Assembly (NCBI RefSeq): GCF_014635705.1
Contig: NZ_BMDI01000001.1
Location: 1,628,008 to 1,692,007 of the forward strand
DNA from: Oxalicibacterium faecigallinarum
GTDB taxonomy: Bacteria > Pseudomonadota > Gammaproteobacteria > Burkholderiales > Burkholderiaceae_D
DNA: 64,000 nt
Reading direction: 5' to 3'
The notes under the pieces: generated by a model
What the model saw: only the letters and a program-made list of their open reading frames with translations
Databases searched by the model: none
What the model was told of the DNA's origin: nothing
Position numbers and translations under genes: made by a program
Shown here: positions 1-64,000 of the stretch, one piece after another
Position numbering within the stretch: the stretch's first letter is position 1
Layout of the letters: the number at the start of each line of letters is the position of its first letter

Positions 1-703
1 CCACGCCACCCAGATCGGTGACGATGATGTTCTCGCGTTTGAAGCCGATATCGACCAGCAACTCCAGACAGGCAAGCGCGGCTGCGCCTGCACCGGACGT
101 CACCAGTTTGGCTGTGGACACTTCCTTGCCGACCACCTTAAGGCCATTGAGGATCGCCGCCGCAACAATGATCGCGGTGCCGTGCTGATCGTCGTGAAAG
201 ACCGGAATCTTCATGCGCTCACGCAGATTGCGCTCGATCGCAAAGCATTCCGGCGCCTTGATGTCTTCCAGATTGATGCCACCGAATGTGGGCTCCAGTG
301 CCGCAATGATGTCGCACAGTTTGTCCGGATCGGTTTCGTTGATCTCGATATCGAACACATCAATACCGGCAAATTTCTTGAACAGGACGGCCTTGCCTTC
401 CATCACCGGCTTGGCTGCCTGCGGACCGATATTTCCCAGTCCCAGCACCGCTGTGCCGTTGGTGATGACGGCTACCAGATTGCCGCGTCCCGTGTAGCGA
501 TAAGAATCGGCAGGATTAATCGCGATTTCTTCGCATGCAGCTGCCACCCCGGGCGTGTAAGCCAGTGCCAGATCGTGTTGATTGGTGACCTGTTTGGTCG
601 GCACCACCGCGATCTTTCCCGGCTTGGGAAACTCATGATACTCAAGCGCCGCTTGTCTCAATTTCTGGCGCAGCTCTTCTTTCTTTTCCAGGTCCGAATC
701 CAT
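1..703 (-). CDS. maeB: NADP-dependent malic enzyme, N-terminal part (cut by window edge)
   Basis: Oxidative decarboxylation of malate to pyruvate, a cytosolic NADPH source. The reverse complement from the ATG at 703 gives an uninterrupted 234-residue start of the protein that runs off the left edge. It shows the malic enzyme N-terminal signature YTPGVA with the catalytic Tyr near residue 49, then [14 protein letters not shown], and the metal and substrate segment FHDDQHGTA near residue 165. An NAD(P)-binding stretch ([13 protein letters not shown]) follows before the edge. The long MaeB type carries a C-terminal phosphotransacetylase-like domain; whether it is present here cannot be seen. The gene is divergent from the rubredoxin reductase gene, with about 270 bp between them. 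Family assignment is firm; NADP rather than NAD preference is inferred from the family type. Confidence 0.93.
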
Positions 704-974
704 CGTCGACCAACCTTTCTATGTCTTTTTTATGAGAGATGAGGCAATTCATTCTAGCAGAGGGATTTCCACCTATTTTTTTGCCCGGAGCCATCTTTTC
801 ACGCCATGCTTGCGCCTGCCTGACAATCCCGATGCGTATAATTGATGTAATTTATATGCATATTTAAATACGTATAAAAGCCGATTACCGATGCGGCGTG
901 GATTAGAATCCTGCCCTTGCGCCAAAAGCATCATGATCGTCGCCTCACGACGACACCTTCCCGGAGAAACAAGC

Positions 975-2153
975 ATGAATCCCATCGTCATCATTGGCAC
1001 CGGCATGTCCGGTTACACCGTTGCCCGCGAATTCCGCCGGCTGAACAAGGACGCGCCACTCGTTCTGATCACCGCCGATCAGGGAGGCGCCTACTCCAAA
1101 CCCATGTTGTCGAATGCCTTCGCGCAAAACAAGACTGCCGCGCAACTGGTGACACAAAGTGCCGAGCAGATGGCGGCCCAATTGAACGCAGAAATCAAAT
1201 CGTCCACCACCGTCACCGGCATCGATACCCAAGCAAAAGTCATCGATACCACGTCCGGCAAGATCGAATATGACAAGCTGGTGCTTGCGGTTGGTGCACA
1301 ACCGATTCGCCTCGATCTCAAGGGGGATGCGGCGCAGGACGTTCTCTCGGTCAATAACATTGACCACTATGCAAAATTACGTGAACGGATTCCGGCGGAC
1401 AAAACCATGCGTATCGCCATTATTGGAGCCGGCCTGATCGGTTGCGAATTTGCCGACGATCTGTCTGGTGCAGGTCATGCCATCACCCTGATCGACCCGA
1501 ATACCCGTCCGCTGGCAGCCTTGGCCGCGCCAGCGCTGTCGGAAGGTTTGCAGCAAGCTTTACAGGCACGCAACGTACAGTTCCGGTTCGGCACGGTGGC
1601 AGAAAGTGTGAGCCGCAAAGACCAGGCGTTGCAGGTGCAATTGGCAGATGGCACCGTCGTCGATGCCGATATCGTGCTGTCCGCAGTCGGACTGCGCCCG
1701 GATCTGCATCTGGCAAAACTGGCCAACCTGCAAACGCAACGTGGCATAGTGGTCGACACCCAGGGAAAAACCAGTGCGCCCGACGTGTTTGCTCTGGGAG
1801 ACTGTGCCGAGTACACCTTTGCGGACGGCAGCCACCATACGCTGCCATACATCATGCCGATCATGACGGCTGGGCGCGCGATTGCACGTTCACTCAATGG
1901 TGAGCCGACAGAGATCGTCATTCAGCCTTCGCCGGTTTTGATCAAAACGCCGAGTTATCCATTGGCACTGATCGCGCCATTGCCCCACTCCGTTGCCAAT
2001 GGCACCTGGTCCGTCGAAATCGTCGATAACCGCACCGTATGCCGTTTTTACGATGCCGATGGCGTTCTGACCGGATTCGGCGCATCGCCCCATGACAATC
2101 CGATCCGTCAGACACTGCTCGGCGAACTCGGTAAAAAAGCCGAAACGGTCTGA
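975..2153 (+). CDS. Rubredoxin reductase-type FAD/NAD(P)H oxidoreductase
   Basis: A 392-residue pyridine nucleotide-disulfide oxidoreductase family flavoprotein. I start it at the ATG at 975, preceded by GGAGAAAC; the frame is open further upstream but without a good ribosome site. Residues 8-13 (GTGMSG) form the FAD dinucleotide fold. Residues 151-156 (GAGLIG) form the NAD(P)H fold. ALGDCAE near 275 is the second FAD contact. The YSKPMLS segment and the whole architecture resemble rubredoxin reductase RdxR/RubB, which passes electrons from NADH to rubredoxin. No redox-active CxxC pair is present, as expected for this subgroup. No rubredoxin gene is adjacent, so the electron acceptor is inferred. 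The thiL gene follows 85 bp downstream on the same strand. Confidence 0.85.
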   Translation: MNPIVIIGTGMSGYTVAREFRRLNKDAPLVLITADQGGAYSKPMLSNAFAQNKTAAQLVTQSAEQMAAQLNAEIKSSTTVTGIDTQAKVIDTTSGKIEYDKLVLAVGAQPIRLDLKGDAAQDVLSVNNIDHYAKLRERIPADKTMRIAIIGAGLIGCEFADDLSGAGHAITLIDPNTRPLAALAAPALSEGLQQALQARNVQFRFGTVAESVSRKDQALQVQLADGTVVDADIVLSAVGLRPDLHLAKLANLQTQRGIVVDTQGKTSAPDVFALGDCAEYTFADGSHHTLPYIMPIMTAGRAIARSLNGEPTEIVIQPSPVLIKTPSYPLALIAPLPHSVANGTWSVEIVDNRTVCRFYDADGVLTGFGASPHDNPIRQTLLGELGKKAETV

Positions 2154-2238
2154 TCCGCCGTCTGAAACGTCGGTGGATATACGCACGGCCGACAACAGCA
2201 ATGATGGAGTCGGCGGCACGCTTCTGTACAATCACACC

Positions 2239-3204
2239 ATGCTGTCCGAATTCGATCTCATCGCCCGTTATTTCAAACGTCCAACCCATCGCCCGCATGC
2301 GGCACTGGGTATTGGTGACGACTGCGCTTTACTGACGCAAAAATCCGGCATGCAAATGGCGATCTCGACCGACATTCTGGTCGAAGGACGTCATTTCTTT
2401 GCTGGTGCCGATCCATGCATGCTTGGGCACAAATCGCTGGCGGTCAATTTGTCTGATCTTGCCGCCATGGGCGCGGAACCCGTCGCGTTTACGCTGGCTT
2501 TCTCCTTACCGCATGTCGACGAAAACTGGCTGGAAGCTTTTTCCAACGGGATGTTTGCGCTGGCGGATGCGCACCAATGCGAATTGATCGGTGGCGACAC
2601 GACCAAGGGCCCGCTCAATATATGCATCACTGTTTTCGGACGTGTACCGATTGGTGAAGCGCTGCAACGCAATGCGGCACTGGAGGGCGACGACATCTGG
2701 GTCTCGGGCTCACTGGGTGATGCGCGTCTTGCGCTCGGCGCCTTGTATGGTGATTACGAACTTGCTCCCGGTGTTCTCGATATTGCCGCAACGCGCTTGC
2801 ATATGCCACAACCGCGCATCGCCTTGGGACTTGCATTGCGCGGCATTGCGCATGCCGCACTTGATCTGTCTGATGGCCTGATCGGCGATCTCGGCCATAT
2901 TCTGAAAGCATCCAATGTCGGTGCCACGCTGAACGTCGATGCCTTGCCGGCTGGTGCCATGCTGGATGAGCAGGACACCAATCGCCGCCGTCACTTCACG
3001 CTGTCGGGCGGAGACGACTATGAACTCTGCTTTACCGCACCTGCTTCAAAACGTGACGCTGTACTGGGTGCGGCACTTGCAGCCGATACACCGGTCACGC
3101 GTGTCGGACGCATTGACGCCTCGCCCGGCCTGCGCCTGCAGGACGCCAATGGCACGCCTCTGAATCTGCAGGTCGCCTCTTTCGATCATTTCGCTTCGTC
3201 ATGA
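2239..3204 (+). CDS. thiL: Thiamine-monophosphate kinase
   Basis: Phosphorylates thiamine monophosphate with ATP to give thiamine pyrophosphate, the last step of coenzyme synthesis. The 321-residue protein starts at the ATG at 2239 (MLSEFDLIARYF, the typical ThiL N-terminus). It shows the PurM-like fold motifs GIGDDCALL, the metal-binding STDILVEGRHF, SLAVNLSDLAAMGAEP and ELIGGDTTKG. DLSDGLIGDLGHI and SGGDDYELCF follow in the C-terminal half. Length matches the family. Its stop overlaps the start of pgpA by 4 bp (ATGA), and pncC follows 12 bp after that, so thiL-pgpA-pncC probably form one transcript. No TPP riboswitch is evident upstream. Confidence 0.96.
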   Translation: MLSEFDLIARYFKRPTHRPHAALGIGDDCALLTQKSGMQMAISTDILVEGRHFFAGADPCMLGHKSLAVNLSDLAAMGAEPVAFTLAFSLPHVDENWLEAFSNGMFALADAHQCELIGGDTTKGPLNICITVFGRVPIGEALQRNAALEGDDIWVSGSLGDARLALGALYGDYELAPGVLDIAATRLHMPQPRIALGLALRGIAHAALDLSDGLIGDLGHILKASNVGATLNVDALPAGAMLDEQDTNRRRHFTLSGGDDYELCFTAPASKRDAVLGAALAADTPVTRVGRIDASPGLRLQDANGTPLNLQVASFDHFASS

Positions 3205-3728
3205 CGTCCCCAGCTTCCTCAGAACAACGGGCACCGACAGTGCATCCCAACTCGACCTTCATGCGCCGGCATCCGGCGCACCTGCTGGCGATGGGCTTTG
3301 GCAGCGGACTGCCGCGCATCATGCCCGGCACCTTTGGCACCTTGTTCGGCTGGCTGTCGTTCGTTGTGCTCACGTGGCGCTTTCCCGATATCTTCACGCC
3401 GTGGGCGTGGGCCTTCTTTATTTCAATTGGATTTATCGTCGGCATCTGGGCTTGTAATGTCACCGGACGCAATCTGGGCGTATCCGATCACGGCAGCATG
3501 GTGTGGGATGAAATCATTGCAATCTGGCTGGTCATGCTGTTTGTGATGCCCGCCAGTCTGGGAATGCAATTCGCAGCGTTCCTGATTTTCCGTCTGTTCG
3601 ACATGATCAAGCCGCCGCCGATCCGGCAAATCGAACGACGTTTCAAGGATGGTTTCGGCGTCATGATCGATGACCTGATCGCAGCGTTTCTGACATTGCT
3701 GGTCATCGCGATCTGGATGCGCCTTTAA
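3201..3728 (+). CDS. pgpA: Phosphatidylglycerophosphatase A
   Basis: Dephosphorylates phosphatidylglycerol phosphate in the inner membrane, the last step in phosphatidylglycerol synthesis. The 175-residue protein has the family hallmarks: GFGSGLPRIMPGTFGTL near residue 33, and DHGSMVWDEIIAIW, where the acidic DE pair is catalytic. RLFDMIKPPPIRQIE and the C-terminal GVMIDDLIAA segment follow. Four hydrophobic segments are visible. The start codon overlaps the thiL stop, a pairing (thiL-pgpA) that is common in proteobacteria. The first 25 residues are an unremarkable Ser/Pro-rich cytosolic lead. Confidence 0.95.
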   Translation: MTSPASSEQRAPTVHPNSTFMRRHPAHLLAMGFGSGLPRIMPGTFGTLFGWLSFVVLTWRFPDIFTPWAWAFFISIGFIVGIWACNVTGRNLGVSDHGSMVWDEIIAIWLVMLFVMPASLGMQFAAFLIFRLFDMIKPPPIRQIERRFKDGFGVMIDDLIAAFLTLLVIAIWMRL

Positions 3729-3740
3729 GCTGGAGACATC

Positions 3741-4226
3741 ATGTCCGACATCATTGTCCTTGCTACCGAACTGGGCCTGCTTCTCAAACAACGTCAATGG
3801 ATGTTATCGACGACCGAGTCCTGTACAGGCGGCGGTGTGGCGGCAGCGATCACCGACATTGCCGGTTCGTCCGCATGGTTCGATTGCGGATTTGTGACCT
3901 ATTCCAATGCTGCCAAGATGCGCTTACTGCAAGTGCCGGAAAGCACGCTGGCCGCCTACGGTGCGGTCAGTGATGAAACTGCCGCCGCCATGTGCCAAGG
4001 TGCCCTCGCCAACAGTCAGGCGACCGTGGCACTTTCAACCACCGGCATTGCCGGCCCGGATGGCGCCGTACCGGGCAAACCCGTCGGTACCGTGTATTTT
4101 GGCTGGGCAATTGGGGACAAGGTCACAACCCAGCGCATGCAATTCAGCGGCGACCGACAAGCCGTACGCGCACAGAGTGTCGTACATGCCCTGCAAGGTA
4201 TGCTGGATCGCTTGAAACAAGACTGA
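3741..4226 (+). CDS. pncC: Nicotinamide-nucleotide amidohydrolase (CinA C-terminal family)
   Basis: Hydrolyses nicotinamide mononucleotide to nicotinate mononucleotide and ammonia in NAD recycling. The 161-residue protein is a stand-alone CinA_C domain: STTESCTGGGVAAAIT near residue 24 carries the catalytic Ser/Thr cluster, followed by YSNAAKMRLL and STTGIAGPDGA. There is no N-terminal molybdopterin-binding CinA domain, so this is the PncC form. The start codon is preceded by GGAGACATC. It is the last gene of the thiL-pgpA-pncC run and is followed by a strong hairpin terminator. Confidence 0.93.
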   Translation: MSDIIVLATELGLLLKQRQWMLSTTESCTGGGVAAAITDIAGSSAWFDCGFVTYSNAAKMRLLQVPESTLAAYGAVSDETAAAMCQGALANSQATVALSTTGIAGPDGAVPGKPVGTVYFGWAIGDKVTTQRMQFSGDRQAVRAQSVVHALQGMLDRLKQD

Positions 4227-4250
4227 CGCACATCGCCTCGATCTGCAATA

Positions 4251-4291
4251 AAAAAACGGCGACAACCGCAGGATGGTTGTCGCCGTTTTTT
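4251..4291. terminator. Bidirectional intrinsic terminator between pncC and pyrF
   Basis: A perfect stem (AACGGCGACAACC pairing with GGTTGTCGCCGTT, short loop) is flanked by A-runs on the left and T-runs on the right. It can therefore end the plus-strand thiL operon and the minus-strand pyrF transcript alike. Confidence 0.9.
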
Positions 4292-4302
4292 GCAACCAAC
4301 AA

Positions 4303-5130
4303 TCAATTGCGATATTGATTGATTGCATCACGCGTCTCTTGTGCCACGCGGCGTGCCGCTGCAGCGAAATCTTCACCTTTCGCGTCATACGCTTTTGCAT
4401 ACAAAATCGCGCGTGAGGAATTGATCATCATGCCCGCACCTGCCGCAGTACGGCCGGCTTCCACCGTTGCCTTGATATCGCCACCTTGCGCGCCAATTCC
4501 CGGAATCAGCAAGGGCATATCGCCAACCAAGGCACGCACCTGCGCCAGTTCGTTCGGGAAGGTCGCACCGACGACCAAACCACACTGACCATTGGTATTC
4601 CACTTTTCGGCAACCAGCTTGGCAACGTGGTGATACAGCGGCTTGCCATCCACATTCAGGAACTGCAGATCGGAGCCGCCCGCATTGGAGGTACGGCACA
4701 GGATAATCGCGCCACGATCCTTCCATTCAAGATAAGGTTGTACCGAATCGAATCCCATGTACGGATTGACCGTCACGGCATCGGCACCATAGCGTTCGAA
4801 TGCTTCACGCGCATATTGCTCGGCCGTCGCGCCAATGTCGCCACGCTTGGCGTCCAGCACAATGGGAATCGCCGGATAATTGGTGCGGATGTATTTGCAG
4901 ATTTCTTCCAGTTGCTCTTCGGCACGCAAGGCGGCAAAGTAGGCAATCTGTGGTTTGAAGGCGCAGGCTGTTGCCGCCGTGGCATCAATGATGGCTTTGC
5001 AAAACTGGACTATTGCATCCGGCTTGCTGTGCAGATGTACCGGAAATTTAGCCGGGTCCGGATCCAGTCCCACGCAAAGCTGAGAATTGCTGGCAACCGA
5101 GACGGCAGAGAGTTTGTCGATGAAGGTCAA
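4303..5130 (-). CDS. pyrF: Orotidine 5'-phosphate decarboxylase (type 2)
   Basis: Converts OMP to UMP, the last step of de novo pyrimidine synthesis. The catalytic signature [15 protein letters not shown] with Asp/Lys/Asp is present, together with LCVGLDPDP near the N-terminus and [10 protein letters not shown] near the C-terminus; this is the group 2 (about 270-residue) form. The frame is open up to an ATG at 5193. I prefer the TTG at 5130 (TFIDKLSAV), because family members start there and it gives 275 residues. The upstream 21 residues (Ala/Arg-rich) do not look like PyrF. Either start leaves the gene divergent from lemA. Expressed as a single gene ending in the shared terminator. Confidence 0.93.
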
Positions 5131-5278
5131 GATCGGGCTTTCAGATTTTCTGGCTGCCGCTATTGTACCGTGCGCACCCGGCAACCATGTCACCGAGGTT
5201 GACAGTGGAGTACTATTGAAACCTTGCTACTTCGGCATCACCTATCCGTCACTCTTGCTCTTCAACAGGAAAAACAAT

Positions 5279-5872
5279 ATGAACAAGCTGATCAAATGGC
5301 TGACGATTGCTCTCTTTGCAAGTCTGCTGAGTGCCTGCGGTTATAACGATTTTCAGGCCAAGGACGAAGCGACCAAGGCAGCCTGGGGCGAAGTCGTCAA
5401 TCAGTATCAACGTCGCGCCGATCTGATTCCCAATCTAGTCAATACTGTCAAAGGCTATGCGTCGCACGAACGCGAGACCTTTGAAGCCGTCACCAAGGCA
5501 CGTGCGGCTGCGACCAGTATTCAGGTCACACCGGAAGTTCTGAATGATCCGCAAAGTCTTGCGCGATTCCAGCAAGTACAGGGCGAACTGTCGTCCGCGC
5601 TGGCACGCCTGATGGCCATTTCGGAAAACTATCCGCAACTCAAGGCGGATACCAGTTTCCGTGATCTGCAATCGCAGCTGGAAGGTACCGAGAATCGCAT
5701 CACCGTGGCCCGCCAGCGTTACATCGCCGCCGTGCAGGACTACAACGTGCTTGCACGTAGCTTTCCGACCAATCTGACGGCCAAGGTATTTGGCTATCCT
5801 GTCAAACCGTCCTTCATGGTGGAAAACGAAAAAGCGATCTCGACACCACCCGCAGTCAGCTTCGATAAATAA
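5279..5872 (+). CDS. lemA: LemA family lipoprotein
   Basis: A 197-residue LemA protein whose biochemical role is not established. The start at 5279 follows CAGGAAAAACAAT and gives a lipoprotein signal (MNKLIKWLTIALFASLLSAC), with the lipid-bearing Cys at residue 20. After that come the LemA helices: QYQRRADLIPNLVNTVKGY near 40-60, then FEAVTKARAAA, LMAISENYPQLKAD, and LEGTENRITVARQRY near 140. The anchored, largely coiled-coil protein faces the periplasm. It heads a three-gene cluster with two TPM-domain proteins 8 bp and 3 bp apart, a widespread lemA-TPM linkage that suggests they act together at the envelope. Confidence 0.93.
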   Translation: MNKLIKWLTIALFASLLSACGYNDFQAKDEATKAAWGEVVNQYQRRADLIPNLVNTVKGYASHERETFEAVTKARAAATSIQVTPEVLNDPQSLARFQQVQGELSSALARLMAISENYPQLKADTSFRDLQSQLEGTENRITVARQRYIAAVQDYNVLARSFPTNLTAKVFGYPVKPSFMVENEKAISTPPAVSFDK

Positions 5873-5880
5873 TCTGCGCC

Positions 5881-6705
5881 ATGACATTTTTTCGGCATTT
5901 GCTGACCGGTTTGTTGCTGTGCCTATGCCTGTCTGCCACCGCGCAGCATCTGGATGCCGGACTGGCACCCGTACCACCACTGCAAGCTAGAGTGACCGAC
6001 CAGATCGGCATGCTCAACATCGGCCAGCGCAATGCACTGGAAAATACGCTGGCAGCATATGAACAACGCACCGGCAATCAGATCGCCATCCTGCTCGTGC
6101 ATTCCACTGCTCCCGAAACCATCGAGCAGTACAGCATCCGCGTTGTCGACACATGGAAGCTGGGGCGGAAAGGCGTCGATGACGGTGTCTTGCTTTTGGT
6201 CGCCAAGGGAAACGCCGGTGCTGCCGGTCGCTTGCGCATCGAGACCGGCCGTGGCGTACAAGGTGTCCTAACCGATGCGCAATCCAAACGCGTACTGCAG
6301 GACGTGATTGCACCGCATTTTCAGCAGAATGATTTTTATGGCGGGCTTGCCGCAGGCGTCGCCGCCATTACCAGCCTGCTGGACACGGAAACCTTTGCCG
6401 CACCAACCAGACAGGCAGACACGCGCACGGGTAGCACGCTGGTCGATGCGCTGATTCCTTTCGTTTTCTTTGCGTTCTTTTTTCTGATAATCATGATCCG
6501 CCAGCGTAACGGTCGTCGCTATCCGACACATCGCCAGGATGACTGGGGGCATGCCGCTGGTGTCATTCTGGGTAGCGGCATTGGCATGGGACAGCGCCAC
6601 CGTGGCGGCGGCAGCTTTGGCGGTGGTTTTAATGGTGGCGCTGGTGGCGGGTTTTCGGGGCGTGGTGGTGGCTTCGATGGCGGCGGCGCATCCGGTAATT
6701 GGTGA
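5881..6705 (+). CDS. TPM-domain protein with Gly-rich tail (YgcG family)
   Basis: A 274-residue secreted and membrane-anchored TPM-domain protein. There is a signal peptide (cleavage near residue 22 after SATAQ), then the TPM domain from about 35 to 165 with VTDQIGMLN, QIAILLVHST, GVDDGVLLLVAKG and RIETGRGVQGVLTD. One transmembrane helix (about residues 185-203, FVFFAFFFLIIMI) precedes a cytoplasmic tail almost entirely of Gly with Ser, Phe and Arg. This layout is typical of YgcG-like partners of LemA. Function is unproven in the family; links to photosystem repair (Psb32) or phosphatase activity come from distant relatives. It sits 8 bp after lemA and 3 bp before a second TPM gene. Confidence 0.88.
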   Translation: MTFFRHLLTGLLLCLCLSATAQHLDAGLAPVPPLQARVTDQIGMLNIGQRNALENTLAAYEQRTGNQIAILLVHSTAPETIEQYSIRVVDTWKLGRKGVDDGVLLLVAKGNAGAAGRLRIETGRGVQGVLTDAQSKRVLQDVIAPHFQQNDFYGGLAAGVAAITSLLDTETFAAPTRQADTRTGSTLVDALIPFVFFAFFFLIIMIRQRNGRRYPTHRQDDWGHAAGVILGSGIGMGQRHRGGGSFGGGFNGGAGGGFSGRGGGFDGGGASGNW

Positions 6706-6708
6706 TCC

Positions 6709-7215
6709 ATGCTCAGACGACTGATCCGACATCTGCTGACAACACAATCCAGTGGCCGCAAGCATTTCCCCTGTGCGACGCTGCAAGCGATTCAGGCAGT
6801 CATTGCCGAAGGAGAAACTGTCCATCGCGCCGAAGTCCGCCTCATCATCGAGCCTGCCTTGGCATGGCCTGAGCTTCTGGAGCGGCAGACTTCACGCATG
6901 CGTGCACATGATCTGTTCAGTCAATATCGCATTTGGGATACCGAAGAAAATTGCGGCATTCTGGTTTACATCAATCTTGCCGATCATCAGGTTGAGATCA
7001 TCGCTGACCGCGGCATCAATTGCTGCGTCTTGCCAGACGAGTGGAAGGAAGTCTGTCAAACAATGACGCAAGGGTTTGCCAAAGGTGACTATCACGAAGC
7101 CACTTTGCGCGGCCTACGGTATCTCAACACGATTTTGCAACGCAGGTTTCCGGAACAAAAGGCACTGCAGTCTGCACCGCCCAATCAGTTATCCGACGCA
7201 CCTATTTTTTTATAG
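6709..7215 (+). CDS. Second TPM-domain protein
   Basis: A 168-residue protein with a TPM-like domain and no clear signal peptide. Recognisable pieces are AIQAVIAEGE (helix 1), HRAEVRLIIEP, NCGILVYINLADHQVEIIADRGIN near 85-110 and FAKGDYHEATLRGLRYL near 125. They correspond to the same domain as in the upstream gene, in a shorter version that lacks the Gly tail. The gene starts 3 bp after its neighbour, so the three are surely co-transcribed. The C-terminus faces dacB, which converges 32 bp away. Role unknown. Confidence 0.85.
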   Translation: MLRRLIRHLLTTQSSGRKHFPCATLQAIQAVIAEGETVHRAEVRLIIEPALAWPELLERQTSRMRAHDLFSQYRIWDTEENCGILVYINLADHQVEIIADRGINCCVLPDEWKEVCQTMTQGFAKGDYHEATLRGLRYLNTILQRRFPEQKALQSAPPNQLSDAPIFL

Positions 7216-7247
7216 GGATCGTCAGAAACTGTCATGCGTCCCGCGCG

Positions 7248-8678
7248 TCAGCCATTTTCATGTACCCATTGCAGCAGGGCGTCCTGCGCTGCGCGCCCTG
7301 CCTCGGCTCTGGTGTCATTAATGATGCAGACCACCACATAGCGTCTGCCTGACAAAGCCTGCACATAACCTGCAACCGCCCTGACCCCATCAAGAGAACC
7401 GGTCTTGATATGGGCACGGCCCGCAACATCGTTGTTGACCAGTCGGCGCCGCATCGTGCCATCCAAACCCACGATCGGCATGGATGAAATGAACTCCGGC
7501 ATGATCGGCGACTGATATGCCGCGACCAGCATGCGCCCCATTTCCTCCGGTGTGATTTGTTCAATGCGAGACAAACCAGATCCGTTCTCGATTACCAGCT
7601 TAGTCGTATCAATACCCTTGCGGCTCAGCCAGGCGCGTACCAGATTCGCGCCAAATTCCGGCGTTGCCGGCACATTGCCGCTCGCTGCCGCCATCGCCAG
7701 CAAGACATGACGCGCCATCACATTGTTGCTGAACTTGTTGATGTCACGCACGATTTCCGGTAATGGTGGCGATTGCCACTCGGCGATCTGACGTGCATCA
7801 GGCGATACTGCACCTTCCGTCACCACACCGTCGAAACGCCCGCCGACGTCCGTCCATAACTGACGAAAGACCTGACCGAAGTAGGCTGTTGGACTGACGC
7901 GATACGGATGCAGATACCAGGTCTTTTCTCCGCAGGCCGCAGGATAAGCGCCATCAAACACCACCCCGTTTGGATTGAACTGCGGTTTCAACGCTGTTTG
8001 CCAGTCGCCACAAGCACCACTGGACAATCGCGGCGGCTGCGCATTCGTCCATGCCACGGGTGGATCAAATTGCATGGTGGCCACGCCTCGCGCAGCATCC
8101 GGCAAAAAATGCACGCTCATCACGTTGTAGTTCAACAGCAAGGCGTCCGGGCCAACGTTATATGGCTTGAGTGGATAGTCATCGAAAGCGCCGGCATCAT
8201 GCGGCCTGGCCTGAAACTGACTCCGATCAAGAATCAGATTGCCGCGAATCTCACGAACGCCCGATGCACGAATCTGCCGCAAGAGCTGCCAGAATTTTTC
8301 CGTTACCAGCTTGGGATCGCCTTCGCCCCTGATGATCAGATCACCATGCAGTACCTCATCGACCAGCGTGCCGCGAATGTAGGCTTTCGTTTTCCAAGTA
8401 AAGGCAGGTCCCAGCAATTCCAGCGCCGCATTGGTGGTCACCAGCTTCATGGTGGAAGCGGGATTGAAGCCAGCTTCGGCATTCAGGGCAATCAGCGGCT
8501 TGGGATTCGTGACTTCCTGCACGTAGGCACCGACCGACTGCAAGGGAATCGCGCTGCGCGTCAGCGCATCCGTCATGGCAGAAGGTAGCGATTGCGTCAC
8601 CTGCGCACTGGCAGGTACTGTGCCGCTGACAACAATCAGGGCAGCGATAATGAGAGGAGAAATTCTTTGAATACGCAT
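7248..8678 (-). CDS. dacB: D-alanyl-D-alanine carboxypeptidase/endopeptidase (PBP4 type)
   Basis: A periplasmic class C penicillin-binding protein that trims or cleaves peptidoglycan peptides. The 476-residue protein has a signal peptide (VPASA/QV near residue 26). The active-site SxxK is S75-T-M-K78, followed by SNN (KFSNNVMARH, about residue 323) and KTG (HIKTGSLDGVRAVAGY, about residue 418). The long insert between SxxK and SxN is the PBP4 hallmark. FNPASTMKL and NGSGLSR also fit. It is transcribed as the first gene after the c-di-GMP gene on the same strand, with an 80 bp gap. Confidence 0.94.
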   Translation of the reverse strand: MRIQRISPLIIAALIVVSGTVPASAQVTQSLPSAMTDALTRSAIPLQSVGAYVQEVTNPKPLIALNAEAGFNPASTMKLVTTNAALELLGPAFTWKTKAYIRGTLVDEVLHGDLIIRGEGDPKLVTEKFWQLLRQIRASGVREIRGNLILDRSQFQARPHDAGAFDDYPLKPYNVGPDALLLNYNVMSVHFLPDAARGVATMQFDPPVAWTNAQPPRLSSGACGDWQTALKPQFNPNGVVFDGAYPAACGEKTWYLHPYRVSPTAYFGQVFRQLWTDVGGRFDGVVTEGAVSPDARQIAEWQSPPLPEIVRDINKFSNNVMARHVLLAMAAASGNVPATPEFGANLVRAWLSRKGIDTTKLVIENGSGLSRIEQITPEEMGRMLVAAYQSPIMPEFISSMPIVGLDGTMRRRLVNNDVAGRAHIKTGSLDGVRAVAGYVQALSGRRYVVVCIINDTRAEAGRAAQDALLQWVHENG

Positions 8679-8758
8679 GGCATCGAATCGTTGAGTCGAA
8701 TGCCATTATTGCATGTCGCCCCTAAACAGTCGCGGCAGGCGCGACACACCCTACACGA

Positions 8759-11625
8759 TCACGCTGGCTGGTCGTCCGTCAGTTGCAGGCGAGTGCCATC
8801 GCGCAACATCTGCGTCATGACTTCTGCCGTCACAGGACGACTGAAGAAATAACCCTGAATCTGATCGCAACCATGCTGTTGCAGATAGTCGAGTTGTTCA
8901 CGCGTTTCCACACCCTCCGCAATCACGGATAAACGCAAGCTGTGCGCCAGCGAAATGATGGAGGTGACAATCGCCGCATCATCCGGATCGGTCGTGATGT
9001 CATTGACAAACGAACGGTCGATCTTCAGTACATCGATCGGGAAACGCTTGAGGTAACTCAGACTTGAATAGCCGGTGCCAAAATCATCAATAGACAACTG
9101 CACACCCAGTGTCTTCATGTCTCGCAGAATACCGATCGCCTGCTCCACATCGGCCATGACCAGACTTTCTGTCAGCTCGATTTCAAGACTGGCTGGCAAC
9201 AGCGACGTGGCCGTCAAGGCATCCTGAATCGACTGCACCAGATTCTGCTGGGCAAACTGGCGGGCCGACAAGTTGACGGCTGTACGCAAGCCAATGAAAC
9301 CCTCGTCCTGCCATACCTTGCTTTGCCGACATGCTTCACGGATGACCCAATTGCCAATCGGCACAATAAGCCCCGTCTCTTCCGCCAGACTGATGAAGCG
9401 TGCCGGCGGCACCATACCAAGCTCAGGATGCTGCCAGCGAATCAATGCTTCCACGCCAATGATTTTCTTCGATACCAGATCAACCTGAGGCTGGTAGTAA
9501 AGCAGGAATTCATCGCGTTCAATCGCCAGACGCAAATCACCTTCGATACGCAACCGTTCCAGTGCGCGCTCATTCATTTCGGAGGTGTAGAACTGGAAAT
9601 TGTTTCGTCCCGTTTCCTTGGCACGATACATTGCGATATCGGCATGCTTGATCAAGGTTTCCGGCTCGACACCATCGGCTGGGTAAACCGAAACACCGAC
9701 ACTGCTGCTGATGAAGAATTCATGCCCTTCAATCGTCAGTGGCTGCGCAATCGCATCCATCAGGCGCCGAACGATGGACGTCGACAAACCTGAATCCGTG
9801 CGCTCAGGCAGCACGACCACGAACTCGTCCCCACCCATGCGCGAAATCGTATCCGTATCGCGCACAACCGAATTCATGCGCGAGGCTACCGCTTTGAGCA
9901 GGATGTCGCCAGCCTGATGTCCAAGCGTATCGTTGACGAACTTGAAGCGGTCAAGATCGATAAACAGCACCCAGATCGGATGGTTGTAGCGATAGGCATA
10001 CGAAATGGCCTGGCTCAAGCGATCACGCAGTAGCGTGCGATTGGCAAGACCGGTCAGTGAGTCGCGATTGGTCTGAAATTCCAGTTCGGACTCGTAACGC
10101 TTGGTTGCGGTGATGTCGTACTGCGCAATCACATAGTGACTGACACGACCGTAATCGTCCCGCACCGGCGCAATATACATATCGCTCCACAGCAGCGTGC
10201 CATCCTTGCGATAGTTGCGCATGACGGCTTGCCCTTCGCGCTGCTCCTGCAAGCAGGCACGCAATTCTTCAATGCCCGGCTGCTCGCTGTCTCTCTGCCA
10301 CAGGAAATCGATATTGCGACCCAGCGCCTCTTCTTCCGCATAACCGGTAATCCGCTCAAACGCCGGATTCACATATTCAATCCCGTAGTCCGGTCCTTCG
10401 GCACTCGTGATGATGATGGCGTTGGCACTTGCCTCGATCGCACGATCCCGCAACTGCAACTCCTGTTCCGCATGCTTGCGTGCTGCGATATCGGCAACGA
10501 GATCCTGGTTGGCGGTACGCAACTGCATCGTGCGTTCATCCACCAGCATTTGAATGCGACGTGAGCGCGTCACGATCATCTGCAAGTATCCGGCCGCGCC
10601 AAAGCTGAACAGGACACCAACCAGCAGAGCCCATAAGGCATTGTCATTACCGCCGATAAAGAAGTGCGGTGCCGTCGACACCACAATGCTCCACTTTTTG
10701 CCAGCGACATCGAAAGCACGTACATAAGCTTCGGGATGATCGTAGAAAAGCCAAGTCGGCAATCCCATTACCGACGGCGAATCAATCGGCAACTCGCCAG
10801 TACCATAGATCAGTGCCTTTGGATCCGAAGTCGGTGCCGCATAGACGCTGACATTGATATTTTTCTGATTATCGGTAGCGAGCAGATAGCTATCGGCAGT
10901 CAGGGACTCTTGATTAAATCGTTGCAGGCAAACACGGCTGCCGTATCCCCGATTAACGCTGCACGTCGGGAAGCGACGTCAGTCAGCACGGCTCCCTGCC
11001 GATACACCGGCATCAGCACAATGAATCCCGATTGTTTTCCGACCTCCTGCACCAAGGGCAGCAATCCCGTGGCGGACGGTTGTCCCGTATCGACCGAGCG
11101 CTGCATGGCCTCTGTCTGGAAAGAGTAATGATCGGCATCAAAGCCAAATGCGCCTTCATTGCCTGCCATCGGCTCAATGTAATCAACCACGCGATACATC
11201 GGACGACGTGCGGCGACCAGCAATTTGCTCTGCTTATCGCGTTCCGTTATTACAAAGTTGGGATAACGCTCACGCATCTGCGCTTCGTAGGCATCTCGCT
11301 CGTCATCCGAGAGAATCCTGTGATAGTTCAGTGCCTGGATATAAGGATTACGCTCCAGCAGCGGCGCGGAAAATTCCTTGAACTGCTCGCGCGAGACATC
11401 GCCAAAGGCAACAAACAGCTGATTGACATCACGCAGTACATCAATCGAACTGTTGATACCATCCTGGATCGCGGCAACACGAACCTTGGCATGCTGATGG
11501 AATTCGGTATCGACATTGTCGTGTGCAAGACGGCGCATCGATGTAAATAGAATCACACTGATCATCAAACCGACGATCAGCGTGAGCAACGCTGCCATGG
11601 ACGGGGAAAAGTGACTACGCTGCAT
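8759..11625 (-). pseudogene. CHASE-PAS-GGDEF-EAL c-di-GMP enzyme, split by a one-base frameshift
   Basis: One membrane-bound signalling gene read in two frames. From the ATG at 11625, 241 residues give a TM helix and a CHASE sensor domain (FNVIT-like region NPYIQALNYHR, then MPVYRQGAVLTDV) before a TGA at 10902-10900. In the -1 frame the CHASE domain continues without loss (LTADSYLLATDN and on). A second TM helix, a PAS/PAC domain, GGDEF (GGDEF intact, RDTD inhibitory site five residues before it) and EAL (EALIRWQHP, DDFGTGYSS intact) follow, to the stop at 8759. A CCC where four Cs would restore the frame is the lesion. Either the gene is inactivated, or there is an assembly error, or a GGDEF-EAL fragment starts internally near 10792. 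Confidence 0.85.
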
Positions 11626-11840
11626 CAGTGCGGTACCTGGATGGCCCCATTCTTACATTGGATATTCGTTGAAGAGAGCCGGTACGCAAACAAACGAAAT
11701 GAAACCAGCAAATTATTGCCGTAGAGTAACTTATTTGACGATGTTTGATAAGGAAATGATGAAAGCGGGCGAACCCGTCACTCAGGAAAGCAACAATCAG
11801 ACGACATTTATGTACTGACTGACAAAAGATCCGTTGTTCC

Positions 11841-12800
11841 TTATCCAAGCCATTTCGCAATCGACAACAATAGCACCAGCGACATCCACAATAACAAGGC
11901 TCGCCATACCAATCCAACAGTACTTTGCAACGATCTGACGGATGCCTCCTCACCCACCGCAGCCTCAGGCTCGACGTTCGTCGAATCCACTGTGGCGGCA
12001 TCAGCCGTCATGACTTCTGCAGCCGCTTCAACGGGCGCGCCCAGACGGATACCCATCGCACCACCGCCGGACGACAGGATGATACCGATCGCCTCGTCCT
12101 GCCAGCGCGCAGCAAAATTACGCCACGCGTAAATCGCGTCCTCAAAATTGCCGACAATCGCAAAGGCTGTCGCGGTCAATCGGACGGGAATCCAGTCGAT
12201 CCAGTAAAACGCCTTGGAGGCAAAGCGGCCAAACTCTTCACGCTCGGCACTGGCGCCCGGCTCATTCCAGATACGGGCCAGATATTCGGCCACGCGATAC
12301 ACCACCGCGCCGATCGGTCCCAACGGCGTCAATATCCAGAAGAACACACCAAAGACATTGCGATGCGTCGTCACCAGAGCTGTTTCCACGGCAATGCGCG
12401 CAACTTCATCGGCTTCCATGCCGGTCGTGTCACGACGTGTCCATTCAGCCAGCAAGGCGCGCGCCGTAATCTCATCGCCGTTATTCAGCGCCAGTTGAAT
12501 CGATGTGAAGAAATGGCTGTAGTGTCGAAAGCCCAAAGTCAGGTAGACCACCAGCACATTCAAAACAAGTACGGCAAGAATCCCGATCTTGATCGCCATC
12601 CAGTACAAGAGTGCGACCGGCACTGCAAACGCAGCCACCATCAGTCCCCATGCCAGCCGTCCATGATGCGCCTGCCCCGCATTGAAGGAGCGCTCGATCT
12701 GCCCCGCCAGCGAGCGGGCCCAGGCATACACGGGATTGTCAGCGCGCAGCGGCTTGAGCTGCTCGATCAATAGCGCAAAGAGGATGGAGAAGAATGTCAT
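11841..12800 (-). CDS. CobD/CbiB-like inner membrane protein
   Basis: A 319-residue polytopic membrane protein of the CobD/CbiB family (which also covers AmpE-like members). It begins MTFFSILFALLIEQLKPL and has hydrophobic helices near 50-90, 160-180 and a C-terminal anchor at about 297-317. The motif GFRHYSHFF and the segment FYWIDWIPVRLTATAFAIVGNFEDAI match the family core. True CbiB is an adenosylcobinamide-phosphate synthase, but no cobalamin genes are nearby. In beta-proteobacteria this version is usually a lone gene of unknown role, so I do not assign cobalamin synthesis. The preceding 215 bp to the c-di-GMP gene hold nothing I recognise. Confidence 0.8.
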   Translation of the reverse strand: MTFFSILFALLIEQLKPLRADNPVYAWARSLAGQIERSFNAGQAHHGRLAWGLMVAAFAVPVALLYWMAIKIGILAVLVLNVLVVYLTLGFRHYSHFFTSIQLALNNGDEITARALLAEWTRRDTTGMEADEVARIAVETALVTTHRNVFGVFFWILTPLGPIGAVVYRVAEYLARIWNEPGASAEREEFGRFASKAFYWIDWIPVRLTATAFAIVGNFEDAIYAWRNFAARWQDEAIGIILSSGGGAMGIRLGAPVEAAAEVMTADAATVDSTNVEPEAAVGEEASVRSLQSTVGLVWRALLLWMSLVLLLSIAKWLG

Positions 12801-12885
12801 TGGATACCCTGGTTATCGCGATCAGGCCATACGATAGCGCAGGGCAAGCATCGAATCAAATGATCCGCCCACATAGCGGTCATAC

Positions 12886-13551
12886 TCATGCACGCAAAAA
12901 ATGGAACAGGTTGCGCAGCATGCCCGCCGTTGCACCCCATATAAAGAAGCGCTCGTAAGGCATGACATAGAAAGTACGACGGCCGGTTTGAAACTCGGCC
13001 GTGCGACGCTGGTGATGATTACCATCCATCAGAAAAGACAGGGGCACCTCAAACACCTCGGCGACTTCCAGGGGCGCGGGTGTTACCTCAAACGGAGGGC
13101 GCACGATTCCCACGACAGGCGTAACGTTAAATCCGGTGCCAGTGTGATACTCGGGCAATGTCCCTAATACATCGATGGACCGACGATCAAGCCCGACTTC
13201 CTCTTCGGTCTCGCGCAAGGCCGTTTCAACCGGCGACCCGTCAAAATGCTCGCAACGCCCGCCGGGAAAACTGATCTGGCCGGCATGATCATTCAAATGC
13301 GCCGCACGCAAAGTCAACATCAGGGTCGGGCCGTTATCACGCAATACGATCGGTACCAGCACGGCGGCGGCAGTCAATGGCCCAGCCATCGGACGTACCA
13401 GTCGCTCTACCGTAATTTCCGGCGTCCACGCTGGGGGATGCAAAAAACGATCGCGTAAAAAATCCGCTTCGAGCCGCTCTGAAGAAACAGGCGCTTCGCC
13501 ACCCAGCGAATCCACAGGCAGCGATTCAGGGTCGAAATGCAATCTGGCCAA
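12886..13551 (-). CDS. Nudix hydrolase, CoA pyrophosphatase type (NudL/YeaB-like)
   Basis: Predicted to cleave coenzyme A or its derivatives to phosphopantetheine and ADP. The Nudix box is complete (GGRCEHFDGSPVETAL followed by RETEEEVGL, about residues 115-140). Just upstream, LTLRAAHLNDHAGQISFPGG matches the NudL/UPF0035 signature. I place the start at a TTG (13551) with a GCAGGAA ribosome site 8 nt before it, giving MARLHFDPESLP and 221 residues; the open frame extends to 13593 but would add 14 hydrophobic, unconserved residues. It stands 85 bp upstream of the CobD/CbiB-like gene on the same strand. Confidence 0.88.
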   Translation of the reverse strand: MARLHFDPESLPVDSLGGEAPVSSERLEADFLRDRFLHPPAWTPEITVERLVRPMAGPLTAAAVLVPIVLRDNGPTLMLTLRAAHLNDHAGQISFPGGRCEHFDGSPVETALRETEEEVGLDRRSIDVLGTLPEYHTGTGFNVTPVVGIVRPPFEVTPAPLEVAEVFEVPLSFLMDGNHHQRRTAEFQTGRRTFYVMPYERFFIWGATAGMLRNLFHFLRA

Positions 13552-13747
13552 GATAAAAATTCCTGCAGGGAAAGGATGAAACAGTGGCATCACTATACAT
13601 GGAAGCTATTTTCAATCGGACAGAAAACTGAGTCAGTCGTCGAGAAAAATGCGCCAGTCTTATGGCAACCGCAGGGCAAACATCATTCCATAAAACGTTA
13701 CATACCAAACAAAAAGATTTCCGGAAATCGAAACATTTTGTTCCCGA

Positions 13748-13759
13748 TGTAACGTTACA
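13748..13759. promoter_or_regulatory. Palindromic upstream activator candidate TGTAACGTTACA
   Basis: A perfect 12-bp palindrome. Its core AACGTTACA recurs at 13694-13702. It lies about 130 bp upstream of the sigma-54 promoter at 13887, the usual distance for an enhancer-binding protein site. The likely binder is the sigma-54 activator encoded at 29088, which is inference. Confidence 0.5.
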
Positions 13760-13886
13760 AGTAACACTTTTCGTGACGTTAAATCTGCTTCCAAAAACGA
13801 CAATGCAAATCAAAAAAGTTCCATAAGTGATTGATTTAAATCAATAAAAAATTTCTCTTCGGAAACTGAAAAAGGTGGCTCCGGTA

Positions 13887-13903
13887 TTGGCACAAGCTTT
13901 GCC
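13887..13903 (+). promoter_or_regulatory. Sigma-54 (RpoN) promoter for the repeat lipoprotein gene
   Basis: TTGGCACAAGCTTTGCC matches the -24/-12 consensus, with GG at 13889-13890 and GC at 13901-13902 exactly ten bases apart. Transcription would start near 13914, giving a leader of about 40 nt with a GAGGAG ribosome site before the ATG at 13955. Confidence 0.72.
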
Positions 13904-13954
13904 ATATAGAAATCAGGACAGCCCTTTTTAATAGTTGCATCGAGGAGAACGAAC

Positions 13955-15310
13955 ATGAACATCAACAAAATATCATCAAGCAGTCTGATCCTGGCTGGTG
14001 TCATTGCGCTGACGGGTTGCGCCAGTGGTTCCGGCAGCATGTCGAGCGGTGGTGGAGGTGGCGGTGGCGATGGTTCGACAACGACGGCAACACCGCTGGC
14101 ACGTGTCATCGATCAAAACGCGAACATCGTATCGGCAACCGGTACGGCCGTTTCCGACATCGGCACCACGGTTGGTTCGCTTGATCTGCCTCTCGTTTCT
14201 GCGCAAACCACGAACGACCTTGGCAATGTCATCAGCAATACTGGCGGGATTGTAACGACATTGGGAGATGGGTTGGGCGATGGTCTGGGTCAAATGGGCT
14301 TGATCGAAAATCCGGTCGGCACCACCGTCAACATTGTGGATAACGTGGTCGCACAAACCGGTGTAACCGTACGCAGCGCTGGCACACTGGTCACCAACCT
14401 GGGAACAGGCCAGCTAAGTGCCTTGGCACCCGTAACGACCCCAGTGGGTGGTCTTGTCGACAAGGTCGGTGAAGTCGTGGTTGATCTGTCGACCAAACTG
14501 CCAGGGGTGCTGGAATCGACACCAATCGAACAAATTACCCAATCGCTGAGCAGTGGCATCGTGCCGCTGACGAGTACCGTGACGTCATTGACGCATCAGG
14601 TTGGTGGCGCAACCGGTTTGGGTGAACCTGTCAACAATCTGCTTGGCACAGTCGGTGGCACAGTTGCCGGATTGGGGCACAACATCTCTGCCAGCGACAC
14701 ACCTGTCGTCAACAGTCTCGGCCGTGTTGTCACGGCAACCGGCAACACCGTTTCCATACTCGGCATTTTGCTCAATCCTGAAGAAGGTCAAGGCACCGAC
14801 GTCGGACTGGGTAGCTTACTTGCACCAGTGAGCGGTCTCCTCGGTGGTGGTCTGGGTGACATTGGCGGAATCGGCGGCGACAGCCCGGTCGGTGGCCTGC
14901 TGACGCCTGTTACCACAATTGTCAGCGGTCTGACCGGCGGCAATCTGGGGGGAATTGGTGGCGACGGTGCGGTCACCGGTTTGCTGGCCCCTGTCACGAG
15001 TCTGGTCGGTGGCCTGACTGGAGGCAACCTTGGCGGTGATGGCGTAACAGGCATTCTCGCACCCGTTACCGGCGTTGTCGGCTCGCTGGTTGGCGGCGTC
15101 CCATCGGGGACCGATCCAGTCAATCATCTGGTGGGCGGTCTTGCAGGTGGGCTAACGGGTGGACCAACCGGCCACGTTCTGCAACCTGTTGTGGTGACGG
15201 TCCAGGCGCTGGTAGGAACGGTTGTATCACCAGTGAGCGGCGGCTCTGCTCCATCCATTCTCGCACCCGTGACGAATCTGCTCGGCGGCGTTTTGGCTAG
15301 CAACAAATAA
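13955..15310 (+). CDS. Repeat-rich surface lipoprotein linked to TpsB and the Tad locus
   Basis: A 451-residue predicted lipoprotein (lipobox LTGC, lipidated Cys 22) followed by a Ser/Gly linker of eight Gly in a row near residues 33-40. The rest is a low-complexity body rich in Gly, Val, Leu and Thr, nearly without aromatic residues. Loose repeats of the form LxNVxxxTGxxVTxLGDGL occupy the first half. LLAPVTxLVGGLTGGNLGG-type units recur at least four times from about residue 285 to the end. Databases often call relatives collagen-like, but no regular Gly-X-Y periodicity is present. A strong ribosome site, a sigma-54 promoter in front and a terminator behind mark it as an independently expressed gene. 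An adhesive or matrix surface protein, perhaps handled by the TpsB pore next door, is inference. Confidence 0.75.
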   Translation: MNINKISSSSLILAGVIALTGCASGSGSMSSGGGGGGGDGSTTTATPLARVIDQNANIVSATGTAVSDIGTTVGSLDLPLVSAQTTNDLGNVISNTGGIVTTLGDGLGDGLGQMGLIENPVGTTVNIVDNVVAQTGVTVRSAGTLVTNLGTGQLSALAPVTTPVGGLVDKVGEVVVDLSTKLPGVLESTPIEQITQSLSSGIVPLTSTVTSLTHQVGGATGLGEPVNNLLGTVGGTVAGLGHNISASDTPVVNSLGRVVTATGNTVSILGILLNPEEGQGTDVGLGSLLAPVSGLLGGGLGDIGGIGGDSPVGGLLTPVTTIVSGLTGGNLGGIGGDGAVTGLLAPVTSLVGGLTGGNLGGDGVTGILAPVTGVVGSLVGGVPSGTDPVNHLVGGLAGGLTGGPTGHVLQPVVVTVQALVGTVVSPVSGGSAPSILAPVTNLLGGVLASNK

Positions 15311-15323
15311 GGTGTCCGTCATG

Positions 15324-15355
15324 AAAAAGGCCCTGAGAATTTCAGGGCCTTTTTT
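15324..15355 (+). terminator. Intrinsic terminator after the lipoprotein gene
   Basis: The stem AAAAAGGCCCTGA pairs perfectly with TCAGGGCCTTTTT around a five-base loop and ends in T6. It separates the lipoprotein transcript from tpsB. Confidence 0.9.
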
Positions 15356-15437
15356 AACATTCATGCATAACAAAAAAACCATCTTTCATTTTTCTGGTAA
15401 CCGCAGGCAATACAGTGATTCCAGGCAATAAATCTAA

Positions 15438-15455
15438 ATACCATGTTTATGGTAT
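15438..15455. promoter_or_regulatory. Inverted repeat ATACCAT-gttt-ATGGTAT upstream of tpsB
   Basis: A perfect 7-bp inverted repeat about 90 bp before the tpsB start, in an otherwise empty AT-rich spacer after a terminator. It has no T-run. A repressor or activator site is the most economical reading. Confidence 0.4.
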
Positions 15456-15546
15456 GTGCATTCAACTTTCCGAAGGGCATGATTTATTCGATGGTTCGAT
15501 TTTACAAATACACCCTGCAAATCATTGAACTGATAGAACACGCGTT

Positions 15547-17229
15547 ATGTGGAATCCTGTGAATAAATGGTCGATGATTGGCGTCTCTGCCGTGCTCTGC
15601 CACGTCAGCATGCCTGTCCTCGCCGACGCGCGTAGTCCAGGTCAAGGCAATCCTCTCGACTCACTGCCACAAGTCAAACCACAACCAACAAGGCCGGTTG
15701 TGATCGACATACAAAAGCCTGCTGCAGATGCTGCCATGCAGCGTTTGCTGGCATCGCGTATCAAACCCTCGCGCTTTCAGATTGCTGGCGTCAAATCGAT
15801 TCCGTTCGAGCAGATCGCTGCCGAATTTACATCGATCACCAATCGCGAAATCACGATTGCCGAATTGCTGCAAGCTGCCAACAACGTCACCAAGCTGTAT
15901 CAGGAAAAGGGTTATCCGCTCTCCTTTGCCTTCGTACCCGATCAGACATTCAAGGACAACGTGGTTGTCGTCAATGTTGTTGAAGGTTATGTCAGCACGG
16001 TGAAGATTGAAGGCAATCCGGGCGCATCGGAAGAACGACTGCGTGAAGTCGCAGAACAGCTGAAGCAGGATCGTCCGTTAAACAAAGCCAACTTTGAACG
16101 TATTACCGGCATTCTCGGCCTGCAACCTGGCATGCGCATCAAGGCGACTGTCAAACCACCCGTGACCACGGACGGGGCTGCCGAGATGGTACTTGAAGTC
16201 AAGCGTACGCCAATCAGTGCGTCCTTTGGTGTGGACACGGCGACGTCCAGTCCACGCGGTGTTTTTAGCATCAGTGCGAATGGGTTGAGTCCGCTTGGCG
16301 AACAGGTCACCGTGAGCGCGCTGGCACCCCGCGGACCACTCAAGGAAGAGTACTACGCAATTAATTACGTTCAGCCGATCCGCCATCAAGGCTTGCTGTT
16401 GCAGGTCAACCTCTCCCGTTACAGCGCCGAGCCGGAAAATCGCAATCTGGTTGAACGACAATTCGAAGCACGCCACCAGACCGAAACGGAAAGAGCCAGC
16501 ATCAATCTTAAATACCCGCTTACTCTCACGGCAACCCGCAGTCTGACGCTCAGTGGCGGCATATATGCGGTGCGCAACAGCGCCCGCTATACGCGTTCCG
16601 TCCCTGCACCAGTCCCCGTTGTGGAGCTGAGTTCGGACATCCGTGCCGTATCGATGGAGCTGAATTCGATCGAGGTCAAAGACAATACCCGCACACAATG
16701 GATGCTGGGTGTGTATCAGGGCATTGACGGCGCTGGCGCCAAGCAATTCAACAATGCAATCGATCTTGATTTCCTGCGCATACGCGGGAGTTTCATGCAA
16801 AACCATTTATTCAGTAACGGTTATGGCATTGCAGTCAGTGGCAGCGGCCAGTACAGCGATAGCGCGATGCCCATCTCCGAACAGATCAGTTTTGGTGGCC
16901 GCCAATTTGGTCTTGCCTACCCGGTGGGTGAAATTGCAGGCGATAAAGGATGGGGCATTGCGTTGGAACTCAATCGTGCCTTCGCCATGGACACCAAATA
17001 CATCAAGCAGGTACAGCCATATGTGCTTACCGATGCAGCGCGCACGCATCTGAATAATTTCGACGTGCCGGATGGCGACATCGCCTCGGCCGGTTTTGGG
17101 GTCAGATTGACGGACAAACAGCACTACTCGCTCGATCTGTCCCTGGCTCAACCGATCGGCAACATCCCGGTCAATGCGAGTCGTCGTTCCCCACGTTTCA
17201 ATTTGTCGTACGCATACCAGTTTGAATAA
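15547..17229 (+). CDS. TpsB/ShlB-FhaC-type outer membrane secretion pore
   Basis: A 560-residue two-partner secretion transporter of the Omp85 superfamily. There is a signal peptide (VLADA, residue 28), then a Pro-rich linker and a POTRA_2 domain at about 75-150 (FQIAGVKSIPFEQIA, NNVTKLYQEKGYPLSFAFVP). A second POTRA follows at about 150-220 (VSTVKIEGNPGASEERL). A C-terminal 16-strand barrel runs to the terminal Phe-Glu (LSYAYQFE). Family members export large TpsA proteins with a hemagglutination TPS domain; none is adjacent. The neighbours are the repeat lipoprotein upstream and flp downstream, so the cargo is unknown. The ribosome site is weak (GATAGAAC). The assignment to TpsB is firm, the partner is open. 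Confidence 0.85.
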   Translation: MWNPVNKWSMIGVSAVLCHVSMPVLADARSPGQGNPLDSLPQVKPQPTRPVVIDIQKPAADAAMQRLLASRIKPSRFQIAGVKSIPFEQIAAEFTSITNREITIAELLQAANNVTKLYQEKGYPLSFAFVPDQTFKDNVVVVNVVEGYVSTVKIEGNPGASEERLREVAEQLKQDRPLNKANFERITGILGLQPGMRIKATVKPPVTTDGAAEMVLEVKRTPISASFGVDTATSSPRGVFSISANGLSPLGEQVTVSALAPRGPLKEEYYAINYVQPIRHQGLLLQVNLSRYSAEPENRNLVERQFEARHQTETERASINLKYPLTLTATRSLTLSGGIYAVRNSARYTRSVPAPVPVVELSSDIRAVSMELNSIEVKDNTRTQWMLGVYQGIDGAGAKQFNNAIDLDFLRIRGSFMQNHLFSNGYGIAVSGSGQYSDSAMPISEQISFGGRQFGLAYPVGEIAGDKGWGIALELNRAFAMDTKYIKQVQPYVLTDAARTHLNNFDVPDGDIASAGFGVRLTDKQHYSLDLSLAQPIGNIPVNASRRSPRFNLSYAYQFE

Positions 17230-17232
17230 CAG

Positions 17233-17249
17233 ACAAACATATCGTTTGT
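17233..17249. promoter_or_regulatory. Inverted repeat ACAAAC-n5-GTTTGT before flp
   Basis: A perfect 6-bp inverted repeat just after the tpsB stop and about 90 bp before flp. It has no T-run, so an operator is as likely as a weak hairpin. Confidence 0.3.
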
Positions 17250-17338
17250 TATGGAGTAGCAGGTGGAGAACAGGGAGCCAGTCATTTGTAAAAGATGACG
17301 TTTATATCAAAGCAAAGTGCATTCATCAGGAGAACAAC

Positions 17339-17551
17339 ATGAAAACCCAAATCATCACATTTCTGAAAGACGAAGAAGGCGCAACGGCTATTGAGTATGG
17401 CTTGATTGCAGGTCTGATTTCCGTCGCGATCCTTACAGCAGTCACTGATGTAGGAACACAGATTAATACTGTATTCACATCGATCAAAACCGCATTAACG
17501 AATGCTGCCGCTTCTGGTGGCTCAGGCGGCACAGGTGGAGGCAGTCAATAA
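17339..17551 (+). CDS. flp: Flp-type pilin (Tad pilus major subunit)
   Basis: A 70-residue type IVb prepilin. The short leader MKTQIITFLKDEEG is followed by the cleavage motif G/ATAIEYGL with the conserved Glu and Tyr. A 20-residue hydrophobic helix (IAGLISVAILTAVTDVG) and a Gly/Ser-rich tail (GGSGGTGGGSQ) complete it. The start at 17339 follows CAGGAGAACAAC, an excellent ribosome site. The product is processed by TadV encoded next and assembled by TadA/B/C into Flp fibres used for tight adherence. This is the first gene of the 13-kb pilus operon; its own promoter should lie in the 110 bp after tpsB. Confidence 0.95.
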   Translation: MKTQIITFLKDEEGATAIEYGLIAGLISVAILTAVTDVGTQINTVFTSIKTALTNAAASGGSGGTGGGSQ

Positions 17552-17560
17552 CCAACGCGC

Positions 17561-18064
17561 TTGACAGTTGTTCTGCTCCTGCTCTGCGGCACGGTTTTCA
17601 TTTATGACCTGCTGTTGCGACGTGTACCGAACTGGCTACTTCTAACCGCCTTTTCGATACACGCGGCAACGATCTGCATGACAGGAGAAGGCTTTGGCGG
17701 TATTGATATTTGGCAATCGCTTTCGGGCGGTGCCATTGGTTTTTTATTGTTTATTCCCTTGTATGCATTACGCGCAATGGGAGCAGGCGATGTCAAGTTT
17801 TTTGCCTTGCTGGGTTTGATGATGGGAACGCATTACCTGATACCACTGTGGTTGATCGGCAGTGTGCTGGCAGGTGTACATGCCACTGCCTGGTATCTGT
17901 CAACGACGTCGTTCGTCATGACATCCGCCACCTGGCATCGCATCCAGGCATCGATCATGAATAGTGAGGCATACCAGAGATTATTAAAACGACGAGCAGG
18001 GAGACGCGGCATTCCCTATGCCGCCTATCTGGCTGTTGCGGCCATTGCGACCGGAGCCAGCTAA
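17561..18064 (+). CDS. tadV: Prepilin peptidase of the Tad system
   Basis: An A24-family aspartic peptidase (CpaA/TadV) that removes the Flp leader at the inner membrane. The 167-residue protein has the two active-site aspartates, in IYDLLLRRVPNW (D16) and GAGDVKFFALLG (about D71). Several TM helices are present, and there is no N-terminal methylase domain, as usual for TadV. The only start that keeps the first Asp is a TTG at 17561; the closest SD-like GGAGG is about 15 nt upstream, so initiation may depend on coupling to flp, which ends 9 bp before. A basic C-terminal tail of about 35 residues extends past the last helix. Confidence 0.9.
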   Translation: MTVVLLLLCGTVFIYDLLLRRVPNWLLLTAFSIHAATICMTGEGFGGIDIWQSLSGGAIGFLLFIPLYALRAMGAGDVKFFALLGLMMGTHYLIPLWLIGSVLAGVHATAWYLSTTSFVMTSATWHRIQASIMNSEAYQRLLKRRAGRRGIPYAAYLAVAAIATGAS

Positions 18065-18088
18065 GACAAGTTCGCGGAGGAGGCAGTC

Positions 18089-18622
18089 ATGAGCGCAACA
18101 TGTCACCAACAAAAGATACATTCGGGCGGGGAATCAGCATTTTCCAAAAAATGCCCTGCACATCATTTCGCGCAGCAACGCGCACGATCTGCCCTCGTTC
18201 GCGGCAAGGGCGCTGCTGCGATTGAATTCGCGTTGGTCTTCCCTCTTTTTTTCATCGTCTTCTACGGCATCCTGACATACGGAATGATCATGCTTGCACA
18301 GCAATCCATCACCCTGGCCGCCGCAGAAGGTGCACGGGCTGCCCTCCGTCATGTTCCTGAGGAAAGCGCACGGGAAACGAATGCAAAAGAGGCAGCAACC
18401 GGCACACACAGCGTTGCAGCCTGGCTTGGAACAAAACTGGCGTTCACCGGCACGTCCATCAATTGTCCCTACACCAGTGGCGCTGATCCTGTGCGCTGCT
18501 ACAGCGTCACGGTGCGTTATCCATATGGAGAGCATCCGCTTATTCCACTGCTGCTAGGACCACTGATGCAAGTCGTCGTACCGGAAACACTCTCCAGCAC
18601 TGCCATCGTACAAATCGATTGA
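18089..18622 (+). CDS. tadE: TadE-like pseudopilin
   Basis: A 177-residue minor pilin-like protein. After a 40-residue basic lead comes the TadE signature GAAAIEFALVFPLFFIVFYGIL, a prepilin-like hydrophobic helix with the conserved Glu. The periplasmic part has two cysteines (INCPYTSG, VRCYSVTV) that could form a disulfide. The start follows GGAGGAGGCAGTC. The 40-residue lead is long for the family; no internal Met gives a better start. It would be cut by TadV and act in fibre initiation. It is located 24 bp after tadV. Confidence 0.88.
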   Translation: MSATCHQQKIHSGGESAFSKKCPAHHFAQQRARSALVRGKGAAAIEFALVFPLFFIVFYGILTYGMIMLAQQSITLAAAEGARAALRHVPEESARETNAKEAATGTHSVAAWLGTKLAFTGTSINCPYTSGADPVRCYSVTVRYPYGEHPLIPLLLGPLMQVVVPETLSSTAIVQID

Positions 18623-18647
18623 TCATAAAGATCGGAAAACAACAAGC

Positions 18648-19580
18648 ATGAACAAGCTCACAAAAATCCTTGCGTCGTTCCTGATACTACTGGCTGGTTG
18701 TCTGGCTGCGTTTGCCTGGTGGCTTGGCAATCAAAAGCCGACGACAACACCAATCGTCGCTGTTGAACCTGCACCGTTCCATACCGTCGTGATTGCGGCT
18801 GGTGCGATTACAAAGGGAACACGCATCGAAGCCAATGATCTGAAGGTCATTGACTCACCCAGACCAATCCCCGGCTCGTATCATTCAGTCGCCCATGTCA
18901 CAGGCAGAATTGCCGCGAGCGATATCCCTGCCGATACCCTGCTTACCGAAGGCAATCTGCTTCAAGGTGTTGCGCTGCAACTGGCCGATGGAGAACGTGC
19001 GATCGCATTGCCAGTTGATGAACTGGTTGGCGTCGGCAACAAACTGGACCCAGGGGATTACGTCGATGTCTTTGTGATTCTCAAACAAGGCACACCAGCA
19101 GAAAAAGGCCACGCGCGTCTTATCGCATCCCGGTTGCGTGTGCTGGCGTATGGTGCTGAAGTGATCGGCACCATTGACACATCGCGCGGTCCTACGCTCC
19201 CCAAACCACAAGGACAACCGGCACAAGTGCGAACTGCTGTGCTGGCAACGCCAATCGAAGACATCAACTCCCTGCTGTTGGCCAGTCAAAACGGCAAGCT
19301 CAGCCTCGCCTTACGTCACCCCGGTGATGCCGGCATTGCAAGCCACCATCTTTTCCCGTCTCCTGATCTGGCACTTGCACCACGAACCGGCCTCAGCGAT
19401 GAAGAAAAGCAGTCTCTGAAAACACCCGACAACCGCGCGTTTGCCGGGATTGAAACCTCAAGCTGGGCAGGCGACAAGCAAAAACGTGCAGCGCCGGTGA
19501 GAACCACGACAGCAAGCGGAACATCGCAGCGGGCGATTGAAGTCATCAAAGGGGCACAACGAGAACAAGTCCGCTTTTGA
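18648..19580 (+). CDS. rcpC: Flp pilus assembly protein CpaB/RcpC
   Basis: A 310-residue periplasmic protein anchored by an N-terminal helix (residues 7-28). A SAF domain follows at about 45-108 (VVIAAGAITKGTRIEANDL, DIPADTLLTEGNLL), then the RcpC/CpaB core (ALPVDELVGVGNKLDPGDYVDVFV, near 125-150). It is thought to bind peptidoglycan or glycan and to gate the secretin. The C-terminal 60 residues are polar and basic with no clear fold. It lies 25 bp after tadE and its stop overlaps the open frame of rcpA by 4 bp. Confidence 0.92.
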   Translation: MNKLTKILASFLILLAGCLAAFAWWLGNQKPTTTPIVAVEPAPFHTVVIAAGAITKGTRIEANDLKVIDSPRPIPGSYHSVAHVTGRIAASDIPADTLLTEGNLLQGVALQLADGERAIALPVDELVGVGNKLDPGDYVDVFVILKQGTPAEKGHARLIASRLRVLAYGAEVIGTIDTSRGPTLPKPQGQPAQVRTAVLATPIEDINSLLLASQNGKLSLALRHPGDAGIASHHLFPSPDLALAPRTGLSDEEKQSLKTPDNRAFAGIETSSWAGDKQKRAAPVRTTTASGTSQRAIEVIKGAQREQVRF

Positions 19581-19633
19581 GAAAAGACAACCGCACATTC
19601 CCATACTCACTTACCGGTCGAGCAGCCAATAAA

Positions 19634-20944
19634 ATGAAAACAATCAGACTCCTTGCGATCGCTGTGACTCTTCTCTCGATGCCTTTTCTATCGATAGCAA
19701 AAGAGATCGATTTGAAGATCCGTGTCAAAGAGCAACGCACACTCGCCGTTCCAGCCGATCTGGAACGTATCGCTGTTGCCGATCCGGACGTTGCCGATGT
19801 CGTGGTCATCGCCGGCAATCGCAATCAGCCGGGTAGCGTCATCCTCGTTGGAAAGAAGCCAGGCTCAACCAGTGTATCGGTGTGGTCGCGCAATCGCATC
19901 GAAACCGTCTGGAAAGTCGATGTACAAAGCGCACTGCTTGATCAGTTACAAGAAGGCACCGCAAGCATTCAGGTGAGTGAGGGAAACGCGCTGATTCGCG
20001 GCGAATCGCCGTCCGTTCTCTCCCATGCCAACACGACCGCTGTTGCAGCCACGACCACAAAAGACAAAGTACTGGATGGGGCGACGGTTAAAACAGGTGG
20101 CATGGTGCAAATCGACGTCAAGATCGTCGAGTTCAGTAAGAATGTACTGAAACAAGCCGGCTTTGATTTTCTGATCAACCGAAGCAACGGGGCTTTCAGT
20201 TTTGGGTTATTGAACGGCAATGCCTTGCTTGATCTGGATGCAGCAACCGGACGTTACAATTTCCGCAGTCCTGCCACACAGGCATTCAATCTATTGAATC
20301 GCGGTGCCATCAATGCCCGCGTCCAGCTCATCGAGGAAAACGGCCTTGCGCGCGTACTGGCACAACCCTCCTTGATCGCCTTATCCGGACACAGCGCCAA
20401 TTTTCTGGCTGGTGGCGAACTTCCCATTCCGCAAGCAGGTGGCCTTGGCACCACAACCATCACCTTCAAACCTTTTGGTATCGGCGTCACGGTCACACCG
20501 ACCGTTTTATCGGCAGATCGCATTGTCCTTAAAGTCGCACCGGAAGCCAGCGACATCGACCTGAGCAATGGTCTGGTGATCAACAACACCCTCATTCCAA
20601 GTATCGCAACACGGCGAGCGGAGACCACCATGGAACTCGGCAATGGGGAGAGCTTTGTCATCGGCGGACTGGTATCGCGTACCACCCGCTCCAATGCGAA
20701 CAAAGTGCCCCTCCTCGGCGATTTGCCCATCATCGGCACGTTTTTCCGCAGCATGCAGTATGCCCAGGATGAAAAAGAACTGGTCATCATCGTCACACCG
20801 CACCTGATTCGTCCATTGGCCAAAGGTGCCAAGCTGCCGTTGCCCGGAGAAGATCAGGAAAAAAGAGACAGCGCAGGAAATGCATGGGGTGCCTACCTGA
20901 TGGGTATTGCATCACAGGACGAATTGCCTGGTTTTTCAAAATAA
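19634..20944 (+). CDS. rcpA: Tad secretin CpaC/RcpA
   Basis: Outer-membrane secretin that lets the Flp pilus out. I start it at the ATG at 19634, because it begins a clean signal peptide (MKTIRLLAIAVTLLSMPFLSIA); the frame is open from a TTG at 19577, which would bury the signal behind 19 residues. Domains: a pilus-N domain (RTLAVPADLERIAVADPDVADV, near 30-55), then VQIDVKIVEFSKNVLKQAGF. The secretin core carries ARVLAQPSLIALSGHSANFLAGGELPIP, VPLLGDLPIIGTFFRS and IIVTPHLIRPL. Length 436 is normal. No rcpB gene follows, as in many environmental tad loci. Confidence 0.92.
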   Translation: MKTIRLLAIAVTLLSMPFLSIAKEIDLKIRVKEQRTLAVPADLERIAVADPDVADVVVIAGNRNQPGSVILVGKKPGSTSVSVWSRNRIETVWKVDVQSALLDQLQEGTASIQVSEGNALIRGESPSVLSHANTTAVAATTTKDKVLDGATVKTGGMVQIDVKIVEFSKNVLKQAGFDFLINRSNGAFSFGLLNGNALLDLDAATGRYNFRSPATQAFNLLNRGAINARVQLIEENGLARVLAQPSLIALSGHSANFLAGGELPIPQAGGLGTTTITFKPFGIGVTVTPTVLSADRIVLKVAPEASDIDLSNGLVINNTLIPSIATRRAETTMELGNGESFVIGGLVSRTTRSNANKVPLLGDLPIIGTFFRSMQYAQDEKELVIIVTPHLIRPLAKGAKLPLPGEDQEKRDSAGNAWGAYLMGIASQDELPGFSK

Positions 20945-20956
20945 GCGAGGCATCAT

Positions 20957-22240
20957 TTGGATAACTACATGGGACACGAACTGTCAGATACCGACATGCA
21001 GAAGAGCGGCAACAAGTTTGTTTTCTGCTCTTCCAATGACAGTCACTTTCAATGGATCAAACAGGCTCTGAACGCATGGCAAGTCGTGCATCAGGACCTG
21101 GTCCCGCTTGACGTGCTCGCCGAGCAGATTGCGCATATTCGCCCGCAGCTTGTATTGCTCGATTTCTCCGGCAATTGCCGGGATACCGAAGAAAACTGTG
21201 CCAAGGAAATGATTGCGCTGGCACAGACGTTGAAGATTCGTCATCCGAACGTGCATCAGGTTGCGGTCGGCTCCAGCAATTATGCGGATGGTGCAGTTGC
21301 CGCCATGCGTGCCGGCGTGCATCACTTCATTGACATGCAATCGGATGGTACGGAAGCACGCGAGGTCATCCGTACCATGATCACCGGCTTGCCGACACTT
21401 GGTGCAGATCCTTGCAATGTCATCACCTTGCTTGGTGCGCGCGCTGGCATTGGCACAACCACGTTGGCCGTCCATCTGGCAGACATGCTGCAACTGCAAC
21501 AGACGCCTCAGGCCATACGGCCAAAGATTGCCCTGCTCGATTTCGGCATACCCGTTGCGGATGGACAGCTCTATCTCAACGTCAGCAGCACCTTCGATCT
21601 GCTGGATGCCGTGCGCAATCGGCATCGTCTGGACTCGACCTTGGTACAAACGGCCATTGCACACAACAACAACGGCATTCGCATCATCTCGCTGCCGCGC
21701 ACACCGGAAAGCATGCATGCGCTGGTTGCCAATGACGTGCTTGGCTTGCTGTCACAGCTGCGTGCCTATTTTGATGTGCTGATCATTGACCTTGGTGGCT
21801 TTCCGGAACAGGACCTTACGATGCGCATTGCCAACGCATCGGACGAAACATGGTTATTGACTGATCAAAGCGTCGGTTCTCTGGTCTCGTTCGACAATCT
21901 GATCAAGAGCATGGACAAGAATCAGGTCGCCAGAAGCAAACGCCATCTCATCGTCACTCGGCATGAAGACGCTTTTGGTATGAGTGCAGAACAGATTGCC
22001 GAACGTTTCAAGGTTCCGCTGAAAGCCAAGCTGCCGGAAAGCCGTCAGCGGCTGGTTAGCGCTGCCAACATCGGAAAGCTACTGCACGAAACCACCCGCA
22101 CCAACGCTTATCTGAATGCCGTATCGGCGTTGGCAGAAAGTGTCCTGAACAGAAACACGGAAAACACCAAAAAAGGTGGCTTGCGCGACTGGTTGCAGCG
22201 TTGCCTGCCAGGTCGTGGCAAAACAAAAGAACGAGCATAG
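20957..22240 (+). CDS. tadZ: TadZ/CpaE localisation ATPase with an altered Walker A
   Basis: A 427-residue MinD/ParA-like protein that places the Tad machine at the pole. Residues 20-140 form a receiver-like domain (LVLLDFSGNC). Residues 153-400 form the ATPase fold (KIALLDFGIPVADGQLYLN as Walker A', LIIDLGGFP as Walker B). The P-loop reads GARAGIGTTT (160-169): both lysines of the usual KGGxGKTT are replaced (Arg162 and Thr167), so ATP hydrolysis is doubtful. Degenerate P-loops are known in TadZ. A TTG start at 20957 has GAGG at good spacing; ATG at 20969 is the alternative. The C-terminus is basic. Confidence 0.9.
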   Translation: MDNYMGHELSDTDMQKSGNKFVFCSSNDSHFQWIKQALNAWQVVHQDLVPLDVLAEQIAHIRPQLVLLDFSGNCRDTEENCAKEMIALAQTLKIRHPNVHQVAVGSSNYADGAVAAMRAGVHHFIDMQSDGTEAREVIRTMITGLPTLGADPCNVITLLGARAGIGTTTLAVHLADMLQLQQTPQAIRPKIALLDFGIPVADGQLYLNVSSTFDLLDAVRNRHRLDSTLVQTAIAHNNNGIRIISLPRTPESMHALVANDVLGLLSQLRAYFDVLIIDLGGFPEQDLTMRIANASDETWLLTDQSVGSLVSFDNLIKSMDKNQVARSKRHLIVTRHEDAFGMSAEQIAERFKVPLKAKLPESRQRLVSAANIGKLLHETTRTNAYLNAVSALAESVLNRNTENTKKGGLRDWLQRCLPGRGKTKERA

Positions 22241-22252
22241 AAGAGGCCAACA

Positions 22253-23566
22253 ATGAGTGATCAAATCGTGGATAGCGAAAGCAGCAGGTTTGTTAATTCT
22301 CAGGAGTTCCAGGATATCAAGACAGCAGCCTATGACAATCTGCTGACGCGGATCGAGGAGCTTGGAGCGGAGTTCGGCCGCTGGTCGCGCACCGCCATTC
22401 AGCAATTTGTCAATCTGGATGTCGATGGCTTTGTCCGTCTGCGCCGTATTCCGCTGAATGAGAATGAAGTGCGGCTGATTGCCGACGCGTTGACCAAAGA
22501 ACTTGCCGGACTCGGACCGCTGGAAGACCTGCTGGCGGACTCGGAGGTCGAAGACATTCTCATCAACGGCTATAACGATGTCTTTGTCTCGCGGCATGGC
22601 GTTTTGCAACGTGAGACCTTGCGCTTCACCGACAACAATCATCTGCTGCGCATCGTACGACGGATTCTGGCCCCGCTCGGCCGACGACTGGACGAATCCA
22701 ATCCGATGGTGGATGCACGTCTGCCAGACGGTGGACGCCTGAATGTCGTCATCGAACCACTGGCTGTAGATGGGCCCATGGTCTCCATCCGAAAATTTCG
22801 AAAGGACCCGCTCAAACCCAGTGATTTGAAAGAACTGGGGACGTTCAACGACGACCTCTTCACCCTCCTTGAAAATGCAGTCAAGGCTCGTTGCAATATT
22901 CTGGTGTCGGGCGGAACCAGCTCCGGCAAGACCTCTTTGCTCAATGCGCTCGCATTTTTCCTGCCGGAAAACGAACGTGTCGTTACTGTGGAAGATACAG
23001 CCGAACTGTCGCTCAATCACCCGCATGTGGTTCGGCTGGAGTCGCGCATCGGCAGCTTTGAAGGCACAGGCAGCGTCAGCATTCGCGATCTGATCCGCAA
23101 CAGTCTCCGCATGCGTCCCGACCGCATCATCGTCGGCGAAGTCCGTGGTGCGGAAGTACTGGAAATGCTGCAAGCGATGAACACCGGTCACGATGGATCA
23201 ATGGCGACCATTCATGCCAACAGTCCGCGCGAGTGCCTGCATCGCATCGAAATGCTCGCCGGCTTCGCTGGCTTCCAGGGAAGTGAATCCAGTCTACGCC
23301 GTCAGATTGCTGGTGCACTGGATTTCATTGTGCAGATCGGTCGTCTTTCAAATGGCCGCCGTCGTATCGTGTCGATCACCGAAGTCATCGGCGTGGGCGA
23401 CAACATCATCACCACCCAAGAGCTCTACCGTCACGAGAGTTATCTGGATCCCAATGGAGAAGAACAGGATCGTTGGGTCACACTCGGCATTCAGCCGCAC
23501 TCACCGAAGCTGCAACGTCGCAAGCAGACGGCGTCCGCTGCCGTTACGCCGCCTAGAAGGTACTGA
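22253..23566 (+). CDS. tadA: Tad pilus assembly ATPase TadA/CpaF
   Basis: A 437-residue secretion ATPase that powers Flp fibre extension and probably retraction. Motifs: Walker A GGTSSGKT (220-227), Asp box [10 protein letters not shown] (243-252), Walker [10 protein letters not shown] (291-299) and His box [12 protein letters not shown] near 315. The N-terminal all-helical lead and [25 protein letters not shown] (88-112) are typical. Length is usual for the CpaF type. It starts 12 bp after tadZ with AGAGGCCAAC before the ATG, and is followed 2 bp later by tadB. Confidence 0.96.
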
Positions 23567-23568
23567 TC

Positions 23569-24495
23569 ATGACCGTTGCCTTGTTACTTGCATCCGCGTC
23601 GTTGTTGTTGATCGGCGTTGCCATTTTTCTCTGGCAGAACGCCGAACGTCGCATGCAGCAACAAACGGCCAGCAAGCTGATCGACCAGCACACCCAGGTC
23701 GTACAGCATCGTCGAGCCGACGAAGAGCGCTCGCTGGCAGCAGGTGGCAACAGCATATTGAACTCGAAAGCGTGGAAACATTTTCTTCTGCGCGCAGGCA
23801 TCAAGGCAGACAGTAGATTTCATAGCCTGCTCCTGCTGCCGGCCATCGTTCTTGGCTCATTCGCCGCACTCTTTCTCGGCCCGCTTTCGACCGTCGCTAC
23901 GTTACTGCTGTACGCCATTCTTTGCTATTTCCGTATCTGGTTTATTGCCATGCGCAGACATCAGAAAATGGTGCGCCAACTGCCGACCTTTCTCGACACC
24001 ATGGTCCGGCTCGCCACTATCGGCAATAGCATTGAATCTGCATTCCAGTCGGCAGTCCTGACAACCGATCCCCCCTTGCGCGTTTTGCTTGATCGGGCCA
24101 ATCGTCAGGTGCAGGCAGGTGTCAATCTCGAACATGCCCTGATTCAGGAAGCTCGCGTTTTCCAACTGGTTGAACTGGAACTGATTGCTTCCGTCATCGG
24201 TGTTGCGCTACGTTTTGGCGGACGCGCCGATACCGTACTGGCGCGGATGAGTGCATTCATGCGCGACCGTGAACAGGCACAGAATGAGCTCGTCGCACTG
24301 TCGGCAGAAACGCGTCTGTCCGCATGGATTCTGGGATTACTGCCAATCGGTGTCGGTTTATTCATGCTGATCTTCAATGACAAGATTTTCATGATGATGG
24401 CAGCCGATCCGGTCGGAAGACACTTACTTATTGGCGCAGCGATTCTGGAAGTGATCGGTGCCTTCTGGCTTTATCGCCTCGCGAAATCGGTATGA
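23569..24495 (+). CDS. tadB: Tad inner-membrane platform protein TadB
   Basis: A 308-residue T2SSF/GspF-domain protein. One TM helix at 3-20, a pair at about 85-125, then the cytoplasmic F domain (QLPTFLDTMVRLATIGNSIESAF near 138-160, ELELIASVIGVALRFGG near 200). Two closing helices (ILGLLPIGVGLFMLIF, LIGAAILEVIGAFWLYRLAKSV) follow. With TadC it forms the platform on which TadA works. It starts 2 bp after the tadA stop; its end is 7 bp before the tadC start. Confidence 0.93.
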   Translation: MTVALLLASASLLLIGVAIFLWQNAERRMQQQTASKLIDQHTQVVQHRRADEERSLAAGGNSILNSKAWKHFLLRAGIKADSRFHSLLLLPAIVLGSFAALFLGPLSTVATLLLYAILCYFRIWFIAMRRHQKMVRQLPTFLDTMVRLATIGNSIESAFQSAVLTTDPPLRVLLDRANRQVQAGVNLEHALIQEARVFQLVELELIASVIGVALRFGGRADTVLARMSAFMRDREQAQNELVALSAETRLSAWILGLLPIGVGLFMLIFNDKIFMMMAADPVGRHLLIGAAILEVIGAFWLYRLAKSV

Positions 24496-24502
24496 GAACG
24501 AC

Positions 24503-25450
24503 ATGACGACTCATCACCTACTCTTGATCGCTGCGCTTGCCATTCTGGCCTGTGCCATTGGGCTGATCGGCATGATGCTGATGCGACGTACACTCGCCAT
24601 GACGAAGAGCGAGCGCATGCTGAACCAGCGTCTCGATGCCACCTTGCATGCTGCACAGTCCCACCCAGAACAACCACCGCCAGAACGCTGGATGGATCGC
24701 CTCGTAGCGCATGCTGCGCACTGGGTAGATACACCGCTTGGCCGCCAACTGGTTGCACAGGAAGATCGTCACCTGCTGGATCAATGTGGAGTCAACGACG
24801 TCAGAGGAAAGACCTTGTTTTTCCTGAGCCGAGTCTTGCTAGGCGTCGGCTTTCCGATTCTTGCCTGGATGATGACGACCGACCACAGCGTATCGCGAGT
24901 ACTGATGATCATCTTCTTTGGCTTTGGTGCTGGTTACATGTTGCCAAAGTGGATCATGCTGCGTGTTGCCAAAGAACGTCGTCGCAAGGCGGCAGAAGAG
25001 CTGCCGTTGCTGATTGATCTGTTGCGACTGCTGCAGGGCATCGGCATGTCGATGGATCAGAGTCTGCACATCATCGAGAGCGAACTGTCCGCGGCACTCC
25101 CTATTCTCGGCAAGGAAATCAGACTGGCCAACAGACAATATGCGAATGGTCGTACCCGCGAACAATCACTCCGTCGCCTGGCTACCGTTTTTGACAACGA
25201 TGATCTGCACGCCATCACACGTCTGATTGTGCAGGTTGATCAGTATGGCGGCATGGTGCAGCAACCACTACAGCAGTTCAGCGATCAGATTCGCGAGCAA
25301 CGCAAGTTCGATATGAAGGAGCAGGTCGGCAAACTGACCGTAAAAATGACCAGCGTGATGGTTGTAACGCTGTTGCCTGCATTGCTCATCATTACCGGCG
25401 GTTCAGGCTTCCTGGCCGTCATTCGCACGCTCTCCAGCATAGGAAACTAG
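24503..25450 (+). CDS. tadC: Tad inner-membrane platform protein TadC
   Basis: A 315-residue second GspF-type platform protein. The ATG at 24503 starts directly at a TM helix (HHLLLIAALAILACAIGLIGMML); the frame is open into the end of tadB, but that portion is an overlap in another frame. Core motifs: RRKAAEELPLLIDLLRLLQGIGMSMDQSLHIIE near 165-197 and RQYANGRTREQSLRRLATVF. A final hydrophobic segment (VMVVTLLPALLIITGGSGFLAVI) closes the protein. The partner TadB lies upstream and TadD downstream with a 2-bp gap. Confidence 0.92.
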   Translation: MTTHHLLLIAALAILACAIGLIGMMLMRRTLAMTKSERMLNQRLDATLHAAQSHPEQPPPERWMDRLVAHAAHWVDTPLGRQLVAQEDRHLLDQCGVNDVRGKTLFFLSRVLLGVGFPILAWMMTTDHSVSRVLMIIFFGFGAGYMLPKWIMLRVAKERRRKAAEELPLLIDLLRLLQGIGMSMDQSLHIIESELSAALPILGKEIRLANRQYANGRTREQSLRRLATVFDNDDLHAITRLIVQVDQYGGMVQQPLQQFSDQIREQRKFDMKEQVGKLTVKMTSVMVVTLLPALLIITGGSGFLAVIRTLSSIGN

Positions 25451-25452
25451 CC

Positions 25453-26289
25453 ATGCAATCCATTTCTCGTCCGCGATATCTGCCATGGAGCGTTGCACTC
25501 GCCATCCTTGGCGCCCTGAGTGCATGCTCCACCAATCCGGCAGTGCAACCAACCGTCGTGTATACAGAGCAGCAAAAGAATATGCTGGAACAGCAGTGGA
25601 CAAAGGCAGAACAGCCAGCCATCAATAATCGGCAGGTTCATCTGGACATGATCAGGACCATGCAGTCGCGATCCATGTACTTTGCTTCGCTCGCCCATAT
25701 TGACGCGTATGAGAAGGAGCATGGCAGCAATGCAGAATTAAGCAAGCTGCGTGCAGATGCCTTGCGAGCAACCGGGCAAGAACAGGCTGCACGCGATCTG
25801 TATCAACGCCTCCTGTCCGGCAATGAAGCTGCCGCTGCAAGGCATGGCCTCGGTCTTATAGCGGCGCAGAACGGCAATTATGCTGAAGCGGTGCAGCAGT
25901 TGCGCGAATCGGTACGCATTGATCCGTTGAATGCCTACGCGCTGGGTGATCTGGGTTACGCACTGATGGAACAAGGCGATCTTGATGCCGCGCGTGTACC
26001 GCTCATTCAGGCAATCGAGCTCGCGCCTGAAAACAGGAAAGTCATCAGCAATCTGTCTTTGTATCTTTTGCTGAATGGCGATCAGGAAAAAGCCACAGCC
26101 TTGATGAGAAAAACCAATGTCTCGCCGGAGGTACAACATGGTATTCGACAACGTGCACAAGCGATGCGCAGTTCCAGCCTGGCCACCAACGACAAAGCTG
26201 ACAGAGAGCTATTCATGTCGAATGGCGGCATGCAGTTGCGCCTGCAAACCACGCTCAGTACGACGACGCAAACAGGGAAAACACAATGA
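25453..26289 (+). CDS. tadD: TadD, TPR pilotin-like lipoprotein
   Basis: A 278-residue lipoprotein (lipobox LSAC, Cys 25) carrying tetratricopeptide repeats from about 75 to 210 (ELSKLRADALRATGQEQAARDLYQ, ARHGLGLIAAQNGNYAEAVQQLRES, YALGDLGYALMEQGDLDAARVPL). TadD helps the secretin reach and assemble in the outer membrane. The C-terminal 60 residues are polar. It sits between tadC (2 bp) and the DUF3613 gene, whose long open frame overlaps its stop by 4 bp. Confidence 0.9.
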   Translation: MQSISRPRYLPWSVALAILGALSACSTNPAVQPTVVYTEQQKNMLEQQWTKAEQPAINNRQVHLDMIRTMQSRSMYFASLAHIDAYEKEHGSNAELSKLRADALRATGQEQAARDLYQRLLSGNEAAAARHGLGLIAAQNGNYAEAVQQLRESVRIDPLNAYALGDLGYALMEQGDLDAARVPLIQAIELAPENRKVISNLSLYLLLNGDQEKATALMRKTNVSPEVQHGIRQRAQAMRSSSLATNDKADRELFMSNGGMQLRLQTTLSTTTQTGKTQ

Positions 26290-26330
26290 CGCTCTCGTTC
26301 ATCAAAAACGATCCTACTTCAGGAGCCATC

Positions 26331-26675
26331 ATGCACACCTCTCAACACGCAACTAGCGGCAGGCCAGCACATGCTCGTCTGCGCATTGCCGCAACCGGAT
26401 TCGCTGCACTTTGCCTATTTTGCTCTGCGCATGCGCAAACGATTGAGTCTGCCAATCAGGCAGAGGCAGAGCCACATCAGTCAACAACAAAGAAACACAT
26501 CGGTGATACGACCAACAGCATTTTGCAAGCGCAAGCCAATGGCAGCATGGCTGGCGCGCACCTGCCCATTCTTGGCCCGACTGCCACGCTGAGCTGGCAA
26601 CGTTATCTGGAGAGCTACAAACACCCGATTCCGGAAACATTCACGCGGAAGCTTGACGAAATCGGCCAACGCTAA
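26331..26675 (+). CDS. DUF3613 protein of the Tad locus
   Basis: A small secreted protein of unknown role. The start at 26331 has AGGAG five bases upstream and yields 114 residues with a signal peptide (CLFCSAHA/QT, near residue 35); the frame is open from 26286. The mature part carries the family signature GDTTNSILQAQANGSMAG, then LPILGPTATLSWQRYLESYKHPIPE. DUF3613 genes accompany tad clusters in Burkholderiales, so a periplasmic accessory to pilus assembly is plausible, but no activity is known. Confidence 0.8.
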   Translation: MHTSQHATSGRPAHARLRIAATGFAALCLFCSAHAQTIESANQAEAEPHQSTTKKHIGDTTNSILQAQANGSMAGAHLPILGPTATLSWQRYLESYKHPIPETFTRKLDEIGQR

Positions 26676-26689
26676 GGCAATCACGACCC

Positions 26690-28699
26690 ATGCAGAGACT
26701 GATGTCCATGGACAGGCTTGATTCACGCAGACAGGATGGCGGCATCCTGATCATGGCGGCGATCGTCTTATCGAGCGCCATTATTCTGCTTGCCACCATT
26801 GATATTGGCTTTCTGTTTTACCAAAAGCGTGAGTTGCAAAAAGTGGCTGATCTTGCTGCCCTCGCGGGAGCACAACAACTGGTCAAGGCGCATGGCAATG
26901 GCGAAACCACCTGTAACTCCGCATTTGTCATTGCACAAGCCAATGCAACGGCCAATGCCTTTCCTGATACGGTCAACGTATCCTGTGGCCGCTGGGATCC
27001 GCAAGTTACAACGCAAGCACCCTACTATGGCGTTTTCGTCAATGCCACTTTTCCGCCGCAATCACCAGCCAATGCCGTTGAGGTCCGCCTGCATCGTAGC
27101 TTTAACAGCTTTTTTGGCAACTGGTTGACCCAGCGGGTCGATGCACGTGCGATTGCAAAAGCTGAACCAAGATCGCCATTTGCCGTTTTTTCCGTCGGAT
27201 CGCGTCTTCTGCGAATTCATGATGGCGTCGTCCCTTCTTTGCTGGAAGCCATTGGCCTGGATATTTCCAATACCGATGTCAGCTCATACAACGGCATTGC
27301 CAACGCAAGAGTCAGTACCAGCGGATTGCTGAAATCATTGGGATTCAATATCCCGCTCAATGCGGATGTCGGTACGCTGGCCTCCTTGCTTCAGGTCAAC
27401 ACGCCTGGCTGTTCGCAAGGCAACTGCACCTTGGGTGCCGTTCTTTCTGCCTTATCCGGCACTGTACTAAATCAAAATGATCTGATCAGCTTGCTTGGTT
27501 TGAGTAATGAGCAACTCAACCTGAACGTCAAATTGCTAACCGATGCGTCGGGCCGTGGCTTGCTTTCCATGCTCAGTACAAGCAATAGCGCAGCACTGAA
27601 CGCCGAACTCACCGTTGGCGAGCTTGTCAACGCAGCGCTCTTGCTCGCCAACAGTCAGAATGCGATTCCACTTGATCTTGGCATCAATCTCAGTCCGCTT
27701 GCGACGGTCACGACAAGACTTGGCGTGGTAGAAGCACCCAGTATCGGGATAGGTGGAATCAATGCCAAGGCATACACGGGGCAGGTCCGCCTTTATACCG
27801 ATGTCGAAGCCAACGCCGCTCTGGTCAGAGCCAGCATTCCCGCTATCGTTGACCTGGTAAATGGCGAAGGTACAGTCACCGACCTGTGTACACAAAGAGA
27901 TAGCGCCGGTCGCGAGACGGCCACCATTCATGTCAATGCGCCGGTGCTCAGCACTTGCGTCGGTTCCGTGCCTCAGAATGCAATCTTTTCCCGAACCACC
28001 TCATGCCAAAGCGGATTGGGTAATCATGAATTGCTCTCCATCCTGGGGAATACTCTCAAAGTGCAAACTAGTTTCCGGCTGGATGCACTACCGAATGAAA
28101 GCGTTGTCACCCTGGCGAAAGGCGAAACCATCACGACAGGCCGCAACGATTTACAGCTCGGAAAAACCCTAGGCAATCTGTACAGAAACGTGCTTGTCAA
28201 ATTGCTTGAGAGCCTCTTCAATCAAGGGCAAGGATCGGTCAATTCAAACAACCTTGCCAGCAATCTGCTTTTTGTAGGCAACAACGTTCTTGGGACAACC
28301 GTTCAAGCCCTACAAACGACACTCGCCACACTTCAGACATTTTTGAATAGCGTCAATCAAGGCCTGCTTGTCAGTATTGGAAATTTGCTAGGTGGTCTTT
28401 TGAGTAGCGTCGGCAATCTGCTGTCGAATTTGGTCGGGAATGTGGCTTGCCTCTTAAGTGGAAACTACAACCAGTGCATGCTACAGAATGAACTGACAGG
28501 TTCCAGCAACGGTGTAAGCAAGGTTCTGGTAACACTGCTTGGCCTTGTTACCCAGCTACTTGAACCTATCCTCAATACCCTCGGTGCATCGCTGGCGCAG
28601 CAGTTGAATAACCTGCTTGGCATCCGACTGGGTGAAGTGGATGTGACCCTGATCGATCTTCAATGCAGCGGAACGCCAGATGTCCGACTGGTTCATTAA
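26690..28699 (+). CDS. tadG: Large TadG-like pilus-associated protein
   Basis: A 669-residue protein. Residues 15-75 are the TadG/TadE-like N-terminus: GGILIMAAIVLSSAIILLATIDIGFLFY helix, then KRELQKVADLAALAGAQQLV. The rest is extracytoplasmic. It includes a DUF2134-like region at 75-160, a middle rich in Leu/Asn/Ser (VSTSGLLKSLGFNIPLN) and paired cysteines (CSQGNC, CTQRDS). The C-terminal third has repeated amphipathic Leu-Gly-Asn segments (LVSIGNLLGGLLSSVGNLLS, LEPILNTLGASLAQQLNNLL). No MIDAS/VWA motif DxSxS is visible, unlike some TadG proteins. The Leu/Gly/Asn/Val repeats resemble those of the lipoprotein at 13955. It probably caps or tethers the fibre. No strong ribosome site precedes the ATG. 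Confidence 0.78.
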   Translation: MQRLMSMDRLDSRRQDGGILIMAAIVLSSAIILLATIDIGFLFYQKRELQKVADLAALAGAQQLVKAHGNGETTCNSAFVIAQANATANAFPDTVNVSCGRWDPQVTTQAPYYGVFVNATFPPQSPANAVEVRLHRSFNSFFGNWLTQRVDARAIAKAEPRSPFAVFSVGSRLLRIHDGVVPSLLEAIGLDISNTDVSSYNGIANARVSTSGLLKSLGFNIPLNADVGTLASLLQVNTPGCSQGNCTLGAVLSALSGTVLNQNDLISLLGLSNEQLNLNVKLLTDASGRGLLSMLSTSNSAALNAELTVGELVNAALLLANSQNAIPLDLGINLSPLATVTTRLGVVEAPSIGIGGINAKAYTGQVRLYTDVEANAALVRASIPAIVDLVNGEGTVTDLCTQRDSAGRETATIHVNAPVLSTCVGSVPQNAIFSRTTSCQSGLGNHELLSILGNTLKVQTSFRLDALPNESVVTLAKGETITTGRNDLQLGKTLGNLYRNVLVKLLESLFNQGQGSVNSNNLASNLLFVGNNVLGTTVQALQTTLATLQTFLNSVNQGLLVSIGNLLGGLLSSVGNLLSNLVGNVACLLSGNYNQCMLQNELTGSSNGVSKVLVTLLGLVTQLLEPILNTLGASLAQQLNNLLGIRLGEVDVTLIDLQCSGTPDVRLVH

Positions 28700-28714
28700 C
28701 CCACTTTATCTAAA

Positions 28715-29095
28715 ATGCTTATGACCAATCAAATATCCACCAGCCTGCTCCGTTACGTAAGCCTTGAGCATCTGATTGCTCCGCTACTCATCAAAGCCAT
28801 CTATTGGGCCGGCCTGATCGCCATTTTGAGTGCGACATTGGGCGGTTTGCTTTCGGTCGATAACGGCGTGCAAGCCGCCGCACTATTGGGCGTTGCCTTG
28901 CCATTGGCTTTGTTGTTATGGCGCCTTTTTTGCGAAATGTTGATTCTTGCCTTCAACATCTATGCACGATTGACCGAGATACGCGATCTGCTTGCGCAAC
29001 GACAGGCACGCATTGATGCGCATCGCAAGCCTCTTACCGTCGCCTCCCTGAGAAGTCCGCGCCTGAATCCGTCGTTCAAAGTACAGCATGATTAA
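28715..29095 (+). CDS. DUF4282-like two-helix membrane protein
   Basis: A 126-residue protein with two TM helices (about 24-48, [23 protein letters not shown], and 56-75, [18 protein letters not shown]). A short amphipathic region ([24 protein letters not shown]) and a basic tail follow. The helix spacing and the RLxxExLILxFNIxxxLTEIRD pattern fit DUF4282. It is the second-last gene of the locus and its stop overlaps the activator start by 8 bp, so the two are translationally coupled. A membrane input to the activator is conceivable but unsupported. Confidence 0.7.
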
Positions 29096-30485
29096 GAACA
29101 AACCTATTGCCGAAGATATTGATATCTATGTCTGGGAAGGCAAATCCGATATCTTCGATCGCGTTGCTCGCTGCCTCGTCAGTGCAGAAGTTGATGTCAT
29201 TCGCGCCGATGGCATGGAGTTGAGCGAGCTATCGCCATCATCCGCATCGATTGCCATCATTTCTGTCACGGTCATGGACAGCTTTGGTTTCAACACGCAG
29301 GAATGGCAGAAAACACATGGCATGCCGGTCATCTGGGTTGCAGAAGCGCCACGTGCCTATGATTCACGCATTTACCCGCCTGAGTACTCCCACATTCTGA
29401 TGCTGGATTTCACCTGCGCCGAGCTGCGTCGGCAGGTATTCGCCCTTGCAGGTGAACTGCGTCGTCATGGCGGTATCGAGCAGGAGCGCGATCCTCTGAT
29501 CGCAGAATCCGACGTCATGCGTACCTTGCTCAAGGAAACCAAAGCCTTCGCAGATTGTGATTCGAATGTGCTGATTGCAGGTGAAACCGGCGTTGGTAAA
29601 GAACGCATTGCGCGCTTGCTGCACGAACATCACAGCCGGTATGGCAAAGGCCCTTTTGTCGCGGTTAACTGCGGCGCGATTCCGGATGGTTTGTTCGAAT
29701 CGCATTTCTTCGGGCATGCAAAAGGAGCATTTACCGGTGCAATGCTCGCGCACAAAGGCTATTTTGAACAGGCAGACGGCGGCACCTTGTTCCTTGATGA
29801 GATTGGCGACCTGCCCTTGTATCAACAAGTCAAGCTGCTGCGCGTGCTGGAGCAAAGCAAGGTCACCCGTCTCGGCTCTGCAACCGAAGTCTGCGTCAAT
29901 TTTCGTCTGGTTGCTGCGACCAATCGCAACCTGCGTGAGTTGGTAAGGCAGGAAATGTTTCGCTCTGATCTTTATTACCGGATGGCGGTCATCGAACTGC
30001 GCGTCCCCAGTCTGGAAGAGCGCGGTGAAGTGGACAAGATTGCGATTTTCAAAGGCATCATCAGCCAGGTATTCAGCCATGAATTGCGCGATCAAAATGC
30101 GATTCCGGAAGTACCGGATTGGCTATTGCGACTGGTAGCAACTACGCATTTTCTTGGCAATGTACGTGAGCTGCGTAATATCGCGGAACGCGTCACGATC
30201 ATCTATCGTCAACTGGGAGATTGGGATCGCGGTGCCATCGACCGCGTCTTTGCCGCGTTACGCGAATTTCAGGATGACACTGCCGATATCGAGATTGGCA
30301 GCGCCCGACGCAAATGGGATATGGCTGATCGCAATCGCATCATTGAAGCGCTGGATGCGCACAACTGGCGTCGGCAAGACACAGCCAATTATCTGAAGAT
30401 GAGCCGTAAAGTCCTGTGGGAGAAGATGCGCAAGTTTCAGATCATCGATGGCGAAACAGCCAGCAAGGAAGATATGGATGCTTGA
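29088..30485 (+). CDS. Sigma-54-dependent activator closing the Tad locus
   Basis: A 465-residue bacterial enhancer-binding protein. The N-terminal domain (1-130) has a receiver-like pattern ([19 protein letters not shown]) but lacks the acidic pocket and phospho-acceptor Asp, like VpsR-type regulators. The AAA+ domain carries GETGVGKE (165-172), GAFTGA (213-218, needed to touch sigma-54) and [10 protein letters not shown] (231-240). The C-terminal Fis-like helix-turn-helix is [20 protein letters not shown]. It is coupled to the DUF4282 gene by overlap. A sigma-54 promoter and palindromic site at the head of the locus are probable targets. Its ligand or partner is unknown. Confidence 0.92.
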
Positions 30486-30544
30486 TTCATAATGCATGTC
30501 ATCGACACCAATATGCACCAAACCGCATACAAGGACGGAACATA

Positions 30545-30584
30545 AAAACAAAACCCCGCATTTTTCAATGCGGGGTTTTGTTTT
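30545..30584. terminator. Bidirectional terminator between the Tad locus and rplS
   Basis: A 16-bp perfect stem AAAACAAAACCCCGCA / TGCGGGGTTTTGTTTT with an eight-base loop. It can stop the plus-strand Tad transcript and the minus-strand rpsP-rplS operon. Confidence 0.93.
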
Positions 30585-30623
30585 GAAACACCGGCCAAAC
30601 CATCAACCGGCTTTACCAACCGA

Positions 30624-31004
30624 TTACTCTGCCTTGGCAGCAGCGCGGCGGCTTGGCAGCTTTTCCTTGATACGTGCCGATTTACCCGAACGATCGCGCA
30701 GGTAGTACAACTTGGCACGACGAACGTCACCGCGACGTTTGACTTCGATCGAAGCGATCAGCGGCGAGTACAGCTGGAACGTACGCTCCACGCCTTCACC
30801 CGACGAGATTTTGCGAACGATGAAGTTCGAGTTCAGACCACGATTGCGACGCGAAATCACGACACCTTCGTAAGCCTGAGCACGCTTACGCGTACCTTCA
30901 ACAACGTTGACGTTAACGATCACTGTATCGCCAGGAGCGAAGTCAGGGATGTTTTTTGCAAGGCGAGCAATTTCTTCTTGCTCTAATTGTTGGATCAGAT
31001 CCAT
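30624..31004 (-). CDS. rplS: 50S ribosomal protein L19
   Basis: A 126-residue L19 at the 30S-50S interface. It begins [12 protein letters not shown] with TAAGGAGTAATCC before the ATG and shows [16 protein letters not shown] near residue 22. The signature [26 protein letters not shown], then [13 protein letters not shown] and [17 protein letters not shown], follow. Last gene of the rpsP-rimM-trmD-rplS operon; the order is the classic one. Confidence 0.98.
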
Positions 31005-31108
31005 GGATTACTCCTTAAACCATCTTGCCGGCGCCTGTGCTGTCCTGCCCGGTAGAGGATGGGGTTTCACATTGCAGAATCGGACTGCATTCTGCTCGAT
31101 ACTACGAA

Positions 31109-31855
31109 CTACAAACTACTTAAAAACTTTTCGTCCGCCCGCGTCAGCAATCCTTCCTCGCGAGCCTTGCGGATCATGTCCGGCCGTTTCTTTGCGGTTG
31201 CTTCCAAGGCCCGTTCACGCCGCCATTTCTCGATCTCGAGGTGATGACCACCCAACAGGACTGCCGGCACCGCCATCCCTTCATGCACTTCAGGGCGCGT
31301 ATAGTGTGGGCAATCGAGCAAACCGTTGACAAAGCTGTCTTCGACTGCCGAGGCATCATCATGCAAGACGCCGGGCAACTGACGGATCACTGCATCCATT
31401 AACGCCATTGCCGGAAGCTCGCCGCCTGACAAAACAAAATCGCCCAGACTGATTTCTTCATCGACACATGTGTCGAGAAACCGCTGATCAACTGCTTCGT
31501 ACCGGCCACAGAGCAATACCAGCCCCGGTTCCATCTTCAGTTGCATCACCCGCTTATGGGTAAGCGGCTGACCTTGCGGTGAAAGATAAACAACCCTGGG
31601 TATCGGCAACTCTGCTGCAACCTGACGCGCTTTTGCGGCCTTTACCGCAGCTTCCAGCGGCTTGACCATCATCACCATGCCGGGGCCACCGCCGTATGGA
31701 CGGTCATCAACGGTACGGTGTCTGTCGCTGGTGAAATCACGCGGATTCCACAACGCCAGCTCACATTTCTTTTGTTCGAATGCACGCCGGGTGATGCCCG
31801 ACTGCGTAATCGCGGTGAACATTTCCGGGAACAGCGTGACGACATCAAATTGCAT
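31109..31855 (-). CDS. trmD: tRNA (guanine-N1-)-methyltransferase
   Basis: Methylates G37 of tRNAs reading codons beginning with C or G, using S-adenosylmethionine, and so prevents frameshifting. The 248-residue protein begins [13 protein letters not shown] and has the trefoil-knot SAM-binding segments [13 protein letters not shown] and [32 protein letters not shown] and [18 protein letters not shown] are also present. Length is normal. It lies 23 bp after rimM and 104 bp before rplS. Confidence 0.98.
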
Positions 31856-31878
31856 CTCGCCTCCTCACGTGAGCACGA

Positions 31879-32430
31879 TCAGTAATCGCGCCCCCAGTCC
31901 ACCGTGATCTTCCTTGCTGCACGATCCACTGTGATGACGAACTGATCAACAAAGGGGATCAGTAATTCACCCGCAGATTTCTTGTCATCAGCCACAACGG
32001 CCACGCGCAAAATAGGATGCGCACCGTTGTCCATCAAATCACTGACTTCACCAAGCAGCTCGCCTTGCAGATTTTCGACAGCAAGACCGATCAGATCAAC
32101 CCAATAGAACTCACCATCCGACAACGCCGGAAAATGACTTCTTGCAATTTGAACGGTTGCGCCTTTCAGCGCGTCTGCCGCATCACGATCAGCCACGCCC
32201 ATCAATTGCGCGACGACATCACCGCCATGCGACTTGGACTGCATCATGGCAACATCATGCATGTCCGGCTTGTCGATCCACCAGGTCTTGGCGTGCAACA
32301 AGGCGTCTGCCTCGGCTGAATACGGCCTGATGCGCACCCAGCCTTTTAAACCATATGCGCCGGCAATATACCCCACCAGCACCAGATCATCAGGACGCTG
32401 TGTTCCCGATTGCAGCACCTGCACAGACAA
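31879..32430 (-). CDS. rimM: 16S rRNA processing protein RimM
   Basis: Assembly factor for the head of the 30S subunit; binds S19. The 183-residue protein has LVGYIAGAYGLKGWVRIRPYS near residue 18, the DADALKG-like segment (VADRDAADALKGATV) and the PRC-barrel part FYWVDLIGLAVENLQGELLGEVSDLMDNGAHP. IPFVDQFVITVD and the terminal KITVDWGRDY complete it. Initiation is at a TTG (32430), 2 bp after the rpsP stop; a GTG two codons later is an alternative. Second gene of the operon. Confidence 0.96.
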   Translation of the reverse strand: MSVQVLQSGTQRPDDLVLVGYIAGAYGLKGWVRIRPYSAEADALLHAKTWWIDKPDMHDVAMMQSKSHGGDVVAQLMGVADRDAADALKGATVQIARSHFPALSDGEFYWVDLIGLAVENLQGELLGEVSDLMDNGAHPILRVAVVADDKKSAGELLIPFVDQFVITVDRAARKITVDWGRDY

Positions 32431-32432
32431 GT

Positions 32433-32687
32433 TTAGGCAGCAGCTTTTTTGCCAGCAACGCCGACCAGACGAGCAACGGTTGGCGACAGTTGCGCGCCAT
32501 TGCCTTGCCAGTAAGCCAGACGATCCTGAGCGATACGTACGGACTCTTCAGCGCCGGAAGCCACTGGATTGTAGAAACCGATGCGTTCGATGAAACGACC
32601 ATCACGACGATTGCGGGAATCGGCTGCAACGATGCTGAAAAATGGGCGCTTCTTAGCACCACCACGAGATAAACGAATGACGACCAT
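32433..32687 (-). CDS. rpsP: 30S ribosomal protein S16
   Basis: An 84-residue S16: [38 protein letters not shown], then [20 protein letters not shown]. The start at 32687 fits every known S16; the longer open frame to 32906 is non-coding leader. First gene of the rpsP-rimM-trmD-rplS operon, with a sigma-70-like promoter just upstream. Confidence 0.97.
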
Positions 32688-32727
32688 AATATTTCCAATA
32701 AGTGTCAGAACACGGAAAAAGCCGTAA

Positions 32728-32757
32728 ATTATAGCCCAGACCACAAATTCCCCGCAA
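32728..32757 (-). promoter_or_regulatory. Predicted sigma-70 promoter of the rpsP operon
   Basis: On the minus strand, TTGCGG (32757-32752) and a perfect TATAAT (32733-32728) are 18 bp apart, and the -10 ends about 40 bp before the rpsP start codon. Confidence 0.55.
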
Positions 32758-32949
32758 GCCCGATTCTCGGCTTTACAACGCACAGGCCTTTCCCGCTCCA
32801 CCCAGACATTTTCCCGGCGCCAGCGAACATGGCATTCGCACGGCTCCATTCCGCATTTTTTTGGTGCAAAAAGACCATCAAAAACGAGCCAAAGCGGGGA
32901 AATCACCCACTTACCCCCGCCCGTCGCCAGCCGCCGCCATTTTTTTGCA

Positions 32950-32967
32950 TGGCATGCAAAGTGCTTT
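32950..32967 (+). promoter_or_regulatory. Candidate sigma-54 promoter of amtB
   Basis: TGGCATGCAAAGTGCTTT has GG (32951-32952) and GC (32963-32964) ten bases apart as in -24/-12 promoters. The -12 half reads GTGC rather than TTGC, so it is weaker than the one at 13887. NtrC-dependent nitrogen control of amtB would fit. Confidence 0.5.
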
Positions 32968-33023
32968 TGAGAAAGTAAAAAGGCGTCATCGGAACGCCTT
33001 CTCTATTCCAGCAGGGAGTTTGC

Positions 33024-34496
33024 ATGACAACGCGTTTTTCCTCCGGCTCGCTATCCAGCGCAGCGTCCAGTTTTCTCACCGCACTTGTTCTGTCACTCGG
33101 TCTTTTCGCCCTGCCGGCAACGGCGCAGGATGCGGAAACCAGCACACCGGCCGTTACCGCGCCAGCCATCGAACCGGCTGCGCCGATGATCGCAGAGCCG
33201 ATGATCGTTGAGGCCGAGCCTGCTGCTGCCGAAACGCCGAAAGAGGCAGAACCCCTGACCCGGCCGACTTTGGTAGATGCATCGACAATCAGCGCCGGCG
33301 ATACCGCCTGGGTCATGACATCGACCGCCCTGGTGCTGTTCATGACGCTACCCGGTCTGGCCTTGTTCTATGCCGGCATGGTACGCAAAAAAAACGTACT
33401 CGCGACGATGGCACACAGCTTTGTTGTCGCCGCACTGATTACCGTTATCTGGGTCGTCATCGGGTACAGCCTCGCCTTCACGCCGGGCTCGCCGTATGTC
33501 GGCAGCCTTGATCGCATCCTGCTCAACGGTCTGGAATTCCTGAACGAAGGAGGCAAACTAACGGTCAGTGAAGTGGCACCAACGATTCCGGAAAGCGTCT
33601 TTGTCATGTTCCAGATGACGTTTGCCATCATTACCGCAGCGCTGATCACCGGCGCTTTTGCCGAGCGCATGAAATTCTCCGCCCTGCTCATCTTCATGAG
33701 CCTGTGGTCGATTTTTGTCTATGCCCCTGTCGCGCACTGGGTCTGGGAGCCGGGCGGCTGGCTCGCTGGCCGTGGCGTGCTGGACTTTGCTGGCGGTACC
33801 GTGGTGCATATCAATGCTGGCGTTTCCGGTCTGGTCGCAGCCATCATCGTCGGTCCGCGCCTTGGCTTTGGGCGTGAACCAATGCCCCCTCATAATCTGG
33901 TACTGACCGTCATCGGTGCCTGCATGCTGTGGGTTGGCTGGTTTGGATTCAACGCCGGCTCTGCCGTGGCTGCAGACGGGCGCGCCGGCATGGCAATGCT
34001 GGTGACGCAAGTTGCCACTGCCGTCGGCGCGCTGGCCTGGATGATTGCAGAATGGGCACGTCGCGGCAAGCCGTCAGTACTTGGCATGGTTTCCGGCGCC
34101 GTCTCCGGCTTGGTCGCCATCACGCCAGCTTCCGGTTTCGTCGATGTCACGGGCGCACTGGTCATCGGTGCCGTCGCTGGTGTTGCCTGCTACTGGGGGG
34201 CTACCTCGCTCAAATCCAAACTCGGCTACGACGACTCACTCGACGTCTTTGGCGTGCATGCGATCGGCGGCATCGTAGGCGCGCTGTTGACCGGCATCTT
34301 TGCTGTACCGGCAATCGGTGGCGCAACCAGCTCTTTCGGCAATCAGGCCTTCGGCGTGATCGTCACGGTCGTCTTCTCTGCCGCCATGACGGCCCTCATT
34401 CTGGGTATCGTCAATGCGCTGGTCGGACTGCGCGTCACGCCCGAAGGCGAACGCGAAGGTATGGATATCGAACAACATGGCGAGCACGTACTATGA
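33024..34496 (+). CDS. amtB: Ammonium transporter with an extended N-terminus
   Basis: A 490-residue Amt/Mep/Rh channel for NH4+/NH3. A signal peptide (residues 1-35, ending TAQD) is followed by an unusual 50-residue stretch rich in Ala, Pro and Glu (about 36-85) that would lie in the periplasm. The eleven-helix core starts at TAWVMTSTALVLFMTLPGLALFYAGMV. Family marks: GALFYAGMVRKKN-type motif, HWVWEPGGWL, DFAGGTVVHINAGVSGL, and the pore His segment FGVHAIGGIVGALLTGIFA. GlnK normally blocks this channel, yet no glnK is adjacent; a 134-residue unknown gene overlaps the stop by 4 bp instead. Confidence 0.95.
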   Translation: MTTRFSSGSLSSAASSFLTALVLSLGLFALPATAQDAETSTPAVTAPAIEPAAPMIAEPMIVEAEPAAAETPKEAEPLTRPTLVDASTISAGDTAWVMTSTALVLFMTLPGLALFYAGMVRKKNVLATMAHSFVVAALITVIWVVIGYSLAFTPGSPYVGSLDRILLNGLEFLNEGGKLTVSEVAPTIPESVFVMFQMTFAIITAALITGAFAERMKFSALLIFMSLWSIFVYAPVAHWVWEPGGWLAGRGVLDFAGGTVVHINAGVSGLVAAIIVGPRLGFGREPMPPHNLVLTVIGACMLWVGWFGFNAGSAVAADGRAGMAMLVTQVATAVGALAWMIAEWARRGKPSVLGMVSGAVSGLVAITPASGFVDVTGALVIGAVAGVACYWGATSLKSKLGYDDSLDVFGVHAIGGIVGALLTGIFAVPAIGGATSSFGNQAFGVIVTVVFSAAMTALILGIVNALVGLRVTPEGEREGMDIEQHGEHVL

Positions 34497-34897
34497 TGGA
34501 CGACCACCAAAACAGGGCCGCACTCGAAAATCAGGCTTTCGCCCTGATGGGCCGACTCCATGTCACGCTACGCCGCCAGACCGGACGCGTGACCGATATC
34601 GAGTACATGCGTATCGATCCGGCCTACTGTCGCTATCTGCTCAAGATGGCAGCCATTTCACCCAATGAAGATTTACAGGACATCAGTGCCAAGCTGCAGG
34701 AGATCTTCTTTGGCGAAGATGGCTTGTTCGTTCGCTCTGAACCACGCCAGCCGTTGCTGACTCGACTGACCGAACACCACGAACCACCTCCTGCTGCGCC
34801 GCCAGCGCAACCAGCGCCCGCTGCGCCAGCAGCCTCATCGCCGCCGGCCGGCCCGGACGATCCGGTAGATCGCGGCTATATTGGCCGTTTGCGTTAA
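34493..34897 (+). CDS. Uncharacterised 134-residue protein coupled to amtB
   Basis: I do not recognise this family. The start ATGATG overlaps the amtB stop (ATGA). Residues 1-85 look folded and mostly helical (AFALMGRLHVTLRRQTGRVTDIEYMRIDPAYCRYLLKMA, DLQDISAKLQEIFF). Residues 98-125 are a Pro/Ala-rich linker, and the last nine (DRGYIGRLR) may be a short conserved tail. No membrane segment or signal is present. The long open frame running back into amtB is a shadow. Being coupled to amtB hints at a nitrogen-related role, but nothing in the sequence shows it; it is not a PII protein. Confidence 0.7.
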   Translation: MMDDHQNRAALENQAFALMGRLHVTLRRQTGRVTDIEYMRIDPAYCRYLLKMAAISPNEDLQDISAKLQEIFFGEDGLFVRSEPRQPLLTRLTEHHEPPPAAPPAQPAPAAPAASSPPAGPDDPVDRGYIGRLR

Positions 34898-34911
34898 ATC
34901 ATCTACACGCT

Positions 34912-36702
34912 TCAGAACTGCGCTTCTTCAAGCGCCATCACACTGCGCCCGCCTTCCACAATGGCGCTACGCAAGGCACTCGCCTGCGACAGATAATGCT
35001 CGGCAAAGAAACGGGCCGTCACAACTTTTGCTTCCAGAAATTCGCGCTGTCCCTGACCTGATTGCAAACGCTCATGTGCGATGCATGCCGCACGGGCCAA
35101 CTGCCAGCCTCCAAGAACGATTCCCGCCAGTTTCAGATAAGGCACGCTACCGGCAAAGACAGCCTTGATGTCGGATTGCATGGTCTGCACGACATAATTC
35201 ACGACTGCTTCCAGTGCAGCAGCCGCCTCTTCCAGACGATCTGCGATTGCCTGCGAATCCGGTGTCGCTTGCGCAACCAAAGCGTGGTACGTTTGACGAA
35301 TGTCTGCCATCAACGCATGTGCCAGTTGTCCACCATCGCGCACGGTTTTCCGCCCAACCAGATCATTGGCCTGAATCGCAGTCGTCCCCTCATAAATGGT
35401 CAGGATGCGCGCATCGCGGTAATACTGCGCAGCACCGGTTTCTTCGATAAAGCCCATCCCACCATGAATCTGCAAACCGGTTGAAGCGACATCGATTGCC
35501 AGCTCCGTTGACCATCCCTTGATCACAGGGACCATGTATTCATAGATTGCCTGATGGCGCTGACGCACATTCTCATCAGCATGATGATGTGCGATATCAA
35601 AATGCGATGCGGCCACATAGGCCAACGCGCGCGCCGCCTCGATTTGAGACTTCATCGACATCAGCATGCGTCGGACGTCGGGCTGATGGATGATCGTCAC
35701 TGCGTTGGCAGAACCATCCAGATCCCTGGACTGCACGCGCTCCTTCGCATAACTGACGGCCTTCTGATAGGCACGCTCTGCCAGACCAATCCCCTGAATC
35801 CCCACAGCGAACCGGGCCGCATTCATCATGATGAACATGGTTTCCAGCCCGCGATTTTCTTCACCGATCAACGTACCGATCGCTCCGCCCTGATCACCGA
35901 ACTGCAAGACAGCCGTCGGACTCGCCTTGATACCCAGCTTGTGTTCGATCGAGACGCAGACTACATCGTTGCGATCACCCAGAGAACCATCCGCGTGCAC
36001 CAGATATTTGGGCACCAAAAACAGAGAAATGCCTTTCACACCTTCCGGCGCATTGGGGGTACGTGCCAGCACCAGATGCACGATGTTTTCAGACATGTCG
36101 TGCTCACCATACGTGATAAAGATTTTGGTGCCAGAGATGCGATACGTGCCATCACCTTGTGGCACGGCTTTGGTACGCACCATCGCCAGATCGGAACCAG
36201 CCTGCGGCTCGGTCAGATTCATGGTGCCCGTCCATCTTCCTTCGATGAACTTAGGCAGGAACAACTGCTTCTGCTCATCCGAGCCAGCCGTCATCAGCGC
36301 CTCAATCGCACCGTCAGTCAACAAGGGGCACAAGGCAAAGGAAAGATTGGCCGCGTTCAACATTTCCATGCATGGAGTTGCCACCAATTTCGGCAAACCC
36401 TGCCCGCCAAATTCAGTGGGGTGCTGCACGCCTTGCCAGCCAGCGTCGCTATATGCTTTGAACGCTTCCCTGAAGCCGGGCGTGGTCGTGACCGTGCCAT
36501 CCTTCCATGTACTGGGATGCTGATCACCTTGGCGATTGAGTGGCGCAACGACCTCACTGCAAAAACGTGCATTCTCTTCCAGCACGGCCTCTACCGTTTC
36601 CGGCGTTGCCTCTTCACAGCCAGGCAACGATGCGACAACCTGGAGGTCGGCCAACTCGTTCAGCACAAACAGCATGTCTTTCAACGGCGCGACATAAGGC
36701 AT
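34912..36702 (-). CDS. Acyl-CoA dehydrogenase (long C-terminal-extended type)
   Basis: A 596-residue flavoenzyme of the acyl-CoA dehydrogenase family with the extra C-terminal domain, related to FadE/DmdC-like enzymes. Motifs: LTEPQAGSDLAMVRTKA near 160 and GLETMFIMMNAARFAVGIQGIG near 285. GGMGFIEETGAAQYYRDARILTIYEGTTAIQANDL (about 414-450) contains the usual C-terminal FAD and catalytic segment. Substrate chain length cannot be told. It oxidises acyl-CoA and hands electrons to ETF, encoded just upstream on the same strand (etfB-etfA, 112 bp away), so the three probably serve beta-oxidation together. Confidence 0.93.
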   Translation of the reverse strand: MPYVAPLKDMLFVLNELADLQVVASLPGCEEATPETVEAVLEENARFCSEVVAPLNRQGDQHPSTWKDGTVTTTPGFREAFKAYSDAGWQGVQHPTEFGGQGLPKLVATPCMEMLNAANLSFALCPLLTDGAIEALMTAGSDEQKQLFLPKFIEGRWTGTMNLTEPQAGSDLAMVRTKAVPQGDGTYRISGTKIFITYGEHDMSENIVHLVLARTPNAPEGVKGISLFLVPKYLVHADGSLGDRNDVVCVSIEHKLGIKASPTAVLQFGDQGGAIGTLIGEENRGLETMFIMMNAARFAVGIQGIGLAERAYQKAVSYAKERVQSRDLDGSANAVTIIHQPDVRRMLMSMKSQIEAARALAYVAASHFDIAHHHADENVRQRHQAIYEYMVPVIKGWSTELAIDVASTGLQIHGGMGFIEETGAAQYYRDARILTIYEGTTAIQANDLVGRKTVRDGGQLAHALMADIRQTYHALVAQATPDSQAIADRLEEAAAALEAVVNYVVQTMQSDIKAVFAGSVPYLKLAGIVLGGWQLARAACIAHERLQSGQGQREFLEAKVVTARFFAEHYLSQASALRSAIVEGGRSVMALEEAQF

Positions 36703-36722
36703 GGGCGGCTCCTGAAAAGAAA

Positions 36723-36795
36723 ATGGGCGGGACGGTCAGTGATTGCAGTGTGCCAGAAAATTTCTACACACCACAACCGCTGCCGTCCCGCCCAT
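36723..36795. repeat. 13-bp perfect inverted repeat with a 47-bp spacer
   Basis: ATGGGCGGGACGG at 36723-36735 is exactly complementary to CCGTCCCGCCCAT at 36783-36795. It lies in the gap between etfA and the acyl-CoA dehydrogenase gene. There is no T-run. It may be a long mRNA hairpin limiting read-through or a regulator site. Confidence 0.5.
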
Positions 36796-36814
36796 CTGGC
36801 GGAACATCAACGAA

Positions 36815-37744
36815 TCAGCCCAGTTCTTTGACCAGCGCCGGCACGACTTCGAACAGATCACCGACGATACCGTAGTCGGCCACCGAGAAAATCGGTGCTT
36901 CTGCATCCTTGTTGATGGCAACGATGACTTTCGAATCCTTCATGCCAGCCAAGTGCTGGATCGCACCGGAAATACCAACCGCAATGTACAAGTCCGGGGC
37001 CACAACTTTACCGGTTTGACCAACCTGCCAGTCATTCGGCACATAGCCGGCATCGACTGCTGCACGCGAAGCACCCATTGCTGCGCCCAGCTTGTCGGCC
37101 AGCGGTTCGAGAATCTTGAAGCTTTCTTCCGAACCCAGGCCACGACCGCCAGACACCACAACCTTGGCAGCGGTCAGTTCGGGACGCGCCGATGTCGCGA
37201 TCTCGCGTGAGACAAAAGACGATTTACCGGACTCAGCCACGGCACTCACGTTCTCGACAGCCGCGCTGCCGCCATCCGCAGGCAGATCGAATGCCGTAGT
37301 ACGTACCGTAATCACTTTGGTAGCGTCCGAGGACTGCACGGTCGCGATCGCGTTCCCCGCATAGAAAGGACGTTCGAAAGTATCGGCCGAAACGACCTTG
37401 GTAATTTCCGAAATCTGTGCAACGTCGAGTTTGGCCGCGACACGCGGCAGAATGTTCTTACCAAATGCCGTTGCCGGCGCAAGAATGTGCGAGTAACCGG
37501 CAGCCAACGCGAGTGCTTGTGCAGCAACGTTTTCTGCCAATCCATCAGCAAACTGCGCTCCGTCGGCAACCAGTACCTTGGTCACACCAGCAGTCTTGGC
37601 GACAGCTTGCACAGCCGCATCAGCATTGTGACCGGCGATTAATACGTGCACATCGCCACCGCATTGTGCGGCAGCAGTAATGGTATGCAGGGTGCTGCCT
37701 TTCAGGCTGGCGTTATCGTGTTCTGCAATGACAAGAGCGGTCAT
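36815..37744 (-). CDS. etfA: Electron transfer flavoprotein, alpha subunit
   Basis: A 309-residue FixB/EtfA that holds FAD and passes electrons from acyl-CoA dehydrogenases to ETF:quinone oxidoreductase. The N-terminal domain starts [11 protein letters not shown]. The C-terminal FAD-binding region has [14 protein letters not shown] (about 192-205), [45 protein letters not shown] and [20 protein letters not shown]. All usual contacts are present and the length is standard. It follows etfB by 69 bp on the same strand. Confidence 0.97.
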
Positions 37745-37813
37745 GATGTTTTCCTGATGACGAATGACGGCGATGCAGCGCGAATAGCGCGCGCGATCAA
37801 CCGTTGCAAATGA

Positions 37814-38578
37814 TTAGATGACTTTGGCTTCGTTCTTGAGTTTGTCCACCAGCGTCGCGACATCCGGCACGATGATGCCGGCAGCGCGACCTGCAGGCTC
37901 GCTGACCTTCAGGGTCTTCAGGCGCGGCGTAACGTCCACACCCAGATCCGCTGGCTTGACGTTGTCCAACGTCTTTTTCTTTGCCTTCATGATATTGGGC
38001 AAGGTCACGTAGCGTGGCTCGTTCAAACGCAGATCGGTGGTCACGATTGCAGGCAATGTCAGCGATACCACTTCCAGACCGCCATCCACTTCGCGCGTAA
38101 CTTTGACTCGGGGCGCGTCAGCCTTGTCGCCGTCCACTTCTACCTTGGATGCATAAGTCGCTTGCGGCCAGTCCAGCAATGCAGCCAGCATTTGGCCCGT
38201 CTGGTTGGCATCATCATCAATCGCCTGCTTGCCAAGGATGATCAGTTGCGGCTGCTCTTTATCGGCAATGGCCTTGAGCAGTTTGGCTACAGCCAGCGGC
38301 TGCAATTCGGCATCGGTTTCAACCAGAATACTGCGATCCGCACCGATGGCCATTGCGGTACGCAGGGTTTCCTGCGATTGCAGCACGCCGCACGAAACGG
38401 CGACGATCTCCGTTGCCTTGCCCGCCTCTTTCAGACGAACCGCCTCTTCCACGGCGATCTCATCGAAAGGGTTCATCGACATTTTGACGTTGGCGATATC
38501 AACGCCGGACTGATCCGATTTAACGCGTACCTTGACGTTGTAATCGACGACGCGCTTGACGGGGACCAACACTTTCAT
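37814..38578 (-). CDS. etfB: Electron transfer flavoprotein, beta subunit
   Basis: A 254-residue FixA/EtfB that binds AMP and docks dehydrogenases. It begins [19 protein letters not shown] and shows [17 protein letters not shown] (about 35-51), [27 protein letters not shown] (about 117-143) and [35 protein letters not shown] with the recognition loop. Length is normal. First gene of the etfB-etfA-acyl-CoA dehydrogenase run. The leader of about 190 bp before tusA's terminator should hold the promoter. Confidence 0.97.
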
Positions 38579-38718
38579 AACTTTGTCCTTGAAAAATTCA
38601 CAATGACGGATTGCAAACCAAAGCGGAGATTATAACCAGAAGTGATAAACCAAGGACAAAAGCCCCTACTCGTCAAATAAGGACAAATTGTCCAGCCTTG
38701 TCATGGAAAGGGGCGTCC

Positions 38719-38748
38719 AAAAAAGAAAAAGGCGACCAGGGTCGCCTC
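38719..38748 (-). terminator. Terminator of the TusA-like gene (minus strand)
   Basis: The stem AGGCGACC/GGTCGCCT is followed, reading the minus strand, by TTTTTCTTTTTT. It lies 22 bp after the stop at 38770. Confidence 0.8.
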
Positions 38749-38769
38749 TCCATCTCACCGCCAGACAGT

Positions 38770-39006
38770 TTATTTGCGTTTCATGAAGAAGGTGAAGACA
38801 TCACCGTCTTTTTCCTGCTGCACCAGCTCATTGCCGGTTTGCTTGGCAAACGCCTGAAAATCCCGCACCGAGCCCGGATCTGTCGCCTGCACACGCAGAA
38901 CCTGACCGCTTGCCATTTCCGCCAGAGCTTTTTTGGTTTTCAGAATAGGCAAAGGGCAGTTCAAGCCTTTTGCATCGAGGTCTTTGGCAAATTCAATAAT
39001 CGTCAT
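38770..39006 (-). CDS. TusA/SirA-family sulfur carrier protein
   Basis: A 78-residue cytosolic protein with the TusA signature LDAKGLNCPLPILKTKKAL, where Cys in CPLP carries the persulfide. The second half, GQVLRVQATDPGSVRDFQAFAKQTGNEL, is the typical fold. Members relay sulfur for tRNA thiolation, molybdenum cofactor or other pathways; this beta-proteobacterial version lies outside any sulfur operon, so the pathway is unknown. Monocistronic: a terminator follows, and fimV ends 58 bp before its start. Confidence 0.88.
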   Translation of the reverse strand: MTIIEFAKDLDAKGLNCPLPILKTKKALAEMASGQVLRVQATDPGSVRDFQAFAKQTGNELVQQEKDGDVFTFFMKRK

Positions 39007-39064
39007 GCGTCAACAATACCAATAGAATGATTTAACAAGATTCTAACCCTTAAATGCCATCGGG

Positions 39065-40795
39065 TCAGACTTCGTGCTCTGCATGGCCTGCGGCATCAGC
39101 AGCACGCAACGCCTGCACCTGATAAGCAATATTCGTCAGGAACAGCAAATCCTGATAGGCCGGCAGATCGAAGCCCTGACGATTCCCTTCGCGGTTATCA
39201 AGCAGCAATTCTTCCAGGAACTTCACCGCACCATCTGTCGGCCACACTTCCATGATCTTTCCCATCACGTGGGGGAATTCGTCGATATGACGTTGTCCCT
39301 TTTCCGCCTCGGAACGCTCCCACGGCGCAACGTGACCATTGAATGCCTTCTTGAAGCGCGCTGCCAACGAATCGTAACGTTCCTTGTCATCTACCATCCG
39401 GTACAGATCGAACAGATGCAACCAGCGCAATGGCGAAGTCGGCTGCGCATCCGTTTCCAGAATCGAAATCGCACGTTGCGGCTGATTCATATGGACCCAG
39501 AATTCCGCCTCCTGAATCTCGTCGAGAATTTCTTCCGCAACGACGACACTCATGCCGGCAAACGGATCATCCAGTTCCGGCAAACCTCTTTCCTGCGCAG
39601 GTGCTGGTGATACCGGACGCTCCGGCATATCGCTCTTGCGGCGCATCTTGCGACCAAACAGTGCCAATGCCGATCCCACACCGCCCGAGGCTGCGCCATT
39701 CTGGGTTGTCGGCTGCGCATCATCCTCTGCGGCAGACGCGATTACCGGCGACTGCGACTGCTTCTCCTCTTCTGCATCAAACATGGGCACCATGTTCTGC
39801 CACGACGCCTGTTCGACTTCGGAACGCGCCTGACGCACACGCCAGACCAGCCAGCCAATCGCCAGCAGGCAAATCAGCAAGAGGAAATAAAGAATATAAG
39901 TAACGCTGCTGGTTGCAGTTGCATTGCGGGCCTGATCCAGTGCCAGCGATTGCGCGGCATTCTGCTTTTGCAACGCTTCGGTCCGGCGTTCCAGCGCGGT
40001 CATTTTTTCCTGCAACTGCAACAGGGCTCTGTCACTTGCGGACAGATCGGCGTGCGGTTCAAGCGCAGCCGCAGCAACCTCTTCCACACCTTCAGGCACC
40101 GCTGGCACCGCAGAAAGATCGTAGCTGAGCGCAAGACGCTGGCGGAGTACATAGTTGCCATCCACCGCATCATCACCCAGTTTCAGCACGCTCTTTGCCG
40201 GCTCTTTGGTCGTGCCGGCATTCCTATTCGCGCTCCTGTTTGCCGCTTTCGATGCCTGCGGCTCACGCACTGCACCCTCATTGGAATCGGCAGCAGCACG
40301 ACGTGGTTTAGGCGCTGGCTTGGATTCCGCGGCAGATTGACGCGCTGCCTCGGACGAGGGCATGGCCAGATTCTCCTGACGCTGCGGTGCAACCAGCGGT
40401 GCGCTTGGCTGGGAAGTCGGCAAGTCGAGCAAAATCGCATATTCGCGCTGCATCTGCGGCGCGCAGGTGTAGCTGACGGCAAGCATGGCCGCCGGTTCAT
40501 TGACCGGTCCACGCGTCGTAATCAGCAAGGAATGGCTGTTTTCACGGAAAGAAACAGAGGTGGCGCCACCCAGCGAAGCGCCATCGAATCCCTGCAGGCG
40601 CGCCTTGAAACAATTCCTGTCAGCCGTCGCTGCATCGCTTCCAAACAGATTGACCTGCGTGCGTAAAGGCTCGCTCAGGGCAGACAGCACGCGCATTTCA
40701 CCAAATCCCCAGGCCAATGCCGCACTGCCATACAACAAGGTCGCACAGGCAATCGCCATCCGCGCGACGACCGCAAGTCTGCCATGCCATGACAC
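39065..40795 (-). CDS. fimV: FimV-family polar/pilus scaffold protein
   Basis: A membrane protein that organises type IV pilus and polar functions. The N-terminus has the FimV mark GFGEMRVLSALSEPLRTQVNLFG right after the signal peptide, followed by a beta domain up to TRGPVNEP. A Lys/Ala/Pro-rich linker, a coiled coil (LLQLQEKMTALERRTEALQKQNAAQSLAL) and one TM helix (SVTYILYFLLLICLLAIGWLVW) come next. A cytoplasmic TPR-like end (FWVHMNQPQRAISILETD) closes it. The start is uncertain: GTG at 40795 gives a basic n-region and a good signal peptide. ATG at 40759, GTG at 40906 and a longer frame to 41005 are other options. Shorter than Pseudomonas FimV. Confidence 0.82.
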   Translation of the reverse strand: MSWHGRLAVVARMAIACATLLYGSAALAWGFGEMRVLSALSEPLRTQVNLFGSDAATADRNCFKARLQGFDGASLGGATSVSFRENSHSLLITTRGPVNEPAAMLAVSYTCAPQMQREYAILLDLPTSQPSAPLVAPQRQENLAMPSSEAARQSAAESKPAPKPRRAAADSNEGAVREPQASKAANRSANRNAGTTKEPAKSVLKLGDDAVDGNYVLRQRLALSYDLSAVPAVPEGVEEVAAAALEPHADLSASDRALLQLQEKMTALERRTEALQKQNAAQSLALDQARNATATSSVTYILYFLLLICLLAIGWLVWRVRQARSEVEQASWQNMVPMFDAEEEKQSQSPVIASAAEDDAQPTTQNGAASGGVGSALALFGRKMRRKSDMPERPVSPAPAQERGLPELDDPFAGMSVVVAEEILDEIQEAEFWVHMNQPQRAISILETDAQPTSPLRWLHLFDLYRMVDDKERYDSLAARFKKAFNGHVAPWERSEAEKGQRHIDEFPHVMGKIMEVWPTDGAVKFLEELLLDNREGNRQGFDLPAYQDLLFLTNIAYQVQALRAADAAGHAEHEV

Positions 40796-41083
40796 TTGCT
40801 GATCGCTGCTCAAATATTCGAACTTGTTACGCACAAACACCTTGTTAACCTGATCAACGCCGTCGCGACTGTTGTACTGACGGACGTTGCTATCCCCTGA
40901 TTTCACAATGTCGTATCTGCAACCGCAAGAAAAAGGCTTGGGCAGGTCGCGTGTATACAAGCGTAAGTATGAACAAATGCCGCATGTGAAACGCGCATTT
41001 TTCAATTTTTAACATTACTCCGTTTAACAATGCAACACGCATGCCATGGCAGGAACCTTCCGCGACACAACATAACGCACCCC

Positions 41084-41120
41084 AAAAAAAAACCGGCAGA
41101 CAAAGTTGCCGGTTTTTTTT
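41084..41120. terminator. Terminator after alaS
   Basis: A-run, CCGGCA, eight-base loop, TGCCGG, T8: symmetric, so usable on both strands. It lies 48 bp after the alaS stop and isolates alaS from fimV. Confidence 0.9.
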
Positions 41121-41167
41121 GACGGACGTGTCTCGGACGACGTGCATGCAGCCCGAATCTGTTGCGG

Positions 41168-43777
41168 TCAGATGCGCTCGGTTACCCAGCCGGAAACGGA
41201 CGCCAGCGCTGCTGGCAAAGCTGCGGCATCGGTGCCGCCGGCCATCGCCATGTCCGGTTTGCCGCCGCCCTTGCCGCCGACCTGTTGCGCAACAAAGTTG
41301 ACCAGATCACCTGCCTTGACCTTGCCCATCACATCCGAGGTGACACCAGCAGCGATCTGCACCTTGGCGCCGTCAACCGCAGCCAGCACGATCGCCGCCG
41401 ATTTGAGTTTGCCCTTGAGCTTGTCCATCGTGTCGCGCAAGGTCTTGGCATCGGCACCTTCCAGCTTGGCTGCCAGTACCTTGATGCCATTGATATCGAT
41501 CGCTTGCGTCACCAGTTCATCGCCCTGCGACGACGCCAGCTTGCCTTTGAGCGCGCCAACTTCGCGCTCCAGCGACTTCATCTGATCCAGTACCTGAGCC
41601 AGACGTGCCTGCAGTTCTGCCGCCGGTGACTTCAGCGTGGCGGCTGCACTGTGCACTGTTGCTTCCAGTTGTTGCAAGTACGCCAGTGCATTGGCACCGG
41701 TAATCGCTTCGACACGACGCACGCCTGCCGCCACACCACTTTCGCCAACGATCTTGAACAAGCCGATGTCGCCGGTGCGATGCACGTGCGTACCGCCGCA
41801 CAGTTCGCGGCTGCTGCCGATGTCCAGCACGCGCACGGTTTCGCCGTATTTTTCGCCGAACAGCATCATGGCGCCGGTTTTTTGCGCCGATTCGATATCC
41901 ATCACACGTGCCTGGGTATCGGAATTGGTAAGGATCTCGGCGTTGACGCGTTTTTCAATTTCCAGAATCTGGTCGTTCGAGATCGGCGCATTGTGCGTAA
42001 AGTCAAAACGCGTCTTGTCGGCATCGACCAGCGAACCCTTCTGTTGCACGTGATCGCCCAGCACCTCGCGCAAGGCCTTGTGCATGATGTGCGTCACCGA
42101 GTGATTACGCATGGTGGCCGCGCGACGTTCGCCGTCGACCGAGGCCTTGACCTTGTCACCGACCTTCAGCGTGCCTTGCGACTGCACGCCGTGGTGGCCG
42201 AACACATCAGCCTTGATCTTCTGCGTATCTTCAACACCGAACTGCACGCCTTCCGCGCTGATCACGCCCTGATCACCAATCTGACCGCCGCTTTCCGAGT
42301 AGAACGGAGTGGTGTCGAGCACGACAATGCCGGACTGACCTTCTTTCAGTTCATTGACGGCCGTTCCTTCAAAGTAGAGACCAACTACCGTGGCCTCCTC
42401 TTCCAGATGTTCGTACCCGGTGAAGACATTACCGGCACCGGTGTATTCCACTGCGCGTTCCATCTTGAACTTGCCTGCCGCACGGCCAGCCGCTTTTTGT
42501 TTTTCCATCGCGGCAGCAAAACCGGCTTCGTCCACGCTCACGTCGCGCTCGCGACACACGTCTGCCGACAGATCGAGCGGAAAGCCGAACGTGTCATGCA
42601 GCTTGAAAGCGACGTCACCCGGCAGCACTTTCACGCCGCCAGCCAGCGCGGCATCCAGAATTTCCATGCCGTTGGCCAGCGTTTCGAAGAAACGCTCTTC
42701 TTCTGCCTTGAGCACGTCCGTAATGCGCGCTTCGTCGGCCTTGATCTTCGGATAGGCATCGCCCATCTGCTCGACCAGATCCTTCACCAGCTTGTGGAAA
42801 AATGGTTTCTTCTGACCGAGCTTGTAACCGTGGCGAATTGCACGACGGATGATGCGACGCTGTACATAACCACGACCTTCATTCGACGGGATCACGCCAT
42901 CGGCCACAAGGAATGCCGTTGCACGGATGTGATCGGCAATCACCTTCAGCGAATTGTTCGACAGATCAGCCGTATGCGTTTCACGCCCGGCTGCCTTGAT
43001 CAGCGCTTCGAAGGTATCGATTTCGTAGTTGCTGTGTACGCCTTGCAGAATCGCAGCCAGACGCTCGAGACCCATGCCGGTATCGACGCATGGCGCCGGC
43101 AGCGGCTTGACCGAACCGTCTTCCGCCATGTCGAACTGCATGAACACGTTGTTCCAGATTTCGATGAAGCGATCGCCGTCTTCATCCGGGCTGCCCGGAG
43201 GACCGCCGGGAATATGCGGACCGTGATCGTAGAAAATTTCCGAGCAAGGGCCGCAAGGGCCGGTGTCGGCCATCATCCAGAAGTTGTCGGACTTGTAGCG
43301 GCCGCCCTTATTGTCGCCGATGCGCACGACACGCTCGGGCGGCAAGCCGATTTCCTTGGTCCAGATGTCGAAAGCTTCGTCGTCTTCGATATACACGGTC
43401 GCCAGCAGCTTCTCGGCAGGCAGGCCATAGACCTTGGTCAGCAGCTCCCACGACCATTTCAGCGCGTCACGCTTGAAGTAATCGCCGAAGCTCCAGTTGC
43501 CCAGCATTTCGAAAAAGGTGTGGTGACGCGCGGTGTAGCCGACGTTTTCCAGATCGTTGTGCTTGCCCCCCGCACGCAGACAGGCCTGCACCGAAGTCGC
43601 ACGCGTGTAAGGACGCTTGTCGCTTCCCAGAAACACATCCTTGAACTGCACCATGCCCGAGTTGGTGAACATCAGCGTCGGATCGTTACCCGGCACCAGC
43701 GGGCTGGACGCCACGATGGTGTGTCCTTTCGACTCAAAGAACTTCAGGAATTTTTCGCGGATTTCGGACGATTTCAT
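41168..43777 (-). CDS. alaS: Alanine-tRNA ligase
   Basis: Charges tRNA-Ala and edits Ser/Gly mischarging. The 869-residue protein has class II motif 1 region [24 protein letters not shown], motif 2 ([21 protein letters not shown]) and [13 protein letters not shown] (motif 3, about 238). The editing domain is complete: the zinc/His set [16 protein letters not shown] and [29 protein letters not shown]. The C-Ala domain ends with [12 protein letters not shown]. Length equals the E. coli enzyme within a few residues. Start [19 protein letters not shown] is conserved. Confidence 0.98.
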
Positions 43778-43934
43778 ATTCTTGGAAAGAATCAGGATTC
43801 AGGCTGGGAAAACCGTCGATTATACGTGATAACCCTGCGTCAATCATGGGGCAAAGCGCCCGAAAACAACGCCGGAGCAGCGTCCCGATGGCAATGGATC
43901 GCCTCCCTGTTACATCCCGGCTGGGCCAAGCCAA

Positions 43935-44705
43935 TCACATCCGCGCCGAACGGCTGGTCGCAAAGTCCGGCCCGATCAGATCGATACGATCCGTGCAAAA
44001 ACCATCGACGCCCCAATCCAGCAACAGGCTGGCACGCACCGGATCGTTGACGGTATAGCAAAACAATCCAAACCCGGCTTCCTTGACGGCTCGCGCCAGC
44101 ACGGGCGTGAGCTTCTGATGATTGACGTGCAGCGCAATCGCCCCCAAGTCCAATAAACGGGCATGCCAGTCCGCCGGTACGTCATCGATCAGAAAACCAC
44201 GCGGAATTTCCGGCGCAGCCAACTGCGCCGCCTGCAACGCCTCGAACGAAAACGACGACAGCAGCGGCAACGCCGCTGGCCGATGATCGACTTGCGATGC
44301 GAACAGATGCTTGACGCTCTGCGCCACCGTCCAACCCGTGGTTTCTTCAAACCCGGGCACCGGCTTGATCTCCACATTCATCCAGATGCCATGCTGCATG
44401 CAAAACGCTGCCACCTGTTCAAAGGTCGGCACTGGCTCGCCTTCGAATGACGGACCGAACCAGATGCCGGCATCGTGCGCGGCGAGTTCCTGTGAAGTGA
44501 AATCGGCAATATTGCCCTCGCCTGCAATCGTGCGGCCCAGTTGCGTATCGTGCATCACGACCGGCACGCCATCCTTGGCCAGCATGACGTCAAATTCCAC
44601 CGCACGAAAACCGTGATTGAGCCCGCAACGCATGGCAGCAATCGTGTTTTCCGGTGCCAGCTTGCCGCCACCGCGATGGGCGACGATTCGGGGATAAGGC
44701 CACAT
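43935..44705 (-). CDS. ugpQ: Glycerophosphodiester phosphodiesterase
   Basis: Hydrolyses glycerophosphodiesters from phospholipid turnover to glycerol 3-phosphate and alcohol in the cytosol. The 256-residue protein has the GDPD catalytic set: VAHRGGGKLAPENTIAAM (His-Arg, Glu), EFDVMLAKDGVPVVMHDTQLGRT (Glu, Asp, His) and WMNVEIKPVPG. GVDGFCTDRIDLI stands near the end. There is no signal peptide, consistent with the UgpQ type. It is a lone gene divergent from the gamma-glutamyltransferase gene. Confidence 0.93.
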   Translation of the reverse strand: MWPYPRIVAHRGGGKLAPENTIAAMRCGLNHGFRAVEFDVMLAKDGVPVVMHDTQLGRTIAGEGNIADFTSQELAAHDAGIWFGPSFEGEPVPTFEQVAAFCMQHGIWMNVEIKPVPGFEETTGWTVAQSVKHLFASQVDHRPAALPLLSSFSFEALQAAQLAAPEIPRGFLIDDVPADWHARLLDLGAIALHVNHQKLTPVLARAVKEAGFGLFCYTVNDPVRASLLLDWGVDGFCTDRIDLIGPDFATSRSARM

Positions 44706-44796
44706 GCGTCTTCCTTGTTATTGGATAAAGAAAAGAAACACAAAAGGATGACCGCAGTGTAACGGACAGCCGCGCTAGAATGGCCGACCATCATTC

Positions 44797-44822
44797 GCCA
44801 TCCGGGCGACAAGCCGGATGGC
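44797..44822. repeat. Inverted repeat GCCATCCGG-n8-CCGGATGGC
   Basis: A perfect 9-bp inverted repeat in the 156-bp gap between the divergent ugpQ and gamma-glutamyltransferase genes, with no T-run. It may be an operator for one or both. Confidence 0.4.
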
Positions 44823-44861
44823 AAACGCATTCATAAATATAAAGATCACCCAGGAGCACTC

Positions 44862-46460
44862 ATGACTTCCTTTGACTGGAGCAATCCTTATCCCTCAACC
44901 CGCCAGCCACTGTTTGCACGCAATGTCGTCGCCACCTCGCAACCGCTGGCTGCGCAAGCCGGTCTGCGCATGTTGATGAAAGGCGGCAACGCCATCGATG
45001 CGGCCATTGCTGCGGCGGCGGCGATTACGGTCGTCGAACCGTGCTCGTGCGGACTGGGCAGCGACGCCTTCGCACTGGTATGGGACGGCAAGGAATTGCA
45101 CGGCCTCAATGGCTCCGGGCAGGCGCCAACGGCATGGGATGTCGAATACTTCCGTCAAAGACACAACGGCATGATTCCGGAGCGCGGCTGGGATAGCGTG
45201 ACCGTGCCGGGCGCGATTGCCAGCTGGGTCGCCTTGTCGAAAAAATTCGGCAAGCTGCCCTTCGCCGATTTGCTGGAACCGGCGATTGATCTGGCCGGAC
45301 GCGGTTACATGGTGTCGCGTGTGGTCCAGCAAAAATGGACCAACGCCGTACCGATCCTGCACAAGCAACCGGGCTTTGCCGATACCTTCATGCCGCATGG
45401 TCGCGCACCACACGTGGGGGAAAACTTCATCTTCGCCGATGCTGCCAGGTCGTTGACCAGAATTGCAGAAACCGCAGGCGACGCCTTCTATCATGGTGAG
45501 CTGGCTGACGCCATCGTCAAGCATGCGAAAGAGCATGGCGCCGCCATGACGCATGCCGACCTCGCGGCGTTTGCGCCGGAATGGGTGACACCAATCCAGA
45601 AAGACTATGCCGGTCATACCGTGCATGAGATTCCGCCAAACGGCCAGGGCATCGCCGCCCTGATCGCACTTGGCATCATCGATAAGCTCGACATCACGCG
45701 CTTCGCCGCCGATTCGGTCGAAAGCCGTCACCTGCAGATCGAAGCCATGAAGCTCGCCTTTGCCGATACCTACAAATGGGTCGCCGATGAACGCTACATG
45801 CGTGACGTCAAAGCCGCCGATCTGCTCGACGACGCTTACCTGAGCGAACGCGCCAAGCTGATCGATCTCGACAAGGCAACGCGCTTCAACCACGGCACAC
45901 CACCAAAAGGCGGCACCATCTATCTGAGTGCCACCGATGAAAACGGCATGATGGTCAGCTTCATCCAGTCCAACTACATGGGCTTCGGTTCGGGCGTGGT
46001 GATTCCGGGCACCGGCATCAGCCTGCAGAATCGCGGCTTCGGTTTCAACACCAGCCCCAATCACGCCAACTGCGTCGCACCAGGCAAACGTCCTTTCCAT
46101 ACCATCATCCCGGGCTTCCTCACCAAGGATGGTCAGCCGCAGATGAGCTTTGGCGTCATGGGCGGCAACATGCAGCCGCAAGGTCATGTGCAGGCACTGG
46201 TACGCATGCTGGCCTACAACCAGCAACCGCAAGCTGCCTGCGACGCACCCCGCTGGAAGGTCAACGTCGGCATGTCGGTCGATATCGAAGACACGATGGA
46301 AGCCGATGTGCGCGCTGACCTGATCGCACGCGGCCACAAGATCGAAAAAGTCGCCGACACCTATATGGATTTCGGCTCGGCGCAATTCATATGGAAAACT
46401 GCCGATGGGTATGTCGCGGCGAGTGATCCGCGACGTGATGGACAGGCGGTCGGTTTCTAA
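44862..46460 (+). CDS. Gamma-glutamyltransferase family Ntn hydrolase (YwrD-like)
   Basis: A 532-residue self-processing hydrolase family member. N-terminal marks: VVATSQPLAAQAGLRMLMKGGNAIDAAIA, VVEPCSCGLGSDAFALVWDG. The probable nucleophile Thr lies in PKGGTIYLSATDENGMMVSFIQSNYMGFGSGV (about residue 350), where the chain would be cut into two subunits. The pattern SFIQSNYMGFGSG fits the YwrD-like cytosolic group rather than secreted Ggt: there is no signal peptide. Substrate, glutathione or another gamma-glutamyl amide, is unproven. The start follows CCAGGAGCACTC. Confidence 0.87.
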   Translation: MTSFDWSNPYPSTRQPLFARNVVATSQPLAAQAGLRMLMKGGNAIDAAIAAAAAITVVEPCSCGLGSDAFALVWDGKELHGLNGSGQAPTAWDVEYFRQRHNGMIPERGWDSVTVPGAIASWVALSKKFGKLPFADLLEPAIDLAGRGYMVSRVVQQKWTNAVPILHKQPGFADTFMPHGRAPHVGENFIFADAARSLTRIAETAGDAFYHGELADAIVKHAKEHGAAMTHADLAAFAPEWVTPIQKDYAGHTVHEIPPNGQGIAALIALGIIDKLDITRFAADSVESRHLQIEAMKLAFADTYKWVADERYMRDVKAADLLDDAYLSERAKLIDLDKATRFNHGTPPKGGTIYLSATDENGMMVSFIQSNYMGFGSGVVIPGTGISLQNRGFGFNTSPNHANCVAPGKRPFHTIIPGFLTKDGQPQMSFGVMGGNMQPQGHVQALVRMLAYNQQPQAACDAPRWKVNVGMSVDIEDTMEADVRADLIARGHKIEKVADTYMDFGSAQFIWKTADGYVAASDPRRDGQAVGF

Positions 46461-46715
46461 GACAAACGCAGCGTTTTTTGCATGCTCTCATTCACGCAAA
46501 AAATGACTGCCATCGCACAGCAATATGACATGTTGATGAAAAGGATTTTTTCGCAACAGCAATAAGCAAATTACAAATTTTACGAAGGCTATATCTGATA
46601 TTTAGCAACAAACAGGAGCATGCTTACGGGTAACGCAGCGATGCGCATTACCCGAAGCAAAAACCGCAATCAAGACGGCTTCGGGGCAAGCAGAAATTAG
46701 CACTCGGAGTACATC

Positions 46716-47474
46716 ATGAAACGCAGTGAATTGCGCCATAAAATTCAAAACATCAGCCTCGGCTTTATCGCCGGTTACGTTGATACCCTCGGCTTCGTCG
46801 CCCTCTTCGGTTTGTTCACGGCCCACGTCACCGGCAACTTTGTGTTGATCGGCGCCGAGATGGCCAACCCGCAAGGCGGCCCGCTGCTGCTCAAAATTCT
46901 CGCCTTCCCGGCCTTCCTGTTCGGTATCGTGTTCGCACGCCTGCTGGTGGCTGGCTTGCAAGCCAAGGGACGCCACGCACTGGTCTACCTGTACATCACC
47001 GAACTGTTCTTGCTGACGGCCTTCATGGCGCTCGGCACGCTTGCAACGCCAATCGGTCACGAGCCGACACTGTATGCCGGTCTGGCAGGTATTGTCGGAG
47101 CGATGGCGATGGGTACGCACAGCGGTTACGGTCGCCTGCTGCTCTCGCATCTGGTCCCCACCGTGATGATGACCGGTAACGTGACCCAGCTTGTGATCGA
47201 TGCAGTGGACGTTGTCCGCGGCGCAGCCGATGAGAACGTCAAGCGCCGCTGCGTCAAAGTCCTGTGGCCCGTCCTGTCGTTCAGCCTCGGCGCGGTCGGT
47301 GCTGCCTTTGCGTATCACTGGTTTGGCTTCCTCGCCTTGCTGTTGCCGATCTCCATGATGTTCCACCTCATGTATATCGAACGCGGTGCCATGCACAAGA
47401 ACCAGCACCACAACGAATACAAGCGCAAAATCGCCAAGCAACAACAGGCACAAGCCAAGGCAGTCACGCAGTAA
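46716..47474 (+). CDS. DUF1275 (YoaK-type) membrane protein
   Basis: A 252-residue inner-membrane protein with about six TM helices. The DUF1275 marks are SLGFIAGYVDTLGFVALFGLFTAHVTGNFVLIG near residues 13-45, GAMAMGTHSGYGRLLLSHLVPTVMMTGNVTQLVID near 125-160, and the helix pair VLSFSLGAVGAAFAYHWFGFLALLLP. A cytosolic tail of Lys, Gln and Asn follows. No function is known for the family; transport is guessed. GGAGTACATC precedes the start, and the gene ends in its own terminator. The 255 bp before it are AT-rich without a gene. Confidence 0.85.
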   Translation: MKRSELRHKIQNISLGFIAGYVDTLGFVALFGLFTAHVTGNFVLIGAEMANPQGGPLLLKILAFPAFLFGIVFARLLVAGLQAKGRHALVYLYITELFLLTAFMALGTLATPIGHEPTLYAGLAGIVGAMAMGTHSGYGRLLLSHLVPTVMMTGNVTQLVIDAVDVVRGAADENVKRRCVKVLWPVLSFSLGAVGAAFAYHWFGFLALLLPISMMFHLMYIERGAMHKNQHHNEYKRKIAKQQQAQAKAVTQ

Positions 47475-47517
47475 TGACGGCGTGACGCAACAGGAAAATC
47501 TGCGCTTTACGACCAAA

Positions 47518-47549
47518 ACGGGTGGCAAAATTGCCGCCCGTTATTTTTT
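47518..47549 (+). terminator. Terminator of the DUF1275 gene
   Basis: The 11-bp stem ACGGGTGGCAA/TTGCCGCCCGT (one G-T pair) is followed by TATTTTTT. Confidence 0.85.
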
Positions 47550-47754
47550 CTGGCCATGCAGCAATGTTTTTTGGCACGTTGGCCGAAAATATCGAAAAAA
47601 GTCGGGCATTCGCTCAATTTTGTGAACAAAAACACAAACTTTCCGATTACCCTCTTGTCACAAGGACAAGGGCGGCAATTTCTTGCAGACCAATAAAAAA
47701 ACATTACGCAGGATGCCCTTGTTCCGACAAAGGAGTGAAAACAAGGAGCGCGTC

Positions 47755-48276
47755 ATGGGTAAATCGTTTGGCACCATCACCGTACTAGTACTGCTGGCTT
47801 TGCCGCTTATTCTGTTTGTGGCGGGCCAGTTCCGCCTGTTTGCCGGTCGCAAACCCGATGATCTGGGCATCACCAACGGGCTGCTCAAGGCACCGATGAA
47901 AGACTGGCGCAATGTCGTCTCCAGTCAGGCGGCCTACCATCCGCATGAACCGCATCATGTGATTGCCCCGCTTGAATACACAGGCGACGGGCACGGCGCA
48001 ATGGAGCGCGTGGCCGGCATCATTGCCGGCATGCCCGGCGCCAGGATCGTCACTGCCACACCGCACTACCTGCATGCGGAATTCCGCAGCATGCTGCTTG
48101 GCTTTGTGGACGATGTGGAGTTCATGCTCGATACGAACGACCGTCTGATTCACATGCGCTCCGGTGCACGGCTCAATCGCAAGGACTTTGGCGCCAACCG
48201 CGCGCGACTGGAAAGCGTGCGCAGCCGCTTTGAGCGTCGTGCCGAAAGCCGCAACGGCGACCCGATTCCCACCTGA
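47755..48276 (+). CDS. DUF1499 membrane-anchored protein
   Basis: A 173-residue protein with one N-terminal helix (ITVLVLLALPLILFVAGQFRLF). The DUF1499 domain follows: DDLGITNGLLKAPMKDWRNVVSSQA, then PLEYTGDG, MPGARIVTATPHYLHAEFRSMLLGFVDDVEFMLD and SGARLNRKDFGANRARLESVR. The start at 47755 is preceded by AGGAGCGCGTC; the frame is open earlier without a site. Function unknown. It follows an empty, AT-rich 200 bp and ends in a terminator. Confidence 0.85.
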   Translation: MGKSFGTITVLVLLALPLILFVAGQFRLFAGRKPDDLGITNGLLKAPMKDWRNVVSSQAAYHPHEPHHVIAPLEYTGDGHGAMERVAGIIAGMPGARIVTATPHYLHAEFRSMLLGFVDDVEFMLDTNDRLIHMRSGARLNRKDFGANRARLESVRSRFERRAESRNGDPIPT

Positions 48277-48298
48277 AAAAATGACCGCGCAGGGCACA

Positions 48299-48327
48299 CG
48301 GTCGCAGCCAATGCTGCGGCCGTTTTT
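48299..48327 (+). terminator. Terminator of the DUF1499 gene
   Basis: The 10-bp stem CGGTCGCAGC/GCTGCGGCCG around CAAT (one T-G pair) is followed by T5. Confidence 0.75.
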
Positions 48328-48448
48328 ACATGCAAAACCCTCCCTGGCTACACGATCCGCCGTCCGGATCAAAACAGAGGCTGACAGCGCGGTGCGCTAC
48401 GGTAAAATGCCCGTTACTTCATAACGAGCATCACCCTAGACTGACTTC

Positions 48449-50221
48449 ATGAGCAACGATCCAAAAAGCGGCAAACCCGACACCAAAGCCGACGCCAACG
48501 CGCCTTCGCCTAACCCGGCCAGCTCCAACTTCCTGCGCGGCATCATCGACAGCGATCTCGCCAGCGGCAAACACACCCAGCGCAAGGATCAGAGCGGCCA
48601 GCCGTTGCCTACCGTGATCACGCGCTTTCCGCCGGAACCCAATGGTTACCTGCACATCGGTCATGCCAAATCGATCTGCCTCAACTTCGGCCTCGCACGC
48701 GATTACGCCGGCCGCTGCAACCTGCGCTTTGACGACACCAATCCAACCAAGGAAGAACAGGAATACGTCGACACCATCATCGACAGCGTGCAATGGCTGG
48801 GCTTCGACTGGCAGGATCAGGGCGGCGAACTGCGTTTTGCCAGCGACTACTTCGATCAGTTCTACGCCATGGCCGAATACCTGATCACTGCCGGTCATGC
48901 GTATGTCGATAGCCAGTCCGCTGACGACATGGCCAAGAATCGCGGCAACTTCAGCGAGCCAGGCAAGAACTCGCCTTTCCGCGATCGCCCTGCAGAAGAA
49001 TCGCTGGACCTGTTCCGCCGCATGAAGGCAGGCGAATTCAAGGATGGCGAACACATCGTGCGCGCCAAAATCGACATGGCCTCACCCAACATGAACATGC
49101 GCGATCCGGCCATCTATCGCATCCGCCATGCGCATCACCATCGCACTGGCGACAAATGGTGCGTGTATCCAATGTACGACTTTGCGCATCCGCTCGAAGA
49201 CGCAATCGAAAACGTTACCCACTCCATCTGCACGCTGGAATTCCAGGATCACCGCCCCTTCTACGACTGGGTACTGGAACGTCTGGCCGAAGGCGGCTTC
49301 TTCACCAAACCGCTGCCGAACCAGTACGAGTTTGCACGCCTCAACCTCACCTACGCCATCACCAGCAAGCGCAAGCTGCTGCAACTGGTCGAAGAAAACA
49401 TCGTCGATGGCTGGGACGATCCGCGCATGCCCACCATCGTCGGCATCCGTCGTCGGGGCTACACGCCGGAAGCGATCCAGCTCTTCGCAGATCGCATCGG
49501 CGTCGCCAAGGCCGATAGCTGGATCGACATGAGCATTCTCGAAGGCGCACTGCGTGACGACCTCGACGAGAAGGCACCACGCGCCATCGCCGTGCTGCGC
49601 CCGCTCAAACTCATCATCGACAATTTCCCCGAAGGCGAAACCGTCGAATGCAGCGCGCCAGTGCATCCGCATCACCCGGAACGCGGCGTACGCACCTTCC
49701 CGATCAGCAAAGAACTCTGGATCGAACAAGAGGACTACATGGAAGTGCCAAGCAAAGGCTACTTCCGCCTCTTCCCCGGCAACAAGGTGCGCCTGCGCTA
49801 TGGCTACGTGGTCGAATGCACGGGTGCCGACAAAGACGCCGACGGCAACATCACCGCCGTGCACTGCACCTACTTTCCCGACAGTAAATCGGGGACGGAA
49901 GGTGCCAACAACTACAAGGTCAAAGGCAACCTGCACTGGGTCAGCGCCGCACACGCACTGGAAGCCGAAGTCCGCATGTACGACCGCCTCTTCAGCGACC
50001 CGCATCCCGACGCCGGCGGCAAGGATTTCAAACAGGCGTTGAATCCAAATTCGAAAGAAGTGATCACCGCGTATCTGGAACAAGGCATGTCATCGGCCAA
50101 ACCGGACGACAAGTTCCAGTTTGAACGCCATGGTTACTTTGTCGCGGATCGCGTGGATAGCAAGGACGGGAAGCCAGTGTTCAATCGGGCTGTAACGTTG
50201 AAGGATGGTTGGGGTAAGTAA
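48449..50221 (+). CDS. glnS: Glutamine-tRNA ligase
   Basis: Class I synthetase that charges tRNA-Gln, 590 residues. HIGH motif: RFPPEPNGYLHIGHAKS (about 54-70). KMSKS-type loop: the class I GlnRS variant TYAITSKRKLLQLVEE (about 308-323). RFDDTNPTKEEQEYVDTI and VVSVR-type anticodon-binding beta barrels (SKELWIEQEDYMEVPSKGYFRLFPGNKVRLRYGYVVEC) are present. The first 45 residues are a Pro/Asn/Ser-rich lead common in beta-proteobacteria. It ends in a terminator directly before the AT-rich defence island. Confidence 0.97.
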   Translation: MSNDPKSGKPDTKADANAPSPNPASSNFLRGIIDSDLASGKHTQRKDQSGQPLPTVITRFPPEPNGYLHIGHAKSICLNFGLARDYAGRCNLRFDDTNPTKEEQEYVDTIIDSVQWLGFDWQDQGGELRFASDYFDQFYAMAEYLITAGHAYVDSQSADDMAKNRGNFSEPGKNSPFRDRPAEESLDLFRRMKAGEFKDGEHIVRAKIDMASPNMNMRDPAIYRIRHAHHHRTGDKWCVYPMYDFAHPLEDAIENVTHSICTLEFQDHRPFYDWVLERLAEGGFFTKPLPNQYEFARLNLTYAITSKRKLLQLVEENIVDGWDDPRMPTIVGIRRRGYTPEAIQLFADRIGVAKADSWIDMSILEGALRDDLDEKAPRAIAVLRPLKLIIDNFPEGETVECSAPVHPHHPERGVRTFPISKELWIEQEDYMEVPSKGYFRLFPGNKVRLRYGYVVECTGADKDADGNITAVHCTYFPDSKSGTEGANNYKVKGNLHWVSAAHALEAEVRMYDRLFSDPHPDAGGKDFKQALNPNSKEVITAYLEQGMSSAKPDDKFQFERHGYFVADRVDSKDGKPVFNRAVTLKDGWGK

Positions 50222-50225
50222 CTTA

Positions 50226-50254
50226 AAAAAGGAGGCTAAATAAGCCTCCTTTTT
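50226..50254 (+). terminator. Terminator of glnS, left border of the defence island
   Basis: The stem GGAGGCT/AGCCTCC with loop AAATA is followed by T5 and preceded by A6, so it can act on both strands. Confidence 0.9.
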
Positions 50255-50301
50255 CAATGTGTTTTAAACAAAGCTGATGAACATTAGAAAGAAAAAATTA
50301 A

Positions 50302-50880
50302 ATGCAATTCAGATTGCCTTCAGCATTTCTCATTTTTATCGGATCCTATCTTCCGTTAGCTGTCATTCTAGCTATACAAGATATTGAATGGGCATGGTGG
50401 AGTCAGTCGATCTGTACATCATTTGATTTAAACAAGTGCGTCTTTAATCCCTTTAGTAACGCAAACCTTTCTCTCTCCTTTGTTTGCATCACAGCACTAT
50501 CTCTTTTGATCGCGACATGTTCATTCAAAAAAATTTCATATCCATATGAAATTGAAATTACCTCCGTAAAGGCCATCCCTAACGACATAATTAATTATGT
50601 GTTTCCCTATGTAGTGTCTTTCATGGGGATTAGCTACGATCAACCTGAAAAACTTTTCGGCTTCGTTGTGTTCATTATGTGGATGTTTGCGATCACATAT
50701 AAATCAGGCCAAATTATCATGAATCCTGTTCTTCTAATTTGGCAATGGAAGCTCTATGAAGCGAACATCATAATCAATGGAGTAAATCGAGAAGTTCGCA
50801 TATTGAAGCAAGGGACATTAGTACAAGGCCATCAAAAGGCTCAAACGATCCAAGATTTTTATGTAGTCAAAGACTATTGA
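50302..50880 (+). CDS. kwaA: Kiwa defence protein KwaA (four-helix membrane protein)
   Basis: A 192-residue membrane protein, recognised mainly through its partner and its layout. Four hydrophobic helices are at about 6-26 (SAFLIFIGSYLPLAVILAI), 55-74, 95-112 and 117-135, with a cytosolic tail of about 55 residues (NVREV-like segment INGVNREVRILKQG). Published Kiwa KwaA is a roughly 200-residue four-TM protein that senses phage-induced membrane change and controls KwaB. Base composition is clearly more AT-rich than glnS or the following DUF2214 gene, and codon use (AAT, ATT, TTA) differs. The ribosome site is weak (AGAAAG). kwaB follows 21 bp later. The homology call would need a profile search. 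Confidence 0.72.
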   Translation: MQFRLPSAFLIFIGSYLPLAVILAIQDIEWAWWSQSICTSFDLNKCVFNPFSNANLSLSFVCITALSLLIATCSFKKISYPYEIEITSVKAIPNDIINYVFPYVVSFMGISYDQPEKLFGFVVFIMWMFAITYKSGQIIMNPVLLIWQWKLYEANIIINGVNREVRILKQGTLVQGHQKAQTIQDFYVVKDY

Positions 50881-50901
50881 TTTAAGGGGGGAAGACAAAC
50901 A

Positions 50902-51816
50902 ATGAGAGATGAATTTAATGCACTTCGTGCTTTCGATTACGCTCAAGCCAATATGCATCTATGGGTCTTTAAACGAAGTACTACTGCAAAAAAATACAAT
51001 GCCTTTTATGTGCAAACTGATCCGGAGCTAACGGCAACGTTAAAAGCGTTAGTGCAATCCGAATTAAGACGCATCACCGAATATGCGACTTACACCTATC
51101 TTGCAGAAACAAATGAAAATAGTTGTTTAGGTACGGATCATAGAGAAACCGATTTTTCTCTATTGAAAATTCAAGTTGATCGGCCAGAACCGGAATGTCG
51201 CGCCAGAAGCATCAACGATCTAAAAAATGCCGAAGGCTATCTGGTGAAATTTTCAGCCGGTGGCCAAACTATTTACGCTGTAAAACGCTCTACTTCCACT
51301 TGGAAGACTTCATACCCGACAAAATTCATCAATATGATTTTCTCTGAAGGAGAGCTATCTGCAGCTGAGAATAATGGATTCTCTATCGAGAAAAATTTCG
51401 ATTTTTTTTGCACCGATACGTACGCATTTATTGCAAATAAGAGAGGATTCGAGTCTGCGATGCAATATAAAGAATCATATTCACAAGCATTCTCTGCCTT
51501 ACGTCAAATACCCGCTTTTTCTGCATTATTTGTCGATCTGACACCACTAATCACATACGTTGGCAACAACTCTATTCAACTTCGACGCATGGCAGTTGTT
51601 CAGCAAAAAGCTTTATTTGATCAACCGAATTTTCTTCAAAACTTAAGGGAAGTAAGCATAAGACGAGAATGGGGCATCAATTTTGATCCAGCCACAAATC
51701 AAATTATCGCGTGCGATCAAACTGCCAAATCCATATTGCAAGTTTTATTAGATCATCGTCTCCTTAGCGAAGTGACCTCTAATACTTACGACGTTCCCGA
51801 CGCGACTAGAATTTAA
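50902..51816 (+). CDS. kwaB: Kiwa defence protein KwaB (DUF4868)
   Basis: A 304-residue cytosolic protein matching the DUF4868 pattern. The centre reads FSIEKNFDFFCTDTYAFIANKRGFESAMQY (about 160-189), where the FDFF and FIxNKxxFE runs are characteristic. It ends with a Leu-rich segment and ILQVLLDHRLLSEVTSNTYDVPD. The N-terminal 130 residues are mixed alpha/beta (WVFKRSTTAKKYNAFYVQTD, GYLVKFSAGGQTIYAVKRS). In Kiwa, KwaB is the DNA-binding effector acting with KwaA against phage. A strong GGGGGG ribosome site lies before the ATG. It is AT-rich like kwaA. Together they occupy about 1.5 kb between glnS and a gene of normal composition. Confidence 0.8.
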   Translation: MRDEFNALRAFDYAQANMHLWVFKRSTTAKKYNAFYVQTDPELTATLKALVQSELRRITEYATYTYLAETNENSCLGTDHRETDFSLLKIQVDRPEPECRARSINDLKNAEGYLVKFSAGGQTIYAVKRSTSTWKTSYPTKFINMIFSEGELSAAENNGFSIEKNFDFFCTDTYAFIANKRGFESAMQYKESYSQAFSALRQIPAFSALFVDLTPLITYVGNNSIQLRRMAVVQQKALFDQPNFLQNLREVSIRREWGINFDPATNQIIACDQTAKSILQVLLDHRLLSEVTSNTYDVPDATRI

Positions 51817-51820
51817 GCAA

Positions 51821-52276
51821 ATGAATTCGGCTGCCGCTTTTATTCATCACCTCGCATTTCTAGCGATCATGCTAATGCTTTCGTCAGAAATGCTGCTGCT
51901 CAAACAAACGCTGACGCTAGAGTCAGCGAAAAGAATCATCCGCTACGACGCCATCTACGGCATGGCAGCAGGTTTTGTTCTGGTGATCGGTGGTTTGCGT
52001 GTGATGTACTTTGAAAAAGGTGCCTATTACTACATGCACAGCGCGCCCTTCTTTGCCAAGATGGCGCTCTTTATCCTCGTCGGCCTGATCTCGATTTATC
52101 CGACCATGACTTTTTTGAAGTGGAACAAGTCAATCAAGCAAGGCATTTTGCCAAACGTCACCGAAGCACAAACCCGCACGCTGCGTCTGATCATCCATGT
52201 CGAACTGACCTTGCTTGGTCTGATGATTTTGTGCGCGGTGCTGATGGCAAAAGGGATTGGTTATATCGGCAACTGA
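51821..52276 (+). CDS. DUF2214 membrane protein
   Basis: A 151-residue inner-membrane protein with four helices: FIHHLAFLAIMLMLSSEMLLL, YGMAAGFVLVIGGLRVMYF, APFFAKMALFILVGLISIYPTMTFL, and a last one near 122-145. HHLAF, RYDAIYGMAAG and YYYMHSAPFFAKM are family marks. No function is known. Its start is 4 bp after kwaB, but its base composition returns to that of the chromosome, so it probably belonged to the pre-insertion context rather than the defence unit. Confidence 0.83.
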   Translation: MNSAAAFIHHLAFLAIMLMLSSEMLLLKQTLTLESAKRIIRYDAIYGMAAGFVLVIGGLRVMYFEKGAYYYMHSAPFFAKMALFILVGLISIYPTMTFLKWNKSIKQGILPNVTEAQTRTLRLIIHVELTLLGLMILCAVLMAKGIGYIGN

Positions 52277-52321
52277 TCGGCTTCAACGAATCAGTCCACC
52301 TATACAACGTACAATCCTGTC

Positions 52322-52702
52322 ATGAAACTCGATCACGCCACTATCGCCACGCCGCATCTGGACACGATGCGCGATTTTCTTTGCAATATCGCCAGTCTGA
52401 CGATTGGTCCGCGTCCTGCGTTTTCGTTTGATGGCTTGTGGCTGTATCACGATGACAAGGCTGTCATCCATCTCATCAAGACCAAAACAGAAGTCCCGCC
52501 CGTCAAATCGTCGCGCATCGATCACATTGCTTTCCGCGTCGAGTCGATAGCGCAGTGGGAGGCTCTGATCGTCAAGCTGGCTGACAGCGGCATTGAACAT
52601 CGCACGACCGCCCTGCCCGACAACAGTGAGTTGCAGTTGTTTGCAATCCCGGTGCCGGGCGTGGTGATCGAGTTTGTGACCGTCAATACCGCATCGGCCT
52701 GA
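52322..52702 (+). CDS. VOC (glyoxalase-like) family protein
   Basis: A 126-residue single vicinal-oxygen-chelate domain: two beta-alpha-beta3 halves starting at MKLDHATIATPHLDTMRDF and RIDHIAFRVESIAQWEALIVKL. Candidate metal ligands are His5, His in IHLIK (near 57), His in IDHIAF and Glu in IEFVTV near the end. Substrate unknown. It lies 45 bp after the DUF2214 gene and is followed by a cupin gene 30 bp later. Confidence 0.85.
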   Translation: MKLDHATIATPHLDTMRDFLCNIASLTIGPRPAFSFDGLWLYHDDKAVIHLIKTKTEVPPVKSSRIDHIAFRVESIAQWEALIVKLADSGIEHRTTALPDNSELQLFAIPVPGVVIEFVTVNTASA

Positions 52703-52732
52703 TCGCAAATTCCCTTTATTCCATACCTGACC

Positions 52733-53119
52733 ATGACAAGCTTTAAACACACTGTTTTGTTTACCGATACCGACGGCTTTGCCAAATTTCGTGAAGAAGA
52801 AATCGCGCTGCCGGGCGGCTCGCCGAAGGCGTTGCTGTCGGAACTGATTCCGTCCGGTGGTTTTCAGGTACGCCATAGCCCGCCGGGTGTGAGCAGCGAC
52901 TTCCATTGCACGACGACTGCGCAATGGCTGGTGGTATTGAGCGGCGAGATGGAGATTGGTTTGCGCGATGGCACGTCCCGCATCTTCAAGGCGGGCGAGC
53001 ATTTTTTCTCGAACGACACCTTGCCGGAGGGTGCGACCTTTGATGCCAACGTGCATGGACACCGCAGCCGCATCGTGGGTGATACGCCCCTGCAAACCTT
53101 GTTTATCCGTACGGCCTAA
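52733..53119 (+). CDS. Small cupin-domain protein
   Basis: A 128-residue single cupin barrel. Motif 1 spans SDFHCTTTAQWLVVLSGEMEIGLRDG and motif 2 AGEHFFSNDTLPEGATFDANVHGHRSRIVG. Only some of the usual His/Glu ligands are there (His in DFHC, His in VHGH), so metal binding is not certain. Substrate unknown. The plus-strand gene runs up to tRNA-Pro, which is on the other strand. Confidence 0.82.
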   Translation: MTSFKHTVLFTDTDGFAKFREEEIALPGGSPKALLSELIPSGGFQVRHSPPGVSSDFHCTTTAQWLVVLSGEMEIGLRDGTSRIFKAGEHFFSNDTLPEGATFDANVHGHRSRIVGDTPLQTLFIRTA

Positions 53120-53129
53120 ACAAAAAATC

Positions 53130-53206
53130 TGGTCGGGGTGAGAGGATTCGAACCTCCGGTCTCTACGTCCCGAACGTAGCGCTTTACCGGACTAAGCTAC
53201 ACCCCG
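53130..53206 (-). tRNA. tRNA-Pro (anticodon CGG)
   Basis: On the minus strand, the acceptor CGGGGTG pairs with CACCCCG. The D arm is GTAGCTTAGTCCGGTAAAGCGC, the anticodon stem CTACG/CGTAG encloses TTCGGGA (anticodon CGG), and the T arm contains GGTTCGAATCC. Discriminator A and an encoded CCA end it. All helices are complete. Confidence 0.95.
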
Positions 53207-53539
53207 ACTGTGCAGCAAAGTTGTTCTGGCTTGTCTGTAGTGTAGTCAAGCCAGATCATTTTTTAAACCCTGCATCAGGCGCGGAATCGTGACGCCTGAC
53301 CATTCGTCTCCCGCCGATTTGTAGTCCGCCTGCCTTCGCGTGCCGTCACAAGACGTCGGATGAATTTTTTGACGCCATTTGCACCAATAAAACCGTCTGC
53401 CGACATAGTGCGAATTTGCTACTCTACGTGAGTTAGTCCATCCCATACGGCGCACTTCTTGCATCGTGATGCTGGCCAAACAAGCCCTTACCGGGGCTGC
53501 CCTGCTGTTTTCAAATTCAACCAATTTGATGGAATATCC
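53207..53539. other. Gene-free stretch between tRNA-Pro and the DUF2721 gene
   Basis: 333 bp with the terminator at 53225 and probably the tRNA promoter. A frame is open from 53459 into the DUF2721 gene, but it adds 27 unconserved residues. I see no gene here. Confidence 0.5.
53225..53264 (+). terminator. Plus-strand hairpin terminator after the cupin gene
   Basis: TCTGGCTTG and CAAGCCAGA pair perfectly around 13 bases and are followed by TCATTTTTT. It would end plus-strand read-through past the antisense tRNA. Confidence 0.65.
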
Positions 53540-53941
53540 ATGGACCTGACCACGCCCGCTCTGCTGTTTCCCGCCATTTCCCTGCTGTTGCTTGCCTTTA
53601 CCAACCGCTTTCTGGTGACGGCGCAACTGATCCGACAGCTCCATAGCAAATACGAAACCAGTGCCAAGGATGTGGTGCTGCGGCAGATTTCCAATCTGCG
53701 CAAGCGGATCGTGCTGATGCGGTGGATGCAGGTGATGGGCGTGTCGGCGTTTATCCTGTGCTCGCTGTCGATGTTCTTGATCTTCATCGAGTTTCAGTTC
53801 ATCGCCAAGGTGGTCTTTGGCATCAGCCTTTTTCTGCTGGTGATGGCGCTGCTGTTTTCCCTGTACGAAATCGCGATCAGCACCCAGGCCATCGAGATTG
53901 AGATCGAAGATCTGGAACATGCGCTGGGCCTGACCAAATGA
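53540..53941 (+). CDS. DUF2721 membrane protein
   Basis: A 133-residue protein with a helix at about 5-23 (PALLFPAISLLLLAFTNRFL) and two more at about 73-113 (VMGVSAFILCSLSMFLIFI, VFGISLFLLVMALLFSLYEI). A cytosolic coiled segment (LIRQLHSKYETSAKDVVLRQISNLRKRI) connects them. This is the DUF2721 pattern. I start it at 53540 (MDLTTPALLFP), the family's usual beginning. Function unknown. The opposite-strand frame over this gene is a shadow. Confidence 0.8.
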   Translation: MDLTTPALLFPAISLLLLAFTNRFLVTAQLIRQLHSKYETSAKDVVLRQISNLRKRIVLMRWMQVMGVSAFILCSLSMFLIFIEFQFIAKVVFGISLFLLVMALLFSLYEIAISTQAIEIEIEDLEHALGLTK

Positions 53942-54031
53942 CGCGACAAAAGACGAGAATTACTCCCATGTTAAAGTGATGGTTAGCGTTTTCTCCCCTG
54001 ATTTTGTTATCCGCGTCTTTGTGTTGCTGCC

Positions 54032-54421
54032 ATGAATGTACCTTCCCCGACCGTCGCCCGAAATGTCTTTGGCGAGCCGCTTGTACCGTGCTCGTTCGAT
54101 CCGATGACTGGCTACTTTCGGGATGGCTGCTGCAAGACCTGTGATGACGATATCGGCAATCACGTGGTGTGCGCCGTGATGAATCCGACATTCTTGATGT
54201 TCAGCGAAGCGTCGGGGAATGATCTGAGTTCGGTACGACCGGGTTTTCCCGGACTGAAGCCTGGCGATCAGTGGTGCTTGTGCGCGAGCCGCTGGGTGGA
54301 AGCCTGGCGCGCTGGCATGGCACCGCAGATCGTGCTGGAAAGCACCAATCAGGAAGTACTGAGCGTGATCAGCATGGAAGTGCTGAAACGTCACGCCTAC
54401 AAGCAGGAACAGGACTGCTGA
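54032..54421 (+). CDS. DUF2237 protein
   Basis: A 129-residue small cytosolic protein with the family's strongly conserved set: NVFGEPLVPCSFDPMTGYFRDGCCKTCDDDIGNHVVCAVM (about 11-50), SEASGNDLSS, FPGLKPGDQWCLCASRWVEAW and MAPQIVLESTNQEVLSVIS. Seven cysteines suggest metal binding or a redox role, but none is proven. Lone gene. Confidence 0.88.
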   Translation: MNVPSPTVARNVFGEPLVPCSFDPMTGYFRDGCCKTCDDDIGNHVVCAVMNPTFLMFSEASGNDLSSVRPGFPGLKPGDQWCLCASRWVEAWRAGMAPQIVLESTNQEVLSVISMEVLKRHAYKQEQDC

Positions 54422-54444
54422 GTTCCATTTCCTGCGATCCGGTT

Positions 54445-54957
54445 TTAACGCTGCGGGGGTGCTATCGGTTTGACGCTGCCGCAGTCATTCGCCAGCCATT
54501 TGCCGCTGACCTTGGAACGGTCGTTGACCGGCATGCCGTGCATGGTGCCCTTGAATTCCGATTCGGTCACAAAGCTGCGATCGCCTGAAAACACGGCCTT
54601 CGAGCGCCCCTTGCCTTTCATGTCCTTGCCGTCACACACCAGATCCACCGTGTAGGTCGAGCCGCTTTGTGTCTGGTTGACCGGCTTGCAACCGGTTTGC
54701 TCCGGCATGCCTTGCGTCGCGTTTGTTCTCTCGGCCATTTCCTTGGTGATGCACACCTTGTTGACGATCGCGCCACCCTGCAATTGCGCGATATCCACGC
54801 CCATCTTCTTCATCTGCTCCAGTTGCTGGGCCGAGAGTTTGGGCATGTTTTGCATGGCAGCCGACTCCGTGATCATCTCCCACAAACCCGGTTTCATGTT
54901 TGTTGCGGCAGCCGGCAGGGATATCGCCACGGCGACCAATAACAGCAGTTTTTTCAT
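54445..54957 (-). CDS. DUF3617 secreted protein
   Basis: A 170-residue protein with a signal peptide (MKKLLLLVAVAISLPAAA) from the ATG at 54957, preceded by AAAGGTCC. The mature part starts NMKPGLWEMITES, the DUF3617 mark, and has VNKVCITKEMAER, GCKPVNQTQSGSTYTVDLVCDG, SGDRSFVTESEFKGTM and DCGSVKP. Paired cysteines probably make disulfides in the periplasm. Function unknown. It converges with the DUF2237 gene. Confidence 0.85.
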   Translation of the reverse strand: MKKLLLLVAVAISLPAAATNMKPGLWEMITESAAMQNMPKLSAQQLEQMKKMGVDIAQLQGGAIVNKVCITKEMAERTNATQGMPEQTGCKPVNQTQSGSTYTVDLVCDGKDMKGKGRSKAVFSGDRSFVTESEFKGTMHGMPVNDRSKVSGKWLANDCGSVKPIAPPQR

Positions 54958-55148
54958 GGAAAGGACCTTTTTATCAAGTGTGTTTTTAAACGGCATCGGC
55001 GCCATTATCAGCCATTATAAGATTGACAAGTAACGCTGAAAACCACACCCAGCATAAAGTTTAACAATTGCACATTAGCAAATAGACTAAACTCCTTACT
55101 GCACAACCATTATTTCTACACACTGCTTGAGAAAGTCGGATCGGCATC

Positions 55149-56285
55149 ATGGATTCCCTCACAGCCGGTATCGCACTGATCCTCGTTCAGTTTTGTATCG
55201 CTCTAGTGATGGCTGGGGTGTACTTCACGGCGCGGACGGAAACTTGCACACGCTATTGGTCACTGGCAAGTTGTCTGATCGCCTTAGGTATTCTGGTAGC
55301 CATATTCAACAATCGCGCATTTGATCCCGTCGCGATCCTGTTTGCTTCTGCCACCATTGTGACTGGTGGCATTCTGCAATGGCACGGCATACTTGCCTTC
55401 TACAAGCAACCTGCCTCATCAATCGGCTGGTACATACTGGTCATCATGCTGGCCGCCATGGCGACTGCCTTGTTCTTCAAGGCGGTACCTCAACAGCGTC
55501 TGTTCATCAGCACGCCCCTTGTCACGGTCGTTTTGATTCTCAGCTTGCGTACGATTTGGATTGGTCAAGGGGGATGGCCGCGCTCCTTTGTGCAGGCGCT
55601 GGCTCCGGCAGGCATCATTCTGCTGTTAATCAACAACTGTGTGCGCATGGTGATTTCAGGCATGCAACTGACTGGTCACCTTTCACTGGATCGTTCAATC
55701 CTAGAAATACTGGCTGCCTTTGTTGTGCCAACTGCCGGCATGTTGTTGTTTTCCATCGGCCTGCTGTTACTTTACTTCGAACGCATGGTCGATGAAAACC
55801 GTCATCTGGCAACGCATGATGAATTGAGCCGCCTGCTCAATCGACGCGCGATCGATGCCGGTGGCGAGCGCGAACTGGAACTGGCATTGCGACTGAAACG
55901 TCACCTGACGGTCGCGTTTATCGATATCGATATGTTCAAGCGCTTCAACGACGAGTTCGGGCATGCGTCGGGCGACATGGTCATCACCGATGTGGCTGCC
56001 ATCCTCAGCGAAACCTGCCGCAACATCGATCTGGTGGGACGTTATGGCGGCGAGGAATTTCTGATCGTGTTGCCCGGCGTGAATCAGGACGATGCGGTAA
56101 CCGTCGGCCAGCGACTGGTCGAAGCCGTTCATCGCTATCGCTTCCTTGGCGTGCATCCGGTCACGATCAGTGTCGGCCTGGCGACGCTGCCGGACATGAC
56201 CTGCTCATGGGATCAACTGATCCGCCGCGCCGATGCCGCTCTTTATGAAGCCAAGAGTCTGGGCCGCAATCGCTACTGCATCTGA
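55149..56285 (+). CDS. Membrane diguanylate cyclase (GGDEF)
   Basis: Makes c-di-GMP from two GTP. The 378-residue protein has about six or seven TM helices (residues 5-215), then a cytosolic GGDEF domain (about 225-378). It reads DELSRLLNRRAIDAGG, FIDIDMFKRFNDEFGHASGDMVI and RYGGEEFLIVLPG, with an RNID inhibitory site five residues before GGEEF; both active and inhibitory sites are intact. A TAGACTAAACTCC-type AT-rich leader precedes it. First of four signalling genes (55.1-58.6 kb) on the plus strand. Confidence 0.92.
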   Translation: MDSLTAGIALILVQFCIALVMAGVYFTARTETCTRYWSLASCLIALGILVAIFNNRAFDPVAILFASATIVTGGILQWHGILAFYKQPASSIGWYILVIMLAAMATALFFKAVPQQRLFISTPLVTVVLILSLRTIWIGQGGWPRSFVQALAPAGIILLLINNCVRMVISGMQLTGHLSLDRSILEILAAFVVPTAGMLLFSIGLLLLYFERMVDENRHLATHDELSRLLNRRAIDAGGERELELALRLKRHLTVAFIDIDMFKRFNDEFGHASGDMVITDVAAILSETCRNIDLVGRYGGEEFLIVLPGVNQDDAVTVGQRLVEAVHRYRFLGVHPVTISVGLATLPDMTCSWDQLIRRADAALYEAKSLGRNRYCI

Positions 56286-56403
56286 CCCGTCGCACCGCGT
56301 CTGTTGGGTCTTTGTGACGACCGGTTCAATTCCCTTAAAGATGGCTGGAAAGCCGTTTGCCTCGGTGATAAGCTAGTCTCAAAATAATTCGGGACACCTC
56401 ACC

Positions 56404-56724
56404 TTGACGATCATCCATAAGCAATTGGCACTGGAAGAAGCCGAACCGGGCATGGTGCTGTCGGACGATCTTTTCGATCCGCAAGGCCAGATTCTCCTTT
56501 CCAAAGGGGCAACGCTGACCGAACACATGATTGCTTCTCTCGCCCGTCACGATATCGCTGTGGTGCGGATTGAAATGGGTGAGATGACTCCCGAAGAAGA
56601 AGCGGCCCAACACGCCTACTTTGCAGAACGGATCGAACACCTCTTCCGCAAACAGGATGACAGTTCGGCCACGGCCGCCTTGCATCGTCTTGTGCGCCTC
56701 TACCGTCTGGGAGAGCAGGCATGA
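56404..56724 (+). CDS. Small protein preceding the HDOD gene
   Basis: A 106-residue protein of unknown activity. Residues 8-58 (LALEEAEPGMVLSDDLFDPQGQILLSKGATLTEHMIASLARHDIAVVRIE) resemble the short beta-rich segment often found before HD-GYP or HDOD signalling domains. The rest is helical and acidic. A TTG at 56404 is the only sensible start. The stop overlaps the HDOD gene start by 4 bp, so the two are coupled and may work as a split form of one regulator. Confidence 0.7.
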   Translation: MTIIHKQLALEEAEPGMVLSDDLFDPQGQILLSKGATLTEHMIASLARHDIAVVRIEMGEMTPEEEAAQHAYFAERIEHLFRKQDDSSATAALHRLVRLYRLGEQA

Positions 56725-57587
56725 GCGCCAATCCTGCCGGTCACATGCTGCACTTCGATCAGGTCTTGCGCCAGATTCGCGACCTGCCTGCCTTGCCGGC
56801 CATTGTGCAGGATCTGGTGAAAAACATGACGCGCGATGATGCCGACATCCATCTCATCGCCAACAAGGTGTCGCAGGATCAGGCGCTATCGGCCAAGACA
56901 CTGCGTTTTGCCAACTCCTCCTTTTACGGTCTGCAGTCACGCGTCACGACAATCCAGCAAGCGATCACGCTGATCGGTGTGGATGCGGTCAAGCACGTGG
57001 TGACGACGGCGGCACTGACCGGCTACTTTCCGGCTGGTCATGTGCAGGGACTGGATCTGAATCACTTGTGGCGTCATTCGATTGCCACGGCCGTCTGCGC
57101 GCGTGTGCTTGCACGTCATCTGCACGTCAATCAGGAATACGCCTTTACCGCCGGCCTGCTGCATGACATCGGTCGCCTGGTGCTGGCGACTTATTTCCGT
57201 CGTGAGTATGAGGCTGTCATTGCCTATCGCAATGCCAACGATTGCCACTGGATCGATGCCGAGCATGCCGTGATTGGCGTCGATTACGTCTCGACCGGCG
57301 TGGCACTGGCCACGCACTGGAATTTTTCCGAATCCATCCGCAATGCCATTGCCGGCCATTACCGGCCTGAAAACCAGAAAGTGCATTCACTGGCATCGAT
57401 TGTGCATATCGCCAATGCGATTGTTCGTGCACTGGATCTGTCGCATCAGGAAAATGATCTGGTCCCGCCGGTTTCCGCAACCTCGTGGGATGATCTTGGC
57501 CTGAGCGACGAAACCTACCTGCACGTCTTTCACGAAACAGAAATCATGTTCGAAGATGTCTGCCGTGTCTTGTTGGCGGATGCCTAA
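56721..57587 (+). CDS. HDOD-domain signalling protein
   Basis: A 288-residue single HDOD domain: LRQIRDLPALPAIVQDLVKNM near residue 13, ISQDQALSAKTLRFANSSFYGLQSRVTTIQQAITLIGVDAVKHVVTTAAL near 45-95 and ALCARVLARHL-like SIATAVCARVL. LLHDIGRLVLATYF (about 146-160) keeps His-Asp, while other HD-phosphohydrolase metal ligands are incomplete, as in HDOD. These proteins bind partners in stress, motility and c-di-GMP circuits rather than hydrolyse. It is coupled to the preceding small gene and lies 15 bp before a GGDEF gene. Confidence 0.88.
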   Translation: MSANPAGHMLHFDQVLRQIRDLPALPAIVQDLVKNMTRDDADIHLIANKVSQDQALSAKTLRFANSSFYGLQSRVTTIQQAITLIGVDAVKHVVTTAALTGYFPAGHVQGLDLNHLWRHSIATAVCARVLARHLHVNQEYAFTAGLLHDIGRLVLATYFRREYEAVIAYRNANDCHWIDAEHAVIGVDYVSTGVALATHWNFSESIRNAIAGHYRPENQKVHSLASIVHIANAIVRALDLSHQENDLVPPVSATSWDDLGLSDETYLHVFHETEIMFEDVCRVLLADA

Positions 57588-57602
57588 TCCGGGAAATCCA
57601 TC

Positions 57603-58577
57603 TTGCACAGAACTACCCCGTTTTCTGCGTCGGGCCATTCACTAGCGCGGATCAACCTGTTCGACAGCGTCAACGATGAAATCGTGACGGCCTTGCTTGC
57701 CTCGTGCGAGGTTGCCCATTTTGATTGCGGCGAAGCGGTCGAGATTCCGCAAGGCCGGCAAGCCTGTGTCTATATTGTTCTGCGTGGTGCATTGGGCAGC
57801 ACCACATTGGACGATTCGGGCGGACCACGTCAGATTCGCACCGAAAAAATCCTGCCCGGCGAAAGTATCGGCGAACTGTCCGTACTGGATGAAACAGCCA
57901 CCCTCGGCAGCCTGACCGCGCTGGAAGACAGCGATCTGCTGATTCTGGAATCGCAAACCCTGTGGCAATTGATTGACGAGGCCGAAGGCGTGGCGCGCAA
58001 TCTGTTACGCCAGTTGTCCTTCAAGCTGCGTACCGTCAATGCCCAGTTACGCCGCCGTGAAAAGGTCGGCGAGTTCTATCGACAGCTTTCGATGGTCGAT
58101 AGCCTGACCGGCCTGCACAACCGCGCCTGGCTGAATGATCGCCTGCCGGTATTGATCGAGGAGGCCCATACGGGCCAGAAATCGCTTTCGCTGATCATGA
58201 TCGATCTCGATCACTTCAAGAAATTCAACGATAATCATGGTCACCAGACCGGCGACAAGGCACTGCGCGCTGCGGCTGGTGTCATCACGTCGGCATTGCG
58301 GCCCAGCGATTTTGCGGTCCGTTATGGCGGGGAGGAACTGATCGTGATTCTGCCGGAGAGCAGTCTGGACGCTGGCAAGATGGTGGCGCAGCGCCTGTGT
58401 GAACGCATGCGTGAAGCCGATGTCTTTAATGATGCAAGCATTACCTTGCCGCATCTGACTGCATCCTTCGGCGTTACCACCTTGTTGCCGGGACAGAATG
58501 CCGATGCACTGATTTCCGGTGCCGATGCCGCCCTTTATCGTGCCAAGAACGCCGGTCGCAATCAGATCGCGTTCTGA
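57603..58577 (+). CDS. Cyclic-nucleotide-binding-domain diguanylate cyclase
   Basis: A 324-residue cytosolic protein. Residues 15-140 form a cNMP-binding-like domain (LARINLFDSVNDEIVTALLASCEVAHFDCGEAV, ILPGESIGELSVLDETATLGSLTALEDSDLLIL). Residues 160-324 form a GGDEF domain (VDSLTGLHNRAWLNDRLP, IMIDLDHFKKFNDNHGHQTGDKAL). The active motif is GGEEL instead of GGEEF, with an RPSD inhibitory site five residues before it; it is probably still a cyclase. The Arg usually binding the phosphate of cAMP is not evident. A TTG start at 57603 is the only reasonable one. Last gene of the signalling run. Confidence 0.9.
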   Translation: MHRTTPFSASGHSLARINLFDSVNDEIVTALLASCEVAHFDCGEAVEIPQGRQACVYIVLRGALGSTTLDDSGGPRQIRTEKILPGESIGELSVLDETATLGSLTALEDSDLLILESQTLWQLIDEAEGVARNLLRQLSFKLRTVNAQLRRREKVGEFYRQLSMVDSLTGLHNRAWLNDRLPVLIEEAHTGQKSLSLIMIDLDHFKKFNDNHGHQTGDKALRAAAGVITSALRPSDFAVRYGGEELIVILPESSLDAGKMVAQRLCERMREADVFNDASITLPHLTASFGVTTLLPGQNADALISGADAALYRAKNAGRNQIAF

Positions 58578-58621
58578 GACGCGCTCATGTTTGATGCTGA
58601 TTGCCTGATACTGACGACCTG

Positions 58622-60055
58622 ATGTCCAACCATACTTTTCTCTGGCACGACTACGAAACCTTTGGCGCGCAACCACGCCGGGATCGTCCCGCCCAGTTTG
58701 CCGCGATCCGCACCGATGCCGAGCTGAACGAGATCGGCGAACCGATCATGATTTATTGCAGCCCGGCCAATGACTTCTTGCCCGATCCGCAATCCTGTCT
58801 GATTACCGGCATCACACCGCAAGAGTGTCTGGAAAAAGGCATTCCCGAACACGAATTTGCTGCCGTCATCGAGCGCGAACTGGCTGCGACCGGCACGATC
58901 GGCGTCGGTTACAACACGATCCGTTTTGATGACGAGATCACCCGTTTCATGTTCTGGCGCAATCTGATCGATCCGTATGCGCGCGAGTGGCAGAACAATT
59001 GCGGCCGCTGGGATTTGCTGGATGTGGTGCGCACGGCCTATGCGCTGCGCCCGGAAGGCATTGAATGGCCGCGTCATCCAGACGGCCGCCCCAGTTTTCG
59101 ACTCGAGGACTTGAGCAAAGCCAATGGTCTGGCGCATGAGGCAGCCCATGATGCGCTTTCCGATGTCCGTGCCACCATTGCACTCGCACGCCTGATCCGT
59201 GATCGCCAGCCCAAGCTGTTCGACTTTTGCTTTGCCCTGCACAAAAAAGATCGCGTGGCGACGGAAATCGGTTTGCCGATGCGCAAACCCTTTCTGCACA
59301 TTACCGGCATGTTTCCGGCCGAGCGTGGGTGCATCGGTGTCGTCTGGCCGCTGGCGGTACATCCAACCAATCGCAATGAAGTCATCGTCTGGGATCTGGC
59401 AGAAGACCCAAGCGAACTCGCTTTACTCGATGCGGAAGCGATCCGCCTGCGCATGTTCAGCAAGAGCGACGCCCTGCCGGAAGGTGTGACACGCCTGCCG
59501 ATCAAGACCATCCATCTGAACAAGTCACCGGTTGTCATCAGCAGTCTGAAAACGCTCTCTGCCGAGATGCGGCAACAATGGGGCATCGACATGGACGCCG
59601 CATTACAGCATGCAGACATCGCCGCCGCCACGCCCGACATGAGTGCCATCTGGGAAGAAGTTTTCCATCGCCCGCAAGAAGCCGTACCGGATGTGGATGA
59701 AGATTTGTACGGCGGCTTTATCGGCAATGGCGATCGCCGTCTGCTACAGGATTTACGCGCGCTACCGCCGGAAAAACTGGCGGAAGCAAACCCGGCCTTT
59801 ACCGACATGCGTCTGGCAGAACTGGTCTGGCGTTACCGCGCGCGCAATTTTCCGCACACCCTGTCGGAAGAAGAACGCCAGCGCTGGGAAGAACATCGTG
59901 CTGCCCGTCTGTTTGAAGGAGAAGGCGGTGCGCGCACGATCGATGATTTGTTTGAAAGAATCGAAGAGCTATCAGCAACAGCCGATGAGCGCGCAGAGCA
60001 TATCCTGGGCGCCCTGTACGACTATGCGGAATCCATCGCACCGCAAATGGATTAA
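58622..60055 (+). CDS. sbcB: Exodeoxyribonuclease I
   Basis: 3'-5' single-strand DNA exonuclease used in repair and recombination. The 477-residue protein starts at ATG 58622 with FLWHDYETFG (Exo I: Asp and Glu of the DEDDh site). It shows GVGYNTIRFDDEITRFMFWRNLIDPYAREW and AHEAAHDALSDVRATIALARLI, with the catalytic His/Asp. The SH3-like and C-terminal domains (NKSPVVISSLKTLSAEM, ELVWRYRARNFPHTLSEEERQRWEEHR) are complete. It lies 45 bp after the GGDEF gene but is probably an independent unit. Confidence 0.96.
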   Translation: MSNHTFLWHDYETFGAQPRRDRPAQFAAIRTDAELNEIGEPIMIYCSPANDFLPDPQSCLITGITPQECLEKGIPEHEFAAVIERELAATGTIGVGYNTIRFDDEITRFMFWRNLIDPYAREWQNNCGRWDLLDVVRTAYALRPEGIEWPRHPDGRPSFRLEDLSKANGLAHEAAHDALSDVRATIALARLIRDRQPKLFDFCFALHKKDRVATEIGLPMRKPFLHITGMFPAERGCIGVVWPLAVHPTNRNEVIVWDLAEDPSELALLDAEAIRLRMFSKSDALPEGVTRLPIKTIHLNKSPVVISSLKTLSAEMRQQWGIDMDAALQHADIAAATPDMSAIWEEVFHRPQEAVPDVDEDLYGGFIGNGDRRLLQDLRALPPEKLAEANPAFTDMRLAELVWRYRARNFPHTLSEEERQRWEEHRAARLFEGEGGARTIDDLFERIEELSATADERAEHILGALYDYAESIAPQMD

Positions 60056-60143
60056 GCTGCATAGATATCAGCTCGAGTCAGCTTGATCAGTCACACCATA
60101 CGTTCGGCAACATGATCCGTTCGTTCACACAAAGGAGACGACC

Positions 60144-60530
60144 ATGCATATCGCTTACTGGTGCATCCTGATTGCCGGCGTGCTGCCGGTCGTCACCGTC
60201 GGCATTGCCAAGGCAGGGGTCAAGAATTTTGACAATCATAATCCGCGGCAATGGCTGGATCGACAGGACGGCTATCGTCGCCGTGCCGATGCCGCGCATC
60301 GCAATCATTTCGAGGCATTTCCGTTTTTTGCGGCGGGCGTACTGGTCGCGCAGCAACTAGGTGCGCCACAAGACTCGATCGATATGCTGGCGATGGCCTT
60401 TATCGCGGCACGTCTTGCCTACACCTTTCTTTATCTGAGCGACCGTGCCACACTGCGCTCCGTCGCCTGGGCAATTGGTTATTTATCGGCCATTGCCCTG
60501 TTCTTGCTGGCTGCCTTCAAAGGCATCTAA
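60144..60530 (+). CDS. MAPEG-family membrane protein
   Basis: A 128-residue protein with four TM helices. The MAPEG pattern shows as AAHRNHFEAFPFFAAGVLVAQQLG (about 49-72) and FIAARLAYTFLYLSDRATLRSVAWAIGYLSAIALFLLA. The eukaryotic family includes microsomal glutathione transferases; the bacterial role is unknown. AAAGGAGACGACC precedes the ATG. Confidence 0.87.
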   Translation: MHIAYWCILIAGVLPVVTVGIAKAGVKNFDNHNPRQWLDRQDGYRRRADAAHRNHFEAFPFFAAGVLVAQQLGAPQDSIDMLAMAFIAARLAYTFLYLSDRATLRSVAWAIGYLSAIALFLLAAFKGI

Positions 60531-60569
60531 AGACAGCGCATCCAACCTTATCTGAATTGTTATCGAGTC

Positions 60570-60851
60570 ATGCAATACGAATCCGCCTTTACCGAACTGC
60601 AGCATGCCATGCAGGGCCTGCGTCAGAAAAGCCTGTCCATTGCCGACTTCTGCAAAGTCTGGCGCAAGCAGCAGGCATTGTTGGCGGCACTACCACCGCA
60701 ATATGCAACCGTCATGGAAGATCTGCTTGGACGACTGGAAGCCGGCAGTTTGTTCACGGAAGAAAGTTGTTCGTTCAGTCAGATCGATCTGCTGGCGACA
60801 CTGGATACCTGGCTGAACAAAGCCCGCGCTACGTTGAACACTGCGTCGTAA
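60570..60851 (+). CDS. Uncharacterised 93-residue helical protein
   Basis: I do not recognise this family. It is predicted all-helical and soluble: FTELQHAMQGLRQKSLSIADFCKVWRKQQALLAAL, then MEDLLGRLEAGSLFTEESCSFSQIDLLATLDTWL. No signal, helix-turn-helix or catalytic motif is visible. It sits between the MAPEG gene and the S4-domain gene on the same strand with 30-40 bp gaps, so it may share their transcript. Confidence 0.6.
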   Translation: MQYESAFTELQHAMQGLRQKSLSIADFCKVWRKQQALLAALPPQYATVMEDLLGRLEAGSLFTEESCSFSQIDLLATLDTWLNKARATLNTAS

Positions 60852-60881
60852 GCAAGAACGCGAACCCTTTTCTGGAACATC

Positions 60882-61100
60882 ATGCAACAAGTCGATTTTG
60901 AATTGAATGACGAGTTTGTCGAACTGAACCAACTGCTGAAACTGGTTGGCATTTGCGATAGCGGCGGTGCCGGCAAGGTCATCGTCGCCAGCGGCAAGGT
61001 CAAGGTCGATGGCAAGACCGAATTGCGCAAGACCTGCAAAATCCGTGCAGGTCAGGTTGTACAGCTAGGTGATATACGCGTGACGGTACGCGCCGCATAA
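60882..61100 (+). CDS. ybcJ: S4-domain RNA-binding protein (YbcJ-like)
   Basis: A 72-residue stand-alone S4 domain: VELNQLLKLVGICDSGGAGKVIVASGKVKVDGKTELRKTCKIRAGQVVQLGDIRV. The pattern with GGxAKxxIxxGxVxVNGxxExRKxxKxxxGD is that of YbcJ/RlbA, which binds RNA and is linked to ribosomes. Last of a short plus-strand run; a hairpin terminator lies 32 bp downstream, inside the opposite gene. Confidence 0.9.
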   Translation: MQQVDFELNDEFVELNQLLKLVGICDSGGAGKVIVASGKVKVDGKTELRKTCKIRAGQVVQLGDIRVTVRAA

Positions 61101-61130
61101 CAACTGCCTGTCGATACCGCTCTCCGTCCA

Positions 61131-63257
61131 CTAGCCATTGGCAACCGCCAGTGGCTTTTTTTCTTTCGTGCGCTTTGCCTCGCGTACGTCCGCAAGTCCT
61201 GTCACACCAGTCAGGGCACGGGTATGACCGGCCTCGCGCGCACCTGTCTTGCGCTTGTCCGCCAGTGCCACCAGTTTGCTATCCTGCGATGCGTGCCGCT
61301 CTGACAGCATAGACGTATCCTTTGCCTCATCCAGCTTGAAGACCGCCACCGCTTGCGACAGCGTCAGGGCTTGTTCGCGCATGCTCTCTGCAGCGGCCGC
61401 GGCCTGTTCCACCAATGCCGCGTTTTGCTGTGTGATGTCATCCATCTGCAGCAAGGCCTGACTGATGTGCTCAATGCCACGTTGCTGTTCTTCACTGGCG
61501 TCGGCGATCTCTTCCATAAAGCTGGTGACATCGCGTATAGAGCGCACGATTTCTGCCATCGTTTGCCCGGCCTGATCGACCTGCTTGCTGCCGGATGCCA
61601 CATTGGCTTCGGATGTTTCGATCAGCTCCTTGATTTCGCGGGCCGCAACGGCGCTACGCTGGGCCAGGTTACGCACTTCAGACGCGACCACTGCAAAGCC
61701 CTTTCCCTGCTGGCCAGCACGCGCCGCTTCGACCGCTGCGTTCAGCGCCAGAATATTGGTCTGAAAAGCGATGCTGTCGACGACACCGACAATCTCGCTG
61801 ATCTGACGTGAAGACTGGCGAATCACGCTCATGGTGGTCACGGCCTGCTCGACCAGTTCACCACCCTGCCCGGCGATATGCGATGCAGCCTGCGCGCGCT
61901 GACTGGCTTGCTGTGCACGCACCGCGTTTTGCCGCACGGTCTGCGTCAGTTCCGTCATGGCTGAAGCTGTCTGCTCCAGCGAACTGGCTTGTTCTTCCGT
62001 ACGTGTGGACAGGTCAAGATTGCCGCTGGCGATTTCCTGTGAAGCGACTGCAATCGTGTCGCTACCGCGCCGGACGCGCCGAACCATGTCGGTCAGACCA
62101 ACACGCATGCGACTGCATGCAATGAGCAATTGCGCCAGCTCATCCTTTCCCTTCGTCGTTGCCGACTGCGCCAGATCACCCTGCGCAACCTGTTGAATCA
62201 CGGTATGCAGACGCTGCATATCCTGCGAGAACGAACGATAGAACCCAAGCAGGAAGCAAGCGGCAATCAGCAACACACACGCAATCACCAGCACGATCAC
62301 GGATGCGTCACGCGTATCGTGCGCAATCCGCTTTGCCAGCAGTTGATCCAGCGTGGCCGACAAGTCCGTCGATGCAGCATTGATGGCTTGCACACTCAGA
62401 CTACCCGCCTGAAGGAACTGATCGCCCGATGTCTGATCGACCGAACTCAACACTTCGTTACTGGCGCGCTGCAGAAATGCTCTGGCCTGTTCGTTCGCCT
62501 GCATGGCAGCGGTCAGTGCGCTTTCGTCCACGCCATTCTTTTTCAAGGCCTCGATCTGCTCACGCCATGCCCCCAGATCGCGGCCGGTGACCAGCGCAAT
62601 CGAGCCGAGCAAGCCTTCCTCATTGGCTTCCAATAAGCCACTATCGATATAGGCAGCACCGCGTCCTGCCATCTCCATGATGCCCTCGGCGATACGTGGC
62701 ATCTCCTTGGTGACAAGCATGGCGAGATAGTAGGTACTGACTTCCGGATCGTTGCTCAGATGCGCGCGATCAGCGATCACGCCTTGCAGTGCATGGAGCT
62801 GACGAATGAAATCGGTGTAATCCCCATAATGCTTGCGGTCGGTCTGGGTCAGCTTGCCTTGCAGGGATTGCCAACTGCTGCGTAACTTCTCCCACTCCGG
62901 TTTTGCGTACAGCGCTGGTTCTGCTTGCTGCAATTGTTCAAACGCGTCGAGCTGTGCGCCCAGCGCCGCTTGCAGATCTTTTGCGCGTCCGAGCGCATTG
63001 CCGTTGCCCATCACGCTCATGTGTCGGGTAGCGCGCAGCAGCTGCGCCTGTTCAATGACGCCTTGCAGACTTTGCAAATGCTGTATGCCTACACGCTCTT
63101 GCTGCGCTTGCGCGATCGACTTCCCCAATTCGTTCATCAGAAGTGTCGTCGTCAGTCCGAGCGGAATGGCGAAAACGGCCAGCAACAGCATAAACTTGGG
63201 CAGCAGTCTGAGACGCTGCATCAAGCCGGTGATGGGTATCAGCAAGAAATTGAGCAT
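61131..63257 (-). CDS. Methyl-accepting chemotaxis protein
   Basis: A 708-residue chemoreceptor. TM1 at about 20-42 (LLPKFMLLLAVFAIPLGLTTTLLM), a long periplasmic helical sensor (about 45-300, nitrate/NIT-like in shape, ligand unknown), TM2 at about 318-342, then HAMP. The signalling domain has the hairpin tip EIVGVVDSIAFQTNILALNAAVEAARAGQQGKGFAVVASEVRNLAQRSA and methylation helices with EQASSLEQTASAMTELTQT. No C-terminal NWETF-like pentapeptide is visible. It is divergent from the exonuclease gene. Confidence 0.95.
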   Translation of the reverse strand: MLNFLLIPITGLMQRLRLLPKFMLLLAVFAIPLGLTTTLLMNELGKSIAQAQQERVGIQHLQSLQGVIEQAQLLRATRHMSVMGNGNALGRAKDLQAALGAQLDAFEQLQQAEPALYAKPEWEKLRSSWQSLQGKLTQTDRKHYGDYTDFIRQLHALQGVIADRAHLSNDPEVSTYYLAMLVTKEMPRIAEGIMEMAGRGAAYIDSGLLEANEEGLLGSIALVTGRDLGAWREQIEALKKNGVDESALTAAMQANEQARAFLQRASNEVLSSVDQTSGDQFLQAGSLSVQAINAASTDLSATLDQLLAKRIAHDTRDASVIVLVIACVLLIAACFLLGFYRSFSQDMQRLHTVIQQVAQGDLAQSATTKGKDELAQLLIACSRMRVGLTDMVRRVRRGSDTIAVASQEIASGNLDLSTRTEEQASSLEQTASAMTELTQTVRQNAVRAQQASQRAQAASHIAGQGGELVEQAVTTMSVIRQSSRQISEIVGVVDSIAFQTNILALNAAVEAARAGQQGKGFAVVASEVRNLAQRSAVAAREIKELIETSEANVASGSKQVDQAGQTMAEIVRSIRDVTSFMEEIADASEEQQRGIEHISQALLQMDDITQQNAALVEQAAAAAESMREQALTLSQAVAVFKLDEAKDTSMLSERHASQDSKLVALADKRKTGAREAGHTRALTGVTGLADVREAKRTKEKKPLAVANG
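61133..61162 (+). terminator. Terminator of ybcJ lying inside the 3' end of the chemoreceptor gene
   Basis: On the plus strand AGCCATTGGC pairs with GCCAGTGGCT (one T-G) around AACC and is followed by T7. It lies within the last codons of the convergent MCP gene (stop at 61131), so it is both coding and terminating. Confidence 0.75.
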
Positions 63258-63385
63258 GATGAAGGTGCGCCGCCTGAAACGGCACCTGAATGATTTCCGT
63301 CAGGAAATTTTGCAGTCCAAATATGACCTGCCCATGACGCGCTGCGAATCTCCCGTCTTTTCACCGCACGTGGGAAAATATCGCC

Positions 63386-63997
63386 ATGACACCTGCGGAA
63401 AAATTGTTGTTTGTCGATCTGGAAACAACCGGCGCCAATGCCGCCAATGATCGGATTACCGAAATCGGGATCGTGACGGTCGACCCTGATGGCCGAATCG
63501 ACCGCTGGTCCAGCTTCGTCAATCCGGGCATGCGCATTCCCCCTTTCATCCAGCAACTGACTGGGATCGACGATGCGATGGTCGAATATGCACCGTCGTT
63601 CTCTTCACTGGCCGATGAACTCAGCATGCGTTTATCCGGCGGCTTGTTCATCGCCCACAATGCGCGCTTTGATTACGGTTTTCTGCATCATGCCTTTGCT
63701 CGCGCGGGGCATCTTCTTACGTCCGAGGCACTGTGCACGGTCAAACTGTCCCGCAAACTGTATCCGGAAGAGAAAAAGCACAATCTGGACATTCTGATTG
63801 CGCGTCATGCATTGATTCCATCGGCGCGCCACCGTGCCCTTGCCGATGCGGATCTGCTGTGGCAACTGTGGTGTCGCCTGCATGCGGTCTTACCTGTGGA
63901 ACAAATTGCCAGTGCCATTCATGCATTGCGACATGTGCCCAAGATCGAACCAGTCACGCCACCTATCGCGCCGGATGGCAAATCGGCGATACACTGA
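63386..63997 (+). CDS. DnaQ-like DEDDh 3'-5' exonuclease
   Basis: A 203-residue exonuclease domain protein: FVDLETTGANAANDRITEIGIVTVD (Asp and Glu of site I), IAHNARFDYGFLHHAF (site II Asp) and HRALADADLLWQLW (site III His-Asp). The spacing QQLTGIDDAMV matches the PolC/DnaQ family. Unlike the longer beta-proteobacterial relatives with a fused GIY-YIG domain, it is the nuclease alone, plus a 25-residue Pro-rich tail. It is too divergent from DnaQ proper to be called the polymerase proofreading subunit. It ends three bases before the window edge with a proper stop. Confidence 0.9.
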   Translation: MTPAEKLLFVDLETTGANAANDRITEIGIVTVDPDGRIDRWSSFVNPGMRIPPFIQQLTGIDDAMVEYAPSFSSLADELSMRLSGGLFIAHNARFDYGFLHHAFARAGHLLTSEALCTVKLSRKLYPEEKKHNLDILIARHALIPSARHRALADADLLWQLWCRLHAVLPVEQIASAIHALRHVPKIEPVTPPIAPDGKSAIH

Positions 63998-64000
63998 CGA

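Follow-up and report, generated by a model that had tools for sequence, protein, structure and literature searches.

A predicted two-gene Kiwa system in a probable core defence hotspot between glnS and a DUF2214 gene of an Oxalobacteraceae chromosome

A pair of genes in a 64,000-nucleotide stretch of Oxalicibacterium faecigallinarum DNA (the window, meaning the whole stretch that was analysed) probably constitutes a complete two-gene Kiwa system in an exchange slot, or core defence hotspot, between glnS and a DUF2214 gene of an Oxalobacteraceae chromosome. We put the probability of this reading at about 0.85. The spot after glnS resembles a bay in which immunity genes can be parked and exchanged, because the insert differs, and is often defence-like, in most related species examined. 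The Kiwa pair would be one occupant of the slot; other AT-rich, often defence-like cargo occupies the same interval in congeners and follows glnS in some other genera. The identification of Kiwa is by itself fairly ordinary, and the glnS slot is the larger finding.

The two ORFs are located on the same strand, kwaA directly upstream of kwaB, with a gap of 21 bp (Table 1). The stop codon of kwaB precedes the start of the DUF2214 gene by 5 bases. The GC content is 0.371 for kwaA, 0.395 for kwaB, and 0.386 for the pair, versus 0.548 for the window, and the lowest of the 1.5-kb GC steps in the window (0.377) starts at 50251, on the Kiwa island. The GC3 values of kwaA and kwaB (0.389 and 0.331) are far under those of glnS (0.741) and the DUF2214 gene (0.625). 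The hairpin scan returns two terminator-like sites in the region versus a shuffle mean of 1.0, and the promoter scan returns no sigma-70-type match upstream of kwaA. In addition, no integrase is recognised in the island of the window. The locus agrees with the preliminary description of this DNA, which had reported two ORFs of this size and spacing, more AT-rich than their neighbours, set between a glnS terminator and a DUF2214 gene, and without an integrase of their own.

Table 1. Features of the window and contents of the glnS–DUF2214 slot in related genomes. Positions without a locus prefix are those of the window.
Feature	Position	Strand	Place or content	Evidence
646-aa ORF	39065–41005	−	upstream region	
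glnS	48449–50221	+	left slot flank	Pfam PF00749, PF03950, PF20974
Terminator-like hairpin, glnS–kwaA gap	50226–50254	+	within variable segment	scan: 12-pair stem with T tail
kwaA, predicted membrane protein, 192 aa	50302–50880	+		PADLOC PDLC00215, E 1.7e-72; profile versus solved KwaA
kwaB, DUF4868/KwaB, 304 aa	50902–51816	+		PADLOC PDLC00237, E 1.4e-127; PF16162, 151 bits; profile versus solved KwaB 9mrx
DUF2214 membrane protein gene	51821–52276	+	right slot flank	PF09980, 165 bits
G010 (H. fonticola) slot			SIR2_2-like	weak, below cut-off
G012 slot	L047:1983–3533		DUF6119	
G006 slot			AriA + AriB-like (PARIS-like)	DUF4435 just below Pfam cut-off
G003 slot	L049:1561–2932		small TM protein + TPR-like protein	no PADLOC match
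G005 (H. contaminans) slot	L050:655–1706		Cap15 + 148-aa protein	
G011 slot			GmrSD_N/NsnA + HEPN	
G002 slot			D12 adenine methylase + DndB/DpdB-like protein	
G001 slot			TIR-STAND, PDC-S60	
G007 (O. solurbis) slot			AbiU/AIPR	
G009 slot			SLFN/AlbA with HATPase	PADLOC label pAgo
G008 (O. flavum) slot			HTH (XRE) regulator + membrane protein	native GC
Kiwa pair of a Pseudomonas syringae plasmid	L152:3630–4915			
Kiwa pair of G681	L141:499–2025			

The congeners comprise Herminiimonas and Oxalicibacterium, both Oxalobacteraceae in the NCBI taxonomy, with one genome per species. The glnS gene is present at least in part in all 13 genus genomes, full-length in 11 and split or cut in G012 and G004. 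The DUF2214 gene is full-length in 10 of the 12 congeners, degenerate in G009, and not found in G004. In the G009 locus (L055), only scattered pieces match DUF2214 to the right of the slot. The slot is readable, with DUF2214 and at least the 3′ part of glnS on one contig, in 11 of the 12 congeners, G004 being too fragmented. The interval spans 1,179–3,124 bases in 10 of these 11 and 10,602 bases in G007, and it is empty in none of them. Ten of the 11 carry AT-rich cargo (GC 0.356–0.417), different in each; for G007, only the first part of the slot is counted, the GC content of the whole 10.6 kb being 0.547. With the window included, 11 of 12 slots are under GC 0.45. By eye, the bases after the glnS stop differ among congeners and the hairpin of the window is not common to them. 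Going beyond the preliminary description, we read the locus as an exchange slot and assign the hairpin after glnS to its variable part.

PADLOC matches at E<1e-10 are found in 8 of the 12 genus slots, window included; they are gene matches, not complete systems. The labels are partly generic: the G008 slot passes this threshold with an ordinary HTH regulator. For G008, a raw PADLOC E-value was therefore not accepted as sufficient by itself, and its match is left out of the count. No two genus slots have a defence gene in common among the ORFs that were compared, and the only cross-slot matches are between the regulator and membrane-protein pairs of G008 and G007.

In the G005 slot, the 148-aa protein after Cap15 has a weak SAVED4 match only (E 0.0024), and the scans made find no CD-NTase beside Cap15; the two genes are possibly a two-gene variant of their own. 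A 517-aa DUF6119 protein (418 bits) stands alone in the G012 slot, has no PADLOC match, and is a candidate defence gene. An 84-aa membrane-like protein and a 314-aa weak TPR protein form a candidate defence pair in the G003 slot.

Of 362 1-kb windows that cover as much as 18 kb up to glnS (6 kb in G003), none is under GC 0.45, and after the DUF2214 start, 2 of 377 are. The gene order upstream of glnS is conserved with few exceptions, and the region beyond DUF2214 has a looser order and native GC. For a 646-aa ORF of the window, in the otherwise largely syntenic upstream region, only two of 11 congeners have a match. As a matched control, we compared by GC the gltX flank of the window's genome and ten congeners (G006 and G004 have no gltX locus there). 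The 1.5 kb downstream of gltX has a GC content of at least 0.46 in 11 of 11 genomes, although this flank is also AT-richer than gltX itself, by 0.13 in G008. None of 10 ordinary window genes matches PADLOC. These slot controls are local and matched (gltX) and do not amount to a genome-wide null.

Outside the genus, 65 glnS downstream regions (20 + 6 + 39) were taken from a similarity list; they are spread over genera and non-random. Cargo was scanned in 19 of the 65 genomes, chosen for its AT-rich or defence-like appearance, and 13 of the 19 give PADLOC matches at E<1e-10. The matches are ApeA, PDC-S60, AbiLi, RT_UG17, NsnA (twice), PDC-S46, PDC-S33, HEC-06, AriA/AriB, retron RT-Toprim I-C, PDC-S14, and one protein with the label pAgo. 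DRT and PARIS-like genes are among the cargo of some of these glnS flanks. The remaining six (G179, G316, G257, G293, G202, and G162) give no match at this threshold. The GC content is more than 0.08 under that of glnS downstream in 11 of 39 regions and upstream in 4 of 39, and it is near native at the sampled glnS flanks of genera such as g5, g52, g12, and g6. In genus g56, AT-rich proteins of 363, 550, 332, and 387 aa follow directly after glnS (L189, L192, L193, and L195); they have no PADLOC match at E<0.001 and are candidates for undescribed systems.

Another explanation is that the glnS flank is merely a permissive spot, with a defence content that arises because much AT-rich accessory DNA is defence-like. 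The slots of G012 (DUF6119), G003 (TM and TPR proteins), and G008 (XRE regulator and membrane protein) have no defence match, and the same holds for the six scanned genomes named above; many of the sampled flanks of other genera are near native GC, as this explanation would allow. We nevertheless consider it rather unlikely, given defence-type matches in two thirds of the genus slots (8/12) and in 13 of the 19 genomes scanned outside the genus, and given that no comparable cargo follows gltX, as judged by GC.

How the cargo enters the slot bears on a further alternative, in which elements with an integrase, such as tRNA-targeting ones, use the slot as their attachment site and the integrase is lost or acts in trans. 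Such site-specific integration would fit the strict left limit at the glnS stop, right after which the sequences diverge by eye, but the limit may look sharp simply because non-coding DNA should no longer align at such distance. Two further observations are in its favour. In genus g54, the first 60 bases after glnS (L075, L076, and L077 of G065, G117, and G149) resemble tRNA-arm pieces by eye, a resemblance that has no RNA model support. In G158 and G179, we read ORFs beyond the cargo as IS-like transposases, which weakens a wholly element-free picture. However, direct or inverted repeats at the slot ends (~150 bases each) exceed shuffles in none of the 12 slots. ARAGORN detects a tRNA neither in the 11 congener loci nor near glnS in the window, whose single tRNA is at 53130, and an Rfam search of slot ends in 16 loci yields no tRNA match, even at a lax threshold. 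Site-specific integration is thus an unlikely origin of the cargo. With no tRNA gene and no Rfam tRNA match in the loci searched, and repeats not above shuffles, a tRNA or attachment-site remnant was rejected. The other Rfam matches at slot ends are sub-threshold look-alikes of leaders, sRNAs, and microRNAs and were set aside. No integrase is recognised among the scanned slot genes.

For the exchange slot, the simplest account, which is a guess, would be that the conserved genes on either side recombine homologously and cargo is thereby replaced. Such recombination between conserved flanks was proposed for cDHS1 (PMC10250203). The only hint of it here is in G012, whose glnS is closest to that of the window in its C-terminal part (89.4%), not in its N-terminal part (82.0%), but contig breaks confound the comparison, as the two parts come from separate contigs of a metagenome assembly. 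In G002, the glnS stop is overlapped by the first cargo ORF, which may therefore be reached by read-through from glnS; unlike this cargo, the Kiwa pair of the window stands behind a hairpin. We tentatively extend the exchange-slot reading, at somewhat under even odds: the 3′ end of glnS would be an integrase-free, mostly single-system immunity slot across Oxalobacteraceae-type genera, kept filled by ongoing replacement via flanking core genes, and its unannotated AT-rich occupants (DUF6119, the TM and TPR pair, Cap15 with its 148-aa partner, and several 330–550-aa g56 proteins) would be undescribed defence systems.

The preliminary description had called the pair Kiwa and had named the lack of a match to DUF4868 or KwaA as the finding that would speak against it. 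Both proteins match the corresponding PADLOC profiles over their full length (residues 1–191 for KwaA and 2–304 for KwaB), and the PF16162 (KwaB) score of the second protein is far above the cut-off of 26.3 bits. The DUF4868-like run noted earlier in this protein is present (FDFFCTDTYAFIANKRGFES), and residues F168, K180, and E184 are invariant across an alignment of 17 KwaB sequences. A profile from these 17 sequences retrieves the solved KwaB chains (9mrx) with an E-value of 7.1e-6, and a KwaA profile from relatives retrieves solved KwaA (9o0i/9mrg) with an E-value of 4.3e-13. The NCBIfam equivalog cut-offs, which are curated naming thresholds and no defining biological feature, are missed by both proteins (48.3 vs 100 for KwaA and 27.3 vs 200 for KwaB), indicating that the pair is a distant subgroup.

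The four helices once ascribed to KwaA hold up in part. Hydropathy gives three clear hydrophobic regions (residues 3–29, 51–79, and 118–140), but the fourth helix (residues 96–107) appears only in a low-confidence model (pLDDT 48), which was left out of the fold search. The KwaB model is of medium confidence (pLDDT 62) and was built from two sequences. In Foldseek, all six of its matches at E≤0.001 are KwaB, and the next match has an E-value of 0.35. TM-scores to solved KwaB are ~0.3, with 10–12% identity in the structural alignment; the rank and E-value were relied on, and the TM-score was not.

Within the genus, KwaB is found in 1 of 13 genomes, the window's own. It is absent from all 12 congeners searched, and the pair is therefore not fixed at glnS in relatives, the other finding that the preliminary description had named as contrary. 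Samples of 399 genomes from the order and 369 from the class, each with the own genome included, contain KwaB in 10 and 8 genomes, respectively, and 7 of the 8 exceed the Pfam cut-off. The pair also occurs in further families of the order, one of which has the nearest relative found (67%), and on plasmids. Among 72,556 plasmid records, nine have a KwaB relative, each with less than 60% identity, and none of 50,697 phage records does. Among viral contigs, the window protein and two other queries find no KwaB relative, and a further query finds one distant Kiwa. A KwaA match adjoins KwaB in 17 of 21 related loci. Two pairs look damaged: in L152, from a Pseudomonas syringae plasmid, only the later KwaA part matches, and in L141 (G681), KwaB is split over two frames. 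Patchy spread together with plasmid relatives is what a mobile accessory pair would show and, with the base composition, supports the horizontal acquisition that was suggested at the outset.

The idea that these are remote KwaA- and KwaB-like proteins with another role, not anti-phage, draws on the missed equivalog cut-offs and the low identity to solved KwaB, and it is highly improbable in view of the full-length profile matches, the PF16162 score, the gene order kept in 17 of the 21 related loci, the fold search in which only KwaB is a significant match, and the other defence-like genes in the same slot of congeners. Comparison of the sequences thus supports the assignment of the pair as predicted Kiwa anti-phage genes KwaA and KwaB, a distant new member. 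Known Kiwa forms a KwaA–KwaB supercomplex; its KwaB binds injected DNA and, without cutting it, stops replication and late transcription. By homology, KwaB of the window would act in the same way, and an anti-phage function of the pair is predicted by analogy with published Kiwa.

The pair is a distant addition to a known system, and solved structures are available onto which it can be mapped. The slot is located by one conserved gene and mostly holds one short system per genome, which makes for an easy search for new defence systems by reading the sequence after glnS, and it provides a clean case for studying the movement of defence genes that have no recognisable mobility genes beside them. 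We found no earlier report of the glnS slot in the open-access literature, and no paper on Herminiimonas, Oxalicibacterium, or Oxalobacteraceae is among the top matches listed in wider searches of that literature. The slot is notable for its short, mostly single-system cargo, for the lack of a recognised integrase, and for its recurrence across species and genera.

Compared with the solved Kiwa systems (PDB 9mrx, 9mtn, 9nyu, and 9o0i), the window pair is alike in its adjacent genes with KwaA first, in its full-length profile matches, and in a KwaB model whose best and only significant fold match is KwaB; it is unlike them in falling under the NCBIfam equivalog cut-offs and in its ~10–12% identity to solved KwaB. 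Core defence hotspots are a known class, to which the glnS slot is best assigned as a new member. In this class, cDHS1 and cDHS2 of Pseudomonas aeruginosa (PMC10250203) share with it conserved core flanks, variable defence content, lower GC, and no single mobile-element type. In the same source, cDHS1 has a median of 26 kb and is compared among strains of one species, whereas the glnS slot spans 1.2–3.1 kb in 10 of 11 congeners, holds mostly one system, and recurs across species and genera. The defence islands of the E. coli pan-genome (PMC10121019) are mostly prophages, satellites, or further elements of known type, and their median occupancy is 8%. The E. coli hotspots resemble the glnS slot in their fixed chromosomal positions and exchangeable defence systems; in contrast, the glnS slot is filled in 11 of 11 readable congeners, and its scanned genes include no recognised integrase.
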